Virus record (IMG/VR): IMGVR_UViG_3300024429_000015
Span: 1-47,886 of that record
Length of the DNA: 47,886 nt
Reading direction: 5' to 3' (one strand)
Origin: a virus
The notes below the pieces were generated by a model. The model did not search any database. It had not been told where the DNA came from and worked only from the letters and a program-made list of their open reading frames with translations. The translations under genes and the position numbers were made by a program. Below, piece after piece: positions 1-47,886 of this stretch. Each line of letters opens with the position of its first letter. The stretch's first letter is position 1.

Positions 1-215
1 AACAAATCGTCTCCTTCGGTTTCTCCCAATACCTTGATCCCTAATTGTTTATACTTATCTTTTAGGTCTTTATATCCGTCTGTCCTTGGCAACTGTTCTA
101 CCCTGCACATCTCTTTTTGCCCCTGGGCTTCTTGATTTTCAATTGCTGCCGGATCTCCACCCAATAACCAATCTGGCCTTGGATTCTTAGAAGTATTTAC
201 TATTCTTTCATTCAT
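1..215 (-). CDS. Hypothetical protein, 3' end cut by window edge
   Basis: Open frame starting MNERIVNTSKNPRPDWLLGG and running off the window start without a stop. The ATG is preceded by a clear ribosome binding site (GGGTGAAAGG on the minus strand). It lies downstream of the Cas4-like nuclease in the same leftward operon. In the related operon at 45-47 kb this place is taken by a Sak4-like ATPase, whose sequence is unlike this one, so the two operon copies differ in gene content here. I do not recognise a function. Confidence 0.6.
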   Translation of the reverse strand, partial: MNERIVNTSKNPRPDWLLGGDPAAIENQEAQGQKEMCRVEQLPRTDGYKDLKDKYKQLGIKVLGETEGDDL

Positions 216-287
216 CCTTTCACCCTTCCCATCACCCATCTACTCACACAAATAGCTAGGATGAGTATAATAAAGAATATAGCAGCA

Positions 288-1157
288 TTAATCACTCTTT
301 ATCTCCTTCCCTGTCTTCGCGTCCCACACACTCACCTCATACTCTCCAAGTGCTGCATCGCCATGCAAACAAAGTGCTTGATACGGACACGGACCATAGT
401 GGTTACATGCTTGTGTGTTTTTCGGATAGCTGCTATTCTCAATTGCAAATGTCATGTTCCGAACAATATCTAGTACCTCCTTCCCAAAGTTATTCTGTTG
501 TTCTATGGTCCGTGTCGCAAAGTCTCTTCGGAAACTACTAGTTTTTTGCTTCTTCAGTAATCTATTCCTACCCTTTGCCAACCATGCTTCTACATCAGTA
601 TCAGTCATTACTTCCTGTTTAGTACTGATAGCATCAATTAGGCTACCTTCACACTCACCAAACTTATCTCTACAAGCCGGAATATATCCATCTATTTGAA
701 CATTGAGTTCAAAATCCCTAAAGAAATTATAGCTTAACCTACTAGTAGTTTTGTGTTCCATGACATACAACTTGCTTGTTATTAAATATCTAACAACTGC
801 ATCCATTCTAGCTGCATATGTCACGTCATTGCTAATTTTCATCAAATGCGATCCATTACACTCAATTACTTCAAAGGGATTAGTACGATACTGTTCCATG
901 TATTTTTGAAGTATTAGTACACCATGCTCAACAGTTCGTCTTTCCTTTTCAGGAATATCTACTGGTTGATATGCTTCCTTGAATGCCTTAACTGCATCAC
1001 CACCAGTATAAAATGCTTTGAATCCTAAGTGCATAGCTGCTCCAAAATCTAATGGGTATTTAGGCATGATAGATACAAGATTGCGCTGATGTCTATTATT
1101 CCAATATGCTCGGCAATTTGCAAAGTCACTTCTAGTAGTGGAGTCAAGGTAAATCAT
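288..1157 (-). CDS. Cas4/RecB-like PD-(D/E)XK nuclease with Fe-S cysteines (copy A)
   Basis: 289-residue exonuclease of the RecB/Cas4 type. Visible motifs: GAAMHLGF (His43), RMDAVV (Asp119), VMEHKTT (Glu134, Lys136) and QIDGY (Gln154, Tyr158), the usual order of the PD-(D/E)XK core. Cys15 and C-terminal Cys251, Cys257 and Cys263 (CNHYGPCPYQALC) fit the four cysteine ligands of a 4Fe-4S cluster. Phage relatives process DNA ends for recombination or replication. Its start overlaps the preceding small gene's stop as ATGA. The copy at 45657-46520 is roughly two-thirds identical by eye, which ties this end of the window to the other end. Confidence 0.85.
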   Translation of the reverse strand: MIYLDSTTRSDFANCRAYWNNRHQRNLVSIMPKYPLDFGAAMHLGFKAFYTGGDAVKAFKEAYQPVDIPEKERRTVEHGVLILQKYMEQYRTNPFEVIECNGSHLMKISNDVTYAARMDAVVRYLITSKLYVMEHKTTSRLSYNFFRDFELNVQIDGYIPACRDKFGECEGSLIDAISTKQEVMTDTDVEAWLAKGRNRLLKKQKTSSFRRDFATRTIEQQNNFGKEVLDIVRNMTFAIENSSYPKNTQACNHYGPCPYQALCLHGDAALGEYEVSVWDAKTGKEIKSD

Positions 1158-1324
1158 CTCATCATCCTCTCTAGTTCTTCCACTTCTCTACACTCAGCCT
1201 TTCCAGCTTCTTCCAGATACAACGCAACAATCACTTTTTCAGTAGAGTCAAAGCCATATTTGTTCAATGTTTTGTATATTGCTCGTGTCATTCTTACACA
1301 ATCTTCCAAGCTCTTACCTATCAT
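1154..1324 (-). CDS. Small conserved phage protein (copy A)
   Basis: A 56-residue frame beginning MIGKSLEDCVRMTRAIYKTL, with its ATG overlapping the upstream gene's stop region and its TGA overlapping the nuclease ATG (ATGA). It aligns with the 46507-46719 product over about 40 residues (for example FDSTEKVIVALYLEEA against FDSPEMMIVAMFLKEA), and this cross-copy conservation is the best evidence that it is real. Mostly helical and charged; function unknown. Confidence 0.6.
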   Translation of the reverse strand: MIGKSLEDCVRMTRAIYKTLNKYGFDSTEKVIVALYLEEAGKAECREVEELERMMR

Positions 1325-1466
1325 TCACATCACCTGTACTTTTTCCTTCAGCATCAGGAGTCATGTCAACATTTTGGTATGGATCATCATAAAATAAAGC
1401 CACTACATCAACTTCTCGCTGACACAGTGACTTGTTCTCGCTTCTCACCACCAGTATTCTTTTCAT
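1314..1466 (-). CDS. Short fusion ORF heading the leftward operon (copy A)
   Basis: A 50-residue frame starting MKRILVVRSENKSL after an AAGGAG ribosome binding site. Its first 25 or so residues match the leader gene at 47177-47275 (MKRILGVRAKRKSL). Its last 23 match the C-terminus of the 149-residue protein at 46731-47180 (DDPYQNVDMTPDA...TGDVNDR). Relative to the other copy, an in-frame deletion has joined the head of one gene to the tail of the next. Function unknown; the peptide may be only a translational leader. Confidence 0.55.
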   Translation of the reverse strand: MKRILVVRSENKSLCQREVDVVALFYDDPYQNVDMTPDAEGKSTGDVNDR

Positions 1467-1495
1467 GGGGCAAGACTCCTTATTACTATGAGATA

Positions 1496-1523
1496 AGTAT
1501 ATACTATCTGACAACTTTGTCAA
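1496..1523 (-). promoter_or_regulatory. Sigma70-type promoter of the leftward operon (copy A)
   Basis: On the minus strand TTGACA (1523-1518) is separated by 16 bases from TATACT (1501-1496), about 30 bases before the first start codon. The same promoter, -35 and -10 and most flanking bases, is conserved at 47305-47332. Confidence 0.8.
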
Positions 1524-1590
1524 CCCCCTCTTGCTAGAACAGCCAATGAAGCACACTACAGAGTAGCAAGTAGTAGTAAGCGGAGAAAAC

Positions 1591-1631
1591 GCTGAAACGC
1601 TATTGCTGGTAGGCGCAAAAGTTCCGTCAAC
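1591..1631 (+). repeat. AAAAGTTCCG element, copy 1
   Basis: The segment GCTGAAACGCTATT...GGTAGGCGC-AAAAGTTCCG-TCAAC resembles segments at 2182-2224 and 47470-47509. The shared layout is CTG(A/T)AAC-CT, a short spacer, AAAAGTTCCG, then a (C/T)(T/C)AA tail. All three copies are outside genes. Confidence 0.6.
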
Positions 1632-1876
1632 TAGACACCTATGACTATTACATTTTCGTCATTCTCCGCTAATCTCCGCCTACGCAAAAAGGTCAATTCA
1701 GTTGACAACCATGCACATTACAGCAATTCTCCGTCATTTACGTCAACTTCTGCCTCTATATACTCCCTTATCTCTCTATACTATACCACTAGCCTATCAT
1801 AGCCATTTTATAAGTTTACAAAATAAGCCCAATGTCTGTAATATAGTCTACTAAGGGCTTATAGCAATCCTGTATC

Positions 1877-2002
1877 TCTCTATCCACAGTCATCTTCCCA
1901 ATGGAGTAAATGTCTCGTAAACTCTTATGCTTACTACACCTTAGAAATAAAATATTGATTTGAAAGCCTCTATCCACAGTGGTCTCGGTAATGGAGTAAA
2001 TT
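1877..2002 (+). repeat. Two 90-bp-spaced iteron-like units with DnaA-box-like sites
   Basis: CTCTATCCACAGT followed about 10 bases later by AATGGAGTAAAT occurs twice with a period of exactly 90 (CTATCCACA at 1880-1888 and 1970-1978). CTATCCACA differs from the DnaA box consensus TTATCCACA at one base. The second unit also falls inside the 127-base repeat at the window end, where the first unit is partly degraded. Confidence 0.6.
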
Positions 2003-2050
2003 TGGGGTAAGTCTCTCTAAACATCTATGCCTAGTAGGTTGTGTCCAATG
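1924..2050 (+). repeat. 127-bp exact repeat matching the window end
   Basis: Identical base for base to 47760-47886. The flanking base differs on the left side (T against C), and the right copy is the window end. A length of 127 is a common maximum k-mer in short-read assemblers, so this looks like an assembly-graph junction rather than a biological repeat boundary. Confidence 0.85.
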
Positions 2051-2078
2051 AAGAAGTTTTACGTCTCCATTGACATTA

Positions 2079-2116
2079 CCTTATTTATCTTATATATTAT
2101 ATAGATATATATATAG
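2079..2116. other. AT-rich stretch beside DnaA-box-like repeats
   Basis: Almost pure A/T (TTATTTATCTTATATATTAT followed by ATAGATATATATATAG), then a GA-rich tract. Adjacent to the two DnaA-box-like units, it is a plausible DNA-unwinding element of an origin. Confidence 0.45.
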
Positions 2117-2181
2117 AGAGAGATAGAGAGAGTGAGAAAAAGAAGGTCAAAAGAGGGGGTACCTTACGGAAATACGGAAAC

Positions 2182-2241
2182 GGGCTGTAACGCTGATGGC
2201 ACTAAGTCGAAAAGTTCCGCTAACAAATACGTAAAATACGG
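2182..2241 (+). repeat. AAAAGTTCCG element, copy 2, plus 14-bp arm
   Basis: GGGCTGTAACGCTGATGG...AAAAGTTCCGCTAAC is the second copy of the element. Immediately after it, TACGTAAAATACGG (2228-2241) is the exact reverse complement of 47568-47581. If the contig is circular, the two 14-mers flank the origin-like region in inverted orientation. Confidence 0.55.
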
Positions 2242-2294
2242 AGATTTTCTACAGATGGGTAGTGAGTGACAACAGTGGATTGTAGAGATGAGAA

Positions 2295-2329
2295 CAAAAA
2301 AGGGCCTATATGGACACTACAAGCCCTTT
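2295..2329 (-). terminator. Rho-independent terminator of the leftward early operon
   Basis: Read on the minus strand, AAAGGGC (2329-2323) pairs with GCCCTTT (2305-2299) across a 17-base loop and is followed by a run of T. It lies about 60 bases past the last gene of the operon that starts near 4.87 kb. Confidence 0.75.
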
Positions 2330-2390
2330 CTGTATAGGTAATAATGTTCAGGTGAAAGTGAAATAGGCCCTTAGAATAGCTGTATGGAAG

Positions 2391-2558
2391 TCACTTTTTG
2401 ATATATTGTTGGCTCACAACTACTTTGTTCTTGCTAACCCACTTAATGTCTGTTCCTGGATGCAACGCTTTCAATGACTCAACGGCCTTTCTCTTTGAGT
2501 CGCACCTAGCAACGTGCCAAAATCCCTTCTGATCTATAAACTCCATTACTACTTTCAT
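2391..2558 (-). CDS. Small hypothetical protein
   Basis: A 55-residue frame, MKVVMEFIDQKGFWHVARCD at the start and a basic C-terminus (VSKNKVVVSQQYIKK). The ATG follows an AGAGGAAAAAG ribosome binding site. It is the last gene before the operon terminator. The pattern of short strands and one helix suggests a small alpha/beta fold. Function unknown. Confidence 0.6.
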   Translation of the reverse strand: MKVVMEFIDQKGFWHVARCDSKRKAVESLKALHPGTDIKWVSKNKVVVSQQYIKK

Positions 2559-2576
2559 TCTTTTTCCTCTTGCATA

Positions 2577-2729
2577 CTATCTAACTCCATATTCAGTTAA
2601 CTTAATCCACTCTACTACGATCTGCTCCAACATATTACTCAATGGCCTGTTCTGCTCTTTTGCATATTCCTCTACTTTCTTCCACACTTCATCATCCAGC
2701 CTAATATATCTAGGCGTTTTGGTTGTCAT
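2577..2729 (-). CDS. Ribbon-helix-helix (Arc/CopG-like) DNA-binding protein
   Basis: A 50-residue protein with the short N-terminal strand TPRYIRLDDEVW, then helix KKVEEYAKEQNRP and helix LSNMLEQIVVEWIKL, the standard ribbon-helix-helix layout. Such proteins bind operators as dimers through the paired strands. An AAAGGAG ribosome binding site lies 8 bases before the ATG. In the early operon it is the best candidate for a phage transcription regulator, possibly autoregulatory; the target is not known. Confidence 0.7.
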   Translation of the reverse strand: MTTKTPRYIRLDDEVWKKVEEYAKEQNRPLSNMLEQIVVEWIKLTEYGVR

Positions 2730-2807
2730 TGGTTTGCTCCTTTATTTTACCAGTACCCTTGCAGTAAGTACGAGTGTATAAAGCTGCATGTAGACCAAAT
2801 CCAAATG

Positions 2808-2975
2808 TTACTCGTCCAGTGCTGCTGCAGTTAAGACATTTTTTTCAAAACTTGACTTGTGGGGTGACTTGTTCTGCAAAATCCAATCATGTTTACAGTT
2901 GGAATTGTAAATATTTCCACATTTACAGCATACATAAATTTTGTTTCGTGTTTGTGATACTTTTAGAGTGTTCAT
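2808..2975 (-). CDS. Small zinc-ribbon-like peptide
   Basis: I start this 55-residue protein at MNTLKVSQTRN because AAGGAGGGG lies just upstream; the frame also extends 11 codons further without a good site. Cysteines in the segment CCKCGNIYNSNCKHDW suggest metal binding. Function unknown; one of many small Cys-pair peptides in this phage. Confidence 0.55.
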   Translation of the reverse strand: MNTLKVSQTRNKIYVCCKCGNIYNSNCKHDWILQNKSPHKSSFEKNVLTAAALDE

Positions 2976-2998
2976 CTTCCCCTCCTTGATTGTATTTG

Positions 2999-3304
2999 CT
3001 AGAGACATCGAAAATAGTGTCCATTATCTTCACAATAATCCATCATCACATCTTTTGCTGTACTTCCCCAATTTACATGAACAAAACTAGGGATTGCTTC
3101 AGAACCATAAATGGAGTCAATCAATTGTTCTGTGAAATCCTCATCATCATTGTACTCTCCTTGGTATGCTTTATCGATATATTCTACTCCTATTCCACAT
3201 TCAAGACCTGCTTTGATAACCTCTTCCCCATGTTGGTCAATCAATTCTTCTAATCCTTCTCTTCCCAGTGTTTGGATACAGTCTTTTACCTCTGTGTAAG
3301 TCAT
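2999..3304 (-). CDS. ArdA-like antirestriction protein (putative)
   Basis: An acidic 101-residue protein. The segment AYQGEYNDDEDFTEQLIDSI followed by FVHVNW...AKDVMMDYCEDNGHYFR has the spacing seen in the C-terminal half of ArdA proteins (AYxGEYxSxEDFA, then a YIDYEAxARDL-type segment). ArdA mimics DNA and inhibits type I restriction enzymes. The protein is shorter than full ArdA (about 165 residues) and carries Asn where Asp is usual, so it may be a single-domain form. Its early-operon position suits an anti-defence role. Confidence 0.5.
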   Translation of the reverse strand: MTYTEVKDCIQTLGREGLEELIDQHGEEVIKAGLECGIGVEYIDKAYQGEYNDDEDFTEQLIDSIYGSEAIPSFVHVNWGSTAKDVMMDYCEDNGHYFRCL

Positions 3305-3330
3305 CTTCTTACCTCCTTGATTGTATTTGT

Positions 3331-3675
3331 TTACTCTACTTTTCCACTACCGCCACATTCAGAACAAGGGTCATGGTGGTCGGTAGTTGCACCTTTACCA
3401 TGACATACAGGACAGTCTTTTTTATGCTTTTCGAATGAATCAAATGTATTTTTGTTTAAGATATGTATCAACTGTCTCCATTGCCAACAAGTCTCAAAGT
3501 TCCATAAAATGTGCCAAGCAGCTTGTTTGCCATCTCTACATCCAGCAGGAATTTTACCTCCGGCACTCAATGCTGCCATAGCTGCCTCAGCAGGAGATGT
3601 TGCGGCACCACTAAGTTTGTCAATTTGAATCCGATAGGGTAATTCATCGTTCTTTACTGTCCATGTTTTAAGCAT
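3331..3675 (-). CDS. Protein with C-terminal DnaJ-type zinc-finger motif
   Basis: 114 residues. The C-terminus has CPVCHGKG and CSECGGSG, the paired CxxCxGxG motifs of the DnaJ cysteine-rich domain, which bind one zinc. The N-terminal 80 residues are not recognisable (Ala-rich helix PAEAAMAALSAGG, Trp-rich AAWHILWNFETCWQW). It lacks a J domain, so it is not a DnaJ homologue as such. Role unknown. Confidence 0.55.
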   Translation of the reverse strand: MLKTWTVKNDELPYRIQIDKLSGAATSPAEAAMAALSAGGKIPAGCRDGKQAAWHILWNFETCWQWRQLIHILNKNTFDSFEKHKKDCPVCHGKGATTDHHDPCSECGGSGKVE

Positions 3676-3735
3676 TTCTACCTCCTATTATTTTAGTCTG
3701 ATACATCCAGTCCCCCCTCCCTCTCTCATCCCACA

Positions 3736-3825
3736 TTATTCTACTAACTTACCACAGTGAGGACACTTCTTTCTGTCAAGACTAGTGAAACTTATCGGCA
3801 GACCACAGTGTGGACATCTATTCAT
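3736..3825 (-). CDS. 29-residue double-CPHCG zinc ribbon
   Basis: Tiny frame with CPHCG at residues 4-8 and 21-25, a minimal zinc ribbon. A GGAGGTG ribosome binding site lies 7 bases before the ATG. The perfect CxxC spacing and good binding site favour a real peptide. Confidence 0.6.
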   Translation of the reverse strand: MNRCPHCGLPISFTSLDRKKCPHCGKLVE

Positions 3826-3856
3826 TCTTTTTCACCTCCCTCTCTCTACCCACAAT

Positions 3857-4015
3857 TCATTCACTATCACCGATAAACTTTAACAACTCTTTGTCATCCC
3901 AGTTATTTACTACACTTTCCACACAATCTAGCACAAATTCATGGTAATTGTACATATTATTACTGACATCTTCAAGTATTCTACCAACTATGTTTCTACG
4001 TTCTTTTGCTGTCAT
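3857..4015 (-). CDS. Small acidic hypothetical protein
   Basis: A 52-residue frame (MTAKERRNIVGRILEDVSNN at the start, ending KELLKFIGDSE), predicted mostly helical. A GGAGGTGAGGAAGG ribosome binding site precedes the ATG. Function unknown. Confidence 0.6.
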   Translation of the reverse strand: MTAKERRNIVGRILEDVSNNMYNYHEFVLDCVESVVNNWDDKELLKFIGDSE

Positions 4016-4021
4016 CCTTCC

Positions 4022-4204
4022 TCACCTCCCTCTATCCACTATTTCATTCGTTTGCGTTGCTGACCACTGCATTAATGCTAGTACAGTATATTCACTAGGA
4101 CGGTTTCCTGTTGATTGAATCCAGTCTGCCACTAACTCGTCAAGGTACTTGTGTAGTTCTCGATGCTTTTGATAATGTTCTGCATCTGTCATTTTAGTTG
4201 CCAT
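4022..4204 (-). CDS. Small hypothetical protein
   Basis: A 60-residue, probably all-helical protein (HYQKHRELHKYLDELVADWI). GGGGGTGAGG precedes the ATG. It is spaced 6 bases from the next gene, consistent with one transcript. Function unknown. Confidence 0.6.
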   Translation of the reverse strand: MATKMTDAEHYQKHRELHKYLDELVADWIQSTGNRPSEYTVLALMQWSATQTNEIVDRGR

Positions 4205-4228
4205 CTCTCCTCACCCCCCACTTTTTCA

Positions 4229-4429
4229 TTAACTTAGTACTCCTCCAATAGAAAGTATTTTGTCAATTTCTAACTCCGCCTGTCTTTCTGCAAGTCCAGC
4301 TGAGTAAGCAGGATCGAGACGTTCCTTCAAAGACATATGACCTGAAATCCAAATTGTAGGGGTGTATTCCTTTCCTTCTGATTCAACTTTTATCCAATAC
4401 CCTCGATATTTGCGTCTATATGCTATCAT
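4229..4429 (-). CDS. Small hypothetical protein
   Basis: About 66 residues. I prefer the ATG (MIAYRRKYRG) to an in-frame GTG three codons upstream, because AAGGGG is 11 bases from the ATG and too close to the GTG. Strand-rich N-terminal half (GYWIKVESEGKEYTPTIWIS), acidic helix after it. Function unknown. Confidence 0.55.
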   Translation of the reverse strand: MIAYRRKYRGYWIKVESEGKEYTPTIWISGHMSLKERLDPAYSAGLAERQAELEIDKILSIGGVLS

Positions 4430-4459
4430 CCGTCTCACTTCCCCTTATCGTGACTTTAT

Positions 4460-4567
4460 CTAGTACACAGTAGTTAGATAGAGATGGAACAGTACCAGGA
4501 AACCGCCAAAGATCACGAGGGCAAAGACTGCTCCTAGTATCAGCGCACCTAGTAGTTCACGTATCAT
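4460..4567 (-). CDS. Single-span 35-residue membrane peptide
   Basis: MIRELLGALILGAVFALVIF begins an uninterrupted hydrophobic segment of about 25 residues with a charged N-terminus. An AAGGAGG site lies 6-7 bases from the ATG. Small early membrane peptides of phages often affect superinfection or host membrane enzymes, but nothing here shows which. Confidence 0.6.
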   Translation of the reverse strand: MIRELLGALILGAVFALVIFGGFLVLFHLYLTTVY

Positions 4568-4653
4568 TTGTTTGCCTCCTTCAACCGAGGGCGATCTGCC
4601 TCAGTCAATCTCTAGTCTCACAGAGGCCCACCTTTCGATGGGCTACTGTCAAG

Positions 4654-4821
4654 CTAGGCTGTTCGTACTCTTCGTACTTTATAGACTTTATTGCACGGCA
4701 GACACAGATATACCTTCTTTACACGCTTGTCCAGCTTCACATTGGGAAGCATATCTTGTCTGTCAGCGTCATACCTTTCTATCTCTTCGAGCAGATCCTT
4801 GCACTTTGGACACTTAGTCAT
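4654..4821 (-). CDS. Zinc-ribbon protein, first gene of leftward early operon
   Basis: A 55-residue protein with CPKC near the N-terminus and CLPC at residues 40-43, separated by a charged helix, and a basic tail (KVRRVRTA). AAGGAGG precedes the ATG. It is the promoter-proximal gene of the operon transcribed from about 4.87 kb, so probably very early. Function unknown. Confidence 0.6.
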   Translation of the reverse strand: MTKCPKCKDLLEEIERYDADRQDMLPNVKLDKRVKKVYLCLPCNKVYKVRRVRTA

Positions 4822-4838
4822 TGCCTAGCCTCCTTCAT

Positions 4839-4870
4839 TGTGATGTCTATAGTATAGTACATCCATCACA
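4839..4870. promoter_or_regulatory. Inverted repeat (operator candidate) across the -10 box
   Basis: TGTGATG (4839-4845) and CATCACA (4864-4870) form a perfect 7-base inverted repeat with 18 bases between, centred on the -10 box of the leftward early promoter. A dimeric repressor such as the ribbon-helix-helix protein could bind here; this is inference. Confidence 0.45.
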
Positions 4871-4878
4871 CTTGTCAA
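4851..4878 (-). promoter_or_regulatory. Sigma70-type leftward early promoter
   Basis: Minus strand TTGACA (4878-4873), 16 bases, TATACT (4856-4851), about 30 bases before the first gene. Same spacing and same base after the -35 (TTGACAA) as the promoters at 1.5, 5.7, 31.97 and 47.3 kb. Confidence 0.8.
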
Positions 4879-5090
4879 GACCTCTTACATCCTCGCCTCA
4901 TCCTCTGACTCGCCACTAGCGGGCAATAGCACGCCTGTTACTTTCGCCCTCGTCTTCGCCTCTCGCCTCACACCTCAGAACGAATAACCCCCCAGGGCCC
5001 TCCGATATAGTGATTGCTTCATCATCATTTTCTAACCCCAAATTTCTACTGCCTCTCTAGAATGCAGTGTTGATGATGATATAGGAGGGG
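4879..5090. other. Intergenic region between divergent transcription units
   Basis: About 200 bases with no credible gene. It is pyrimidine-rich on the + strand, with several CGCCTC/CTCGCC words around 4894-4970 and then an AT-richer part. It separates the leftward early promoter from the rightward promoter at 5091. Confidence 0.5.
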
Positions 5091-5117
5091 TTGACTACTG
5101 GCAGATATCTATATAAT
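5091..5117 (+). promoter_or_regulatory. Probable rightward promoter
   Basis: TTGACT (5091-5096), 15 bases, TATAAT (5112-5117), about 20 bases ahead of the next start codon. The spacer is one base shorter than in the other phage promoters, so it may be weaker. Confidence 0.55.
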
Positions 5118-5137
5118 GGAAGTAGAAAGGAGAGAAA

Positions 5138-5434
5138 ATGAAAATTGAGCCTAAAATTGTAATGGAGTTGATTGATAAGGTTAAAAAGCATAAGGGAATT
5201 AAGAGTTTGAAATTGAAGTGGTATATAGTACCTCATCCTGACGATGATGATGCCTTATTATTTATAACGAAAAAGAAGGTTGAAAAGTATCCTGAAGGTA
5301 ATTATATAGGAGGTTCATTACCTTACGATGGTATTATTAACCATATGGATAGTGAAGTAGAATGCCTGTTTCTTTCCCTTGAAGATACAATAAATTATGA
5401 CCCTGATTTATCTTCACTGAGACTGTTCTTCTAG
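5138..5434 (+). CDS. Hypothetical acidic protein
   Basis: 98 residues, MKIEPKIVMELIDKVKKHKG at the start, then KWYIVPHPDDDDALLFITKK and an acidic end. AAAGGAGAG lies upstream of the ATG. It has its own promoter and is followed directly by the folded RNA and its terminator, so it forms a separate short unit between the early and late regions. Function unknown. Confidence 0.65.
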   Translation: MKIEPKIVMELIDKVKKHKGIKSLKLKWYIVPHPDDDDALLFITKKKVEKYPEGNYIGGSLPYDGIINHMDSEVECLFLSLEDTINYDPDLSSLRLFF

Positions 5435-5436
5435 CA

Positions 5437-5647
5437 TTGCTCTGTGGCATGGTAGCCTGACGACAGGTAGGCAGTCTGTATCAAGCTAGGATGCCCACAG
5501 CTCATCACCGTTCCCGACCAAGGGCAGAGCAACTGCTATTTGCGGCCAATCTAGTCACAAATCATCATCCTTCTAGACGGAAGTATGCTAGAGGCCCAAA
5601 ACCATCAAAAGTTTAGGTCTAGGTGTGACTAGATTGGCCGCTTTTTT
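5437..5647 (+). ncRNA. Candidate structured RNA ending in an 18-bp hairpin with T-run
   Basis: Two folded domains without a coding frame. Domain 1 is closed by TTGCTCTG (5437-5444) with CAGAGCAA (5525-5532). It contains TGTGGCAT/ATGCCCACA (5443-5450 with 5491-5499, one bulge), a CCTG-ACGA-CAGG hairpin (5456-5467), and CCC/GGG (5513-5515 with 5522-5524). Domain 2 is a perfect 18-bp stem (5542-5559 with 5624-5641) followed by six T, with a smaller TCTAG/CTAGA hairpin in its 64-base loop. The end looks like a terminator; the rest suggests a stable RNA or a regulatory leader. No known family recognised. Confidence 0.6.
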
Positions 5648-5679
5648 GAAACCTTCCATTCATACCCTTCTAACTCCTC

Positions 5680-5707
5680 TTGACAACTTCTCAAATGTAT
5701 GTATAAT
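5680..5707 (+). promoter_or_regulatory. Sigma70-type promoter of the late (packaging/structural) region
   Basis: TTGACA (5680-5685), 16 bases, TATAAT (5702-5707), 62 bases before the small terminase start. It is a near-consensus promoter, and no other strong rightward promoter was seen until 31.96 kb. Confidence 0.8.
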
Positions 5708-5769
5708 TAGTATGGGTTGGAAGTATGTATCGGGGATATGTAGAGTGAGTATGTACATAGAGGTGGAAG

Positions 5770-6264
5770 ATGACCAAACGTGAGGAAGTAGTTAAGGAAG
5801 CGTTAAAGCCTGAGAACTTGCCTCCAAAAAAGGTGAGGATGATTGATAAGAATATATTGCAATCGTTCTTTATGGGCGATACAGTGAATCAGATAGCAGT
5901 GGCGATAAACAAAACAGAGAGTGCTGTGCGGTCTGCTCTTAACAGGCCAGAGGTACAGCGGGAACTTAAGCGTCTGGATACAAGAATTGAGACTGAACTT
6001 GTACGGCAGAAGGTGGGAGCCGCTAGGACGCTCAAAGAGGCAGCTGTTAAGGCTGCGTCTCAGCTTGTGGAGACAATGGAAAATGCGAGTAGTTTGAAGG
6101 ACAAAAACTGGGCAGCTCTTAAGGTACTAGAGTATGTGCTTGGGAAGCCGAAGGTCTCAGTAGAAGTGAGTGCAGGCAAGAGTGATTTGACAGATGAGGA
6201 TTGGGAGGAGATGGAGGAAGGAGTAGCAAAAGTTGAGAAGTTTGAGGAGGGCAAAGATGACTAG
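5770..6264 (+). CDS. terS: Terminase small subunit
   Basis: 164 residues. An N-terminal helix-turn-helix (residues about 25-60: FFMGDTVNQIAVAINKTESA, then VRSALNRPEVQ) precedes a helical region (IETELVRQKVGAARTLKEAA...) suited to oligomerisation, and an acidic tail. This is the layout of small terminases, which recognise the packaging site and recruit the large subunit. It lies directly upstream of terL at the start of the late transcript. AGAGGTGG precedes the ATG. Confidence 0.8.
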   Translation: MTKREEVVKEALKPENLPPKKVRMIDKNILQSFFMGDTVNQIAVAINKTESAVRSALNRPEVQRELKRLDTRIETELVRQKVGAARTLKEAAVKAASQLVETMENASSLKDKNWAALKVLEYVLGKPKVSVEVSAGKSDLTDEDWEEMEEGVAKVEKFEEGKDD

Positions 6265-6316
6265 GGGTGTACAAATACATACGCCGACAATTAAAAGACC
6301 GCCACTTGGTAGATAG
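6257..6316 (+). CDS. Possible 19-residue peptide overlapping terS end
   Basis: MTRGVQIHTPTIKRPPLGR, with GAGGAGGG 6 bases before the ATG and the ATG overlapping the terS stop. The binding site is good but it overlaps terS codons, so it could be chance. Confidence 0.3.
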   Translation: MTRGVQIHTPTIKRPPLGR

Positions 6317-6325
6317 AGAAAGTAA

Positions 6326-6385
6326 TAGCTCATAAACTTCTAGTGCCTACCTGCCTGGCCCCATTCAGACAAGCAGGATGAGCTA
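6326..6385 (+). other. RNA secondary structure between terS and terL
   Basis: TAGCTCAT (6326-6333) pairs perfectly with ATGAGCTA (6378-6385). CCTGC (6350-6354) pairs with GCAGG (6373-6377), directly adjoining the first stem. No T-run follows, so it is more likely an mRNA processing or translation-control element than a terminator. Confidence 0.45.
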
Positions 6386-6400
6386 CTAAGGATAGAGAAC

Positions 6401-6598
6401 GTGATAGTAGGCAAACTCAAAGAGCCTCTGGTAATGGATGTGGGTGATAGACAAGATGTGTATATATGTAGAGGTGTATGGGTGAGGGCAGAGGCACTTG
6501 AAGTACAGCCTGATGGACTCTCTAAAAGTGCAGTGAGAGAAGTGATGCAGAAGATTAAACGTAATTCTGAGTATGAGGGGTTGTTAGAAGGCGAGTAA
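6401..6598 (+). CDS. Small hypothetical protein between terS and terL
   Basis: 65 residues from a GTG start (AAGGAT upstream). Strand-rich first half (LVMDVGDRQDVYICRGVWVRA) and helical second half (KSAVREVMQKIKRNSEYEGL). Function unknown; transcribed with the terminase genes. Confidence 0.5.
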   Translation: MIVGKLKEPLVMDVGDRQDVYICRGVWVRAEALEVQPDGLSKSAVREVMQKIKRNSEYEGLLEGE

Positions 6599-6607
6599 AG
6601 CGAGGTG

Positions 6608-6673
6608 ATGCTGATGAACGGTACACACGGGACTGATTGTCAATGTGAACAGTGCCGAGGCTGGATAGGTTAA
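6608..6673 (+). CDS. Possible 19-21-residue CxC-x2-C peptide
   Basis: Short frame containing NGTHGTDCQCEQCRGWIG. GAGGTG sits 6 bases ahead of the second ATG (6614), the likely start. The cysteine pattern could bind metal. Too short to be certain. Confidence 0.35.
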   Translation: MLMNGTHGTDCQCEQCRGWIG

Positions 6674-6693
6674 GGGTGGAGGGAGGGTAATGG

Positions 6694-8221
6694 ATGAGTA
6701 GTAAAGAGAGGCTGAGGAAAAAGTGTCGAGAGGACTTGTTCTACCTCGCCAAGTACATACTGGGGTTTGACTTTCTCATAGAACGATTCCACAAACCCAT
6801 ATGTGACTTTATACAAGACATGACTGTTCATCGCAAACTAGTACGTATGCCACGAGGCTTCCTTTAAGACAACTGTGTGTTCACAGGCGTTTCCGATATG
6901 GCTCACTATTAATAATCCTAATGTACGCATATTACTAGCCAACATGGTCTATGACAATGCAGCTAAAAATGTGCATGTGATTAGGAAGAAGTGGGAGAAC
7001 TGTACGAGGCTGAGAGAGTTGTTTCCTGAGTTCTTTCCCAAAGGACATGCTCATAGTTCCAGGTGGAGTGATGCGTGTGCAGAAGTGGCTAGAAGTGCAG
7101 ATTGGGATGTAGGGACATATGAGAGTGTTGGAGTAGGGGGCAGTAAGATTGGGTCTCACTACAATTTCATCATAGAGGATGATTTGGTAGGGGCTAAAAA
7201 GGATTCGTTGAGTGGGTTGGAGATATTGCCCAATGCTGATGATATACAGAAGGCAATTGGATGGCACGCCCTTGCTCTCAACTTGTTAGTTAATCCAAAG
7301 GAAGATTATATATTTAATATAGGGACGAGGTGGGGACAGTACGATCTCATCAGACACATCATTGACAATCAGCCATATTACAAGAAGTGGGAGATTGATG
7401 CTGTACTAATGGATGAGAAGGGGATTGCCCTCAAAAATAGTGAGTGGGTTCCTACATATCCTGAGAGATTTGACCTGGAACGACTGGAAGAAATACGAGA
7501 CGAGCAAGGTGATTATATCTTCAGCATGATGTATTTAGGTAAGCCGTATAATGTAGAGGACATGATATTCAGAGATGAGTGGGTCAAAAACTTTGATGGA
7601 TGTTTACCAGAAGGCAAACTTTATGCAGGACTGGATGCAGCGTTTGCCAAGACCAAGCGTAGTGATTACACAGCCATTCCTCGTGTTCACGTCAGTGCTG
7701 ACAAGGAACTCAGAGTACATGACTATGTGAGAGCAAAGCTCAATCCGTCTCAAATAATTGATAAGGTGTTTGAGCTGAAGGATGATGAGAGAGGGTTTGA
7801 GTGGATAGCGATGGAGAAGACAACGTATGAGCAAACATTAAAGCACTATATTGAGCTGAGGAATAGAGAACGAGCTAAGACAGGCAAGCCTCCAGTGATT
7901 GTGAAGCCCGTTAAGCGTCCCAAGGGTGAGACCAAAGCTATGCATATTAGAGCACTGCAGCCTTTGTGTATGGCAGGTAACTTCTACGTCAGACCTTGGA
8001 TGAGAGAGCTGAGAAATGAGTTTAGAGAGTTCACTGGTAGAGATACTGGTGGACATGATGATTTACTAGATGCAATAGCAGATGTGTTTCATTTGATACA
8101 CTACCCTCAACACTCCTTACCAGCGAAGGTACGTGACCCCTTTAGTCTGGAGAGTGTGATGGAAGAATTACTAGAGGTGAAACGAGAGCCTGTAAGAGCT
8201 AGACAGCTTTTAGAGAGGTAA
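6694..8221 (+). CDS. terL: Terminase large subunit, read through an apparent +1 frameshift
   Basis: ATP-driven packaging motor and nuclease. Residues 1-57 are in one frame (6694-6864), which stops at TAA 6865. The rest continues in the next frame from 6866, giving about 508 residues if one T is skipped. The joined sequence restores the Walker A motif RMPRGFL-KTTV with Lys58. Walker B is FIIEDD (about 158-163). RNase H-type nuclease residues are Asp314 (LYAGLDAAF), Glu374 (IAMEKTT) and the GGHDDLLDA pair near 455. Neither fragment alone could be a working terminase. Either translation shifts frame here or the sequence has a one-base error or mutation. Confidence 0.85.
6854..6868 (+). promoter_or_regulatory. 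Candidate programmed +1 frameshift site in terL
   Basis: Reading CGA GGC TTC CTT TAA G: CTT (6862-6864) can re-pair as TTT one base on, exactly as at the prfB site CTT TGA C, after which AAG supplies the Walker A lysine. GAGG (6854-6857), a Shine-Dalgarno-like word, lies 4 bases before CTT; in prfB the gap is 3. A one-base insertion error is the alternative. Confidence 0.5.
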
Positions 8222-8271
8222 GTTGGAGAGAGGAAGGGCCTCGACAGAGGTAACTTACAAAGGAGGCAAAA

Positions 8272-8580
8272 ATGCCACAGCAAGTAAAGATTCAAGGTTG
8301 GCACTCTAGCGGTGAGAAGTCAGCAGCAACTCAATCAATTAAGACGGGTGCTGGAGTTCTACACGGAATTATGATTGAGACAGATGGAGCACAGGATGTT
8401 ACTGCTCAGTTGTCTGATGATGCAGATGGGACTAGTGGAACGAAATTGACTACAGCAATAGTTGTACCTGCTACTGATAGGTATGGGGGTGTATTTGGAA
8501 TGAATGTAGCTTTCTCTACTGGTTGTTATCTTACCCTATCGGGTAGCGGAACTGAAGTAGCAATCGTCTACTACAGATAG
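8272..8580 (+). CDS. Small virion-associated protein (putative)
   Basis: 102 residues, Gly/Thr/Ser-rich, predicted beta (IKTGAGVLHGIMIETDG, VAFSTGCYLTLSGSGTEVAI). AAAGGAGG precedes the ATG. The composition and the position between terL and a beta-helix protein suggest a small decoration or fibre-associated protein, similar in style to the product at 9817-10128. No family recognised. Confidence 0.6.
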   Translation: MPQQVKIQGWHSSGEKSAATQSIKTGAGVLHGIMIETDGAQDVTAQLSDDADGTSGTKLTTAIVVPATDRYGGVFGMNVAFSTGCYLTLSGSGTEVAIVYYR

Positions 8581-8590
8581 GAGATAAAAA

Positions 8591-9502
8591 ATGGCAAGTA
8601 TAATTAGAGGAATGGGAATTAGGCAGGAAACAATAGAGGACGTTTATTATGTAGATGGAGTAGCAGGGCTTGATACTAATGCTGGAACAACAGTAGCAGC
8701 TTCCTTCAAAACTATAGCCACGGCTCTTGATGCAGCTGATGACGACTATACTGATGATGCTATGACTTCAATCTATATAAAGCCTGGTGAGTACGAAGAA
8801 GATGACTTGCTGTTTGCAGGTCATGGATTGAGACTTATTGGACTGGGTGTACCAGGTAGAGATAGTGGTGTTCATGTAGTAGCTCCTGACAATGCTTCGG
8901 CTTATGGCAGTATAGCATTGGCAGCAGCTAATGTTGAGATAGCAAATATTTGTTTTGAAATGGGAGCTAGTGCGCAGCCAGTATTGTATGCAGTAGCTAT
9001 GGACAACTGTTGGATACATGACTGTACCTTCTACTGTGATTCAGTTCCAACTAATGTTTGTTGTGTAGAAGCACATGATATTAGAAATACCGTCATAGAG
9101 AAAAATAAGTTTTTTGGTGGAAAGACTTATGGATGGTACGGAATAAGTGGAGCAGATACGTATTTTATTGAATCTATCATACGAGACAATCTATTTGCTG
9201 GAAGTTCTGTTGGGGGCTATGGTAGTGGTGCAAAGGCTATATATATTCATACAGACCAAACAGTATATGGTAGTGTAATTGAGAATAACAAAATACTCAT
9301 GGCAGCTGTTGCTGGAAGTCCCATAGGAATTGATATTGACGCACATACTGATGACAGATGTGGGCTTATGATAAATGATAACTATGTACTGGTGCCTAGT
9401 GGCAAAACTCCCATTGAAACTGCTTTTGCTGTTCCTGGCATGCTTCATAATCATACTGCTGCTGGTACGACTATTGTTGACCCTAATCCAGTAGTAACTT
9501 AA
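8591..9502 (+). CDS. Beta-helix (pectin-lyase-fold) virion protein
   Basis: 303 residues. After YYVDGVAGLDTNAGTT and ASFKTIATALDAA, typical of the start of pectin-lyase-like beta-helices, the chain shows repeated short strand-turn units such as NVEIANICFEMGA, DNCWIHDCTFYCD, NTVIEKNKFFGG and SIIRDNLFAGSS. This fold is common in phage tailspikes that bind or cleave surface polysaccharides. No catalytic site can be assigned. A paralogue lies at 10478-11482. Confidence 0.7.
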   Translation: MASIIRGMGIRQETIEDVYYVDGVAGLDTNAGTTVAASFKTIATALDAADDDYTDDAMTSIYIKPGEYEEDDLLFAGHGLRLIGLGVPGRDSGVHVVAPDNASAYGSIALAAANVEIANICFEMGASAQPVLYAVAMDNCWIHDCTFYCDSVPTNVCCVEAHDIRNTVIEKNKFFGGKTYGWYGISGADTYFIESIIRDNLFAGSSVGGYGSGAKAIYIHTDQTVYGSVIENNKILMAAVAGSPIGIDIDAHTDDRCGLMINDNYVLVPSGKTPIETAFAVPGMLHNHTAAGTTIVDPNPVVT

Positions 9503-9512
9503 GGAGGGAACC

Positions 9513-9701
9513 ATGCCAGACGATATGATTAAAATCTATCGTTGGGATGTTTGTTCAAACTGTAGTGGAGATGGATTAGCTAACATGGTAGGTGATAGTG
9601 AAGAGGGCGAATGTCCTATGTGTGAGGGATTTGGTTTTGTTAAGTCAACAAGTTATTTTGAGCTTAATGTAACAGAACTTAAAGGTTACTTAGGACTATA
9701 G
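9513..9701 (+). CDS. DnaJ-type zinc-finger small protein
   Basis: 62 residues with CSNCSGDG and CPMCEGFG, the CxxCxGxG pair seen also at 3331-3675. GGAGGG precedes the ATG. Probably one zinc; role unknown. It is unusual between virion genes. Confidence 0.6.
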   Translation: MPDDMIKIYRWDVCSNCSGDGLANMVGDSEEGECPMCEGFGFVKSTSYFELNVTELKGYLGL

Positions 9702-9710
9702 GAGGTGATG

Positions 9711-9806
9711 ATGAGACCAAAGGAATATGAGGGTAAGACGAAGGAAGAGATTTGGGGGCCTCCAGCTCCTAAACCTGTTAAGACTAGACAGGTTTCACCA
9801 AGATAA
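9711..9806 (+). CDS. Small proline/lysine-rich peptide
   Basis: 31 residues, KEEIWGPPAPKPVKTRQVSP within it. GGAGGTG is placed well for this ATG. Function unknown. Confidence 0.5.
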   Translation: MRPKEYEGKTKEEIWGPPAPKPVKTRQVSPR

Positions 9807-9816
9807 AAAGAGCAAA

Positions 9817-10128
9817 ATGCCACTTCATGTTGAACAAGTACAATCTTTGAATTATAGTGCTCCTGATACTGATGCAACTGTTAATACTACTGCTACTACT
9901 GAGATTGTACCTGCTAATTCTGCTCGTAAGTATTTGGTTATTGTAAATGCTAGTGATGTTATTATGTATTTAGCTGTTGGGGCTAATGCTGAAAAAACTA
10001 AAGGAATATATCTTGCTGCTAATGGTGGAAGTTTTGAAATGATTACTGCAAACTTATCTGCTGAAGCTGTAGATGCAATATCTGCTTCTGGTAGTAGCAA
10101 GACTGTAACTGTTCAGGAGGCCACATAA
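9817..10128 (+). CDS. Small beta-rich virion-associated protein
   Basis: 103 residues from MPLHVEQVQS. The segment TATTEIVPANSARKYLVIVN followed by VIMYLAVG...KGIYLAANGGSFEMI is a pattern common in small phage decoration or fibre proteins. The upstream binding site is weak (AAAAAGAG). The frame remains open 30 codons further upstream, where it overlaps the preceding peptide. AT-rich, U-ending codons. Confidence 0.6.
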   Translation: MPLHVEQVQSLNYSAPDTDATVNTTATTEIVPANSARKYLVIVNASDVIMYLAVGANAEKTKGIYLAANGGSFEMITANLSAEAVDAISASGSSKTVTVQEAT

Positions 10129-10370
10129 TACCTTTACATAATCCTCCAACGTTTACTATTCCGAAGGAACACGGACATTCTTCAAGTAAAAAACCTAAAA
10201 ATGGAGTAAGTGTTATATTTGCTAAAGGGTTTTTAACTGTTCCAAGAATTTCTATATGCCCTTGGCAAAAAGGGGGAGTATGGCTTACTGAGGTTACTAC
10301 AACTGGATTTATATGGAAAGGCGATAAAAAGTCTTATGCGATAGATTGGATTGCTGTAGGAGAAATATAG
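10128..10370 (+). CDS. H-type-lectin-like fibre protein with apparent ATA start
   Basis: 80 residues. GVSVIFAKGFLTVPRISICP, VWLTEVTTTGFIW and YAIDWIAVGEI match the strand pattern of H-type lectin-like receptor-binding domains (FPKPF...PPxV, VTTTGFT, WIAIG). No ATG, GTG or TTG exists between the preceding in-frame stop and the conserved region. AGGAGG lies 7 bases before an ATA that overlaps the previous stop as TAATA, exactly where TAATG would be expected. It may start at ATA (poor translation) or be disabled by an ATG to ATA change. Confidence 0.55.
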   Translation: MPLHNPPTFTIPKEHGHSSSKKPKNGVSVIFAKGFLTVPRISICPWQKGGVWLTEVTTTGFIWKGDKKSYAIDWIAVGEI

Positions 10371-10377
10371 GAGGTGG

Positions 10378-10476
10378 ATGTTGAAACAAACTGTACAAAG
10401 CATAGATGAGACTAGAAACCAGCAGTGCTGGTGGAGGAATAAGCGTGGGAAATCTGCGTTAGACAAGGAGGAATGA
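10378..10476 (+). CDS. Small hypothetical peptide
   Basis: 32 residues, MLKQTVQSIDETRNQQCWWR then a basic end. AGGAGG lies close before the ATG. It ends 1 base before the next gene's ATG (TGAAATG). Function unknown. Confidence 0.45.
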   Translation: MLKQTVQSIDETRNQQCWWRNKRGKSALDKEE

Positions 10477-10477
10477 A

Positions 10478-11482
10478 ATGTCTGGACTTTATTTGAAGAA
10501 CAAGTTTGCTAAAGAATTAGTAATGCGTCTGAAGCAGTCAACTGTAGGAAAGACGTATTATGTAGATGGGACGTATGGAAATGATAGTGGTTCAGGTCTA
10601 TATCCGTTTGATGCTAAAAAGACTGTTCAGGGGGGAGTGGATGCAGTAACCACAAATCGAGGGGATGTTGTTGTAGTCGGGGCTGGCAGGTATTATGAGA
10701 ATGTACGTATTACCAAAAGTAAAATGACTCTGATGGGGGCACAGACTGGAGGTAAGCAGTCTGTTAGTATTAGAGCTGCTGGAGCAGGATTAGCAGGAGC
10801 AGACCATGCAGAGGCTACTCCTCTGTATGGATATACCACGTTAGAAGGTTTAACGATACGTGGCTCTTGTGTTACAGTAAATGCAGCCTCTGTTGAAATT
10901 TGTGGACTTGAACTTGATACTTCTGGTTATCAATATGAGACAAGTCAGTACTATGTCTATTCTGGTATCTATGTAGGCGAAGGAACTAGAATCAGTTCTG
11001 GTTACAACTATGACTGTAATGGTTCTTACATCCATGATTGTATCTTCAAACGTGGTGCAACAGGAATATTGTATGATGGTGCTGCTGAAGATCATAGACT
11101 AGTAGATAATCTATTCTACCGAACAGAGGGTGGTGCTACGAAGGGTGGCGTGTTTATCTGTCCAGGTAGTAACAGACAATCTCAGCGAATACTTATAGCA
11201 GATAATACCTTTATGGAAATGGAAGATTTGTGCTATGGTATCCTTGGATATAGCCATCCTGAGGTAAAGGCTGTTATGGTCTTACGTAATGCGTTCCTTT
11301 CAAAACAAGGTAAAGATATGACTGATGCTATCTGTTATCTTGGAACAGGAGAATGGTTGGTGGCGGGTAATTGGTTTGGATGCAGTAGTGCAGCTTCTAT
11401 GGAGGGTAATAGTTGGACTGCAGGGAACTATGAAGGTTCAGCTGGAAATGACCCAATGACTCTATTCCTGACTGAGGCATAA
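10478..11482 (+). CDS. Beta-helix (pectin-lyase-fold) virion protein, second copy type
   Basis: 334 residues. TYYVDGTYGNDSGSGLYPFD followed by KKTVQGGVDAVTTNRGDVVV is the common start of right-handed beta-helix domains. Strand-turn units follow: LEGLTIRGSCVTV, VEICGLELDTSG, SYIHDCIFKRG, HRLVDNLFYRTEGG, ILIADNTFMEMED, AVMVLRNAFLSK. Similar in plan to 8591-9502 but well diverged. Likely a tailspike or fibre that binds surface glycan. Confidence 0.7.
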   Translation: MSGLYLKNKFAKELVMRLKQSTVGKTYYVDGTYGNDSGSGLYPFDAKKTVQGGVDAVTTNRGDVVVVGAGRYYENVRITKSKMTLMGAQTGGKQSVSIRAAGAGLAGADHAEATPLYGYTTLEGLTIRGSCVTVNAASVEICGLELDTSGYQYETSQYYVYSGIYVGEGTRISSGYNYDCNGSYIHDCIFKRGATGILYDGAAEDHRLVDNLFYRTEGGATKGGVFICPGSNRQSQRILIADNTFMEMEDLCYGILGYSHPEVKAVMVLRNAFLSKQGKDMTDAICYLGTGEWLVAGNWFGCSSAASMEGNSWTAGNYEGSAGNDPMTLFLTEA

Positions 11483-11484
11483 GA

Positions 11485-11655
11485 ATGTTATATCAAGTAA
11501 AATACATAGTGAGTGTAGTTGTTGAGGCAGAAGACGAGAATGAAGCGGGTGGGAAAGGTAGGAAGAGTGTTATAACTCATGCTGAGAATGATTGGTGGAA
11601 TGAACACTTGTTGGGTGTTGAAGTGGAAAAAATGGGTAAGTTGGAAAGTGAATAA
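11485..11655 (+). CDS. Small hypothetical protein
   Basis: 56 residues, MLYQVKYIVSVVVEAEDENE then KSVITHAENDWWNEHLLGVE. The strand-then-acidic pattern resembles short phage proteins of unknown role. No strong ribosome binding site; probably coupled to the gene ending 3 bases upstream. Confidence 0.5.
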   Translation: MLYQVKYIVSVVVEAEDENEAGGKGRKSVITHAENDWWNEHLLGVEVEKMGKLESE

Positions 11656-11693
11656 GGTATGGGGTACACCTTTAAGTACCCCACCAAACTCTA

Positions 11694-12368
11694 ATGAACA
11701 GAATCATTACACCGTACAAATCAGTACAAAAAGTTCTTATCGGTGTGCCGTTTGGACGACCCCAGGCTTTAATGCCTAGTCGTGCTTGGGTTGCACTGAT
11801 TGTAAGTGCTTCAATAAATCCTAACTATGTAGTAGTAGTAAAATATGCTGATGCAGCTTCTGTTGAAATTAACAGGGAACTCATTGTTAACACAGCTCTT
11901 GAGAAGAACTGTGATTGGTGTTTGATGATAGATACTGATATGAGCTATCCACCTAATCTCTTAGATGTGCTTATATCCAGAGACAAGGATGTAATTGGAG
12001 TGCCATATTACAGTCAAGGTTGGAATGATGAGACAAAACAAAGCACTGTCACGCCAGTTATTTATGATTATGATGAAAAGCAAAATTGGCATAGATGGGA
12101 GGAAGTTAAAAAGACTGAACCATTTAAGGTAGAAGCAGTAGGGATGGGAATAATTCTCATAAAAACAGACGTATTCAAACGACTAAAACGACCTTGGTTC
12201 TTTGTCTCTACCTACGAGGATGAAGCGACTATTCTTCCTGTGGGAGAGGATATAAAATTTTGTATGAAGTGTAAGGATGCAGGAATTGAAGTATGGGTTG
12301 ATCCTACATTTGAGGATAGCATTGGGCATTGGCATGGATATGGATTTAGCAAAAAGGATTGTAGATGA
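11694..12368 (+). CDS. GT-A-type glycosyltransferase-like protein (tandem copy 1)
   Basis: 224 residues with a nucleotide-sugar-binding N-terminal pattern (KVLIGVPFG, SVEINRELIVNTALEKN) and CDWCLMIDTDMSY, where DTD is the DxD metal/nucleotide motif. VIGVPYY and an acidic C-terminal GEDIKFCMKCKDAG segment follow. Glycosyltransferases of this type transfer sugars from nucleotide-sugars. The start is uncertain (poor ribosome binding site). It forms a tandem pair with the next gene (ATGA overlap). The target could be host surface glycan or a virion protein. Confidence 0.7.
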   Translation: MNRIITPYKSVQKVLIGVPFGRPQALMPSRAWVALIVSASINPNYVVVVKYADAASVEINRELIVNTALEKNCDWCLMIDTDMSYPPNLLDVLISRDKDVIGVPYYSQGWNDETKQSTVTPVIYDYDEKQNWHRWEEVKKTEPFKVEAVGMGIILIKTDVFKRLKRPWFFVSTYEDEATILPVGEDIKFCMKCKDAGIEVWVDPTFEDSIGHWHGYGFSKKDCR

Positions 12369-13036
12369 GTAAAGTTCTCATTGGCATTCCCTTTGGACAA
12401 TCTCAATCTATGATTCCTCATCAGGCTTGGACAGCTCTGATTGTTAAGGCTTCTGCAAATCCTAATTATACTGCATGTGGAGAATATGCTACTGCTGCTT
12501 CTATTGGTTTCAATAGAGAATACATAGCTGGTAGGTCTTTGGAGAAGGGATGTGACTGGTGCTTGATGGTTGATACTGACATGAGTTATCCAGATAACTT
12601 GTTAGATGTTCTCATGTCCAGAGATAAAGATGTCATTGGTGTACCATACTATAGTGGAGTGTGGTCGCCTACAGGAACTAAAATTGTACCTATTCTTTAC
12701 AACTATAATGAGAAAAAGGATAGTTGGGTTAGGCAAAAGAAGGTTGAGCAAACAGAACTGTTTAAGGTGGATGGAATGGGTGGGGGTGTAATGCTTATAA
12801 AAACAGATGTGTTCAAGAAGCTGGATAAGCCTTGGTTCCTTCATGGTAAGCATGGAGATAAAACTCATATTATGGGTGAGGATGTGTATTTTTGTTCAAA
12901 ATGTAGCGATGCAGGAATAGACATATGGCAAGACCCTACATTTGGTGATAAGGTCAAGCATTGGCACATGTATGGATATAGTAAGAAGGATTGTAGTGAG
13001 GGGGGAAGTACACAACGGCTTCCTATTCCTACTTAG
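12365..13036 (+). CDS. GT-A-type glycosyltransferase-like protein (tandem copy 2)
   Basis: 223 residues. It is clearly paralogous to the gene before it: KVLIGIPFGQSQ, CDWCLMVDTDMSYPDNLLDV (DTD at the DxD position), DVIGVPYYSG, then GEDVYFCSKCSDAGIDIW and KHWHMYGYSKKDC. The two copies share most motif residues while differing elsewhere, so this is a duplication followed by divergence, perhaps with changed sugar or acceptor. Confidence 0.7.
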   Translation: MSKVLIGIPFGQSQSMIPHQAWTALIVKASANPNYTACGEYATAASIGFNREYIAGRSLEKGCDWCLMVDTDMSYPDNLLDVLMSRDKDVIGVPYYSGVWSPTGTKIVPILYNYNEKKDSWVRQKKVEQTELFKVDGMGGGVMLIKTDVFKKLDKPWFLHGKHGDKTHIMGEDVYFCSKCSDAGIDIWQDPTFGDKVKHWHMYGYSKKDCSEGGSTQRLPIPT

Positions 13037-13044
13037 GAGGAGAG

Positions 13045-13554
13045 ATGCCAGCAACTTTTGGAAAAATAACTAAGGGTGGTACTCCTGATTATGTGTCAGC
13101 AAATGGTTTGATGGGAATTAAGTTTACATCAGGTGGTGCGGGGACGCTTGAGTCTATTTCACTATATATACTAGATCATGCAGATAGTGATAAGGTTAAA
13201 TGTGCTGTTTATGATGCTTCTCTTGGTTTACTATCAAATGGAACTACTGAAGAGAAAACAGTTACAGACAGTTACGATGACTGGATGACTTTTAATTTTG
13301 ATACTGCCCCAGTTATTACAGCCTCAACAATTTACTGGTTGTGTTGGTGGGTAAATCAACGAATTGACGTATATTATGATGCCGGTACTACTGACCAAAT
13401 GTTAATAGATAGTTTATCCTATGATACTTGGCCTGATCCTGTAGTTCCAGATAGTTACCCTGATTTAGAATTTTCAATTTATGCAACTTACGCACCATTA
13501 CAGATAAATGTCCATGATTGCACTGACTTAGTAGATAAAGTTATTGGAGGTTAA
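13045..13554 (+). CDS. Beta-sandwich virion protein (putative)
   Basis: 169 residues. ANGLMGIKFTSGGAGTLESI, VKCAVYDASLGLLSNGTTE and WMTFNFDTAPVITASTIYWL form a jelly-roll pattern common in phage and carbohydrate-binding domains. The last 25 residues (LQINVHDCTDLVDKVIGG) may be a joining segment. AGGAGG precedes the ATG. Probably virion or fibre-associated. Confidence 0.55.
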   Translation: MPATFGKITKGGTPDYVSANGLMGIKFTSGGAGTLESISLYILDHADSDKVKCAVYDASLGLLSNGTTEEKTVTDSYDDWMTFNFDTAPVITASTIYWLCWWVNQRIDVYYDAGTTDQMLIDSLSYDTWPDPVVPDSYPDLEFSIYATYAPLQINVHDCTDLVDKVIGG

Positions 13555-13555
13555 T

Positions 13556-14044
13556 ATGAGTCATAGTAATGTAAAAATTGAGGGGTTTTCTAGGGTGAGA
13601 ATCAGAAACAGTGATGGTACAATAGCAGGAGATAGTGGATGGACTGGGCCTAACCAAATCACCAACCTTGGTGTTGCACACTACCTTTGTGCCAACTTAG
13701 GTAAGACCACTAACTCTAAGCAGGTGGGTTTTGCCTCACTAGGAGAGGGAGGCGCACCAGCAGCAGGTGATACTACGTTAGAGAGTGAATGCAGTGGAAC
13801 TGGAGGTGTAGTTATTCGTAAAACTGTATCTGCAGCTTCTAGTGGCAACACTACCGAGGAGTTCACAGTTACTTTTGGTTCGTCAGACTCTTTTGTACTT
13901 GCAGTTGAAAGCATTAGTAATATTGGCCTCTTTGCAAGTAGTGCTGCGGGAACTCTCTTTGCAGGGAATAACTATACGTCTAGTAGTTGTGCAACGAATC
14001 AAGACGTAAACGCCACATATCAGATAAGATTCGCTACTAGCTAG
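13556..14044 (+). CDS. Virion/fibre-associated protein (putative)
   Basis: I start at MSHSNVKIEGFSRV because GGAGG lies 5 bases upstream; a TTG 4 codons before is possible. 162 residues, Gly/Ser/Thr-rich, beta (GWTGPNQITNLGVAHYLCAN, EEFTVTFGSSDSFVL, TYQIRFATS). The NQITNLGxxH segment is familiar from phage structural proteins, but I cannot name a family. Confidence 0.6.
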   Translation: MSHSNVKIEGFSRVRIRNSDGTIAGDSGWTGPNQITNLGVAHYLCANLGKTTNSKQVGFASLGEGGAPAAGDTTLESECSGTGGVVIRKTVSAASSGNTTEEFTVTFGSSDSFVLAVESISNIGLFASSAAGTLFAGNNYTSSSCATNQDVNATYQIRFATS

Positions 14045-14072
14045 GGTTTGAGAGGTTTGGTAACATTCTGTT

Positions 14073-14552
14073 ATGTATAACATCAACAAAAACAAGGGCA
14101 TTTTACTCGATGTAGGGGCTGGAGAAATTGAACGAAAGAACTTTATCAGGTTAGATAAACGTAAACTTCCAGGTATTGACATAGTGCATGACCTCGAAGT
14201 ATTTCCTTACCCTCTACCTGATAACTGCTGTTTGACAATAGTAGCTTCCCATATCTTAGAGCATATAAAGCCCTGGCTCTTTATAGAAGTAATGGATGAG
14301 CTATGGAGGATTATGAAGGTTGATGGAAACCTTGCAGCCTCAGCTCCCTATGCTGGTTCAGTTGGGTACTGGCAAGACCCTACCCATTGCAATGGAATTA
14401 CAGAGGGTACTTGGATGTATTTTGACCCTAAGTGTTTTCTCTACTCTGGATATAAGCCTCGTCCCTGGAACATTAGGAAGGGCTTTCCTGTATGGCAAGT
14501 TACTGGGAATATTGAAGTCGTGATGGAGAAGATGAAAGATGGAAATACCTGA
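14073..14552 (+). CDS. Class I SAM-dependent methyltransferase-like protein
   Basis: 159 residues. GILLDVGAGEIERKNFIRLD gives the glycine-rich SAM motif. IDIVHDLEVFPYPLPDNC and IVASHILEHIKPWLFIEVMD, then ELWRIMKVDGNLAASAPYAG, match the later motifs of methyltransferases related to sugar and lipid biosynthesis. It overlaps the next glycosyltransferase gene. In this cluster it may methylate a sugar or glycan; inferred from context. Confidence 0.65.
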   Translation: MYNINKNKGILLDVGAGEIERKNFIRLDKRKLPGIDIVHDLEVFPYPLPDNCCLTIVASHILEHIKPWLFIEVMDELWRIMKVDGNLAASAPYAGSVGYWQDPTHCNGITEGTWMYFDPKCFLYSGYKPRPWNIRKGFPVWQVTGNIEVVMEKMKDGNT

Positions 14553-15315
14553 CCAGGCTGTAGCAAAAAGACTGATGATAGGAATTCCTGTAACTGGCTT
14601 AGTGCGCTTTGAATGGGTAATGGCTCGATATAATCAAACTGTTCCTTGCAACTGGTCTCAGGTTGACTCTATTGAGTGGATTAAAACAGAGGCTCCTTAT
14701 AGATACTTAGTGGCTGATGCAAGGAATATCCTAACTGCAAGGTTTGTAGAGCGAGACTATGAATGGCTCTTCTTTATTGACCACGATACAGTTCTTCCTT
14801 CTGGCACATTACTGAAGTGGAATGAGAGGATGAGAAAGGTTGATGTACCAGTATGGTCAGGTCTCTACTTCTCTAAGTCAGTACCAGCAGAACCTCTCAT
14901 CTACAGAGGCAGAGGAAACAGTTTCTACGACAAGTGGAAGATGGGGGATGAAGTGTGGTGTGATGGAATACCGATGGGCTGTACTATGATACATAAGTCC
15001 ATTCTCAAGACTATCTATGATGAAAGTGAGGAGTATGAGCCTAAGACGGGTATTAAGGTTAGGAAGGTGTTTGAAACACCCTGTAACGAGTGGTTTGACC
15101 CTGAAAAGAGGGCTTGGCATAAGTCGGTAGGGACAGAAGATTTGCATTGGTGCACTAGAGTTATGAAGGATAACATATTCAAAAAGGCAGGGTGGCCTAA
15201 GTATCAAAGGAAGAAGTATCCCTTTATGGTTGATACGAACATATTTTGTAGACATATAGATTTTAATGGTATTCAGTTTCCAAGTTGTGGAGAAGAACAG
15301 GAGTTTATTAAGTGA
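14539..15315 (+). CDS. Glycosyltransferase-like protein
   Basis: 258 residues. LMIGIPVTGLVRFEW, then ADARNILTARFVERDYEWLF and FIDHDTVLPSGTLLKW (DHD as the DxD motif), then a His/Asp-containing C-terminal part (SVGTEDLHWCTRVMKDNIF) that could provide the catalytic base and metal ligand. A GT-A-like fold, longer than and different from the tandem pair at 11694-13036. Start overlaps the methyltransferase gene by 14 bases. Confidence 0.65.
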   Translation: MEIPDQAVAKRLMIGIPVTGLVRFEWVMARYNQTVPCNWSQVDSIEWIKTEAPYRYLVADARNILTARFVERDYEWLFFIDHDTVLPSGTLLKWNERMRKVDVPVWSGLYFSKSVPAEPLIYRGRGNSFYDKWKMGDEVWCDGIPMGCTMIHKSILKTIYDESEEYEPKTGIKVRKVFETPCNEWFDPEKRAWHKSVGTEDLHWCTRVMKDNIFKKAGWPKYQRKKYPFMVDTNIFCRHIDFNGIQFPSCGEEQEFIK

Positions 15316-16703
15316 GTGCCACGGTAGTTGTGACAGAGGATGTAACTGTAGTTGTAAATCCTATGAGGCCACAGATTGATGTGTATGACTCTGCCACTGT
15401 TACAGAAGATGTAGCAACAAGACTTTCACTTGGCTCAATAGATGTCTATGACAGTGCAACTGTTACTGAGAGTGTTACCCCCAATCTTGTCTGTCTAATT
15501 AAACCTGTAACCATTACTGATATCCAACTCTGGAGCAAACTCAACTCAGCAGCAGACGTAACCTTTCCTACTACTGGAACTGGAGGGGCTGAGGTAGGCT
15601 CTCCTACTTATGTGGCAGCTAAGTTTGGCAACGGTATTTTTAGTGACGTTGATAGTGAAGGATGTACATTTCCTACTGCTGCTAATTCAATCAATCTCGA
15701 TAAGGGAACGATAGAGTTTTGGACGAAGATGAATTTTGACGAAACAGATGTAGATACTCATTATTTTATTGACTTTTATGAGACTGGTTCTGGAGGAATA
15801 CGTCTCTTTTTTCACAGAGATGCTGATGATTTTTATGTTCTTGTCTGGTCAGAAGGTAACTTAAAGGTAAATATGGTTACAACAGGGATGACATGGAGTT
15901 CTGGAGACCTTTTACATTTTGGCCTTACATGGGATAGAGAAGGAAATGACATAGGAAGTTCTAAAACAATAGCTTTATACATAGACAATGTGGAAAAGGT
16001 CAGTTCAACTACTACATGGAATACAGATGCTGTTAATGCAAATCTTTATGTAGGAATTGAGAAAGGTGGTATTCTGCACTCTGACGCAGTTATAGACAAC
16101 CTCAAGACCTACGATGTATGTAAGACTGACTTTAGCCATAAAGAGATTGAGGGAGTTTCATTTGGCCCCGTTGAAAGGGTTACTGCTTCTGAATCAATAG
16201 CAATGACAGGAGCCTCTTACGTCAGTGTTTCTGACAATGTAATTGTTACTGATGTAGATTGTGTCAAACTACTTACTCTCTTTAACCTAGCAGTTGATGA
16301 TTCAATTACAGTAACAGAGGATATTGCTCGACGTCTTACATCTAATATTTCAGTGTATGACTCTGTTCTATTAACAGAACTGGTTTCAACTATAGCAAGT
16401 CTTGGAGACATTGAAGTCTCTGACAACGTTACAGTTACTGAGAATGTAGTTACCTGTCTTGTCAATCTCATCTCGACAAATGACAGTGTAACAATAACTG
16501 ATACTGTCTCAGCCATTGCTTCTCTAGCAGGTATCAGTGTTTACGATACTGTTACCATTATTGAGAAGTTATACTTTGAGTGGTGGATAGGAGTTGATGA
16601 ACCTACACCTGACTGGACTGACCTAGAACCAGAAGCAGATGATCCTACTGACCCTGACTGGACAGATATAGAACCTGAAGAGACAGGGTGGACTGATGTA
16701 TAA
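15312..16703 (+). CDS. Repeat adhesin with LamG-like domain
   Basis: 463 residues from a GTG overlapping the preceding stop (GTGA). N- and C-terminal parts carry repeats of the form (I/V)xVYDSxTVTExV followed by about 10 residues, for example IDVYDSATVTEDV, ISVYDSVLLTELV, IEVSDNVTVTENV and ISVYDTVTIIEKL. Between them (about residues 70-270) lies a concanavalin-like region (INLDKGTIEFWTKMNF, LLHFGLTWDREG, TIALYIDNVEKV, AVIDNLKTYDV). The end has DWTDLEPE-type repeats. Likely a surface-binding fibre protein. Confidence 0.65.
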   Translation: MSATVVVTEDVTVVVNPMRPQIDVYDSATVTEDVATRLSLGSIDVYDSATVTESVTPNLVCLIKPVTITDIQLWSKLNSAADVTFPTTGTGGAEVGSPTYVAAKFGNGIFSDVDSEGCTFPTAANSINLDKGTIEFWTKMNFDETDVDTHYFIDFYETGSGGIRLFFHRDADDFYVLVWSEGNLKVNMVTTGMTWSSGDLLHFGLTWDREGNDIGSSKTIALYIDNVEKVSSTTTWNTDAVNANLYVGIEKGGILHSDAVIDNLKTYDVCKTDFSHKEIEGVSFGPVERVTASESIAMTGASYVSVSDNVIVTDVDCVKLLTLFNLAVDDSITVTEDIARRLTSNISVYDSVLLTELVSTIASLGDIEVSDNVTVTENVVTCLVNLISTNDSVTITDTVSAIASLAGISVYDTVTIIEKLYFEWWIGVDEPTPDWTDLEPEADDPTDPDWTDIEPEETGWTDV

Positions 16704-16776
16704 GAGGAAAGGGAATAGACATAGAAGACACAGTAAGTTTACGTGGAAGAGTCAGAAGGCGAGACATAGGAGGTAA
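16696..16776 (+). CDS. 26-residue very basic peptide
   Basis: Sequence MYKRKGNRHRRHSKFTWKSQ then KARHRR: about half the residues are Lys, Arg or His. The ATG overlaps the end of the preceding gene, with GGGTGG upstream. It precedes a second basic protein and the portal gene. Could bind DNA or RNA; unproven. Confidence 0.45.
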   Translation: MYKRKGNRHRRHSKFTWKSQKARHRR

Positions 16777-16778
16777 GC

Positions 16779-16985
16779 ATGTCTCCGTATACAAGGAAAG
16801 GCAAAGTTGTATATAAAAAGGTTGATGGGCTGAAGAAGAAGGGTAAGGCTAAAAGTGTGGTGAAGGCAAAACGCTATATGAATTTGCTATACGGAGTTGA
16901 AAGTGGAAAATGGAAACCGACTGGAAAACGTGCTAGAGATGTGCAGAAGTATGGTAGTGCTTGGAAGGGTGGGAGGAAAAAGTAA
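16779..16985 (+). CDS. Small very basic protein upstream of portal
   Basis: 68 residues with Lys/Arg throughout (KKVDGLKKKGKAKSVVKAKR, WKPTGKRARDVQKYGSAWKG). AGGAGG precedes the ATG, and its stop overlaps the portal ATG (TAATG). Basic peptides packaged with DNA or involved in head assembly are possible roles; no family recognised. Confidence 0.6.
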   Translation: MSPYTRKGKVVYKKVDGLKKKGKAKSVVKAKRYMNLLYGVESGKWKPTGKRARDVQKYGSAWKGGRKK

Positions 16986-18682
16986 TGGCTAGAGAGAGTG
17001 TTCACGATAAGTTAGTATATTGGAAGTCTCAGATACGCAGGGGAATATCATATCAGCAGAAGTTTGGTGAGTCAAAGAAGTGGAAGGACTATCATGGTTA
17101 CTACTATGGGAAGTATAAGACTGAGGTGTATGCAGTTAATAAAGTGTTCAGTATCCTGCGTAGTCTTATTCCTCGCATCTACTTTCGCAATCCTAAAGTA
17201 TTAGTGAGTCCTACAAGACCAGAGCTTGAAGAACGAGCATTTGTAGTACAGGCTGTGGATAATCTGTTGATAAAGCAGATGTTGATGAAAGAGACGATTA
17301 AGAAGATTGTGCAGGATGCTTTCTTCTGCAACAGAGGCATAGCTAAGATAGGATATGATACACAGTATGGAAGTGTACCTGCTGAGATGATGAAAGAGCC
17401 TCCAACAGAAGAAGCTATTGAGTATGATGTGAGTGTGCAGCCTGGAATGCCTTGGGTGCTGAGAGCTAATCCTGAACATTTCCTTGTACCTTGGGGAGTA
17501 GCCTCGTTGAAGGATACGCCTTGGGTAGCTCATAGAGTAGTGAGGCTGCTCAGCGATGTCAAAAAGGATCCTATCTATGAGAATACTACTAAGTTGAAAG
17601 GTGGATTAGTCAGAGAGCTTAGGGGTATGAAGGACAAAGAAGCAGGCATCAGTGAAGTTGTTAGAGGCTCTCAGGACGAAGCAATCAAGGAATATGCTAC
17701 TGCTGAGGAGGAGTGGGTTGAGATATGGGAAATAAGGGACTTGAAACGAGGACAAATACTAGCTCTGAACCTCGACCATGATAAGTTTTTGCGTAGGCCA
17801 GTAAGTGATGAACTGCAGAAGGATGGCTCACCCTTCGAGGACATTTGCTTCAATCCTGACAATGATGTGTACTGGGGGCCTTCCGACATGCGCATATTGG
17901 AGCCTTTACAGATGGAACTTAATGAGACTCGTACTCAGATGTCTAAACATAGAAAGATTAATGTACTAAAGATTCTAATGGACTCTGGTAAGTTCACTCC
18001 TGAACAAGCACAAAAACTTATGAGTGGAGATGTTGGCACAATAGAACTAATACCTGAGCTTAGTAGAGATAGTGTAATTCCTCTTCAGATAGGTGAGCCG
18101 GTTCAGTTGAGAGCAGATGCTATGGATATTGAGAAGGATATAAGAGAAACTGTGGGGTTCAGTAGACTAGCTGAGGGTGCTGAGTCAGTTGCGCCTCGTA
18201 AGACTAAGTTTGAAGTACAGGAAATGGGGCAAGGTCATTGGATTAGGATAGATGAGAGAAGGGATATAGTGGCAGACTTCCTTGTGAGGACGTTGGAGAA
18301 AGTAAATAAGATTATTTTTGAGAAATGGGACACAGGACGAGTTGTGCCTCTGGTTGGCCCTGATGCTTCTATTCATTGGGTACAGTTCACGGGTAGAGAG
18401 CTAGAGGGTGAGTATGACCTCTCGATAGATATTGATACAGGTAGACCTGTAACGACTGAGGTTAAGAGGAGTGAGGCGTGGGAGCTACTTGAACGACTAG
18501 GAGCAAATGAAGTTGTTCTTCAGCATCTTAACATAAGAGAGTTACTAAAGAATGTGCTGAAGCTATATGATTGGATAGATACAGATAGAGTGCTATTGGC
18601 ACAGGAGGCTCAAGCAGGAGGAATGCCTGCACAGGTTGAAGGGATGGGTGAGTTTGCACAAGCATTTAGAGGGAGACGATGA
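16985..18682 (+). CDS. Portal protein
   Basis: 565 residues from MARESVHDKL, chosen over an upstream ATG because the stop and start overlap as TAATG and GGGAGG lies ahead. Portal features: an N-terminal YWKSQIRRGISYQQKFGESK segment, FSILRSLIPRIYFRNPKVLV, DAFFCNRGIAKIGYD, and a long helical part. The portal is the dodecameric ring through which DNA enters and leaves the head. Its position between terminase and capsid genes, and its size, suit a short-tailed phage portal. Confidence 0.8.
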   Translation: MARESVHDKLVYWKSQIRRGISYQQKFGESKKWKDYHGYYYGKYKTEVYAVNKVFSILRSLIPRIYFRNPKVLVSPTRPELEERAFVVQAVDNLLIKQMLMKETIKKIVQDAFFCNRGIAKIGYDTQYGSVPAEMMKEPPTEEAIEYDVSVQPGMPWVLRANPEHFLVPWGVASLKDTPWVAHRVVRLLSDVKKDPIYENTTKLKGGLVRELRGMKDKEAGISEVVRGSQDEAIKEYATAEEEWVEIWEIRDLKRGQILALNLDHDKFLRRPVSDELQKDGSPFEDICFNPDNDVYWGPSDMRILEPLQMELNETRTQMSKHRKINVLKILMDSGKFTPEQAQKLMSGDVGTIELIPELSRDSVIPLQIGEPVQLRADAMDIEKDIRETVGFSRLAEGAESVAPRKTKFEVQEMGQGHWIRIDERRDIVADFLVRTLEKVNKIIFEKWDTGRVVPLVGPDASIHWVQFTGRELEGEYDLSIDIDTGRPVTTEVKRSEAWELLERLGANEVVLQHLNIRELLKNVLKLYDWIDTDRVLLAQEAQAGGMPAQVEGMGEFAQAFRGRR

Positions 18683-18864
18683 GCAAGGACAAAAACAAGA
18701 AGTATCGTAGTATTGGTTATATGCCAGACATCTCTCACAAACATAGAGGATACTGGGAAAGTCTTGGAGATGAAGATGACCCTGATGCTTACATAGAAAG
18801 CAAACGTAAGCTACGGGAAGTGTGTAAGCGCAAGGGACTTAGGAGTAAGTTGTTAGATTACTAA
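18679..18864 (+). CDS. Small hypothetical protein after portal
   Basis: 61 residues, basic start (MSKDKNKKYRSIGYMPDISH) and basic end (KLREVCKRKGLRSKLLDY), acidic middle. Overlaps the portal stop by ATGA. Function unknown. Confidence 0.6.
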   Translation: MSKDKNKKYRSIGYMPDISHKHRGYWESLGDEDDPDAYIESKRKLREVCKRKGLRSKLLDY

Positions 18865-18952
18865 TACGTATTAATAGGTATTGTTGCTAAAGTCAGGTAG
18901 CTCCTGACGAAATATACGCTCTGGCTGTATACAGACGGTCAGGGCGTATTTC
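18862..18952 (+). other. Palindrome and two hairpins before the scaffold genes
   Basis: TAATACGTATTA (18862-18873) is a perfect palindrome. GTCAGG/CCTGAC (18892-18897 with 18903-18908, loop TAGCT) is a perfect 6-bp hairpin. It is followed at once by GAAATATACGC (18909-18919) pairing with GCGTATTTC (18944-18952, 2-base bulge), a longer hairpin whose loop holds CTGTATACAG. No T-run; likely mRNA processing or expression control for the capsid genes. Confidence 0.5.
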
Positions 18953-19024
18953 ATTAAAGAAGCTATTCTGCAATAACGAAGTTGACTATTTCACTATACA
19001 GCAATAACAGCAAGGAGGCGAGAC

Positions 19025-19249
19025 ATGGCTAGATTAGGGAAGCCTATCAAGAGTACTAGGCCCCTACGAGAGAATCAACGGCGAGTAGTCCTTCTTCTAA
19101 AGGGAGACAGTTTCGAGTACAAGTTTGAACCGCCTCTCTGGACAGGGAAGGATATTAGGGATGGAATGAAAATCTTACGCTTAGCTTATAGATTGCATAA
19201 GCGAGTGTTGGCGACAAACAAGGAGGTATTGAACGATGGCGACAGATGA
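19025..19249 (+). CDS. Small basic hypothetical protein
   Basis: 74 residues, basic (STRPLRENQRRVVLLLKGDS, RLAYRLHKRVLATNKEVL). AAGGAGG precedes the ATG, and the 3' end overlaps the next gene by 14 bases. Probably a head-morphogenesis accessory; function not recognised. Confidence 0.6.
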   Translation: MARLGKPIKSTRPLRENQRRVVLLLKGDSFEYKFEPPLWTGKDIRDGMKILRLAYRLHKRVLATNKEVLNDGDR

Positions 19250-19904
19250 CAAAAAAACTAATGCACCTGTTCCGGCGAGTGGAGCAGACGAAGTGAAACA
19301 ATTAAAGGAAGAGCTGAAACAGAGTAAGGACACAGTTGCTGACCTTACTTCTAAGGTGAGTGACTTGCAGGGGACAATTATCAGCCCTCAGTATCAGGAG
19401 TTTCTGACTTCTCAGAAGCAACCTCCTCAAACCTTCCAACCAACTGACTTTGCAGCAGGGCGTACAGGCGAGAAAGAAGTAGACCTTGAGAGTATGGATA
19501 GAAAGGAATACTCTACTTGGCTACTTGGGGAAATGGATAAGCGTCTTGGCCCTCGAATAGACCAAGTGTCACAAGATACGAAAAGGTATCAAATTGACAG
19601 GGATATTAAGGATGTCAAGGGAAAGTACAAGGATTTTGAAACCTATGACAAACTTATGGGTAAGGATGCCTCTCGCATCATAAACGAAGGCCCAACTGCG
19701 CTTGACATGTATCTCATTCAGAAGGGACGAGAGACTGTGCAGAGTCAAAAGACTGAGCAGAAGACTGAGGAGACGGTGACTGAGAAACCAACGGGGGCTA
19801 GTAATGCACCTGTTCCTCCTGAGAAGATGACGCTGAAGGAAAATGTCTCTAAAAAATGGGATGAGATGGGAATTGATGAGAAATTCCCTCCTCCTAAACA
19901 GTAG
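19236..19904 (+). CDS. Probable scaffolding protein
   Basis: 222 residues, highly charged, low in aromatics. A coiled-coil stretch (VKQLKEELKQSKDTVADLTS, about 20-45), a Gln/Pro-rich middle, and a charged C-terminus ending KWDEMGIDEKFPPPKQ. Charged helical proteins directly upstream of the major capsid gene are usually scaffolds that guide procapsid assembly. AAGGAGG lies upstream of the ATG. Assigned by position and composition, not by family. Confidence 0.6.
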   Translation: MATDDKKTNAPVPASGADEVKQLKEELKQSKDTVADLTSKVSDLQGTIISPQYQEFLTSQKQPPQTFQPTDFAAGRTGEKEVDLESMDRKEYSTWLLGEMDKRLGPRIDQVSQDTKRYQIDRDIKDVKGKYKDFETYDKLMGKDASRIINEGPTALDMYLIQKGRETVQSQKTEQKTEETVTEKPTGASNAPVPPEKMTLKENVSKKWDEMGIDEKFPPPKQ

Positions 19905-19928
19905 GCTCTTTCAATATAGGAAAAAAAG

Positions 19929-20918
19929 ATGGCTTACTTTAGAGAAGTCATGGATGACATGTGGATTTCCACATGGCGTGAGCAGAAGAAAGAAGTGATA
20001 GATAACCTCTTTGATGCAACCCCCTTCTACTTCTGGATGAAGAAAAAAGGGAGAGTAACTGAGGATTACACTGGTGGAGAATATCTCACTGTTCCACTCC
20101 TACGTGGCAGGAATGCTACTGTTGCCATGTATCAGAAAGGTGGAAGTATTCCAATTAGTCAGACTGACAAGCTCGATGTGGCTAGATACGACTGGAAATA
20201 CATGGTTGTAGGTCTGATTAGATACATGATTGATGAGCAGATAAATCGGGGCAGGGCTAAGATTATCAGTAAGATGCAGGTAGAGCTTGATGTGGCAAAA
20301 CTCTCTATGATTGAGCTGATGGAGACATATCTTTTTGGTGATGGTTCTGGAGAGAGTGGACTCGCATTTAATGGTCTGAAGATTATCTGTAGTGATACTC
20401 CTCAGACAGCAGTGGCGTCTCCTGTAACTGATGTTGGTGGAATTGACTCAAGTAGTAGTGGTAATGAATACTGGAAAAATGTCTATCGAGACATGGATAC
20501 TGATGGCCCTGTAGTCTCTCTAAACATGATGGAGAGTTGGAAATATGCTTTCCGAGAAGCAAAGAATGGAGCTGACAAGCCTGACATCTTCGTCACTACT
20601 GACCAAATATTGGATTGGTATGATGATGAATGTATAGACATCAAAGCTATTGTCAACAAAAGTTTAGGTGATGCTGGCTTTGAGAACTTGACTTGGCGTG
20701 GGCTTCCAATCATCACTTCTCCATCTTGTACGGCTGGACATCTCTACATGCTTAATACCAAGTATCTCAATTGGGTAGCACAAGCAGGGGCAAACTTTGA
20801 CATGACAGAATGGAAAGTGGCTCCTGATACACTGGACAGGTATGCACAGATAGTGGTAAGTGGTAATTTGGTTACGAGTAAGCGAAATGCACAGGCAGTT
20901 GTGTTTAATATTGACTAA
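19929..20918 (+). CDS. Major capsid protein
   Basis: 329 residues. MAYFREVMDDMWISTWREQK, then EVIDNLFDATPFYFWMKKKG and GGEYLTVPLLRGRNATVAMY, YMVVGLIRYMIDEQINRG, and later FVTTDQILDWYDDECIDIKA, LTWRGLPIITSPSCTAGHLY and WVAQAGANFDMTEWK are recognisable from HK97-fold capsid proteins of podovirus-like phages (E-loop region, then P- and A-domain segments). The shell protein of the virion. Its start has an A-rich leader with AGGAAAAAAAG. Confidence 0.8.
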   Translation: MAYFREVMDDMWISTWREQKKEVIDNLFDATPFYFWMKKKGRVTEDYTGGEYLTVPLLRGRNATVAMYQKGGSIPISQTDKLDVARYDWKYMVVGLIRYMIDEQINRGRAKIISKMQVELDVAKLSMIELMETYLFGDGSGESGLAFNGLKIICSDTPQTAVASPVTDVGGIDSSSSGNEYWKNVYRDMDTDGPVVSLNMMESWKYAFREAKNGADKPDIFVTTDQILDWYDDECIDIKAIVNKSLGDAGFENLTWRGLPIITSPSCTAGHLYMLNTKYLNWVAQAGANFDMTEWKVAPDTLDRYAQIVVSGNLVTSKRNAQAVVFNID

Positions 20919-20930
20919 GAATAATGCAAC

Positions 20931-20954
20931 GGGGACGTATTGAAGTGCGTCCCC
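20931..20954 (+). other. Hairpin after the capsid gene
   Basis: GGGGACG (20931-20937) pairs perfectly with CGTCCCC (20948-20954) around a 10-base loop. No T-run follows, so it probably stabilises or punctuates the capsid mRNA rather than ending transcription. Confidence 0.55.
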
Positions 20955-21021
20955 AATATCCTTCACAGCCTGAAACCAATCGGACTGTTGAGGCAAGAAA
21001 AACTAAATGGAGGATAGTTAA

Positions 21022-21813
21022 ATGACTATACCCGCAAGAACAGAGACAATTAAACAAGCATTACCAGGCGCAGGTAGCGGTTGGTCGTTGGGACATATAG
21101 GAGTTGGGCAAAGTGTTTATGCAGAAAGTGTAACTCCTACAACTACAATAGGGAAGCGATTAAAGGTTGGGAATAGAACATTCCATTATGCAAAGCATGA
21201 AGGTGGAACTTCAGCTGGATTGATGCAAATATATGCTGTAGATACTGATGTAGAGGATACTGTAACTGTGGCTCATGGAATTGGTACTACAGAGCTAACC
21301 ATAGAAGCTGCTACTATATTTGTTAAAGACCAGTATGCAGAAGGAATGTTGATTGTGCATAAGACTGGTGGAACTGGAGCTGGAGACCAGTATGTTATAA
21401 AAAGTAATGCTGCTATTGCAGCTAACGCAACTGGTCTAGTTACCATTTACGAGCCAGGACTTCTGACTGCATGGTCTATCACTGATACTGATGTAACTCT
21501 GTGGTCAAATCCGTACTTTGGTATAGCACCAAACTCTGCAGTTACGTCTGCTGGAGCTGGTATTCCTCTCATTGACATTTCAGATGGATACTACTTCTGG
21601 TTACAGACTTGGGGGCCAGCAGGAGTTAAGATTACGACTGCTACAGACTCTGGAGCTGATACTGCTGAAGCAGCATTTGCAGTTAACGCAACAGGTGATT
21701 TGGTCAAACAAAGTGCTGGTTATTTTCAGTGTGCGCATGTCCTGGAACTAACCTCTGATGTTACTGATACGGATGCTGACTTTGGCTATGTGTTCCTGAC
21801 CTGTGATCCATAA
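21022..21813 (+). CDS. Capsid-associated (decoration-like) structural protein
   Basis: 263 residues, Gly/Ala/Thr-rich and beta. LGHIGVGQSVYAESVTPTTT, IGKRLKVGNRTFHYAKHEGG, TIEAATIFVKDQYAEGMLIV, GIPLIDISDGYYFWLQTWGP and CAHVLELTSDVTDTDADFGY resemble the second capsid proteins encoded after the major capsid gene in many marine and soil podoviruses. GGAGG lies upstream. Likely on the head surface; exact role inferred. Confidence 0.6.
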   Translation: MTIPARTETIKQALPGAGSGWSLGHIGVGQSVYAESVTPTTTIGKRLKVGNRTFHYAKHEGGTSAGLMQIYAVDTDVEDTVTVAHGIGTTELTIEAATIFVKDQYAEGMLIVHKTGGTGAGDQYVIKSNAAIAANATGLVTIYEPGLLTAWSITDTDVTLWSNPYFGIAPNSAVTSAGAGIPLIDISDGYYFWLQTWGPAGVKITTATDSGADTAEAAFAVNATGDLVKQSAGYFQCAHVLELTSDVTDTDADFGYVFLTCDP

Positions 21814-21823
21814 GATGAAATTG

Positions 21824-21857
21824 AGGGGTGGGGGTCATTTGCCTCTGCCCCTTCCCT
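21824..21857 (+). other. Imperfect G/C hairpin
   Basis: AGGGGTGGGG pairs with CCCCTTCCCT apart from one mismatch and one wobble, loop of about 14 bases. No T-run. Second punctuation hairpin near the capsid genes. Confidence 0.4.
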
Positions 21858-21870
21858 TTGGAGGACTAAC

Positions 21871-22575
21871 ATGGCACTTACGTTTACTGAGCTTGTAACT
21901 CAAGTTAAGGAAGACACTGGTAGAACGGACAAGGGTACGGAGATAGGAACATATATTAATAGAGGACAACACATCATACAGAGAGATGCCTCTGTTATGC
22001 ATCACGACTTCACTTGTCTAATGATGGAGAGTTATAGAGATACAGTTGCTGAGACAAAAACATACAGTATTCCTAGCAACCTCAAATCCTTCTACGGCCT
22101 TCGTCTATGTGAGTCTGCTACCAAGCGCAAGTTTCATCCTCTCACTCCTCGTACTCAAAATCTCCGTCGTCCTTATCCTGAAGATGACTCAGAAGGCACT
22201 CCTGTTTACTACATCATACGAGGACGATTCTTTGACCTCTCTCCCATTCCCGATGCTGCCTATACTATGCATATGAATTGGTATAAGTGGGCAGATACTA
22301 TATCTGGAACTACTGAGTCTGACCTTCTCTATATGGATGAAGTAATTATAAAGTGTGCTGACTGGCTCACTGTTCTATCTCTCAACTTGGAGGAGGATAT
22401 ACGAAGGTTTAAGGCAGATTACCGTGACCTCCTTACTTCTACAATTACAGCCGATAGGGATGCTAATAAGTATGACCTTCAACTGAAGGCTCAACCATTC
22501 ACTACTGCTGTTACTCCAGGAGCAGATATGACTGACTACCATCTGAAGCCAGGTTGGGTACGGGGGCCAAGATAA
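21871..22575 (+). CDS. Head-tail adaptor (connector) protein
   Basis: 234 residues, mainly helical. LTFTELVTQVKEDTGRTDKG, then IGTYINRGQHIIQRDASVMH, KTYSIPSNLKSFYGLRL, VYYIIRGRFFDLSPIPDAAY, TMHMNWYKWADTI and MDEVIIKCADWLTVLSLNLE match the helix-strand-helix plan of phage adaptor proteins that dock under the portal and hold the tail. It is followed by tail genes, as usual. GGAGG upstream of the ATG. Confidence 0.65.
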   Translation: MALTFTELVTQVKEDTGRTDKGTEIGTYINRGQHIIQRDASVMHHDFTCLMMESYRDTVAETKTYSIPSNLKSFYGLRLCESATKRKFHPLTPRTQNLRRPYPEDDSEGTPVYYIIRGRFFDLSPIPDAAYTMHMNWYKWADTISGTTESDLLYMDEVIIKCADWLTVLSLNLEEDIRRFKADYRDLLTSTITADRDANKYDLQLKAQPFTTAVTPGADMTDYHLKPGWVRGPR

Positions 22576-22730
22576 TGCTATGTTGGTTGGGGTTCCATAG
22601 CTGGCTCTATGTTCCTTTGAGAGAAGGCGAAGAGAGACAGTGTCAGATGTGTGAAAAGAGACAGAAGGCACATCTCTACCAATTCTGTGGATACTACTAT
22701 GTGAAATGGAGAACGATAAAATGGGACTAA
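22575..22730 (+). CDS. Small Cys-rich protein
   Basis: 51 residues from an ATG overlapping the previous stop (TAATG). Cysteines in MLCW, CQMC and FCGY; aromatic-rich C-terminus (FCGYYYVKWRTIKWD). Possibly a small metal-binding protein. Function unknown. Confidence 0.55.
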   Translation: MLCWLGFHSWLYVPLREGEERQCQMCEKRQKAHLYQFCGYYYVKWRTIKWD

Positions 22731-22870
22731 TAATTATGGCGATTGGTGCTGGTGGCATAATAGCGTCAACGATATTTGAGATAAAGACAAAGGCTAAGAT
22801 ATATGAAATAATTATGAAAATAGCGCCTTTAGTATTCGCTTGTGGAGTACTGTTGTGGCAGTTAGGATGA
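22721..22870 (+). CDS. Small two-span membrane protein
   Basis: 49 residues with hydrophobic segments MGLIIMAIGAGGIIASTIF and IIMKIAPLVFACGVLLWQLG separated by a Lys-rich loop (EIKTKAKIYE). It overlaps the genes on both sides. Size and topology fit a small holin-type or other phage membrane protein; no endolysin lies next to it, so a lysis role is only a possibility. Confidence 0.55.
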   Translation: MGLIIMAIGAGGIIASTIFEIKTKAKIYEIIMKIAPLVFACGVLLWQLG

Positions 22871-23067
22871 CTCTCGACTATGGTGAATGCTTTCGTTGTA
22901 AACGACTTATGCCTGTAGAAAAGCTGATGCAGATACGTTTCTATACTGGTCATTTGCATGTTGGCTCCTTTCATCACCAGCTTTTGTGTGTTGGTTGTAG
23001 AGAAAAGGCAGATGAAATATTCCATCATGTTGAGTTCAAGGATATAGAGAATGGCGCAAGAGAGTGA
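22867..23067 (+). CDS. Small zinc-ribbon-like protein
   Basis: 66 residues starting MTLDYGECFRCKRLMPVEKL at an ATGA overlap; an upstream in-frame ATG is less likely. CFRC and CVGC suggest one zinc site. Overlaps the following tail gene. Function unknown. Confidence 0.55.
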   Translation: MTLDYGECFRCKRLMPVEKLMQIRFYTGHLHVGSFHHQLLCVGCREKADEIFHHVEFKDIENGARE

Positions 23068-24571
23068 TAGACTCCTAAGCCCTGCAATCATTATGCCTAC
23101 CAAGATGCTTGAGTTCCGTGCTCCAAGCATGGCTCTCGATCCTAGGTCGGCATCAGATTGTAGGAATGTAACTATAAAGAATGGCATACTGAAGAAGCGC
23201 ACAGGGTTTGCAGCTTTCAGTATAGACGATGCAGGCAATACTAACATACCAGGAAGGGTAACTGGTCTCTGTCAGTCTCCTTTTGGTTGGGATGATGACA
23301 TAGTTGCTCTTTCTCAAAATGCCACTAACACTCAATACTTTCTCTATGACTCAGATGAGGATGAATGGAACTCAGCTGACTCAGAAGCTCAAACTGCCTA
23401 CTCTCAACTGAGTTGGTGTCCAGCAGTGCAAAGTGATGGAACAGAAGTGATAATACTTGCTGACAATTTGGTGAGGATGAAAATATGGGATAATACTCAA
23501 GCTGCGGTAGCTGACAAGATTGCTAACCTCACTCTCAACTCTGATGTATTGAGAGCAAAGGTAGTTCGCTACTACAAGGGCCATCTCTGCCTCTTTAATG
23601 TAGGAACGTATACTACTAGCTGGAAGCAAGAAAAACAGAGAATTCAGTGGACAATTTCTGCTGACTGTGAAGACATTGATGGTGGCGGTTCAGGCTCTAA
23701 CTACATTTACGGTAGAAGGGGAGGACACATAGTAGGGGCTGAAGAACATGCAGATGATATGCTTATTTACTGTGAACATGAAATTGTTAGGATGACCTAC
23801 ATAGGAGGTACAACTATCTTTCGTTTTGACCCCCTCGTAGCGAAAGTTGGCTTGGCTGCTCAGAATGCTATTGCCAACCTCGGAGACAGGCATCTCTTTC
23901 TAGCTGATGATTTCACTGTGCAGGAGTTTGCTGGAGGCTTAAGTTGTACTCCTGTAGGAGACCCTATTAACACTGACATTCAAACAAACATTCACAAGAC
24001 TTACTATTACAACAGTTTCTTTGTCGTTGATAAGGGACTGAATGAAGCATGGCTCTTTATTCCAACTACTAACGAGACTCCTGATACTGTGTACGTTATC
24101 AAGTATGGAGGCTGCCTCGAAGGTTACTGTTGGTATAAGGATAGTAAAGATGGTCTCTGTGGAATGGAACATGATAACTGGAACGTATTAGTAGGTACGG
24201 GTACTCCTACTATAGATTACTACAACCACACAGCTACCAACGATGGCTCTACAGCAATTGATGCCTACTGGGACTCAATTTTCTTCACTCTCCCTCAAGA
24301 ACCTTCTCGCTTTATGCGTGCAGGAGAGTTTAGATTTGAGGGGAAAGGCGGTGAGGACGATACTCTTAGCACTTATTACAGAACAACTGATGGAGGCACA
24401 TGGACAAAAATAGCTGACCACACTCTCACTACTTCATTTGCTTACTACCACGCTCCATTCGACCCTGGTTATGCCCGTGCTATCCAGTTCCGCTTTCGCA
24501 ACAGCACTTCTGGTGAAACGTTTGAAATAAAATGGTGGCAGCCAGTATTTTTGCCAAAGGGAGCACGATGA
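23051..24571 (+). CDS. Tail nozzle / beta-propeller-like tail protein
   Basis: 506 residues. An N-terminal ALDPRSASDCRNVTIKNGIL, then KKRTGFAAFSI, is the common start of short-tail hub proteins. Repeated four-strand blade-like segments follow (DDIVALSQNATNTQYFLYDS, GTEVIILADNLVRMKIWD, RQFNxxx-type HLCLFNVGTYT, GDRHLFLADDFTVQEFAGG, NEAWLFIPTTNETPDTVYVI). The plan resembles P22 gp10-like stabilisation/nozzle proteins that close the portal channel. Assigned from pattern and position. Confidence 0.6.
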   Translation: MAQESDRLLSPAIIMPTKMLEFRAPSMALDPRSASDCRNVTIKNGILKKRTGFAAFSIDDAGNTNIPGRVTGLCQSPFGWDDDIVALSQNATNTQYFLYDSDEDEWNSADSEAQTAYSQLSWCPAVQSDGTEVIILADNLVRMKIWDNTQAAVADKIANLTLNSDVLRAKVVRYYKGHLCLFNVGTYTTSWKQEKQRIQWTISADCEDIDGGGSGSNYIYGRRGGHIVGAEEHADDMLIYCEHEIVRMTYIGGTTIFRFDPLVAKVGLAAQNAIANLGDRHLFLADDFTVQEFAGGLSCTPVGDPINTDIQTNIHKTYYYNSFFVVDKGLNEAWLFIPTTNETPDTVYVIKYGGCLEGYCWYKDSKDGLCGMEHDNWNVLVGTGTPTIDYYNHTATNDGSTAIDAYWDSIFFTLPQEPSRFMRAGEFRFEGKGGEDDTLSTYYRTTDGGTWTKIADHTLTTSFAYYHAPFDPGYARAIQFRFRNSTSGETFEIKWWQPVFLPKGAR

Positions 24572-25434
24572 AAACACCACAAATTCCCACTCTTCCCATT
24601 CCACCACATATACCAAGAGCTTGCTGTCCTGACCCTGAAGCAAAGATAGAAAACTATTGGTCATGTTACTTATGGAAATTGAATCGTTGCCTTTGGTATC
24701 CTTTCTCTGACATGTTCCTAGACATGAGATATAGCAACATACTCTTTCCTGACAAAACACTTGATTGGGGTGAAATGAAGTATGATGCTACAAATTTTAC
24801 AATCAACATCAGTGGGACTGACTATGATAAAGCGTGGTGTCAGATTGCTGAGCATACTTATAATCCACAGGAAGATGATTTTATTACACTAAACAGAACA
24901 GCAACCACAAGTGTAGGAGGTACTTATACACAAGCAAAAACTCTCTATGAGGATAGTCCCAATTATACTACTTATGAACAGCATTATTTGAATTGGTATG
25001 CAAAATACACTGGTGACATTTTTGGAATTGAGGGAAGACAACTGTTTAATTACTATAATACTAGTGATTTAGTTTATGTAGAATCAGCAATAATAAAGGT
25101 ATATGCTACTGACGTTGATTTAGAAAATACAACTGTTGATTCAATCCTTCGCATTTACAAATATGATTATGGAGATGCAGTAGATGAAAATGACTACAGT
25201 GGAGGGACTTTAATTGCTACAAGAACATTTACCTCTGCTGATGTAAATACGTGGGTAGAGATGGCTATAAGTGCTGATGATGTAACTGTTGGAGGTGAAT
25301 CACACTATAGATTTGCTCTTGGTGCTATGGAAGATTTGAGTTATTTTCCTCAACCTGCTACTGATGAGACTATTCAACAGTATTTGCGTTTCTTAGACCC
25401 CAATGGTGTCAAATTAGTTGTACAAGGTTGTTAA
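24568..25434 (+). CDS. Tail structural protein (putative)
   Basis: 288 residues from the ATG overlapping the preceding stop (ATGA). A Pro/Cys-rich start (PQIPTLPIPPHIPRACCPDP) is followed by a beta-rich C-terminal domain (YVESAIIKVYATDVDLENTT, TRTFTSADVNTWVEMAISAD, YLRFLDPNGVKLVVQG), which looks like a jelly-roll binding domain. Probably a tail or fibre component; no family named. Confidence 0.55.
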   Translation: MKTPQIPTLPIPPHIPRACCPDPEAKIENYWSCYLWKLNRCLWYPFSDMFLDMRYSNILFPDKTLDWGEMKYDATNFTINISGTDYDKAWCQIAEHTYNPQEDDFITLNRTATTSVGGTYTQAKTLYEDSPNYTTYEQHYLNWYAKYTGDIFGIEGRQLFNYYNTSDLVYVESAIIKVYATDVDLENTTVDSILRIYKYDYGDAVDENDYSGGTLIATRTFTSADVNTWVEMAISADDVTVGGESHYRFALGAMEDLSYFPQPATDETIQQYLRFLDPNGVKLVVQGC

Positions 25435-25719
25435 ATGGCACTGAAGACTAAACCTACTATAGCTCTGCCAAGGATACCTAAAGAGATTGATACACCAGAA
25501 GTACACAGGTACTTAGAAGAACTACATGCAGCTATCAGTGATTTTGTTAAACGTGTCTATGATGATGTTTCTAACGGCAGGATACAGCATAGAGTCTACA
25601 CTACTGTTCCCACTACAAGTGATTGTGAAGAAGGTGAGGTAGTTTTCTATAAGAGTAACAGTACATATAGACTTTATGCAAATGTAGCAGGAACTATGAA
25701 ATATTTAGCTTTAACATAG
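25435..25719 (+). CDS. Small tail-associated protein
   Basis: 94 residues. EIDTPEVHRYLEELHAAISD (helix, likely coiled) followed by TTVPTTSDCEEGEVVFYKSN and YRLYANVAGTMKYLAL, a pattern frequent in small proteins encoded beside phage tail genes, where the helix trimerises and the strands form a tip. Starts directly after the previous stop (TAAATGG). Confidence 0.6.
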   Translation: MALKTKPTIALPRIPKEIDTPEVHRYLEELHAAISDFVKRVYDDVSNGRIQHRVYTTVPTTSDCEEGEVVFYKSNSTYRLYANVAGTMKYLALT

Positions 25720-25731
25720 GAGGTGTTTTAG

Positions 25732-26475
25732 ATGGCTTTCACACAAGGTTATACAAGTTTTCCTAGACGGGGAATGGCAGCAGGAGGCGGTTTTCAGACA
25801 GGTGGATATGGTGAGTATAGAGTTGGAGCAGCAAGAAGGGGAACTGGTCAGAGGGCAGGGCCTCATTATTACCCTGGTCAAAAAGGTTGGGGTAAGAGTA
25901 CACGTACAGAGATTGGTGGAGGGAGAGGTGGTAGAAGACCTCGATTTGGTCAATATCCAACCCTTACAGGACAGCAACAGACTATTCTCTCTCAACTAAT
26001 GCGAGGCGGGCCTGGCCCTACTTATGGCCCTGTTGGTCTCGGTGGAGCAGGAGAAAGAGCTGGTGCGTTGAGTAGGATGATGGCAGTCTCGCCAGAGGAA
26101 GAGAGAACGGCAATTGAGAGGATGAGTGCGCCAGCTATGAGACAGTTTAGGGAAGAGATATTGCCAGGTATACGAGGTACAGCAGGTGCAACTGGAACTC
26201 TCTGGTCTACTATGCGTGCAGGTGAGGAAGCTAGGGCTGGTGCAGGACTGGCAGAAAGTTTGGCTGGAATGGGTGAGCAGTATAGAATGCAGAGACGTGG
26301 ACAGGCTATGCAAGCTGCAGGTTTAGGAGCACAGGAAGCTCTTGGTGCTGCAGGACTTGGTATGCAACAGTATGGAATGCAGATGCAACGAGGAGGACAG
26401 AGAGAGCAGATGTTAGCACAACTTCTAGGTATTCCTATGATGGGAGTTTACAGTTATCCTAGAGGGGGGAGGTGA
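25732..26475 (+). CDS. Internal virion (ejection) protein, Gly-rich
   Basis: 247 residues, very rich in Gly, Arg, Met and Gln. Gly-rich N-terminal half (GGRGGRRPRFGQYPTLTGQQ) and helical amphipathic C-terminal half (AGLAESLAGMGEQYRMQRRG...GLGMQQYGMQMQRGG). The composition, high Ala/Gly/Met helices and position before two very large internal proteins fit podovirus ejection proteins that leave the head with the DNA. GGAGG lies upstream. Confidence 0.55.
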   Translation: MAFTQGYTSFPRRGMAAGGGFQTGGYGEYRVGAARRGTGQRAGPHYYPGQKGWGKSTRTEIGGGRGGRRPRFGQYPTLTGQQQTILSQLMRGGPGPTYGPVGLGGAGERAGALSRMMAVSPEEERTAIERMSAPAMRQFREEILPGIRGTAGATGTLWSTMRAGEEARAGAGLAESLAGMGEQYRMQRRGQAMQAAGLGAQEALGAAGLGMQQYGMQMQRGGQREQMLAQLLGIPMMGVYSYPRGGR

Positions 26476-26480
26476 TTTAA

Positions 26481-28631
26481 ATGCCTGCGCCATATTGGGG
26501 ATACATAGACCCACAAAGAGAGGAACTACAAAACGCCCTCCTTCGAGCACAGATACGTCAGATGGAAACACAGACAGGTCTTGCTGAGGAGTTAGGTGCT
26601 CAAGGTAGAGCAGGTGTAGGAGCAGGTGTTAGGGGTGGAGCTGTAGAGGATGATTCCCTCCAGTGGGAACAACTTGAGTTTCAAAGGGAGCAGTTGAAGG
26701 AACAAACTGAGCTGGCTAAGGCACAGCAACTCATCCTTGAGAGAAAAATGACCTTAGCAGAAGAGGAAGCACAGGCTCCATTTCAGATGGGACTGGGAGA
26801 AATACTTCTAAGTGCTCAGGGTGAACCTATGGTCGTTCCTGGCACACAGGTAGAAGGAGCTTGGATTGACCCTCTTACTGGTGAGCCAAGGTATCAGGCT
26901 CCTATAGTAGCAGGACTGGAAGAGACAGTGCTTCGTCCAGGTGAGGGAGTGATGAAGGCTCCACAAGTTAAAATAGGCAGTGCTACCCTCATAACTCCAT
27001 CGGGTGAGGTTATATATTCAGAACCAGAAACTAGTGTCTCTGGAGCTGAGATGATTGTTACCAATAGAGCTACAGGGGAAGTAATTAATCGTATAGATAT
27101 TAGTCAAGTACCTAAAGGATTTGAACCTCAGGTAGATGCAAAGGGAAATCTTTACGTAACTAATCTTGATACAGGGGAAAGTGAATTAGCTTCTCCTAGT
27201 GCTTACTACGAAATGGAGTATGAGCAGGAAGATAGAAAGATTAAAGCTACAATATTTGGAATTGAAGTGCAGAGTAAAGGATATGATGTAATAGAGTATA
27301 AAGCTGACATAGAGAAGTACATTGCAGATAAGGCGTATGATAGGGTGATTGATGTTGAAAGGATAAAACAGGATATACAGGATAGTGCCAACTTAACTGC
27401 TATAGAGAAGCAGCAACTTGTCAATAAAGCAGAAGCTCTGAAGGTAGAGGCTACAGACAGAAGAACTGATGCCTTGCTTGTTGGGTATGATATAGAGAAG
27501 TATGGACATGATATAAAGAAATATATAGCAGATGTTGGGTATGATGAGACAATGGACGAAGCGGACATAAGGAGAGATATTCAGAACAGTAAAAATGCTA
27601 CGGATATAGAGAAACAGGAACTTATACGTGAGTTAGGTGTGTTGACGAATGAGTCGAAGGAGAGGATGAGTAAGGCAGAGATTGAGGCAGGTGATAGGAA
27701 GCTCATTACACAGAGATATACAGCAGGGTATATGCCTCAAACTGCTGAGGAAGCAATAGCTTATGTAACATTGAAAGCTCAGGTAGAGGCAAAGTATGAT
27801 CCCTTTACTACACCTAATATGATGAATGTAGATGATGCTGAAGCGTGGTTATCCTACAAGGCTGGAATAGACCTCTTTACTGAAAAGGGTAAGACGGATG
27901 AGAAGATTCGTTTTGAACTTATAAAGGCTCGTGCAGCTAAGTCTCCAGAGGATTTGCTGAAAGAGACTTCAATTAAGATGATGGAAATAACTGAGGCTGG
28001 TGAGCTAGGAAGGGCATTGTTAGAGGTTCCTATTACTGAAGCTGGTATTGCAGGAGAGCAAGCAAGGCTTAGAGGAGCAGAGCTAGGACTAGGTTGGGCA
28101 AAACTAGGGCTTGCAGAAGAGGAGTTAGAGTTAAAGAGAGAAGGTGAAGCGCAGGGTGAGGCAGGGGAAGAGATGGATGAGCTTATGGACATGATGCTTC
28201 GTGCTACTGCCACTCACAAACCTACTTATGGAATGTATGGTGAGGAAGAAAAGGTTATGGCAGCAAATACGCTTCTTGACCTGATTCGTCTAAATATGTC
28301 TATCTCACCTGAAACGAAGATGAAATGGTTAGAGACAGCTCCTTCTCTGTTAGGTGTAACCTTGCCTGAAACGCTTGCTGGAGAGAAAGGTAGACCTTAC
28401 TTTGATTGGTTTAGAGATATGTGGAATCAGTCTCTTAGTGAGACAGCAGAAGTAGGTGGAATACCCCGTCCTACTAAAACTTACAAGGGACTTTCCTTTG
28501 ACGAGATTAGAGCAGAGGTTAATAGAATCTATGGAGAGACGGGAAGTAGAAAGAAAGTTAATCAGTACCTTAAGAAGTATGGTATGAGTATAGAGGATTA
28601 TAAAGAACAGTTAAAGACGGTTGTGGAGTAA
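26481..28631 (+). CDS. Large internal virion protein with coiled coils
   Basis: 716 residues. Long helical segments (LQWEQLEFQREQLKEQTELA) and, near residues 250-400, a duplicated unit of about 65 residues: GYDVIEYKADIEKYIADKAY...AIEKQQL and GYDIEKYGHDIKKYIADVGY...DIEKQEL. The C-terminus is basic-helical (VNRIYGETGSRKKVNQYLKK). Probably an ejected channel or internal core protein. AGGGGGGAGG lies before the ATG. Confidence 0.6.
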   Translation: MPAPYWGYIDPQREELQNALLRAQIRQMETQTGLAEELGAQGRAGVGAGVRGGAVEDDSLQWEQLEFQREQLKEQTELAKAQQLILERKMTLAEEEAQAPFQMGLGEILLSAQGEPMVVPGTQVEGAWIDPLTGEPRYQAPIVAGLEETVLRPGEGVMKAPQVKIGSATLITPSGEVIYSEPETSVSGAEMIVTNRATGEVINRIDISQVPKGFEPQVDAKGNLYVTNLDTGESELASPSAYYEMEYEQEDRKIKATIFGIEVQSKGYDVIEYKADIEKYIADKAYDRVIDVERIKQDIQDSANLTAIEKQQLVNKAEALKVEATDRRTDALLVGYDIEKYGHDIKKYIADVGYDETMDEADIRRDIQNSKNATDIEKQELIRELGVLTNESKERMSKAEIEAGDRKLITQRYTAGYMPQTAEEAIAYVTLKAQVEAKYDPFTTPNMMNVDDAEAWLSYKAGIDLFTEKGKTDEKIRFELIKARAAKSPEDLLKETSIKMMEITEAGELGRALLEVPITEAGIAGEQARLRGAELGLGWAKLGLAEEELELKREGEAQGEAGEEMDELMDMMLRATATHKPTYGMYGEEEKVMAANTLLDLIRLNMSISPETKMKWLETAPSLLGVTLPETLAGEKGRPYFDWFRDMWNQSLSETAEVGGIPRPTKTYKGLSFDEIRAEVNRIYGETGSRKKVNQYLKKYGMSIEDYKEQLKTVVE

Positions 28632-28634
28632 GCT

Positions 28635-31600
28635 ATGCCAACCTTCGATGACCTTCTTCTAGGTGAAGAGGATGAGTTTGACAGGATGCTTTTAAGTGAA
28701 AGGTCGTTTGATGACACTCTCATAGAAGAAGAAACTACTCCTTGGCAGACTATTGTTGGAGGTATAGAAAGGGCAGGGGAGCTAACTAGAACTAGTAGTC
28801 CTTATGACCCTCTTTCACTGGCAAACTGGGGGAGAAGTTGGACAACCATTGCTCGTCTCCTTCCAGGTCAGGAGGATTTGGCTGAGTGGGAAGAGCAGGA
28901 TTGGAAGAGGCAGATACTTACAGGAGCACAGATTGGTGTTATTGCACCTTTCCTCTACACCCTCATCCAGACAGGTGTAGCAAGTTTAGCTGACATAAGG
29001 AATGCTTTCAAATATAACAAAGTTCTTAAAAAGACTGTTACAAAGGCTATAAGAGAAATTAAGCCTAAGTTTACTGAGCCTGGACAATATCAAGTTTACA
29101 CTACAGAACCTAAATATCCTGGACATCCAGCCACTGGAATTAGACGTGTTCCTGCACAGAAAGTAACAGGTGAAGAGGTGGTACTTCCTTTAGTTAAAGG
29201 ACGTCCTACCACTCCGCCTTCTATGACTGTATTAGCAAAGCAGTTTGAACGAGGAGGAATGGCAGAAGTTATTAGACAAGTTAAAGCTCCATTTGCTGTT
29301 GTTGAGACAGTAAAGAGAGACCCCCTTCGAGTAGCCATTGAGAGACTTGCCAAGACACAACTTAGAGCTACTGTTCCTACATCTACAGCAATAGACAAAA
29401 CTGCAATAGATATTGGAAAACATATTGTAGCAGGACTTCCTACCACCTTCAAGCCTCAAGTAGCAGAAACTATGATAGACCAATCTCTCAAGCTCATTGC
29501 TGCTGCTATTCCGCAACTTAAAGCCTTTAATTCCTTTACCATACCTAAGCGAGAAGTAGATGTACCTGTTAAGGAGTTGGTGAAGAGAGAGTTTGCAGAA
29601 CGTCCTCTTGCTGAGGCTGAAGTGGCACTACCTCCAATCAGAGAAAGGGCAGTTGGAGCAGTTAAGTTGCCTGAGAAAAAGGTAGAAGTGCCTGTTATGA
29701 AGCCAGGCGTTAAGGAAGAAGTAATCTCACCCATCACTGACCACCAGATGCAAACTATTCAGAGTCTTCAAGGTGAAAAGAAGTTTAGCCCTCGGCTGAT
29801 GAAAAAAGCTACCATGGCCTTTGCAGACAAACCAACAGTAGAGGCATTAGACGAAAGAGAAGCTGCTGCACTTATTGAAGGGATGAAAGCTGTTCCTCTT
29901 ACTCCTGCACATAAGCCCTACATACCAGCTCACAGAGGCGACCTTCTACCTAGCCACTTCTTCACCAAGGGAAGAGTTGCAGGAGTTGAGTCATGGGTTG
30001 TACCTGCATGGAGAGAAATGGAACGTATTGGAGCAAAGGAAGAAATTTATGACCCAGTAGAGACAGCATATATAGCATACCAACGAGAAGCACATGATAA
30101 GTTTCATCTCTTTACTGAGCTGAAGAAAAGTGTTAAAGGGGTTAAAGGCTCTCAACAGAGACTATTTCACTACCTCAATGGTACGCTACCTGAAACTGTG
30201 GTGTTAAGTCCTGAAGAGACAGTAGCAGCAACAGAACTTCGTACTATTCTTGACGACTATGCAGACAGACTAGGCTTGCCTCCTGAGAGAAGACTTGAGA
30301 ACTACATCTACCACCTCTTTGAAGCCTCCACTCAACGAGAGCTTAGAGAAAAGTATCCCTTCACAGATGAGGCTCATAAGGATGTTCCTCTTACTGATGC
30401 AATGATAAGTGCACTAGGGCTAAAAGTACCTGAAGAAATATTTACACCCACTCTCCTTAAACGACTAGGAAAGAAGCAGGGATTGGTAGAGGATGTATGG
30501 AAGGCTATGAGAGCAGTAACCAACATTGACCTTCGTCGAATCCACATGCAACCAGCCCTGGAGAAAGTACGTCCTCTCGTCAGTGCCTATCCTGAAACAT
30601 CCAGAGCCTACATCAACGACTGGCTCAGCTACGCTGTTTTGAAGCAACAGCCTCCACTTGACAAGATAATAAATGCCACAACTCACAACTTTACTTCTTT
30701 CATGGAACGAGCCACCAAGGGTAAGGTCTCGTTTGGCGCAAATCCTATGAAAACTGCTGGTTACGTCTTTACTCGCTTGGGCTATGGAGGCGCAATAGCT
30801 TTCAACATAGCTATTGTAGGAAAGAACCTTACACAGCAATTACTCATTCCTCCTCTCCTTCACAACCCCATCCACTATGGTCAAGCAGTAGGAGACCTCT
30901 TTACTGCTAAAGGACAATATCTACTGAAGCAGAGCCAAGTATTAACTGAACGTTTCCCTATGGAGGCATTTGACCCAAAAGATGTGAGTAAATGGTTACA
31001 GAAGGGAATGGAACCTTACAAGCTGGTTGACTGGCTCAATGTTTCTGTTGCCTTTCTTGCCGGTGCTAGAGATGCAGTTGCTATGAATCTTCCTCCAGAG
31101 GAAGTCATTAAGTATGCGGACAGAATAGCTAAAGTATCTCAATACTCTTATCGTCCTATAGACATGCCTCGTTTCATGTGGCAGGGTGGAGGAGTAGGGC
31201 GTATGGCTGGTATGCTTCAAACTTGGCCTATCAACTACTTCACCAACTACCTCCCTGAACTTGTCCACGGTACAGTTACAGGTTACGACACAGCAGGAAA
31301 CAAACTCCCTGCCTATGCCAGAGGCCGACTCCTTGAACATCTCATCATAGCTTCCCTCTTTATCTACAGCATGTATAAGTTTGCTAGGGTAGACTTTAGA
31401 AAGACTTTTGGCCCAGGTGTTATGCCTACTTATCTAGCTCCCACTCTAAGCCTTACCCTTGCTCTTGGACAGAACGCTTACGGTCTGATGACTAATGACT
31501 ATGAACTACAGAAAGATGCACAGAGAAAACTATCCAATTCAGTGCCCATCTTCATCCCTGCAGGACTTCAAACAAAGAAGACTTATGATGCTTACAGAAA

Positions 31601-31958
31601 GCTGACTGAAGGTGTAGAAACAGATTGGGCAGGCAGATGGAGGAGGAATGTCTCTGTAGACGAAGCTATCAAAGGAGTATTTACCTATCCTGCTGAGAGG
31701 TCTGACTTTTGGGACACTCAAAACAAAGTATGGGAGCTGGATGGCAGGATGAGAGACATGAACAATCAACTCCTTCGCCTGCACAACCTTGGAGCAGGTT
31801 ACAACAGAGTACAGAGATTGCAGGATAAACAGAAACGCTTGGCTAAACAGCGTAGAAGGTTTGCAGAGAAGCTAGAACTTATTAAACAGGGCTATCCTAC
31901 AGAGGATGATAGAGAGTGGATTGAGAAGATTCTACATACGTGGAGTCTGTGGCCCTAA
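28635..31958 (+). CDS. Very large internal virion protein
   Basis: 1107 residues, the largest gene. The N-terminal region has a hydrophobic stretch (ILTGAQIGVIAPFLYTLIQT). The middle is helical with charge-rich segments. The C-terminal part (GAIAFNIAIVGKNLTQQLLI, LLEHLIIASLFIYSMYKFAR, YLAPTLSLTLALGQNAYGLM) resembles the last part of large phage proteins associated with DNA ejection. I see no lysozyme motif. It probably crosses the envelope during infection. The last gene before an internal promoter. Confidence 0.6.
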   Translation: MPTFDDLLLGEEDEFDRMLLSERSFDDTLIEEETTPWQTIVGGIERAGELTRTSSPYDPLSLANWGRSWTTIARLLPGQEDLAEWEEQDWKRQILTGAQIGVIAPFLYTLIQTGVASLADIRNAFKYNKVLKKTVTKAIREIKPKFTEPGQYQVYTTEPKYPGHPATGIRRVPAQKVTGEEVVLPLVKGRPTTPPSMTVLAKQFERGGMAEVIRQVKAPFAVVETVKRDPLRVAIERLAKTQLRATVPTSTAIDKTAIDIGKHIVAGLPTTFKPQVAETMIDQSLKLIAAAIPQLKAFNSFTIPKREVDVPVKELVKREFAERPLAEAEVALPPIRERAVGAVKLPEKKVEVPVMKPGVKEEVISPITDHQMQTIQSLQGEKKFSPRLMKKATMAFADKPTVEALDEREAAALIEGMKAVPLTPAHKPYIPAHRGDLLPSHFFTKGRVAGVESWVVPAWREMERIGAKEEIYDPVETAYIAYQREAHDKFHLFTELKKSVKGVKGSQQRLFHYLNGTLPETVVLSPEETVAATELRTILDDYADRLGLPPERRLENYIYHLFEASTQRELREKYPFTDEAHKDVPLTDAMISALGLKVPEEIFTPTLLKRLGKKQGLVEDVWKAMRAVTNIDLRRIHMQPALEKVRPLVSAYPETSRAYINDWLSYAVLKQQPPLDKIINATTHNFTSFMERATKGKVSFGANPMKTAGYVFTRLGYGGAIAFNIAIVGKNLTQQLLIPPLLHNPIHYGQAVGDLFTAKGQYLLKQSQVLTERFPMEAFDPKDVSKWLQKGMEPYKLVDWLNVSVAFLAGARDAVAMNLPPEEVIKYADRIAKVSQYSYRPIDMPRFMWQGGGVGRMAGMLQTWPINYFTNYLPELVHGTVTGYDTAGNKLPAYARGRLLEHLIIASLFIYSMYKFARVDFRKTFGPGVMPTYLAPTLSLTLALGQNAYGLMTNDYELQKDAQRKLSNSVPIFIPAGLQTKKTYDAYRKLTEGVETDWAGRWRRNVSVDEAIKGVFTYPAERSDFWDTQNKVWELDGRMRDMNNQLLRLHNLGAGYNRVQRLQDKQKRLAKQRRRFAEKLELIKQGYPTEDDREWIEKILHTWSLWP

Positions 31959-31961
31959 CCC

Positions 31962-31989
31962 TTGACAATTTCTACATAACTGCTATACT
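31962..31989 (+). promoter_or_regulatory. Sigma70-type promoter within the rightward region
   Basis: TTGACA (31962-31967), 16 bases, TATACT (31984-31989), starting 4 bases after the stop of the large internal protein. The -10 matches those of the leftward early promoters rather than the late promoter (TATAAT), so genes from 32 kb may be expressed early. Confidence 0.8.
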
Positions 31990-32018
31990 ACATATGTTAC
32001 GAGCAATATCAGACAACT

Positions 32019-32915
32019 ATGCTACCAGAGATAGAACAGTTCATACAAAAGCATTACAAAGAGTTGGGCTGGCATAACCTTTCAAATTTAATCAGAGATA
32101 AATTTCAAGCTGATATATCTGATGATGCTATCCGAAAGTTATGTATGAGACGGGGATGGGCGAAACCATCCCTTTTTGATGACGATAACTATGAACGTAA
32201 TCTCTTTATGGGTTGCGCTCACATACCCTACCACGACAAGGAATTACACAAAGTCTTTATAAAGTTTCTCAAGTTTTTCAAACCCCACAAATTGTGGATC
32301 ATGGGTGACTATCTCGACTGGTATCATATTAGCAAATATATAAAGAACCCTCGAAAGAGTGGAAAGTTGCAGGAGGACTTAGACCTTGCTGGTGAGATGC
32401 TAGATGAACTTGTCTCCTATGCAGACGAAGTATTGTTTATGGATGGAAATCATGAGGACAGACTACAAAGGTATCTTCATCAATATCCAGAACTATATGG
32501 TCTGCGCTGTCTAACAATTCCAGCTCTGCTTGAGTTGCACAAAAAGGGAATAAAGTATTGTGGAAGGTATCGAGACAAGCCAACTACTCATCATGGTTTT
32601 GTTATTCATCACGGTCTTTGGTCTAGCATTGTCTCTGGCGTGACAGCTAAGAAACACTTTACTGAGTGGGGTGGGAATGGCATTATTGTCCACTGTCATA
32701 AAGGTGGGAATTATCTAAAGCAGCAACTTGATGGCATACATGGCTACTATGAGGGGATGTGCATGTGCAACCTAGAACTTGAGTACACTAAGGCTACAAC
32801 CAATTGGATTCAAGGTTGGAGCATAGCCTACTTTACTAAGAAAGACCTATTCCATCTAGAGCAGATTCCAGTAGTTCAACATGAGTTTTTATTTCAGGGA
32901 AAGTTATTTAGTTGA
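32019..32915 (+). CDS. Calcineurin-like metallophosphoesterase with N-terminal helical domain
   Basis: 298 residues. The core motifs are present: GDYLDW (96-101), GNHEDRL (143-149), HHG (197-199) and VHCHKGG (224-230). The first motif, normally DxH, reads GCAHIPYHD, so a metal ligand Asp is replaced by Cys66. Residues 1-50 form a small helix-turn-helix-like region (SNLIRDKFQADISDDAIRKL). Such phage enzymes act on phosphoester bonds of nucleotides or nucleic acid ends. The leader is short (about 22 bases) with a weak ribosome binding site. Confidence 0.7.
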   Translation: MLPEIEQFIQKHYKELGWHNLSNLIRDKFQADISDDAIRKLCMRRGWAKPSLFDDDNYERNLFMGCAHIPYHDKELHKVFIKFLKFFKPHKLWIMGDYLDWYHISKYIKNPRKSGKLQEDLDLAGEMLDELVSYADEVLFMDGNHEDRLQRYLHQYPELYGLRCLTIPALLELHKKGIKYCGRYRDKPTTHHGFVIHHGLWSSIVSGVTAKKHFTEWGGNGIIVHCHKGGNYLKQQLDGIHGYYEGMCMCNLELEYTKATTNWIQGWSIAYFTKKDLFHLEQIPVVQHEFLFQGKLFS

Positions 32916-32958
32916 TAGAATCACCAGTAACAAACTTGGAAGGATAAAGGAGAGAACA

Positions 32959-33096
32959 ATGGAAAAGTTAGACAGAGGAAAATGGATTTACAAGGAAGAA
33001 GAAAAGATAGGAATAGTTATGGATAAAATAGACGAAATAATAAGCTGGATTAATGGCAGAGAAGTGGACAGAAAAAATGAAATTCCTAATCATTGA
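32959..33096 (+). CDS. Small helical protein, first copy
   Basis: 45 residues from MEKLDRGKWIYKEEEKIG, chosen because AAGGAGAG precedes it. Its end (MDKIDEIISWINGREV) matches the peptide at 33126-33266 (FDKLDEIVKWINKHEV), showing a local duplication. Function unknown. Confidence 0.55.
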   Translation: MEKLDRGKWIYKEEEKIGIVMDKIDEIISWINGREVDRKNEIPNH

Positions 33097-33154
33097 CGAA
33101 GCAAACTACCTTTATGGAGAGTTAAGTGAAAGAGATAGATGTACACATAACTGA
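33077..33154 (+). pseudogene. Truncated duplicate of the ATP-grasp gene start
   Basis: 25 codons beginning MKFLIIDEANYL, identical in its first 12 residues to the ATP-grasp gene 167 bases on, then ending at a stop after unrelated residues. It is a remnant of a tandem duplication of [small helical gene + ATP-grasp start]. Confidence 0.6.
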
Positions 33155-33266
33155 GCAAACAGCTTCACAGGAAGCATATAATGTAAAAATAATGCTACGA
33201 GTTTTTGATAAGTTGGATGAAATTGTAAAATGGATTAATAAGCATGAAGTTCCTAATAATAGATGA
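33126..33266 (+). CDS. Small helical protein, second copy
   Basis: 46 residues from a GTG (GGAGAG upstream): VKEIDVHITEQTASQEAYNV, then LRVFDKLDEIVKWINKHEV. Its 3' end overlaps the ATP-grasp start by 23 bases, as the first copy overlaps the remnant. Function unknown. Confidence 0.5.
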   Translation: MKEIDVHITEQTASQEAYNVKIMLRVFDKLDEIVKWINKHEVPNNR

Positions 33267-34326
33267 AGCAAACTATCTCACTAACTTAGCAGAGAGGGTA
33301 AAGGATGAGGGCTATGATGCACACTACCTTAGTTCTATTAAGGACGCTAGAAAGGAACATGCAGACATCGTTCTCGCCAACACAGTAATTCCTTTCCACC
33401 ACACTACACATAACTTTATTGGCATTACTGAGAGCATCTATACCATCATTACTGACAAGGAATATATGCTTCGTGTACTAAAAGTAATGGACATAACTAC
33501 ACCTCCTTTCCACATAGCCCAGGAGGGTGAAGTCTCAACCGATATAGTAGAGGATGGCACTAAGTATGCCATCGAAACAACTACTTTCCCCTCCTATTTC
33601 ACTACAGGGATGGAGGATGCGACAGCCATGCTAGAGTTGTTTAACGAATACAAACTAGTGTCACTTGTACGTGAACTTCCCTACACCTTCACACTAGAAG
33701 TAGAGGGATGGTTCAATGGAGGCGAAGTAATGATACCCTCCTACCTTATACTTGATGGCAACATTATGCATCTTCTGTCCCATCAATCAAAACTTTACAA
33801 AGAGACACTACGAAAGTTTGAAGTAGCCCTAAAGAAGATGGACTACAAAGGCCCAGTTTCTATGAGTGTTGGTATCTCACAGGAGGCTGTGTATAGCTGG
33901 CAGATAGACTGCATCTTTCGTCCTATGGTATTTGAAGCCATGTCTAACCTGACAAATAACTTGAGGGCTGTAGTGACTGGAGCCAAGAACGTGCTAGAGA
34001 TGTATGGGAAGTGGAGTGAACAGTTGCCTATTCTACTCAATCCTTTTGTCCTGAGTACGTATGACCTACCTTTGCTTGGCTATGAGAGGGCTAACAAGAA
34101 GCATTTGTGGATTAGTAATTTAGTAGAACGAGATAACAAGCACTATTACAAGGGACTAGTAGAGAGAGTAGGATATGTTACGGCGAGAGGCGAAACACCA
34201 CGAGAGACAGGCAGACGACTTACTCGTACACGTCAAAATCTAGTCATGCCCTTCTCTGTATGGTGTGCTACTTCCAAGCGAGTGAATGAGAGATATAAGA
34301 TGCTCAGAGAATGGGAGTGGTTATGA
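33244..34326 (+). CDS. ATP-grasp enzyme, PurD-like
   Basis: 360 residues in the order of phosphoribosylamine-glycine ligases. N-terminal Rossmann part (MKFLIIDEANYLTNLAERVK...ADIVLANTVIP); ATP-grasp region (VSLVRELPYTFTLEVEGWFN, then YKGPVSMSVGISQEAVYSWQ); and a C-terminal VERVGYVTARGETPRETGRR segment like the PurD C-domain (VTALGxTLxxAxxRA). Usual PurD metal ligands (EFNxRFGDPE) are replaced by DCIFRPMVFEAM, so the substrate is probably different. Such phage enzymes may join an amino acid or amine to a nucleotide. Transcribed with the metallophosphoesterase. Confidence 0.65.
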   Translation: MKFLIIDEANYLTNLAERVKDEGYDAHYLSSIKDARKEHADIVLANTVIPFHHTTHNFIGITESIYTIITDKEYMLRVLKVMDITTPPFHIAQEGEVSTDIVEDGTKYAIETTTFPSYFTTGMEDATAMLELFNEYKLVSLVRELPYTFTLEVEGWFNGGEVMIPSYLILDGNIMHLLSHQSKLYKETLRKFEVALKKMDYKGPVSMSVGISQEAVYSWQIDCIFRPMVFEAMSNLTNNLRAVVTGAKNVLEMYGKWSEQLPILLNPFVLSTYDLPLLGYERANKKHLWISNLVERDNKHYYKGLVERVGYVTARGETPRETGRRLTRTRQNLVMPFSVWCATSKRVNERYKMLREWEWL

Positions 34327-34493
34327 CCCCTAAAGAAATATGTGCTGGATGTAGAAAAGAGTTACATCCTTCCAGTCAGATGTTTATACATAGAAAAATG
34401 AATACTAGCTCTACAAAGTATCACTTAAAGTGTGCTCGTAAAGATATAAGAAAAGGACAAACATTACTATATAAATGGTCATTAAGTTGTTGA
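34323..34493 (+). CDS. Small Cys-pair protein
   Basis: 56 residues from an ATG overlapping the previous stop (ATGA). CAGC and HLKC suggest a zinc site, followed by a basic tail (ARKDIRKGQTLLYKWSLSC). The first ten residues (MTPKEICAGC) match the next peptide's MTSKEVCASC, so the pair arose by duplication. Confidence 0.55.
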   Translation: MTPKEICAGCRKELHPSSQMFIHRKMNTSSTKYHLKCARKDIRKGQTLLYKWSLSC

Positions 34494-34509
34494 GGGACTG
34501 GGAATGGTT

Positions 34510-34623
34510 ATGACCAGTAAAGAAGTCTGTGCCAGTTGTAAGCATGATAAGAAGGATTGTAAAAATACGTATGTTAAAGAGGAGGATAAAGTTATTGCAT
34601 GTCAGTGGTATGAGAAAAAGTGA
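34510..34623 (+). CDS. Small Cys-rich peptide, paralogue of preceding gene
   Basis: 37 residues, MTSKEVCASCKHDKKDCKNT then VIACQWYEKK. The bases just upstream (ACTGGGAATGGTT) closely repeat those upstream of the preceding gene. Four cysteines could bind a metal. Function unknown. Confidence 0.5.
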   Translation: MTSKEVCASCKHDKKDCKNTYVKEEDKVIACQWYEKK

Positions 34624-34687
34624 CTACACTTATTTTAACTAATTCACTACACCCTGCTGAGGGTATTTTGAGGAAGTAGATATAACA

Positions 34688-34783
34688 ATGACAATTATAA
34701 GTGTAAGTGTGCCACCCAATCTTACAGACAACCTAGGTAAGTGCTGTAGGCAATGGTGGTGGGGGTGTGGAGGGAAACGATGA
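34688..34783 (+). CDS. Possible 31-residue Trp/Cys-rich peptide
   Basis: MTIISVSVPPNLTDNLGKCC then RQWWWGCGGKR. Weak binding site, but its stop overlaps the next ATG (ATGA). Uncertain. Confidence 0.35.
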   Translation: MTIISVSVPPNLTDNLGKCCRQWWWGCGGKR

Positions 34784-34914
34784 ACAAAGTATATGTTTCT
34801 AAGAACGAGATAACTACTATTCCTAGTGGGTGGAATGAGGCTGGCAGTTTTGACTTCTTGAATGATCCTAGCGAGGACATCTACTCACTAGAGGACGGGG
34901 AGGAAATAAGATGA
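34780..34914 (+). CDS. Small acidic peptide
   Basis: 44 residues, MNKVYVSKNEITTIPSGWNE, acidic C-terminus (YSLEDGEEIR). GGAGGG precedes the ATG, and both ends overlap neighbouring frames by ATGA. Function unknown. Confidence 0.5.
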   Translation: MNKVYVSKNEITTIPSGWNEAGSFDFLNDPSEDIYSLEDGEEIR

Positions 34915-34997
34915 ACTACACAATACCATCTGGAGTAAGTGGAGGTGGGCCAGAACAGAAAACTCCTGAAAGTTTTCATGATAAGGAGGAAGGATAA
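34911..34997 (+). CDS. Small Gly-rich peptide
   Basis: 28 residues, MNYTIPSGVSGGGPEQKTPE then SFHDKEEG. GGAGG precedes the ATG, which overlaps the previous stop. A further 13-codon frame (34999-35040, MNRIMNLIVKGVC) ends against the next gene and may be a leader. Confidence 0.4.
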   Translation: MNYTIPSGVSGGGPEQKTPESFHDKEEG

Positions 34998-35040
34998 CAT
35001 GAATCGTATCATGAACCTAATCGTGAAGGGAGTATGTTAA

Positions 35041-35352
35041 ATGTTAGAAAATAGTAAATTCTCACGCATTGGTTATTTTATAGTCATAGGCTTACTAGTC
35101 TGTGCTGTCACTTACATGAGCTATAGAATAGGTGGGCATGAATGGGAGATGAAAAGTATTAGGATTCAGCGTAATTGGACTGAAGGTGAGAATAAGTCAT
35201 TGAAGGACTTGAACAAAAACTATGTTGAAGGTCTGCAATACTATCAAGCTATGTTGAAGAATGCTCGCCAAATGACAGAGGATGTTACAGTGATGCTGAA
35301 GAAGGGCACGATAGTCATTCCACCTGTTGAGCAACCCACTCCTCCTTCGTAG
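35041..35352 (+). CDS. Membrane-anchored coiled-coil protein (spanin-like candidate)
   Basis: 103 residues. One N-terminal membrane segment (YFIVIGLLVCAVTYMSYRIG, about 12-31), then a helical periplasmic part (NWTEGENKSLKDLNKNYVEG...) and a Pro-rich end (IPPVEQPTPPS). This is the layout of inner-membrane spanins (Rz-like), but no outer-membrane partner was seen, so the role is open. The last rightward gene, converging with the leftward operon. Confidence 0.5.
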   Translation: MLENSKFSRIGYFIVIGLLVCAVTYMSYRIGGHEWEMKSIRIQRNWTEGENKSLKDLNKNYVEGLQYYQAMLKNARQMTEDVTVMLKKGTIVIPPVEQPTPPS

Positions 35353-35770
35353 TAGACCATACCTTTGAGTAGCGTTCCTTCATTACAAATGCTAGCCAGA
35401 GTTGTTCCATAGTTGTAAATTGAGGTTTGTCAGTATAAGTTATTGCTGTAGGTGTAACAGCAGGAGCATGATATAAACGAAACGTTGTTGAAGAATAAGC
35501 AGGAGTAACTTCATTACCATTTACCATCTCCTGCAACTGGTCTTGACGAGGGAGCCAAGATACACCATCAATGCAACTTTCATCTAATTTTTGAACATAA
35601 TTGAATGCGACAACTCCACTATGTTCAGGAAGTATTTTAGCATATTGTGTAAACACACCTACTCCTTTATATGTGACATCATAAGCCCAATCACCAGTTG
35701 TATAAACATGGTTTTTCTGTATCTCTCCTGCCCTCTCGCACATTTCAATATACTTTTTACTTGTATCCAT
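35315..35770 (-). CDS. Hypothetical protein, last gene of the leftward operon
   Basis: 151 residues. Helical start (SKKYIEMCERAGEIQKNHVY) and a strand-rich middle (YKGVGVFTQYAKILPEHSGV). ESCIDGVSWLPRQDQLQEMV and TMEQLWLAFVMKERYSKVWS are regular helices. The overall pattern resembles small phage proteins of unknown role. Its end overlaps the convergent rightward gene by 38 bases. Confidence 0.6.
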   Translation of the reverse strand: MDTSKKYIEMCERAGEIQKNHVYTTGDWAYDVTYKGVGVFTQYAKILPEHSGVVAFNYVQKLDESCIDGVSWLPRQDQLQEMVNGNEVTPAYSSTTFRLYHAPAVTPTAITYTDKPQFTTMEQLWLAFVMKERYSKVWSTTKEEWVAQQVE

Positions 35771-35992
35771 TTAACTATCTTCTACCTCCTCCCATTTCCC
35801 TCCATTTACGCTTACTTCTACAATCACATCCTCATCTATATAGTGTCCATGTCCCATTACGGGGCAAGTATATCCTGTACTTCTTTCTGTAGAAAAGGCT
35901 GCAAGGATGAGACTGTCATCGAACTCTCCCAACGCAAAATGTGCTTTACCCGTACACTTCTTACAAAATGCTCTAAACTTTAATGTCACCAT
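35771..35992 (-). CDS. Small Cys-containing protein
   Basis: 73 residues, VTLKFRAFCKKCTGKAHFAL near the start with CKKC, and a later CPVMGHGH. GGAGG lies 7 bases before the ATG, which overlaps the previous stop (TGATG). Possibly a zinc site. Function unknown. Confidence 0.55.
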   Translation of the reverse strand: MVTLKFRAFCKKCTGKAHFALGEFDDSLILAAFSTERSTGYTCPVMGHGHYIDEDVIVEVSVNGGKWEEVEDS

Positions 35993-37182
35993 CAACTTAC
36001 CTCCATCGGTGCATACATCATTAGCTGCTTCTTCTTCCCTTCAACGTGCTTGGGATAGTCCCTAACCATTTCGCTATCTATTAAACTTCGCAAATATTCT
36101 CTCGTCTCTTTCGCAGTAAACATATGGCTAAATGCTCGTAGTACTACTGCTTCTTCCACCTCTCCCTTCCTTACTACATAGTCATAAATCCTCTGCAAAT
36201 CACTTCCCTTTGCACTCTCTTCAATCGCTCTTATCGCATTATACACATAAGTCTCTGTCTCCTTCAACAACTCCAATGCCTTTATCAAATGCGGAAGCTG
36301 CATCACTCTATCATCCCTCTCACTTGCACAGAGCAATATCGCTACTTTCAGTAACGTAGTATGATTCCTAAACAAATATCCCTTTAGCAACTCAGGTGTA
36401 TCTTTAGAAACAAATCTCTTCTGATACCACTCATCATACCACTCATACGCATTAGGCCCCCATTCAAACTCACCCTTCATCTCTCTAATAATATTCAAAT
36501 CATGCAACAACTTCTTCTTACTGAAAACAGGTAGGGTAGGCTTAGTAATGGGAGGACGAGGCGTATCTGCATAAATAAATAGAATGCGCTCAGGAAAACC
36601 TGTTTCAATCATATCTATTGAGAGACATCCCTTGAGTAACTTTGGAGCACTCCCTGCAAGCATTCCAATAAGTACATTTGATAGCTGTTCAAGTCCTCCA
36701 TGCTTAGTCTCATATTCCCATTCATCAGGACAGTCATACAAGTCAGTCAGGAGATGTATAAGACCTTCATTGTATCTTTCCTTTCCCAAGAATACAGCTA
36801 ACTCAGCACCATAAATTAGGGAGGTAGAATTTTGCACAACTTCCTTACCCCTAACTTTCCTTCTCCTCGCCAATCTCTGTATAAGTGCTTCCGGCGTTAA
36901 CTTCTGTGCAAAAATGCTGACTTTCTTCGTAAGCAGCTTGAGTAAGTCCCGTCCAATTCTCATAGCTGTTGTCTTCTTACACTTAGCAGAGCCTGCCACT
37001 AGTATCACATAGAGATTAGGATAGACCTTGTACGCTCCCATATCCAACACTACGTTTCGTTCCAGTGCAGCACTTACAATACTCAGCCCCACCCATTTGT
37101 GGAAAATCTCAGGACTTTCCTGCCTCCTAGTATATTCTAGGTATTCATCTAACCAACTACCTTTGATAAGTCTATCATCCAC
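35992..37182 (-). CDS. P-loop replication protein, DUF3987-like
   Basis: 396 residues from a GTG with GAGGAG upstream. The core fits DUF3987-type primase/helicase-associated ATPases: WVGLSIVSAALERNVVLDMG, the P-loop region VILVAGSAKCKKTTAMRIGR, LIYGAELAVFLGKERYNEGL and ERILFIYADTPRPP. The P-loop is unusual (AGSAKCKKTT, with Lys where the second Gly of GxxxxGK[T/S] stands). The C-terminus may be a winged helix (IYDYVVRKGEVEEAVVLRAF). Probably the main replication ATPase of the phage. Confidence 0.65.
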   Translation of the reverse strand: MDDRLIKGSWLDEYLEYTRRQESPEIFHKWVGLSIVSAALERNVVLDMGAYKVYPNLYVILVAGSAKCKKTTAMRIGRDLLKLLTKKVSIFAQKLTPEALIQRLARRRKVRGKEVVQNSTSLIYGAELAVFLGKERYNEGLIHLLTDLYDCPDEWEYETKHGGLEQLSNVLIGMLAGSAPKLLKGCLSIDMIETGFPERILFIYADTPRPPITKPTLPVFSKKKLLHDLNIIREMKGEFEWGPNAYEWYDEWYQKRFVSKDTPELLKGYLFRNHTTLLKVAILLCASERDDRVMQLPHLIKALELLKETETYVYNAIRAIEESAKGSDLQRIYDYVVRKGEVEEAVVLRAFSHMFTAKETREYLRSLIDSEMVRDYPKHVEGKKKQLMMYAPMEVS

Positions 37183-37444
37183 ATCTTACTCCTCTTCTAT
37201 CCTTTTCTCTTACTTCAATCAGTTTTTCAGCCACAGCAAGAATTTCCTTGTAATGCACAACAAAATAATCTAGGTCTGTAATAACCATTTCTCTTTTGTG
37301 TGTCATGTCCAAAGGATACTTAGCTGAGAGTCTATTCTTTGTATCCCACAAACCCACAATAATGTTGTATGTAGGTTCCTTTAACTTTTTCCACTTTATC
37401 TTGTTTCCAAAAGAAACATAGGGATTAACATGTTGTTTTAACAT
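37175..37444 (-). CDS. Hypothetical protein
   Basis: 89 residues, MLKQHVNPYVSFGNKIKWKK then EMVITDLDYFVVHYKEILAV and a basic helical end (KLIEVREKDRRGVRCG). It overlaps the following ATPase gene by 8 bases. Function unknown. Confidence 0.55.
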   Translation of the reverse strand: MLKQHVNPYVSFGNKIKWKKLKEPTYNIIVGLWDTKNRLSAKYPLDMTHKREMVITDLDYFVVHYKEILAVAEKLIEVREKDRRGVRCG

Positions 37445-37471
37445 ACTACTCCTTCCTTTCCCTCTCTATTT

Positions 37472-37963
37472 TTATATCAGTAGTGAATTAAATAAACTAA
37501 ATGTACTTGCTTCGGGAGTTCTTCCTAAAAGACTAGTTATATATTTTTGAGACTTTTTCCAAGCTAATGAAACAACTTCATGTCTTAGGTGAACTTCATT
37601 TGTAGATTCAGTATGCTTAAACTTTCTACATTCAAAGGGACGTGCTGAGTAAATCTCACATTGACCCTTAACATAAAATATACATTCTCCTCTTGGATCA
37701 GCAGGAGTTTCAGTACCAGGTGTAGCTGACTTTAGAGCAGGAGATAAAACAAAAATCTCTTTATCTTCTACCCACCAATTTACAGCTAACTTAGTTTTGA
37801 ATAGCTTTGAAATAGATATGTTTAGCAATGTTGCAACATCTTTGATTTCTTTTGGTAAGAACCATCCAGGACAATACATGCATGCATTTTTGCACTTATT
37901 ACAATTACAGTTTGTATCTTTTGTGCTATATACCTTACTGATTTCCTCTGTGGTAATTGCCAT
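37472..37963 (-). CDS. YkgJ-type cysteine-cluster protein
   Basis: 163 residues. Cysteines CNCNKCKNACMYC near residues 18-30, then CIFYVKGQCEIYSARPFECR near 113-132, form the spacing of YkgJ-family (CxxCxxxCC...) putative zinc or iron-sulfur proteins. The RPFECR segment is characteristic. Biochemical role not established. AGAGGAG lies upstream of the ATG. Confidence 0.7.
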   Translation of the reverse strand: MAITTEEISKVYSTKDTNCNCNKCKNACMYCPGWFLPKEIKDVATLLNISISKLFKTKLAVNWWVEDKEIFVLSPALKSATPGTETPADPRGECIFYVKGQCEIYSARPFECRKFKHTESTNEVHLRHEVVSLAWKKSQKYITSLLGRTPEASTFSLFNSLLI

Positions 37964-37967
37964 TTCT

Positions 37968-38153
37968 CTACTCCTCTTCTTTCAAATTGGTGGAGGCGGG
38001 GACTGTTAGGTCCCGTGCAAGCTCATTACTCTGGCAGGATTCCCCAAGTGAACGTTTAATGTCTGCCTCGCCGACTAGTTGTCCTTTCTGGCGTTGCCTG
38101 TCACGCCTGTGGCCACCTTCTTGGGTTGTTATCACAGAGCTAGAGCTTGTCGA
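37968..38153 (-). other. G+C-rich islet with an open frame in phase with the upstream gene
   Basis: This segment is clearly richer in G and C than its flanks. A frame of 61 sense codons runs without a stop from just after the TAA of the upstream gene (same frame) to TAG at 37968. It includes TSSSSVITTQEGGHRRDRQ and ends NLKEEE. The only start-like codon is a GTG (38135) with no ribosome binding site. On the + strand GGGAC/GTCCC (37999-38014 area) and GGCGT/ACGCC hairpins and a GAGGC/GCCTC pairing exist. Could be a readthrough extension, a decayed gene or a structured RNA. Confidence 0.4.
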
Positions 38154-38396
38154 TTATGCGCCCCCATTCCATTTTTCTAACTTAATAAACTTTGCACTGT
38201 TAATTATAAGACCAAACAGATTTTCTAAGCTTTTCACACTATCACAATTCACATTAGATATTCCTGCAATAATTCCACAATGCTTACATACAAGTTGTAA
38301 ATCTATTCGACCATCAAAATGCTGACGAAACCAACTAGGTGCTACCCATTCATGGTTCCCGTTATGCGTTACTACTGGTCGTTCAGAACACTTCAT
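38154..38396 (-). CDS. Small hypothetical protein with one CxxC
   Basis: 80 residues, MKCSERPVVTHNGNHEWVAP, then LQLVCKHCGIIAGISNVNCD and a helix (SVKSLENLFGLIINSAKFIK). One CKHC pair and a further Cys may bind metal. It stops at TAA directly before the G+C-rich islet, whose frame continues in phase. Function unknown. Confidence 0.55.
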   Translation of the reverse strand: MKCSERPVVTHNGNHEWVAPSWFRQHFDGRIDLQLVCKHCGIIAGISNVNCDSVKSLENLFGLIINSAKFIKLEKWNGGA

Positions 38397-38397
38397 T

Positions 38398-38835
38398 CTA
38401 TTTCACCTCTTTATGATATTTCCAATACTTCTGCAATATCAACTGTACTAAGTTCCTGGCATACTCCCTGTTCGATGCAAAAAACACATGCACACCATAC
38501 TTCACAGTCCACGAAACAAACGAATTAACCACTACTAGTGGACTCACCTTGGTATATGAGGGTGGAGTAAGCAGACTAGACAGACTTGCCTCAATCACTA
38601 CTGCAGCATAGTTAAACTTTGACAGTCTCATCATTTCTTTCTCAAACCTTACTCGTCTAGCTCCACACGATCCATACGCATCTTCCTTGGTCTTGCGCTC
38701 AACAGCAACATCATTCTCCAGTCCGAGTATAGAGTAATCGCCAGTCTTCAATGTCTTTGTCACACTAGTCTCAAACTCATATGGCAATTGTTCACGTGTG
38801 TCAATGACTATAGTAAGTTTAGGCTTTTTCGTCAT
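38398..38835 (-). CDS. ERCC4-type nuclease
   Basis: 145 residues from MTKKPKLTIVIDTREQLPYE, chosen because the longer frame begins inside the upstream gene. Motifs of the XPF/Mus81 ERCC4 domain: VIDTREQLPYEF, KTGDYSI and VAVERKTKEDAYGS (Asp, Glu-Arg-Lys-Lys active site with metal ligands). A helix-rich C-terminal half follows. Phage relatives probably cut branched or flap DNA during recombination or replication. Confidence 0.75.
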   Translation of the reverse strand: MTKKPKLTIVIDTREQLPYEFETSVTKTLKTGDYSILGLENDVAVERKTKEDAYGSCGARRVRFEKEMMRLSKFNYAAVVIEASLSSLLTPPSYTKVSPLVVVNSFVSWTVKYGVHVFFASNREYARNLVQLILQKYWKYHKEVK

Positions 38836-39262
38836 TGTCTCTCTGTGTAATAATAGTAGTAATACCTCCTTTGCTTTGAATATCAACTAACATCCTACCG
38901 CAATCACCATACGGGGCGACCCAAATCAATGTCTTACGATGCATAATAAAGTCTCCTCCCTTGTAACCCGTGTAGGTTGAGCCATCCGCGTCCTCAAACA
39001 TTTTAAGTAAGTCTCTTACAACTATAGGTTCCGTATCCCATCCATAATCAAGAGATAAATCCTCATAGTAACCTCTGTAGCTTTCTAAATCACAAGGATT
39101 ATCATCGGTAAAATCTAGCTTAATAGTATTGAATGGTGGTTGAGCTTTCAAGAGCAAAATTACCTCACCAAGAGTTTTAATTGGCTTCTTCGCAAACTCA
39201 TCTTGCTTTGCTTTCGCTAGCATTGCATAAAACATGTTCTCAGTATCCTTATTTTTCATCAT
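38819..39262 (-). CDS. Hypothetical protein
   Basis: 147 residues. N-terminal helix (TENMFYAMLAKAKQDEFAKK), then LGEVILLLKAQPPFNTIKLD and FDxD-like acidic parts; the C-terminal half is beta-rich (YKGGDFIMHRKTLIWVAPYG, GGITTIITQRDND). Overlaps the ERCC4 gene by 17 bases and the upstream gene by 14. Function unknown. Confidence 0.6.
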   Translation of the reverse strand: MMKNKDTENMFYAMLAKAKQDEFAKKPIKTLGEVILLLKAQPPFNTIKLDFTDDNPCDLESYRGYYEDLSLDYGWDTEPIVVRDLLKMFEDADGSTYTGYKGGDFIMHRKTLIWVAPYGDCGRMLVDIQSKGGITTIITQRDNDEKA

Positions 39263-39656
39263 TCCTCCCTTTCAGTTCCTCCAAATCCACAAACACATTT
39301 CCATCCTCTACATGTGCTTCAATACTTTGCTTCTCACCCTTGCCTAAATATCCTTCAAGCAACGTGCCAGGTATGCCAACAACCGCACCTTTGTTCTTAA
39401 TACTGCGATAGCCTAGAAACTTCGCCTCCTCTGTAAATGCCAACAACAACTTACTTCCCTTTTTGTGTATATAACAATATACTTTTTCATCCAACTTCAA
39501 CTGCTCCCTCAGTCCTACAGAGATATAGATATATCCCGATCCTTTCTTACACCTCCCTATCGTAACCTTATCGCCACTTCTATGAGGATGAAGCAACTCA
39601 TACTCACCACCTCTCATTTTTTGTCTGAACTCTCTCGTATATAATTTATCCGACAT
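39249..39656 (-). CDS. Hypothetical beta-barrel-like protein
   Basis: 135 residues. GYIYISVGLREQLKLDEKVY, CYIHKKGSKLLLAFTEEAKF and KGAVVGIPGTLLEGYLGKGE form a strand pattern that may be a small barrel or AbrB-like swapped hairpin. No family recognised. Overlaps both neighbours. Confidence 0.55.
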   Translation of the reverse strand: MSDKLYTREFRQKMRGGEYELLHPHRSGDKVTIGRCKKGSGYIYISVGLREQLKLDEKVYCYIHKKGSKLLLAFTEEAKFLGYRSIKNKGAVVGIPGTLLEGYLGKGEKQSIEAHVEDGNVFVDLEELKGRNDEK

Positions 39657-39826
39657 ATTTTTTGATACTCTTCCCTTCTATCAAATACTGTCTTCACTTT
39701 CTGGTTCCACGCCTTCACATCCATCACCACTCCATCTTTCATCAACATTACACCATGTTGTGTAACCGTTGCTCCCTTAAAATTATTCCTGAGCTGTCTA
39801 TCACACTCCTTGATGGTTCGAGACAT
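39614..39826 (-). CDS. Small basic hypothetical protein
   Basis: 70 residues from MSRTIKECDRQLRNNFKGAT, the ATG overlapping the upstream stop (TAATG). VTQHGVMLMKDGVVMDVKAW suggests strands; the C-terminus is basic and helical. Ends inside the next gene. Function unknown. Confidence 0.55.
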   Translation of the reverse strand: MSRTIKECDRQLRNNFKGATVTQHGVMLMKDGVVMDVKAWNQKVKTVFDRREEYQKICRINYIRESSDKK

Positions 39827-40176
39827 TACTGGTCTTGCTTCTCTCCACCACACTTTTCTGCCTCCATTAACTCAGTTGCTCTCATCTTCATTATCAACCC
39901 ATACCCTGCTACATCTCTCCAATTCTCCACATCATCACTACGTCCCACTGCTATCCTAAACAACTTATCAACAATTCTAGTCACTGCTAACATATCTCCA
40001 TACTGCTCTAGTGCTATGCCATTTGGATACAGCAACTTCAGCACTTGCCCTGACTGCTTGTATGACTCTCCATACTGAAGATGCTTTGCTGTCAATAACG
40101 TAGCAAGTTCCTCAGCTTCTTCCAGAAATACATGGTTGAGATTTACATGGATGTCCTCAAGTGATAGCTTTCGCAT
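39826..40176 (-). CDS. Nucleotide-modification-associated (Nmad1/DUF1599-like) protein
   Basis: 116 residues, all-helical. AKHLQYGESYKQSGQVLKLL, ALEQYGDMLAVTRIVDKLFR and DDVENWRDVAGYGLIMKMRA match the DUF1599/Nmad family (KNxDYG, K-x-x-R, E-N-x-x-D-x-A-GY), proposed to act near modified-nucleotide or thymidylate metabolism and related to MazG-type folds. Next to the deoxyribosyltransferase-like and radical SAM genes, with overlap of 20 bases. Confidence 0.65.
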   Translation of the reverse strand: MRKLSLEDIHVNLNHVFLEEAEELATLLTAKHLQYGESYKQSGQVLKLLYPNGIALEQYGDMLAVTRIVDKLFRIAVGRSDDVENWRDVAGYGLIMKMRATELMEAEKCGGEKQDQ

Positions 40177-40489
40177 TTTCCTCCTCCCACTTCCTCATCA
40201 CCCCTGCAAATGTCTTTGGCTCCAGATACACTACCTTAATCTTCTTACGAAGGGCGAAGGCCATGCCGAGATCAAAGATAGTACCGAAACTACGTTGATC
40301 CCAAATAATATGTATTTCATCTGCTTGCTCAAGTAGGGAACGATTATGCTTACACACTCCTAGTGCATCTAGTTCCTCATGGTCATCAAAAGCAGGTAGT
40401 GCAACTACATGTCCTTTCTCTTCTAACTCAAAGACATGTGCTTCCATTTTCTCCTTATACTGAGTCGAACCAATTATCAACACCTTCAT
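40157..40489 (-). CDS. Nucleoside 2-deoxyribosyltransferase-like protein
   Basis: 110 residues, Rossmann-like. MKVLIIGSTQYKEKMEAHVF, then LLEQADEIHIIWDQRSFGTI and FDLGMAFALRKKIKVVYLEP follow the nucleoside deoxyribosyltransferase pattern (ADxxIxxxD, S-x-G-T-x-x-[E/D]-x-G-x-A). The family exchanges or hydrolyses bases of deoxynucleosides or nucleotides. The catalytic Glu position holds Asp. Start overlaps the radical SAM stop (ATGA). Confidence 0.65.
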   Translation of the reverse strand: MKVLIIGSTQYKEKMEAHVFELEEKGHVVALPAFDDHEELDALGVCKHNRSLLEQADEIHIIWDQRSFGTIFDLGMAFALRKKIKVVYLEPKTFAGVMRKWEEENAKAIT

Positions 40490-41322
40490 CTATTATAGTC
40501 CTCCCAAGCCTTTTCTATTGTTGAGTACTTCCTATAATATCTGAGGTAAATAAATCGTCTGAACTTCCTGAGTGCTAGTGTCTGTTTGTATAGCATGGGA
40601 AACGGATCAAAGCCCATTGAATTGATAATTTCACAGCGATACATGTTCTCTTCTGATGTAGTGTCAAATCCCATTAGGACGTAAATCATAGCTCTAATTT
40701 TATGTTTTTGTAACAACTTCATACCTTGCAGAATTTGTTTCTCATCTCTCATTCTATCCCAAGCGAACTTAGGCTGATTCTTCCAATTAGTAAGTTTGAT
40801 CCACCAAGCCTTTTCATCATCAAGCAATCTGAGGTCATTACCGCTATTATCAATCACATCCACTTGAGCATGAAGAATCTCGCCAAATGTATGCTTCCAA
40901 TTTGGGTCATAAAACATATTGTTATTCAAAAGCTCAATTGTATCAAACTTTTCATCATGGAATGTCCATATGGAATGATGTTGTTCTTCTTTGGGTAGCA
41001 AGGGAACTTTACAGAATTTGCATTTACGTTTACAATCCCGAAATGTATATCCTAATGAGTGATCGAAATTGAATAATGAATAATCTGGTCTGCAACTCTC
41101 TATATCTGTTGGTAAACATTCCTGTGGATCATACCCAATTCCACCAGTCCAATCAGTCTTCTCTCTTGTACTCTTCTCAAACAACCATGATCCATAAGTT
41201 ATATCAGCCTTCCATAGTGGCATATTTAACTTAACTTCATCTCCATGTTTTTTATAATAAGTGGAAACTTTCATCAAAGCTAAGTTATGCTTTGGCGCAT
41301 CAGTTAATAGAGATACTTTCAT
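40486..41322 (-). CDS. Radical SAM protein
   Basis: 278 residues. DCKRKCKFCKVPLL has CxxxCxxC (Cys at about 96, 100 and 103), the 4Fe-4S ligand motif of radical SAM enzymes. VIDNSGNDLRLLDDEKAWWI and KIRAMIYVLMGFDTTSEENM are in the barrel positions (strand segments, a GFDTT motif near the end of the barrel). The N-terminal 80 residues resemble the cobalamin-binding-type leader of B12-dependent members but lack a clear DxHxxG. Substrate unknown; cluster suggests nucleotide or DNA modification. Confidence 0.75.
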   Translation of the reverse strand: MKVSLLTDAPKHNLALMKVSTYYKKHGDEVKLNMPLWKADITYGSWLFEKSTREKTDWTGGIGYDPQECLPTDIESCRPDYSLFNFDHSLGYTFRDCKRKCKFCKVPLLPKEEQHHSIWTFHDEKFDTIELLNNNMFYDPNWKHTFGEILHAQVDVIDNSGNDLRLLDDEKAWWIKLTNWKNQPKFAWDRMRDEKQILQGMKLLQKHKIRAMIYVLMGFDTTSEENMYRCEIINSMGFDPFPMLYKQTLALRKFRRFIYLRYYRKYSTIEKAWEDYNR

Positions 41323-41523
41323 CTATACCTCTTTCCAAAACTTGTAATAGGCAAATCGAAGGTCAGGAGATGCTTTATAACATTTGAATAGCCATTTGGA
41401 GTAGTAAGGAAAATCAGCTTCAGGGATAAATGAATGAACTATGGGAATGGCAATCGTAGATAAAGGTGAATCCATAGTGACTGTCTTCTTGAAACCGTGC
41501 ATAGTCAATAAACATTTAGTCAT
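41323..41523 (-). CDS. Small hypothetical protein
   Basis: 66 residues, MTKCLLTMHGFKKTVTMDSP then YYSKWLFKCYKASPDLRFAY. The ATG overlaps the upstream stop (TAATG), and it ends against the radical SAM gene. Function unknown. Confidence 0.55.
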   Translation of the reverse strand: MTKCLLTMHGFKKTVTMDSPLSTIAIPIVHSFIPEADFPYYSKWLFKCYKASPDLRFAYYKFWKEV

Positions 41524-41783
41524 TATCTATACCTCGTCTTCAACCCCATCACATTATTTGCCGGCAATATCTCGGCAGTATCTGTGCCAGGCACAATAAT
41601 CACCTTCTGCTTCTCCTTCACTTCAATACTCCAACCCTTCTTTATATACACATCTCTAATAGTCTGATACGCCTTCTCAGCAATAATAGGACGAGGAAAG
41701 TAGGTAGAGTCCACTACTTTCCTACCAGTCAGGTGTAGAATCTTACGTAACGGGCCTTTACGAAGGACTATTTTGGCTTCCAT
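41523..41783 (-). CDS. Small hypothetical protein
   Basis: 86 residues, basic start (MEAKIVLRKGPLRKILHLTG), then ERxYQTIRDVYIKKGWSIEV-type helix and strands (KQKVIIVPGTDTAEILPANN). Function unknown. Confidence 0.55.
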   Translation of the reverse strand: MEAKIVLRKGPLRKILHLTGRKVVDSTYFPRPIIAEKAYQTIRDVYIKKGWSIEVKEKQKVIIVPGTDTAEILPANNVMGLKTRYR

Positions 41784-41784
41784 A

Positions 41785-41958
41785 CTACCAATCTGGCCAT
41801 AAAACAGATGCTACACCTATCAACCCAAAGGTTAGACAAGTGACTCCCCAAACAATCACAATTTCCCAGTAATCAAAAACATTTCGAGTTGTCTGGGTTC
41901 CAGCGATAGTCAATAGGAAAACTCCCGTCACAAATAACCAAACTGCTGCAAACTTCAT
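41785..41958 (-). CDS. Small two-span membrane protein, holin-like candidate
   Basis: 57 residues from MKFAAVWLFVTGVFLLTIAG; GGAGGTG just upstream fixes the start. Two hydrophobic segments (about 2-20 and 33-54: EIVIVWGVTCLTFGLIGVAS). Topology is that of a small holin and the M15 peptidase lies 850 bases upstream in the same operon, so a lysis role is plausible but unproven. Confidence 0.5.
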   Translation of the reverse strand: MKFAAVWLFVTGVFLLTIAGTQTTRNVFDYWEIVIVWGVTCLTFGLIGVASVLWPDW

Positions 41959-41992
41959 CTCACACCTCCGGCTTCTCTTTCCCTGCAAGGTA

Positions 41993-42024
41993 GAGAATGG
42001 GCCTCAACTGGAGGCCCCACTCTC
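41993..42024 (-). other. Long GC hairpin between genes
   Basis: GAGAATGGGCCTC pairs with GAGGCCCCACTCTC (one bulge, one wobble), loop AACTG. No T-run on the minus strand, so an attenuator or mRNA-stability element rather than a clear terminator. It touches the stop of the upstream gene. Confidence 0.5.
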
Positions 42025-42397
42025 ACAAACTATCTGCTACTGCTGCACAAAACTCAGCCAACTCCTCATCTGTAAAGATGTTATCTTCTCTCATATGATT
42101 GAGCTTATCAAACACTTTCTCATACCTACTCACATCCCAAGTGAAATCTATAATCTTTGACTTGAACAGCCCACCAATACCATAGAGAGCAATTTTCAAA
42201 AGTCTTGGTTGGTTCTTTGCTAACTCTTCAAACAACTCTCCCAATTCCTCATCTGTAAATTTATCGTCCTGCCGAAACGCATCGAGCTTCTGAAAAACTC
42301 TCTTATACTGCTCCATATCCCACTCAAAGTCCACAAAGGGCATCCTCAAAATGCCCCCTATCAGATGTAACAGATTTTTCAATGCTTCTCTTAACAC
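42023..42397 (-). CDS. Protein with two repeated ~55-residue units
   Basis: 124 residues from a GTG 6 bases after AAGGAGG. A longer frame starts at 42451 without a good site. The protein is an internal duplication: LLHLIGGILRMPFVDFEWDM...KFTDEELGELFEELA and ALYGIGGLFKSKIIDFTWDV...IFTDEELAEFCAAVA. Each unit has a hydrophobic GG-turn, an acidic DFxWD strand, and a DEEL helix. Function unknown. Confidence 0.6.
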   Translation of the reverse strand: MLREALKNLLHLIGGILRMPFVDFEWDMEQYKRVFQKLDAFRQDDKFTDEELGELFEELAKNQPRLLKIALYGIGGLFKSKIIDFTWDVSRYEKVFDKLNHMREDNIFTDEELAEFCAAVADSL

Positions 42398-42452
42398 AAT
42401 TTTCCTCCTTTTTATTATTAGCCAACCCACAATCCAAAGAATTGGATGCACC

Positions 42453-42797
42453 TCAGTTCTCCTTCACAATCTTAACTTCTCTAGGCTTCTTACTTTCCCA
42501 CTGACCGATGCAGTTAACAAAAAATTCTACATCATCTGGAATATCTGGTGACTGGCCCATAGCGACTCGTAACTTTGCTTTATCCTCACTTTTTGCTACA
42601 ATATCATTGTGAAAAAGTAACTTTCCCTTTTTTGTATCCACCACATAAACCTCATATAGTCCCATCATATCTTTTTCACCTCCTTGGTTGATTAAGTCAT
42701 CTTCAATCTTTATTTCAAACTTAGAGTCTAAATCGTATGGAGTAGAAACCCATGATACATAACCACTAGATACTGTTTCACTCTCCAACTCATTCAC
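42453..42797 (-). CDS. Hypothetical protein with possible internal start
   Basis: The frame encodes 114 residues. AGGAGGTG lies 8 bases before an internal ATG (42668, giving 71 residues MMGLYEVYVVDTKKGKLLFH...). The upstream ATG (42797) has GGGAGGTG unusually close. The first 43 residues (SSGYVSWVSTPYDLDSKFEI) may be a separate short peptide fused in frame. Function unknown. Confidence 0.5.
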   Translation of the reverse strand: MNELESETVSSGYVSWVSTPYDLDSKFEIKIEDDLINQGGEKDMMGLYEVYVVDTKKGKLLFHNDIVAKSEDKAKLRVAMGQSPDIPDDVEFFVNCIGQWESKKPREVKIVKEN

Positions 42798-42803
42798 CTC
42801 CCT

Positions 42804-43235
42804 TCAACTTTTTTTCAACCCCAATCCCTTCTCACGTATATCGAGATGGACATGGGATTTATATACTATTGCTGTGGTGAAGCCACAATTCAATGCTTTC
42901 TTAGCTACTTCCTCATGCGAATGAGACCAGACGTAACAATCTATAGCCTGTCCTTTCAGATGATATGACCTTACTGCACCGCCAACCTTTCTATTATGTT
43001 TTGGTGTACGATACCCACTAGTTATTCTTAGCTTTTTGTCAAAAACACTTTCAGCTAAAGTATTAATACAATCTACTAGGTGTGGGTCAACCATCACTTT
43101 TCTAGTATCAGGACTAGCCAAATCAGCAAAGTTGAAGTTACACATGTGGTTCATACTCAGGAGGATGAAGGCATTCAAAATCACCATCACACTGATACAT
43201 ACAGTAATAGCAAGCCTCATACGCTTTCTCTTCAT
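42804..43235 (-). CDS. Peptidase M15-type endolysin with N-terminal membrane anchor
   Basis: 143 residues. A basic start and hydrophobic segment (LAITVCISVMVILNAFILLS, about 8-27) look like a signal anchor. The M15 (D-Ala-D-Ala carboxypeptidase / L-Ala-D-Glu peptidase) core follows: RITSGYRTPKHN, SYHLKGQAIDCYVW (zinc ligands His and Asp) and TTAIVYKSHVHLDIR (third His). Such enzymes cut peptidoglycan peptides. It lies in the leftward operon rather than the late region. Confidence 0.8.
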   Translation of the reverse strand: MKRKRMRLAITVCISVMVILNAFILLSMNHMCNFNFADLASPDTRKVMVDPHLVDCINTLAESVFDKKLRITSGYRTPKHNRKVGGAVRSYHLKGQAIDCYVWSHSHEEVAKKALNCGFTTAIVYKSHVHLDIREKGLGLKKS

Positions 43236-43267
43236 CAGTTTTCAACTCCTCTCCACACATACAAAAC

Positions 43268-43459
43268 TTACCTTTTAGATACAACATGCTCCTTCTCCTT
43301 CAAAAACCTATCAATCCTCTCAGCTAAATACTTCAGTTCATTCTGGTGCATATAAATCTCCATACTTCCCCAGTAGAGAGTAACCATATCATTGTCCTTC
43401 TCAAAATCTACAGTAGGAACATCATTCTCTGTGAAGTACATAGTAACACTATTTCTCAT
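43268..43459 (-). CDS. Small hypothetical protein
   Basis: 63 residues; a Met at position 7 is an alternative start. Strand-rich start (MYFTENDVPTVDFEKDNDMV) and C-terminal helix (ELKYLAERIDRFLKEKEHVV). Start lies within the end of the upstream zinc-ribbon gene. Function unknown. Confidence 0.55.
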   Translation of the reverse strand: MRNSVTMYFTENDVPTVDFEKDNDMVTLYWGSMEIYMHQNELKYLAERIDRFLKEKEHVVSKR

Positions 43460-43586
43460 CCTTCTTCTCCTCTACCTTCGTGAATTGCCCGCAGTAGCCA
43501 CAATAGACCTTTTCTTTACCCTCACTTGATACATACTGCTCTACATTACAGTGCTCACACTTAATCTTGAAGGCTCTTACTTCCAT
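43449..43586 (-). CDS. Zinc-ribbon peptide
   Basis: 45 residues, CEHC and CGYC (residues 10-13 and 29-32), with a charged tail. GAGGAGGTAGGAG lies before the ATG. Overlaps the end of the preceding zinc-ribbon gene by 26 bases in another frame. Confidence 0.6.
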   Translation of the reverse strand: MEVRAFKIKCEHCNVEQYVSSEGKEKVYCGYCGQFTKVEEKKDEK

Positions 43587-43719
43587 CTCCTACCTCCTCA
43601 AAATCATATTCACACTCAGGGCATCTACCAAATACATCCACATCCTGTGTGCTGACAATAGTTTTGCATTTGGGACAGGGGAAGATTAAAGTAACTGTGT
43701 GTTTAACTACTTTAGGCAT
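43561..43719 (-). CDS. Zinc-ribbon peptide
   Basis: 52 residues, FPCPKCKTIVST and GRCPECEYDF, the two CPxC halves of a zinc ribbon. GGAGAG upstream of the ATG. First gene after the folded RNA region. Confidence 0.6.
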   Translation of the reverse strand: MPKVVKHTVTLIFPCPKCKTIVSTQDVDVFGRCPECEYDFEEVGDGSKSLQD

Positions 43720-43772
43720 TAGACTCTCCAAACTTGACATTCACTCAGCAGATGTCAACTATAAAGATTGCA

Positions 43773-43907
43773 GCTCACACTTCCTCCAGTTCTGACCAAC
43801 CTGATGGCATGGAGGCAATAATCGTCAGCAGCTTTTACTATGCCACTTAAGTCACCCCTAAATGACTTCAGGTGTCTTGGAAGTTTAGGGAACCTTCAAG
43901 TGTGAGC
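43773..43907 (-). ncRNA. Candidate structured RNA with predicted pseudoknot
   Basis: In a gap of 255 bases without a gene. Outer stem: GCTCACACTT (43773-43782) with AAGTGTGAGC (43898-43907), 10 perfect pairs. Inside: ACCTGA (43799-43804) with TCAGGT (43868-43873); TGGCAT (43805-43810) with ATGCCA (43840-43845), stacked directly on it; AAGTCA (43849-43854) with TGACTT (43863-43868). CCCTAAA in that last loop (43856-43862) pairs with TTTAGGG (43884-43890), an H-type pseudoknot. Flanking genes are leftward, so I assign the minus strand. Riboswitch-like leader, stable RNA or packaging signal are all possible. Confidence 0.6.
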
Positions 43908-43974
43908 AAATTGTGAAACAGCGTTAAAAATTGCAGCCCACTCCCCACCCAGGAGCAGGCGTGTAACTAATCTA

Positions 43975-44394
43975 CTAATCTAACGGCATAAACCTCTTTA
44001 TCTCATTTCGTATATCTCCTTGATACTCTCTCTGTCCAACTACTGCCAGACACTCTAGTCCAATCAAATCAGCTCGTACTTCATTCAACCTATCAATCGC
44101 CTCTTGCAACGTCAATCCTTTTGGAAACTTCGTCTTTGTCGCACTAATCAATCCCTTCGTTTTCATCATCGCACCTGGACTCAACTTCGCATCTACCATA
44201 AGATTCGTCCACAGATGTCTCTGCTCATATTCCCCCTCAATGATTACAAAGTCTCCATTCCACATCTGTGTTCCAGTCGAGGCTGTAGTTGGATCCAACC
44301 CACTCACTCTCACAATATAAGTGTCTGGTGGCAGAGCACTAAACCCTCCTTCTGGAATATCATCCCAACCCATATCAACGTCTGTTTCAGGCAT
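43975..44394 (-). CDS. DUF669-like single-strand-DNA-associated protein
   Basis: 139 residues. GGFSALPPDTYIVRVSGLDP, then GTQMWNGDFVIIEGEYEQRH and LWTNLMVDAKLSPGAMMKTK follow the DUF669/phage single-strand-binding-like pattern (GxYxAxI, F-x-I-x-x-G, RxxWxxxx). These proteins usually sit beside Sak4-like ATPases and bind DNA in recombination. An acidic N-terminus is present; the usual acidic C-tail is absent. Confidence 0.6.
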   Translation of the reverse strand: MPETDVDMGWDDIPEGGFSALPPDTYIVRVSGLDPTTASTGTQMWNGDFVIIEGEYEQRHLWTNLMVDAKLSPGAMMKTKGLISATKTKFPKGLTLQEAIDRLNEVRADLIGLECLAVVGQREYQGDIRNEIKRFMPLD

Positions 44395-44669
44395 TATATT
44401 TCACCTCCTTCTATACGTATGTTGTTACACATACAACATTGTGTTACTTTTCCATTAGCATAGGCATTAAGCAAGTTACATAGTTCATGTGTAGTGCAAA
44501 ACAATTGAGCTTCGCTAACTATTTGTTCTCCGGCATGAACTATCCAGCCATTCTGAACTTTCACAATCTTACAGATAGGTGTAGGACTATACCATTCATT
44601 TTTTTCTTCACATCCTATTACTTTAGCTCGTTCTGTCTCACTTTTTGTTAGTCTTGGTGGTGTAAGCAT
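44394..44669 (-). CDS. Hypothetical protein with C-terminal Cys pair
   Basis: 91 residues. VKVQNGWIVHAGEQIVSEAQ looks like paired strands, then LFCTTHELCNLLNAYANGKV and CCMCNN near the end. Ends where the next gene starts. Function unknown. Confidence 0.55.
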   Translation of the reverse strand: MLTPPRLTKSETERAKVIGCEEKNEWYSPTPICKIVKVQNGWIVHAGEQIVSEAQLFCTTHELCNLLNAYANGKVTQCCMCNNIRIEGGEI

Positions 44670-44860
44670 TACTTCTCACCTCCCTTTTCTATAGTAATTG
44701 TAAATCCATCTTTTATTCCCTCACGTAACAATATTGCAGTTATTATATTTTTGACAGCATTAAATATTTCATCTATATAATAGCCACAGTCAGGTAGAGG
44801 GTCTAAAGGATGATCTATATAGAATTCGTTATCCTTGCAATAAATTCTAATTTTTTCCAT
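44669..44860 (-). CDS. Small hypothetical protein
   Basis: 63 residues, MEKIRIYCKDNEFYIDHPLD then helix and strand (NIITAILLREGIKDGFTITI). Start overlaps the ATPase gene by 14 bases. Function unknown. Confidence 0.55.
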   Translation of the reverse strand: MEKIRIYCKDNEFYIDHPLDPLPDCGYYIDEIFNAVKNIITAILLREGIKDGFTITIEKGGEK

Positions 44861-45584
44861 TATCCTTCTCCTTTTTCAATCCTTCCAACAAGGCTGTAAA
44901 ATCCTGTTTAATCATTCCTTTTATGCCCAATCTCGACTTAGCAACATATATAGAAGTTGGCTCCGTTCTCCACTCATATCCTCCCATTCTACTAACTTCA
45001 GCATGATACATCTCATCAAACCTATTAGTCAACTCATCTGGCAATGCCTTAGTATAGATAGATGGTTTGATTGGAGGCTCACCAGGCTTAAGCCCCACAC
45101 CCTTAGTCTGTCCCTTAATTTGTATCGGCTCACTCTTTTCCTTCTCATGTGCAGTTACCACTAAATGCCTGCCTAGCGAAGGAAACTTCCATATTAAACT
45201 ACTCATATGTCCTGCAAACATTCCCCAGTGACCTATCGCCATTAACCCATCAGCATTTTGATTGAGAGCTAAGATATGATTCATAAGTATTCGTTGCACT
45301 CCTGTCAATGGATCAATAACATAGCTTGTATACTGCGGATGACTTACTTCCTGCTCAAGTTTACGCTTAAATGCCAACCAAGCAGTAGGTCGTTTAGCGT
45401 CTAAGTCCATATATGTATCGTATGTAATGTCTTCGCCAGCAAGTGAGGCAGTACCACCTTCAAGGTCAAACAGATACACAGGCTTTGGCAATGTTCTTGC
45501 TGCATACGTCTTGCCTGTTCCTGATGGCCCATAGATTAGGAACTTGCCTACGTAGTTACTGAAATCTATATCCTTAGTGTTCAT
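44847..45584 (-). CDS. Sak4-like (AAA_24) recombination ATPase
   Basis: 245 residues from MNTKDIDFSNYVGKFLIYGP, chosen for the AAAGGTAAAAGG site just before it. Walker A is GPSGTGKTYA, Walker B-type strand YTSYVIDPLTGV, and LVVTAHEKEKSEP is the sensor-like strand. This is the RecA-like single-domain ATPase family of phage Sak4 annealing proteins. It sits between the DUF669-like and Cas4-like genes, together a plausible recombination module. Confidence 0.75.
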   Translation of the reverse strand: MNTKDIDFSNYVGKFLIYGPSGTGKTYAARTLPKPVYLFDLEGGTASLAGEDITYDTYMDLDAKRPTAWLAFKRKLEQEVSHPQYTSYVIDPLTGVQRILMNHILALNQNADGLMAIGHWGMFAGHMSSLIWKFPSLGRHLVVTAHEKEKSEPIQIKGQTKGVGLKPGEPPIKPSIYTKALPDELTNRFDEMYHAEVSRMGGYEWRTEPTSIYVAKSRLGIKGMIKQDFTALLEGLKKEKDNGKN

Positions 45585-45656
45585 CCTTTTACCTTTCCCA
45601 TTACCCACTTACTTATAAATAGAGCTACAATTAGTATGACAAAGAATATAGCTGCA

Positions 45657-46520
45657 TTACCCACTCTTTATCTCCTTCCCTGTCCTCGCATCCCACACAC
45701 TCACCTCATACATCTCCATTGCTCCTTCTCCATACAAACACAACTGACGGAAGGGACACGCACCATAGTAGTTGCACATGGACTTATTCATTGGATAACT
45801 GTCGTGTTCAATCGCATACATAATGTTACCAGCAATATCAACTACCTCCTTTCCAAAGTTATTCTGTTGTTCTACGGTGCGTGTCACTATGTCTCTCATA
45901 AAACTAGGAGCTTTTTTTCTGTGTACCAGTGGATTTGTTGATGTTGCTTCAGCAGTAGTTAATACTTCCTTTTTTGTACTAATCGCATCAATTAATACTC
46001 CTTCACACTTACCATATTTATCTTTACAAGCAACTGTATATCCATCTATCTGATGATTTAACTGAAACGTCTCAAAAAAGTAATATCCAAGAGTGCTAGT
46101 AGTTTTATGCTCCATAACATATATAGTTTTGCCTTCCCACTTTATTATTGCATCCATCCTTGCTGCATACGTTACATCCTTACTAAGTTCTATCAAATGA
46201 CTGCCATTACACTCAACTATTTCAAATGGATTAGTCACATACTCCTTCATATACTTCTCAAGTATCATAATGCCATGCTCCACAGTTCTCTTCTCACCAT
46301 CAGCAATATCTTCAGGCTGATACGCTTGCTTGAATGCCTCAATAGGATCATCCTTGATATAGAAAGCCTTAAGACCTAGATGCATAGCCTGACCAAACAA
46401 CAGAGCTAGACTTTTTTGAATAGGAGTTAAGTTGCGTCTATGTCTCCAATACCAACGCATCCGGCAAGTTAGGAAGTCACTTATGGTTGTGTAGTCAAGA
46501 ATTAACTTAGTTCCTGCCAT
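45657..46520 (-). CDS. Cas4/RecB-like PD-(D/E)XK nuclease (copy B)
   Basis: 287 residues. Same order of motifs as copy A: FGQAMHLGL, RMDAIIKW, VMEHKTTS, QIDGYTVAC, and C-terminal CNYYGACPFRQLC with an N-terminal Cys (FLTCRMRWYW) for a 4Fe-4S cluster. Lies between the Sak4-like ATPase and the operon head. Roughly two-thirds identical to 288-1157 by eye. Likely DNA-end processing in recombination. Confidence 0.85.
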   Translation of the reverse strand: MAGTKLILDYTTISDFLTCRMRWYWRHRRNLTPIQKSLALLFGQAMHLGLKAFYIKDDPIEAFKQAYQPEDIADGEKRTVEHGIMILEKYMKEYVTNPFEIVECNGSHLIELSKDVTYAARMDAIIKWEGKTIYVMEHKTTSTLGYYFFETFQLNHQIDGYTVACKDKYGKCEGVLIDAISTKKEVLTTAEATSTNPLVHRKKAPSFMRDIVTRTVEQQNNFGKEVVDIAGNIMYAIEHDSYPMNKSMCNYYGACPFRQLCLYGEGAMEMYEVSVWDARTGKEIKSG

Positions 46521-46719
46521 GCTTCATCACCTTCTCTAACTCCTTTATCATCAAACCTTTACTCTGTCTGTTATTGAGGGCTTGAGTAACACTAGACGAT
46601 GCAGCCTCTTTTAGAAACATAGCTACAATCATCATTTCTGGTGAGTCAAATTCCAACTGCAACATCATCTTGTAAAACACAGTTGCTGTTTCTATGCACT
46701 GTTTGATAGTTTTATCCAT
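46507..46719 (-). CDS. Small conserved phage protein (copy B)
   Basis: 70 residues. I prefer the ATG (MDKTIKQCIETATVFYKMML) because GGTGAGG lies 9 bases upstream; a GTG five codons earlier is possible. Helical; matches 1154-1324 over its central part and has an extra C-terminal region (NNRQSKGLMIKELEKVMKHG). Function unknown. Confidence 0.6.
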   Translation of the reverse strand: MDKTIKQCIETATVFYKMMLQLEFDSPEMMIVAMFLKEAASSSVTQALNNRQSKGLMIKELEKVMKHGRN

Positions 46720-46730
46720 CTTGCTTTTCC

Positions 46731-47180
46731 TCACCTATCATTAACATCACCTGTATTTCTTCCTTTAGCATCAGGAGTCATGTCAACATTTTGGTATGGA
46801 TCATCATTGCATTTTTTCAACTTCCATATCTGACCATGACCTGTATCCTCAACAAGTTCCCCTTCTGGCATCTCTAAGGGCTTCTTGCAAGCTAACTTCT
46901 CCAGTCCTCTCTTTTGAATCTCATCAGATAATGCATGAATCCAATGGTAAACAGCCCAACTTTGTTCTTCCATATCAGAGAGTTCATTTTGAAAAGCCAT
47001 TTGTGCTCCATCTCCTCTTGGCCCCCATATTGGATGATCTGCGTAACGGTACATATTGCCGAGCGCAACAGTTTTGTTTTCCATAAATCGGCACGTATTG
47101 AGGAGGTGATTATCTTTCATATCTTTGATAGCTACAGTTTCACCATCTCTAGTTGTCCACTTCAGTTCCTTTTTACTCAT
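46731..47180 (-). CDS. Hypothetical protein, operon head (full-length)
   Basis: 149 residues, MSKKELKWTTRDGETVAIKD, then helices (HLLNTCRFMENKTVALGNMY, WIHALSDEIQKRGLEKLACK) and a polar tail ending TGDVNDR. The last 23 residues are kept in copy A (1314-1466), where the rest is deleted. Start overlaps the leader peptide stop (ATGA). Function unknown. Confidence 0.65.
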   Translation of the reverse strand: MSKKELKWTTRDGETVAIKDMKDNHLLNTCRFMENKTVALGNMYRYADHPIWGPRGDGAQMAFQNELSDMEEQSWAVYHWIHALSDEIQKRGLEKLACKKPLEMPEGELVEDTGHGQIWKLKKCNDDPYQNVDMTPDAKGRNTGDVNDR

Positions 47181-47275
47181 TTATTTACTTCCATGTAAAT
47201 AAATAAAGCCACTACTTCAGCCTCAAGCTGAAACAGTGACTTCCTTTTTGCTCTCACTCCCAGTATTCTTTTCAT
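47177..47275 (-). CDS. 32-residue leader peptide
   Basis: MKRILGVRAKRKSLFQLEAE then VVALFIYMEVNK. AAGGAG sits 9 bases before the ATG, about 30 bases after the promoter. Basic start and hydrophobic middle; conserved in copy A. May be a translational leader for the operon. Confidence 0.5.
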   Translation of the reverse strand: MKRILGVRAKRKSLFQLEAEVVALFIYMEVNK

Positions 47276-47304
47276 GGGGCAAGACTCCTTATTACTATGA
47301 TCTA

Positions 47305-47332
47305 AGTATATACTATTCAGCAAGTTTGTCAA
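47305..47332 (-). promoter_or_regulatory. Sigma70-type promoter of the leftward early/middle operon
   Basis: Minus strand TTGACA (47332-47327), 16 bases, TATACT (47310-47305). Matches the copy A promoter at 1496-1523 base for base in both boxes. No other strong leftward promoter was seen between here and 35.3 kb. Confidence 0.8.
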
Positions 47333-47440
47333 CCCCCTGTTGTAGAATGGCCATACAAGCACATCCTCACTGCAATCTGACTCATCAGTCATTATTGTGA
47401 ATTTGTCAAATTGAAATGCATGTCAGTATTGTATCTACAC

Positions 47441-47456
47441 ATACCCTAGGGGGTAT
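47441..47456. promoter_or_regulatory. Palindromic operator candidate
   Basis: ATACCC-TAGG-GGGTAT, a perfect 6-base inverted repeat with a 4-base spacer, about 110 bases upstream of the leftward promoter. Suited to a dimeric DNA-binding protein; partner unknown. Confidence 0.4.
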
Positions 47457-47469
47457 CAAATATCACCTT

Positions 47470-47509
47470 CTGTAACTCTGATACTGGTAGGTTCAAAAGT
47501 TCCGCTAAT
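47470..47509 (+). repeat. AAAAGTTCCG element, copy 3
   Basis: CTGTAACTCTGATACTGGTAGGTTC then AAAAGTTCCGCTAAT. Closest in layout to the copy at 2182-2224 (CTGTAACGCTGATGG). Confidence 0.6.
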
Positions 47510-47759
47510 CTCCGTATACATTAAGCGGAGGGTCAAATCCAGAACTGTGTTAGCAATATACCCTCTTCCGTATTTTACGTAGAGGGAGTCTCTTTCCTTG
47601 CCCTTTTCTATCTAACATACACTACTAGTGCATCATAGCCATTTTATAACTTTACAAAATAAGCCCAATCTCTATAACACTGTCTAGTAAAGGCATATGG
47701 CAATTCTGTATCTCTCTATCCATACACATCTTCCCAATGGAGTAAATGTCTCCTAAACC

Positions 47760-47886
47760 CTTATGCTTACTACACCTTAGAAATAAAATATTGATTTGAA
47801 AGCCTCTATCCACAGTGGTCTCGGTAATGGAGTAAATTTGGGGTAAGTCTCTCTAAACATCTATGCCTAGTAGGTTGTGTCCAATG
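47760..47886 (+). repeat. 127-bp exact repeat of 1924-2050 at the window end
   Basis: Identical to 1924-2050; the preceding 100 or so bases are similar but not identical (for example CTCTATCCATACACAT against CTCTATCCACAGTCAT). Best read as the overlap that would close the contig into a circle at position 2051. Confidence 0.85.

What the first reader, a model, noticed from the sequence alone, without database searches (positions are those of the whole stretch)
6854..6868. terL appears to need a +1 frameshift at CTT TAA G, inside its Walker A motif
The first 57 residues of the large terminase end at TAA in one frame and the remaining 451 continue in the next. Skipping one T restores GFL-KTT, the Walker A lysine. 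The site CTT TAA G copies the logic of the prfB (RF2) site CTT TGA C: tRNA-Leu can slip from CTT to TTT with a stop codon in the A site. A GAGG word stands 4 bases upstream (3 in prfB). If real, packaging-motor synthesis would be tied to release-factor activity, which I do not know to be described for terL. A one-base assembly error or a disabling mutation is the rival explanation.
Basis: partly seen in the sequence, partly recalled or inferred. Interest (0 to 1): 0.85.

Follow-up and report, generated by a model that had tools for sequence, protein, structure and literature searches.

The report
Phage packaging motor needing a frameshift
In two clearly diverged strains of an uncultured phage, the gene for the DNA-packaging motor is broken by the same extra base and stop codon inside its ATP-binding loop, yet both halves are still preserved by selection as one protein, so ribosomes probably slip forward by one base there, as they do in the bacterial release-factor-2 gene.

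Summary
terL (6694-8221) runs in frame to CTT TAA (6862-6867) and continues in the +1 frame at AAG (6866), so the Walker A motif PRGFL-KTT is split just before its invariant lysine. It is not a one-off assembly error: a second viral contig (L010/L002, 95% protein and 87% DNA identity) has the same CTTTAAG. Between the two, dS is about 0.8 and dN/dS 0.046. The 26 codons after the stop are just as constrained, although they precede the first start codon the two share. About 40 other relatives, including the next closest (L034, 79%), are uninterrupted, so the shift arose once, in this pair. Best explanation: +1 P-site slippage of tRNA-Leu (CUU to UUU) at a stop codon, as in prfB, making full-length TerL in reduced amount. 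Release-factor control is not supported: UAA is read by both RF1 and RF2, TAAG is this phage's commonest terminator, the spacer is 4 nt (prfB 3), and the GAGG word encodes Arg-Gly and is in intact relatives too. Only two carriers are known, probably from one sample, so transfer of a damaged allele is not excluded. No +1 frameshift in terL was found in the literature held.

The parts
6694..6867 (+). terL first segment, frame 0: 57 codons (ATG 6694 to CTT 6864) plus TAA 6865-6867; N-terminal part of the ATPase domain up to ...MPRGFL
   Evidence: same segment in L010; matches the TerL profile E 4e-20 with 1 TAA
6866..8221 (+). terL second segment, +1 frame: 451 codons KTTVCS...LLER and stop; Walker A lysine, Walker B region (IIEDD), RNase H-like nuclease domain
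   Evidence: fold
6862..6868 (+). proposed slip site CTT TAA G: P-site CTT, A-site TAA; AAG (6866-6868) is the Walker A lysine codon of the +1 frame
   Evidence: identical in L010; prfB uses CTTTGA, 1.4% CTTTAA (PMC12421855)
6854..6857 (+). GAGG, Shine-Dalgarno-like word 4 nt upstream of CTT; encodes part of Arg-Gly of the motif; possible but unproven stimulator
   Evidence: -5.9 kcal/mol with anti-SD, similar in uninterrupted relatives
6677..6688 (+). ribosome binding site of terL (purine-rich stretch containing GGAGGGAGGG just upstream of ATG 6694; approximate limits)
   Evidence: sequence
5770..6264 (+). terminase small subunit gene (terS), intact neighbour
   Evidence: PHROG 2538, E 2.1e-6; 96% identical in L010/L021

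Best explanation
The interruption is real and is bypassed during translation. When the ribosome stops with CUU in the P site and UAA in the A site, the peptidyl-tRNA-Leu slips one base forward onto UUU and AAG is read as the next codon. This makes the 508-residue TerL with an intact Walker A motif (PRGFLKTT); most ribosomes probably terminate and release a 57-residue fragment. The effect would be a low, fixed dose of TerL, which a phage needs in far smaller numbers than capsid or tail proteins. Shown here: the interruption, its sharing by a diverged relative, selection on both segments as protein, the absence of a shared start codon that could restore the lysine, and the fold of the joined protein. 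Inferred: slippage at CTT itself rather than one codon earlier, the efficiency, a dosage role. Not supported: specific control by release factors.
For: Same CTTTAAG in contig L010/L002, gap-free over 1528 bp at 87% DNA identity. dS 0.78, dN/dS 0.046 (95% 0.028-0.067) over 506 codons; first segment 0.12 (bootstrap 0.06-0.29); the 26 codons right after the stop dN 0.043, dS 1.36. In L010 those 26 codons hold no ATG, GTG or TTG (GTG of the window is ATA in L010), so the lysine can only be reached from the first segment. The lysine is invariant in 27 aligned TerLs. The joined protein folds with strand 47-51, P-loop 52-57, helix from K58 (mean pLDDT 85) and its best PDB matches are large terminases. 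CUU before a stop is the natural prfB slip site; TAA occurs there in 1.4% of prfB motifs (PMC12421855). Even an unstimulated +1 site in E. coli rpoB gave 5% frameshifting, enough for growth (PMC7022156).
Against: Only two carriers, sister strains probably from the same sample (window tail and L010 head share exactly 76 bp). A 57-bp identical tract spans the site (6817-6873), so the allele may have moved between strains recently; however, tracts of 68, 68 and 56 bp occur elsewhere in the same gene and the site is low but not an outlier in synonymous differences. About 40 relatives are uninterrupted. No strong stimulator: SD-like pairing is weak and inherited, and no unusual RNA structure follows (z 0.13 and 0.18). 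TAAG is an ordinary terminator of this phage. No reads, no protein data, host unknown.
Confidence: 0.7

Rival explanations
1. A disabling mutation: a one-base insertion inactivated terL recently and the same short allele was exchanged between the two co-occurring strains by recombination, so the low dN/dS mostly predates the damage.
For: 57-bp identical tract around the site; the two contigs are probably neighbours in one assembly; all other relatives intact.
Against: A phage without TerL cannot package its own DNA, so a null allele should not be carried by two strains abundant enough to assemble; the other recognisable genes are intact; equally long identical tracts occur away from the site; there is no second terL in the window; the break falls exactly on a slippery codon plus stop.
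Confidence: 0.14
2. TerL is made as two polypeptides (57 residues and a re-initiated C-terminal part) that assemble.
For: Both segments are conserved; the window has a GTG at 6875 close to the stop.
Against: L010 has ATA there and the first start shared by both is M84, yet codons 58-83 are under strong selection; the split would separate the P-loop from its lysine.
Confidence: 0.06
3. Sequencing or assembly error.
For: Metagenomic contigs; a single extra T.
Against: Two contigs 13% different in DNA have it at the same base; the run is only TTT; about two dozen other genes with homologues show no such break.
Confidence: 0.03
4. A regulated, prfB-like switch in which scarce release factor raises TerL synthesis during infection (a stronger form of the best explanation).
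For: Same slip codon and peptide context (RGYL-stop in prfB, RGFL-stop here); TAA is used by a minority of prfB genes.
Against: UAA is read by both factors; TAAG is common as a normal terminator; spacer 4 instead of 3 nt, weaker SD pairing.
Confidence: 0.07

Closest known systems
prfB (release factor 2) autoregulatory +1 frameshift
   Same: CTT in the P site followed by an in-frame stop starting with T; +1 product continues in frame; purine-rich word upstream; local peptide RGYL-stop versus RGFL-stop.
   Different: Gene is a phage packaging ATPase; stop is TAA not TGA; next base G not C; spacer 4 nt not 3; SD-like pairing weaker (-5.9 versus -10.3 kcal/mol); no reason for feedback on the product.
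Listeria phage PSA +1 frameshifts (capsid and tail-shaft genes)
   Same: +1 frameshifting in a structural gene of a tailed phage, the tail-shaft site next to a stop codon (PMC5009743).
   Different: Slip on a proline codon, in capsid and tail-shaft genes, not in the terminase.
Streptomyces phage Hau3 terminase (suspected bypassing)
   Same: A terminase gene suspected of recoding (PMC5009743).
   Different: Suspected bypassing linked to UUA decoding, not a one-base slip at a stop codon; not examined further here.
Intrinsic +1 suppression of an rpoB insertion in E. coli
   Same: A one-base insertion in an essential gene tolerated because ribosomes slip +1 nearby (about 5%, PMC7022156).
   Different: A selected laboratory mutant at CCC-AGG, not a natural site shared by diverged strains.

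Membership tests
Large terminase (TerL) | Sequence similarity to TerL families | tested here: met
   PHROG 38 E 5e-65 for the joined protein, 7e-55 for the second segment alone
Large terminase (TerL) | Walker A lysine and Walker B acidic pair in the ATPase domain | tested here: met
   K58 and D162-D163 invariant in 27 TerLs; the lysine joins the P-loop only if the frame change occurs
Large terminase (TerL) | ATPase plus RNase H-like nuclease fold | tested here: met
   Foldseek best hits PhiV-1 terminase, T4 gp17, HK97 and D6E TerL; Terminase_6C sub-threshold
RF2-type (+1, CUU-stop) programmed frameshift | CTT codon directly before an in-frame stop, continuation in +1 | tested here: met
RF2-type (+1, CUU-stop) programmed frameshift | Stop codon TGA followed by C | tested here: not met
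   TAA followed by G; TAA in 1.4% of prfB motifs (PMC12421855)
RF2-type (+1, CUU-stop) programmed frameshift | SD-like AGGGGG 3 nt before CTTT | tested here: not met
   GAGG 4 nt before; weaker and shared with intact relatives
RF2-type (+1, CUU-stop) programmed frameshift | Conservation of the site across diverged homologues | tested here: inconclusive
   Shared by 2 sequences at dS about 0.8, absent from about 40 others
RF2-type (+1, CUU-stop) programmed frameshift | Measured frameshift product and response to release factor | not testable with these tools
   needs reporter assay or mass spectrometry

The most novel reading that the evidence does not exclude
A phage DNA-packaging ATPase gene has evolved a prfB-like stop-codon frameshift inside its Walker A motif, so that every active motor subunit requires a ribosomal slip, and the amount of motor reflects the state of translation termination in the infected cell.
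Probability: 0.15. Interest if true: 0.85.

Novelty: new variant of a known kind. Interest (0 to 1): 0.6.

Why it matters
All CUU-stop +1 frameshifts in the RECODE data set are prfB genes (PMC10885494). A second, unrelated gene with the same slip site would show how such a site can arise: the conserved codons of the terminase motif P-R-G-[FY]-L-K readily supply an SD-like word and a slippery Leu codon. It would also be a case of an essential phage motor whose amount is set by recoding, and a warning that annotation pipelines discard such terL genes as broken, although terL is a common marker gene for phages.

Tried and rejected
Looked for the same trick elsewhere: degenerate DNA scans for PRG[FY]L or PRxxWF followed by CTTT/TTTT and K in viral contigs found only L010; the other shifted hits were not terminases. 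GTDB genome scans found no relative. Phage records: only distant TerLs below 60% identity. RNA structure around the site: nothing beyond shuffles. Local synonymous conservation as a sign of a hidden signal: low around the site but not unique in the gene. Suppressor tRNA: none in the window. Second terL: none. Transcriptional slippage: considered and rejected, a run of TTT is too short (established knowledge). A slip one codon earlier (TTC to TCC, giving GFF-KTT; intact L035 has GFF-KTY) would also give a plausible product and is not excluded, but has no stop codon to cause a pause.

Full report
Observation. The large terminase gene starts at ATG 6694, 57 codons run to CTT (6862-6864), and TAA follows (6865-6867). 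The rest of the protein, 451 codons, lies in the +1 frame from AAG 6866 to the stop at 8219-8221. PHROG 38 (terminase large subunit) matches the joined protein at E 5e-65 and the second segment alone at 7e-55. The break lies between Leu57 and Lys58 of P-R-G-F-L-K-T-T; Lys58 is invariant in 27 aligned TerLs. An AlphaFold model of the joined protein has strand 47-51, a loop 52-57 and a helix from 58, the usual P-loop geometry, and its nearest solved structures are large terminases.

Is it an error? A viral contig from IMG/VR (L010, also seen as L002, L021, L033) encodes a TerL 95% identical and has the same letters CTTTAAG at the same codon; the two genes align over 1528 bp at 87% identity without a gap. 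Between them dS is 0.78 and dN/dS 0.046 (bootstrap 0.028-0.067); the first segment gives 0.12 (0.06-0.29), the second 0.04, and the 26 codons after the stop dN 0.043 with dS 1.36. Those 26 codons come before the first start codon that both genes share (M84; the window has a GTG at 6875, L010 has ATA there), so they are seen by selection only if ribosomes enter from the first segment. Of about two dozen other genes with homologues in the related contig G002, none is split between frames, and the window has no second terL.

How old is it? Of 43 TerL hits, all that cover the motif are uninterrupted except L033, which is the L010 contig again; the intact ones include L034 (79%), L039, L037 and L035. 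In a tree the two carriers form one clade with full support, next to L034. So the interruption arose once, after the split from L034 and before the two strains diverged, or it passed between them later. A 57-bp identical tract (6817-6873) spans the site, but tracts of 68, 68 and 56 bp lie elsewhere in the gene, and the site is low but not exceptional in synonymous differences. The last 76 bases of the window equal the first 76 of L010, which suggests neighbouring contigs of one assembly, that is, two strains living together (inference). Exchange of a short allele therefore remains possible; a null allele carried by both strains is less plausible, since TerL is needed for packaging.

Mechanism. 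CTT directly before a stop is the prfB arrangement, in which tRNA-Leu re-pairs with UUU and the ribosome goes on in +1 (PMC12421855, PMC5009743). TAA replaces TGA in 1.4% of prfB motifs. The peptides match too: RGYL-stop in E. coli prfB (from memory) and RGFL-stop here. But the extra elements that make prfB efficient are poor here: the upstream word is GAGG, 4 nt from CTT, pairing at -5.9 kcal/mol against -10.3 for the prfB consensus, and equally good words stand in uninterrupted relatives because they encode Arg-Gly. The base after the stop is G; TAAG ends 8 of the 40 genes counted, including terL. No notable RNA structure follows. I therefore expect low to moderate slippage. Work on rpoB shows that 5% unstimulated +1 slippage can support an essential gene (PMC7022156), and a packaging motor is needed in few copies, so such a level could suffice or even be useful as a brake on TerL (inference).

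What is known. In the RECODE data all CUU-stop +1 sites are prfB (PMC10885494). Phage +1 frameshifts are known in Listeria phage PSA structural genes, and bypassing has been suspected for the Hau3 terminase (PMC5009743). Nine literature searches found no +1 stop-codon frameshift in terL; the library held is incomplete, so this is weak evidence of novelty.

Verdict. A translated +1 frameshift is the best explanation (0.7). Whether it is a selected control device or a tolerated insertion cannot be decided from two sequences; coupling to release factors is unsupported. Classed as a new variant of a known kind.

Noticed in passing
window 211-2050 versus 45580-47886: The two ends of the window are diverged copies of each other (72-94% identity, both with an exonuclease gene, PHROG 1218), and the last 76 bases equal the start of contig L010. 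The contig probably runs once round a circular map of about 45.8 kb and ends in a second strain's version.
   Followed up: partly
L071:3648-4375 and L075:2126-2868: Related terL genes carry in-frame inserts of about 730 bases starting near CTPG and ending in NYIS, which look like inteins at the same place in TerL.
   Followed up: partly
L041, about position 3165: A related terL has one in-frame TAG, in CTT TAG TTA, at a normally hydrophobic position with no frame change; stop-codon reassignment or a damaged gene.
   Followed up: no
L074:200-330: A related terL changes frame near residue 175 of the TerL alignment; not examined.
   Followed up: no
L070 near 2990-3020: An uninterrupted distant TerL has CCG AGG GGG TTC CTT AAA at the same motif: a prfB-grade SD-like word (-12.1 kcal/mol) and a CTT codon without any stop.
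   Followed up: no
window 8591-9502 and 10478-11482: Two proteins beginning alike (YYVDGVAGLDTNAGT and YYVDGTYGNDSGSG) lie between terL and the portal gene; in the relative G002 the homologue of the second lies after the major capsid gene, so the block has moved.
   Followed up: no
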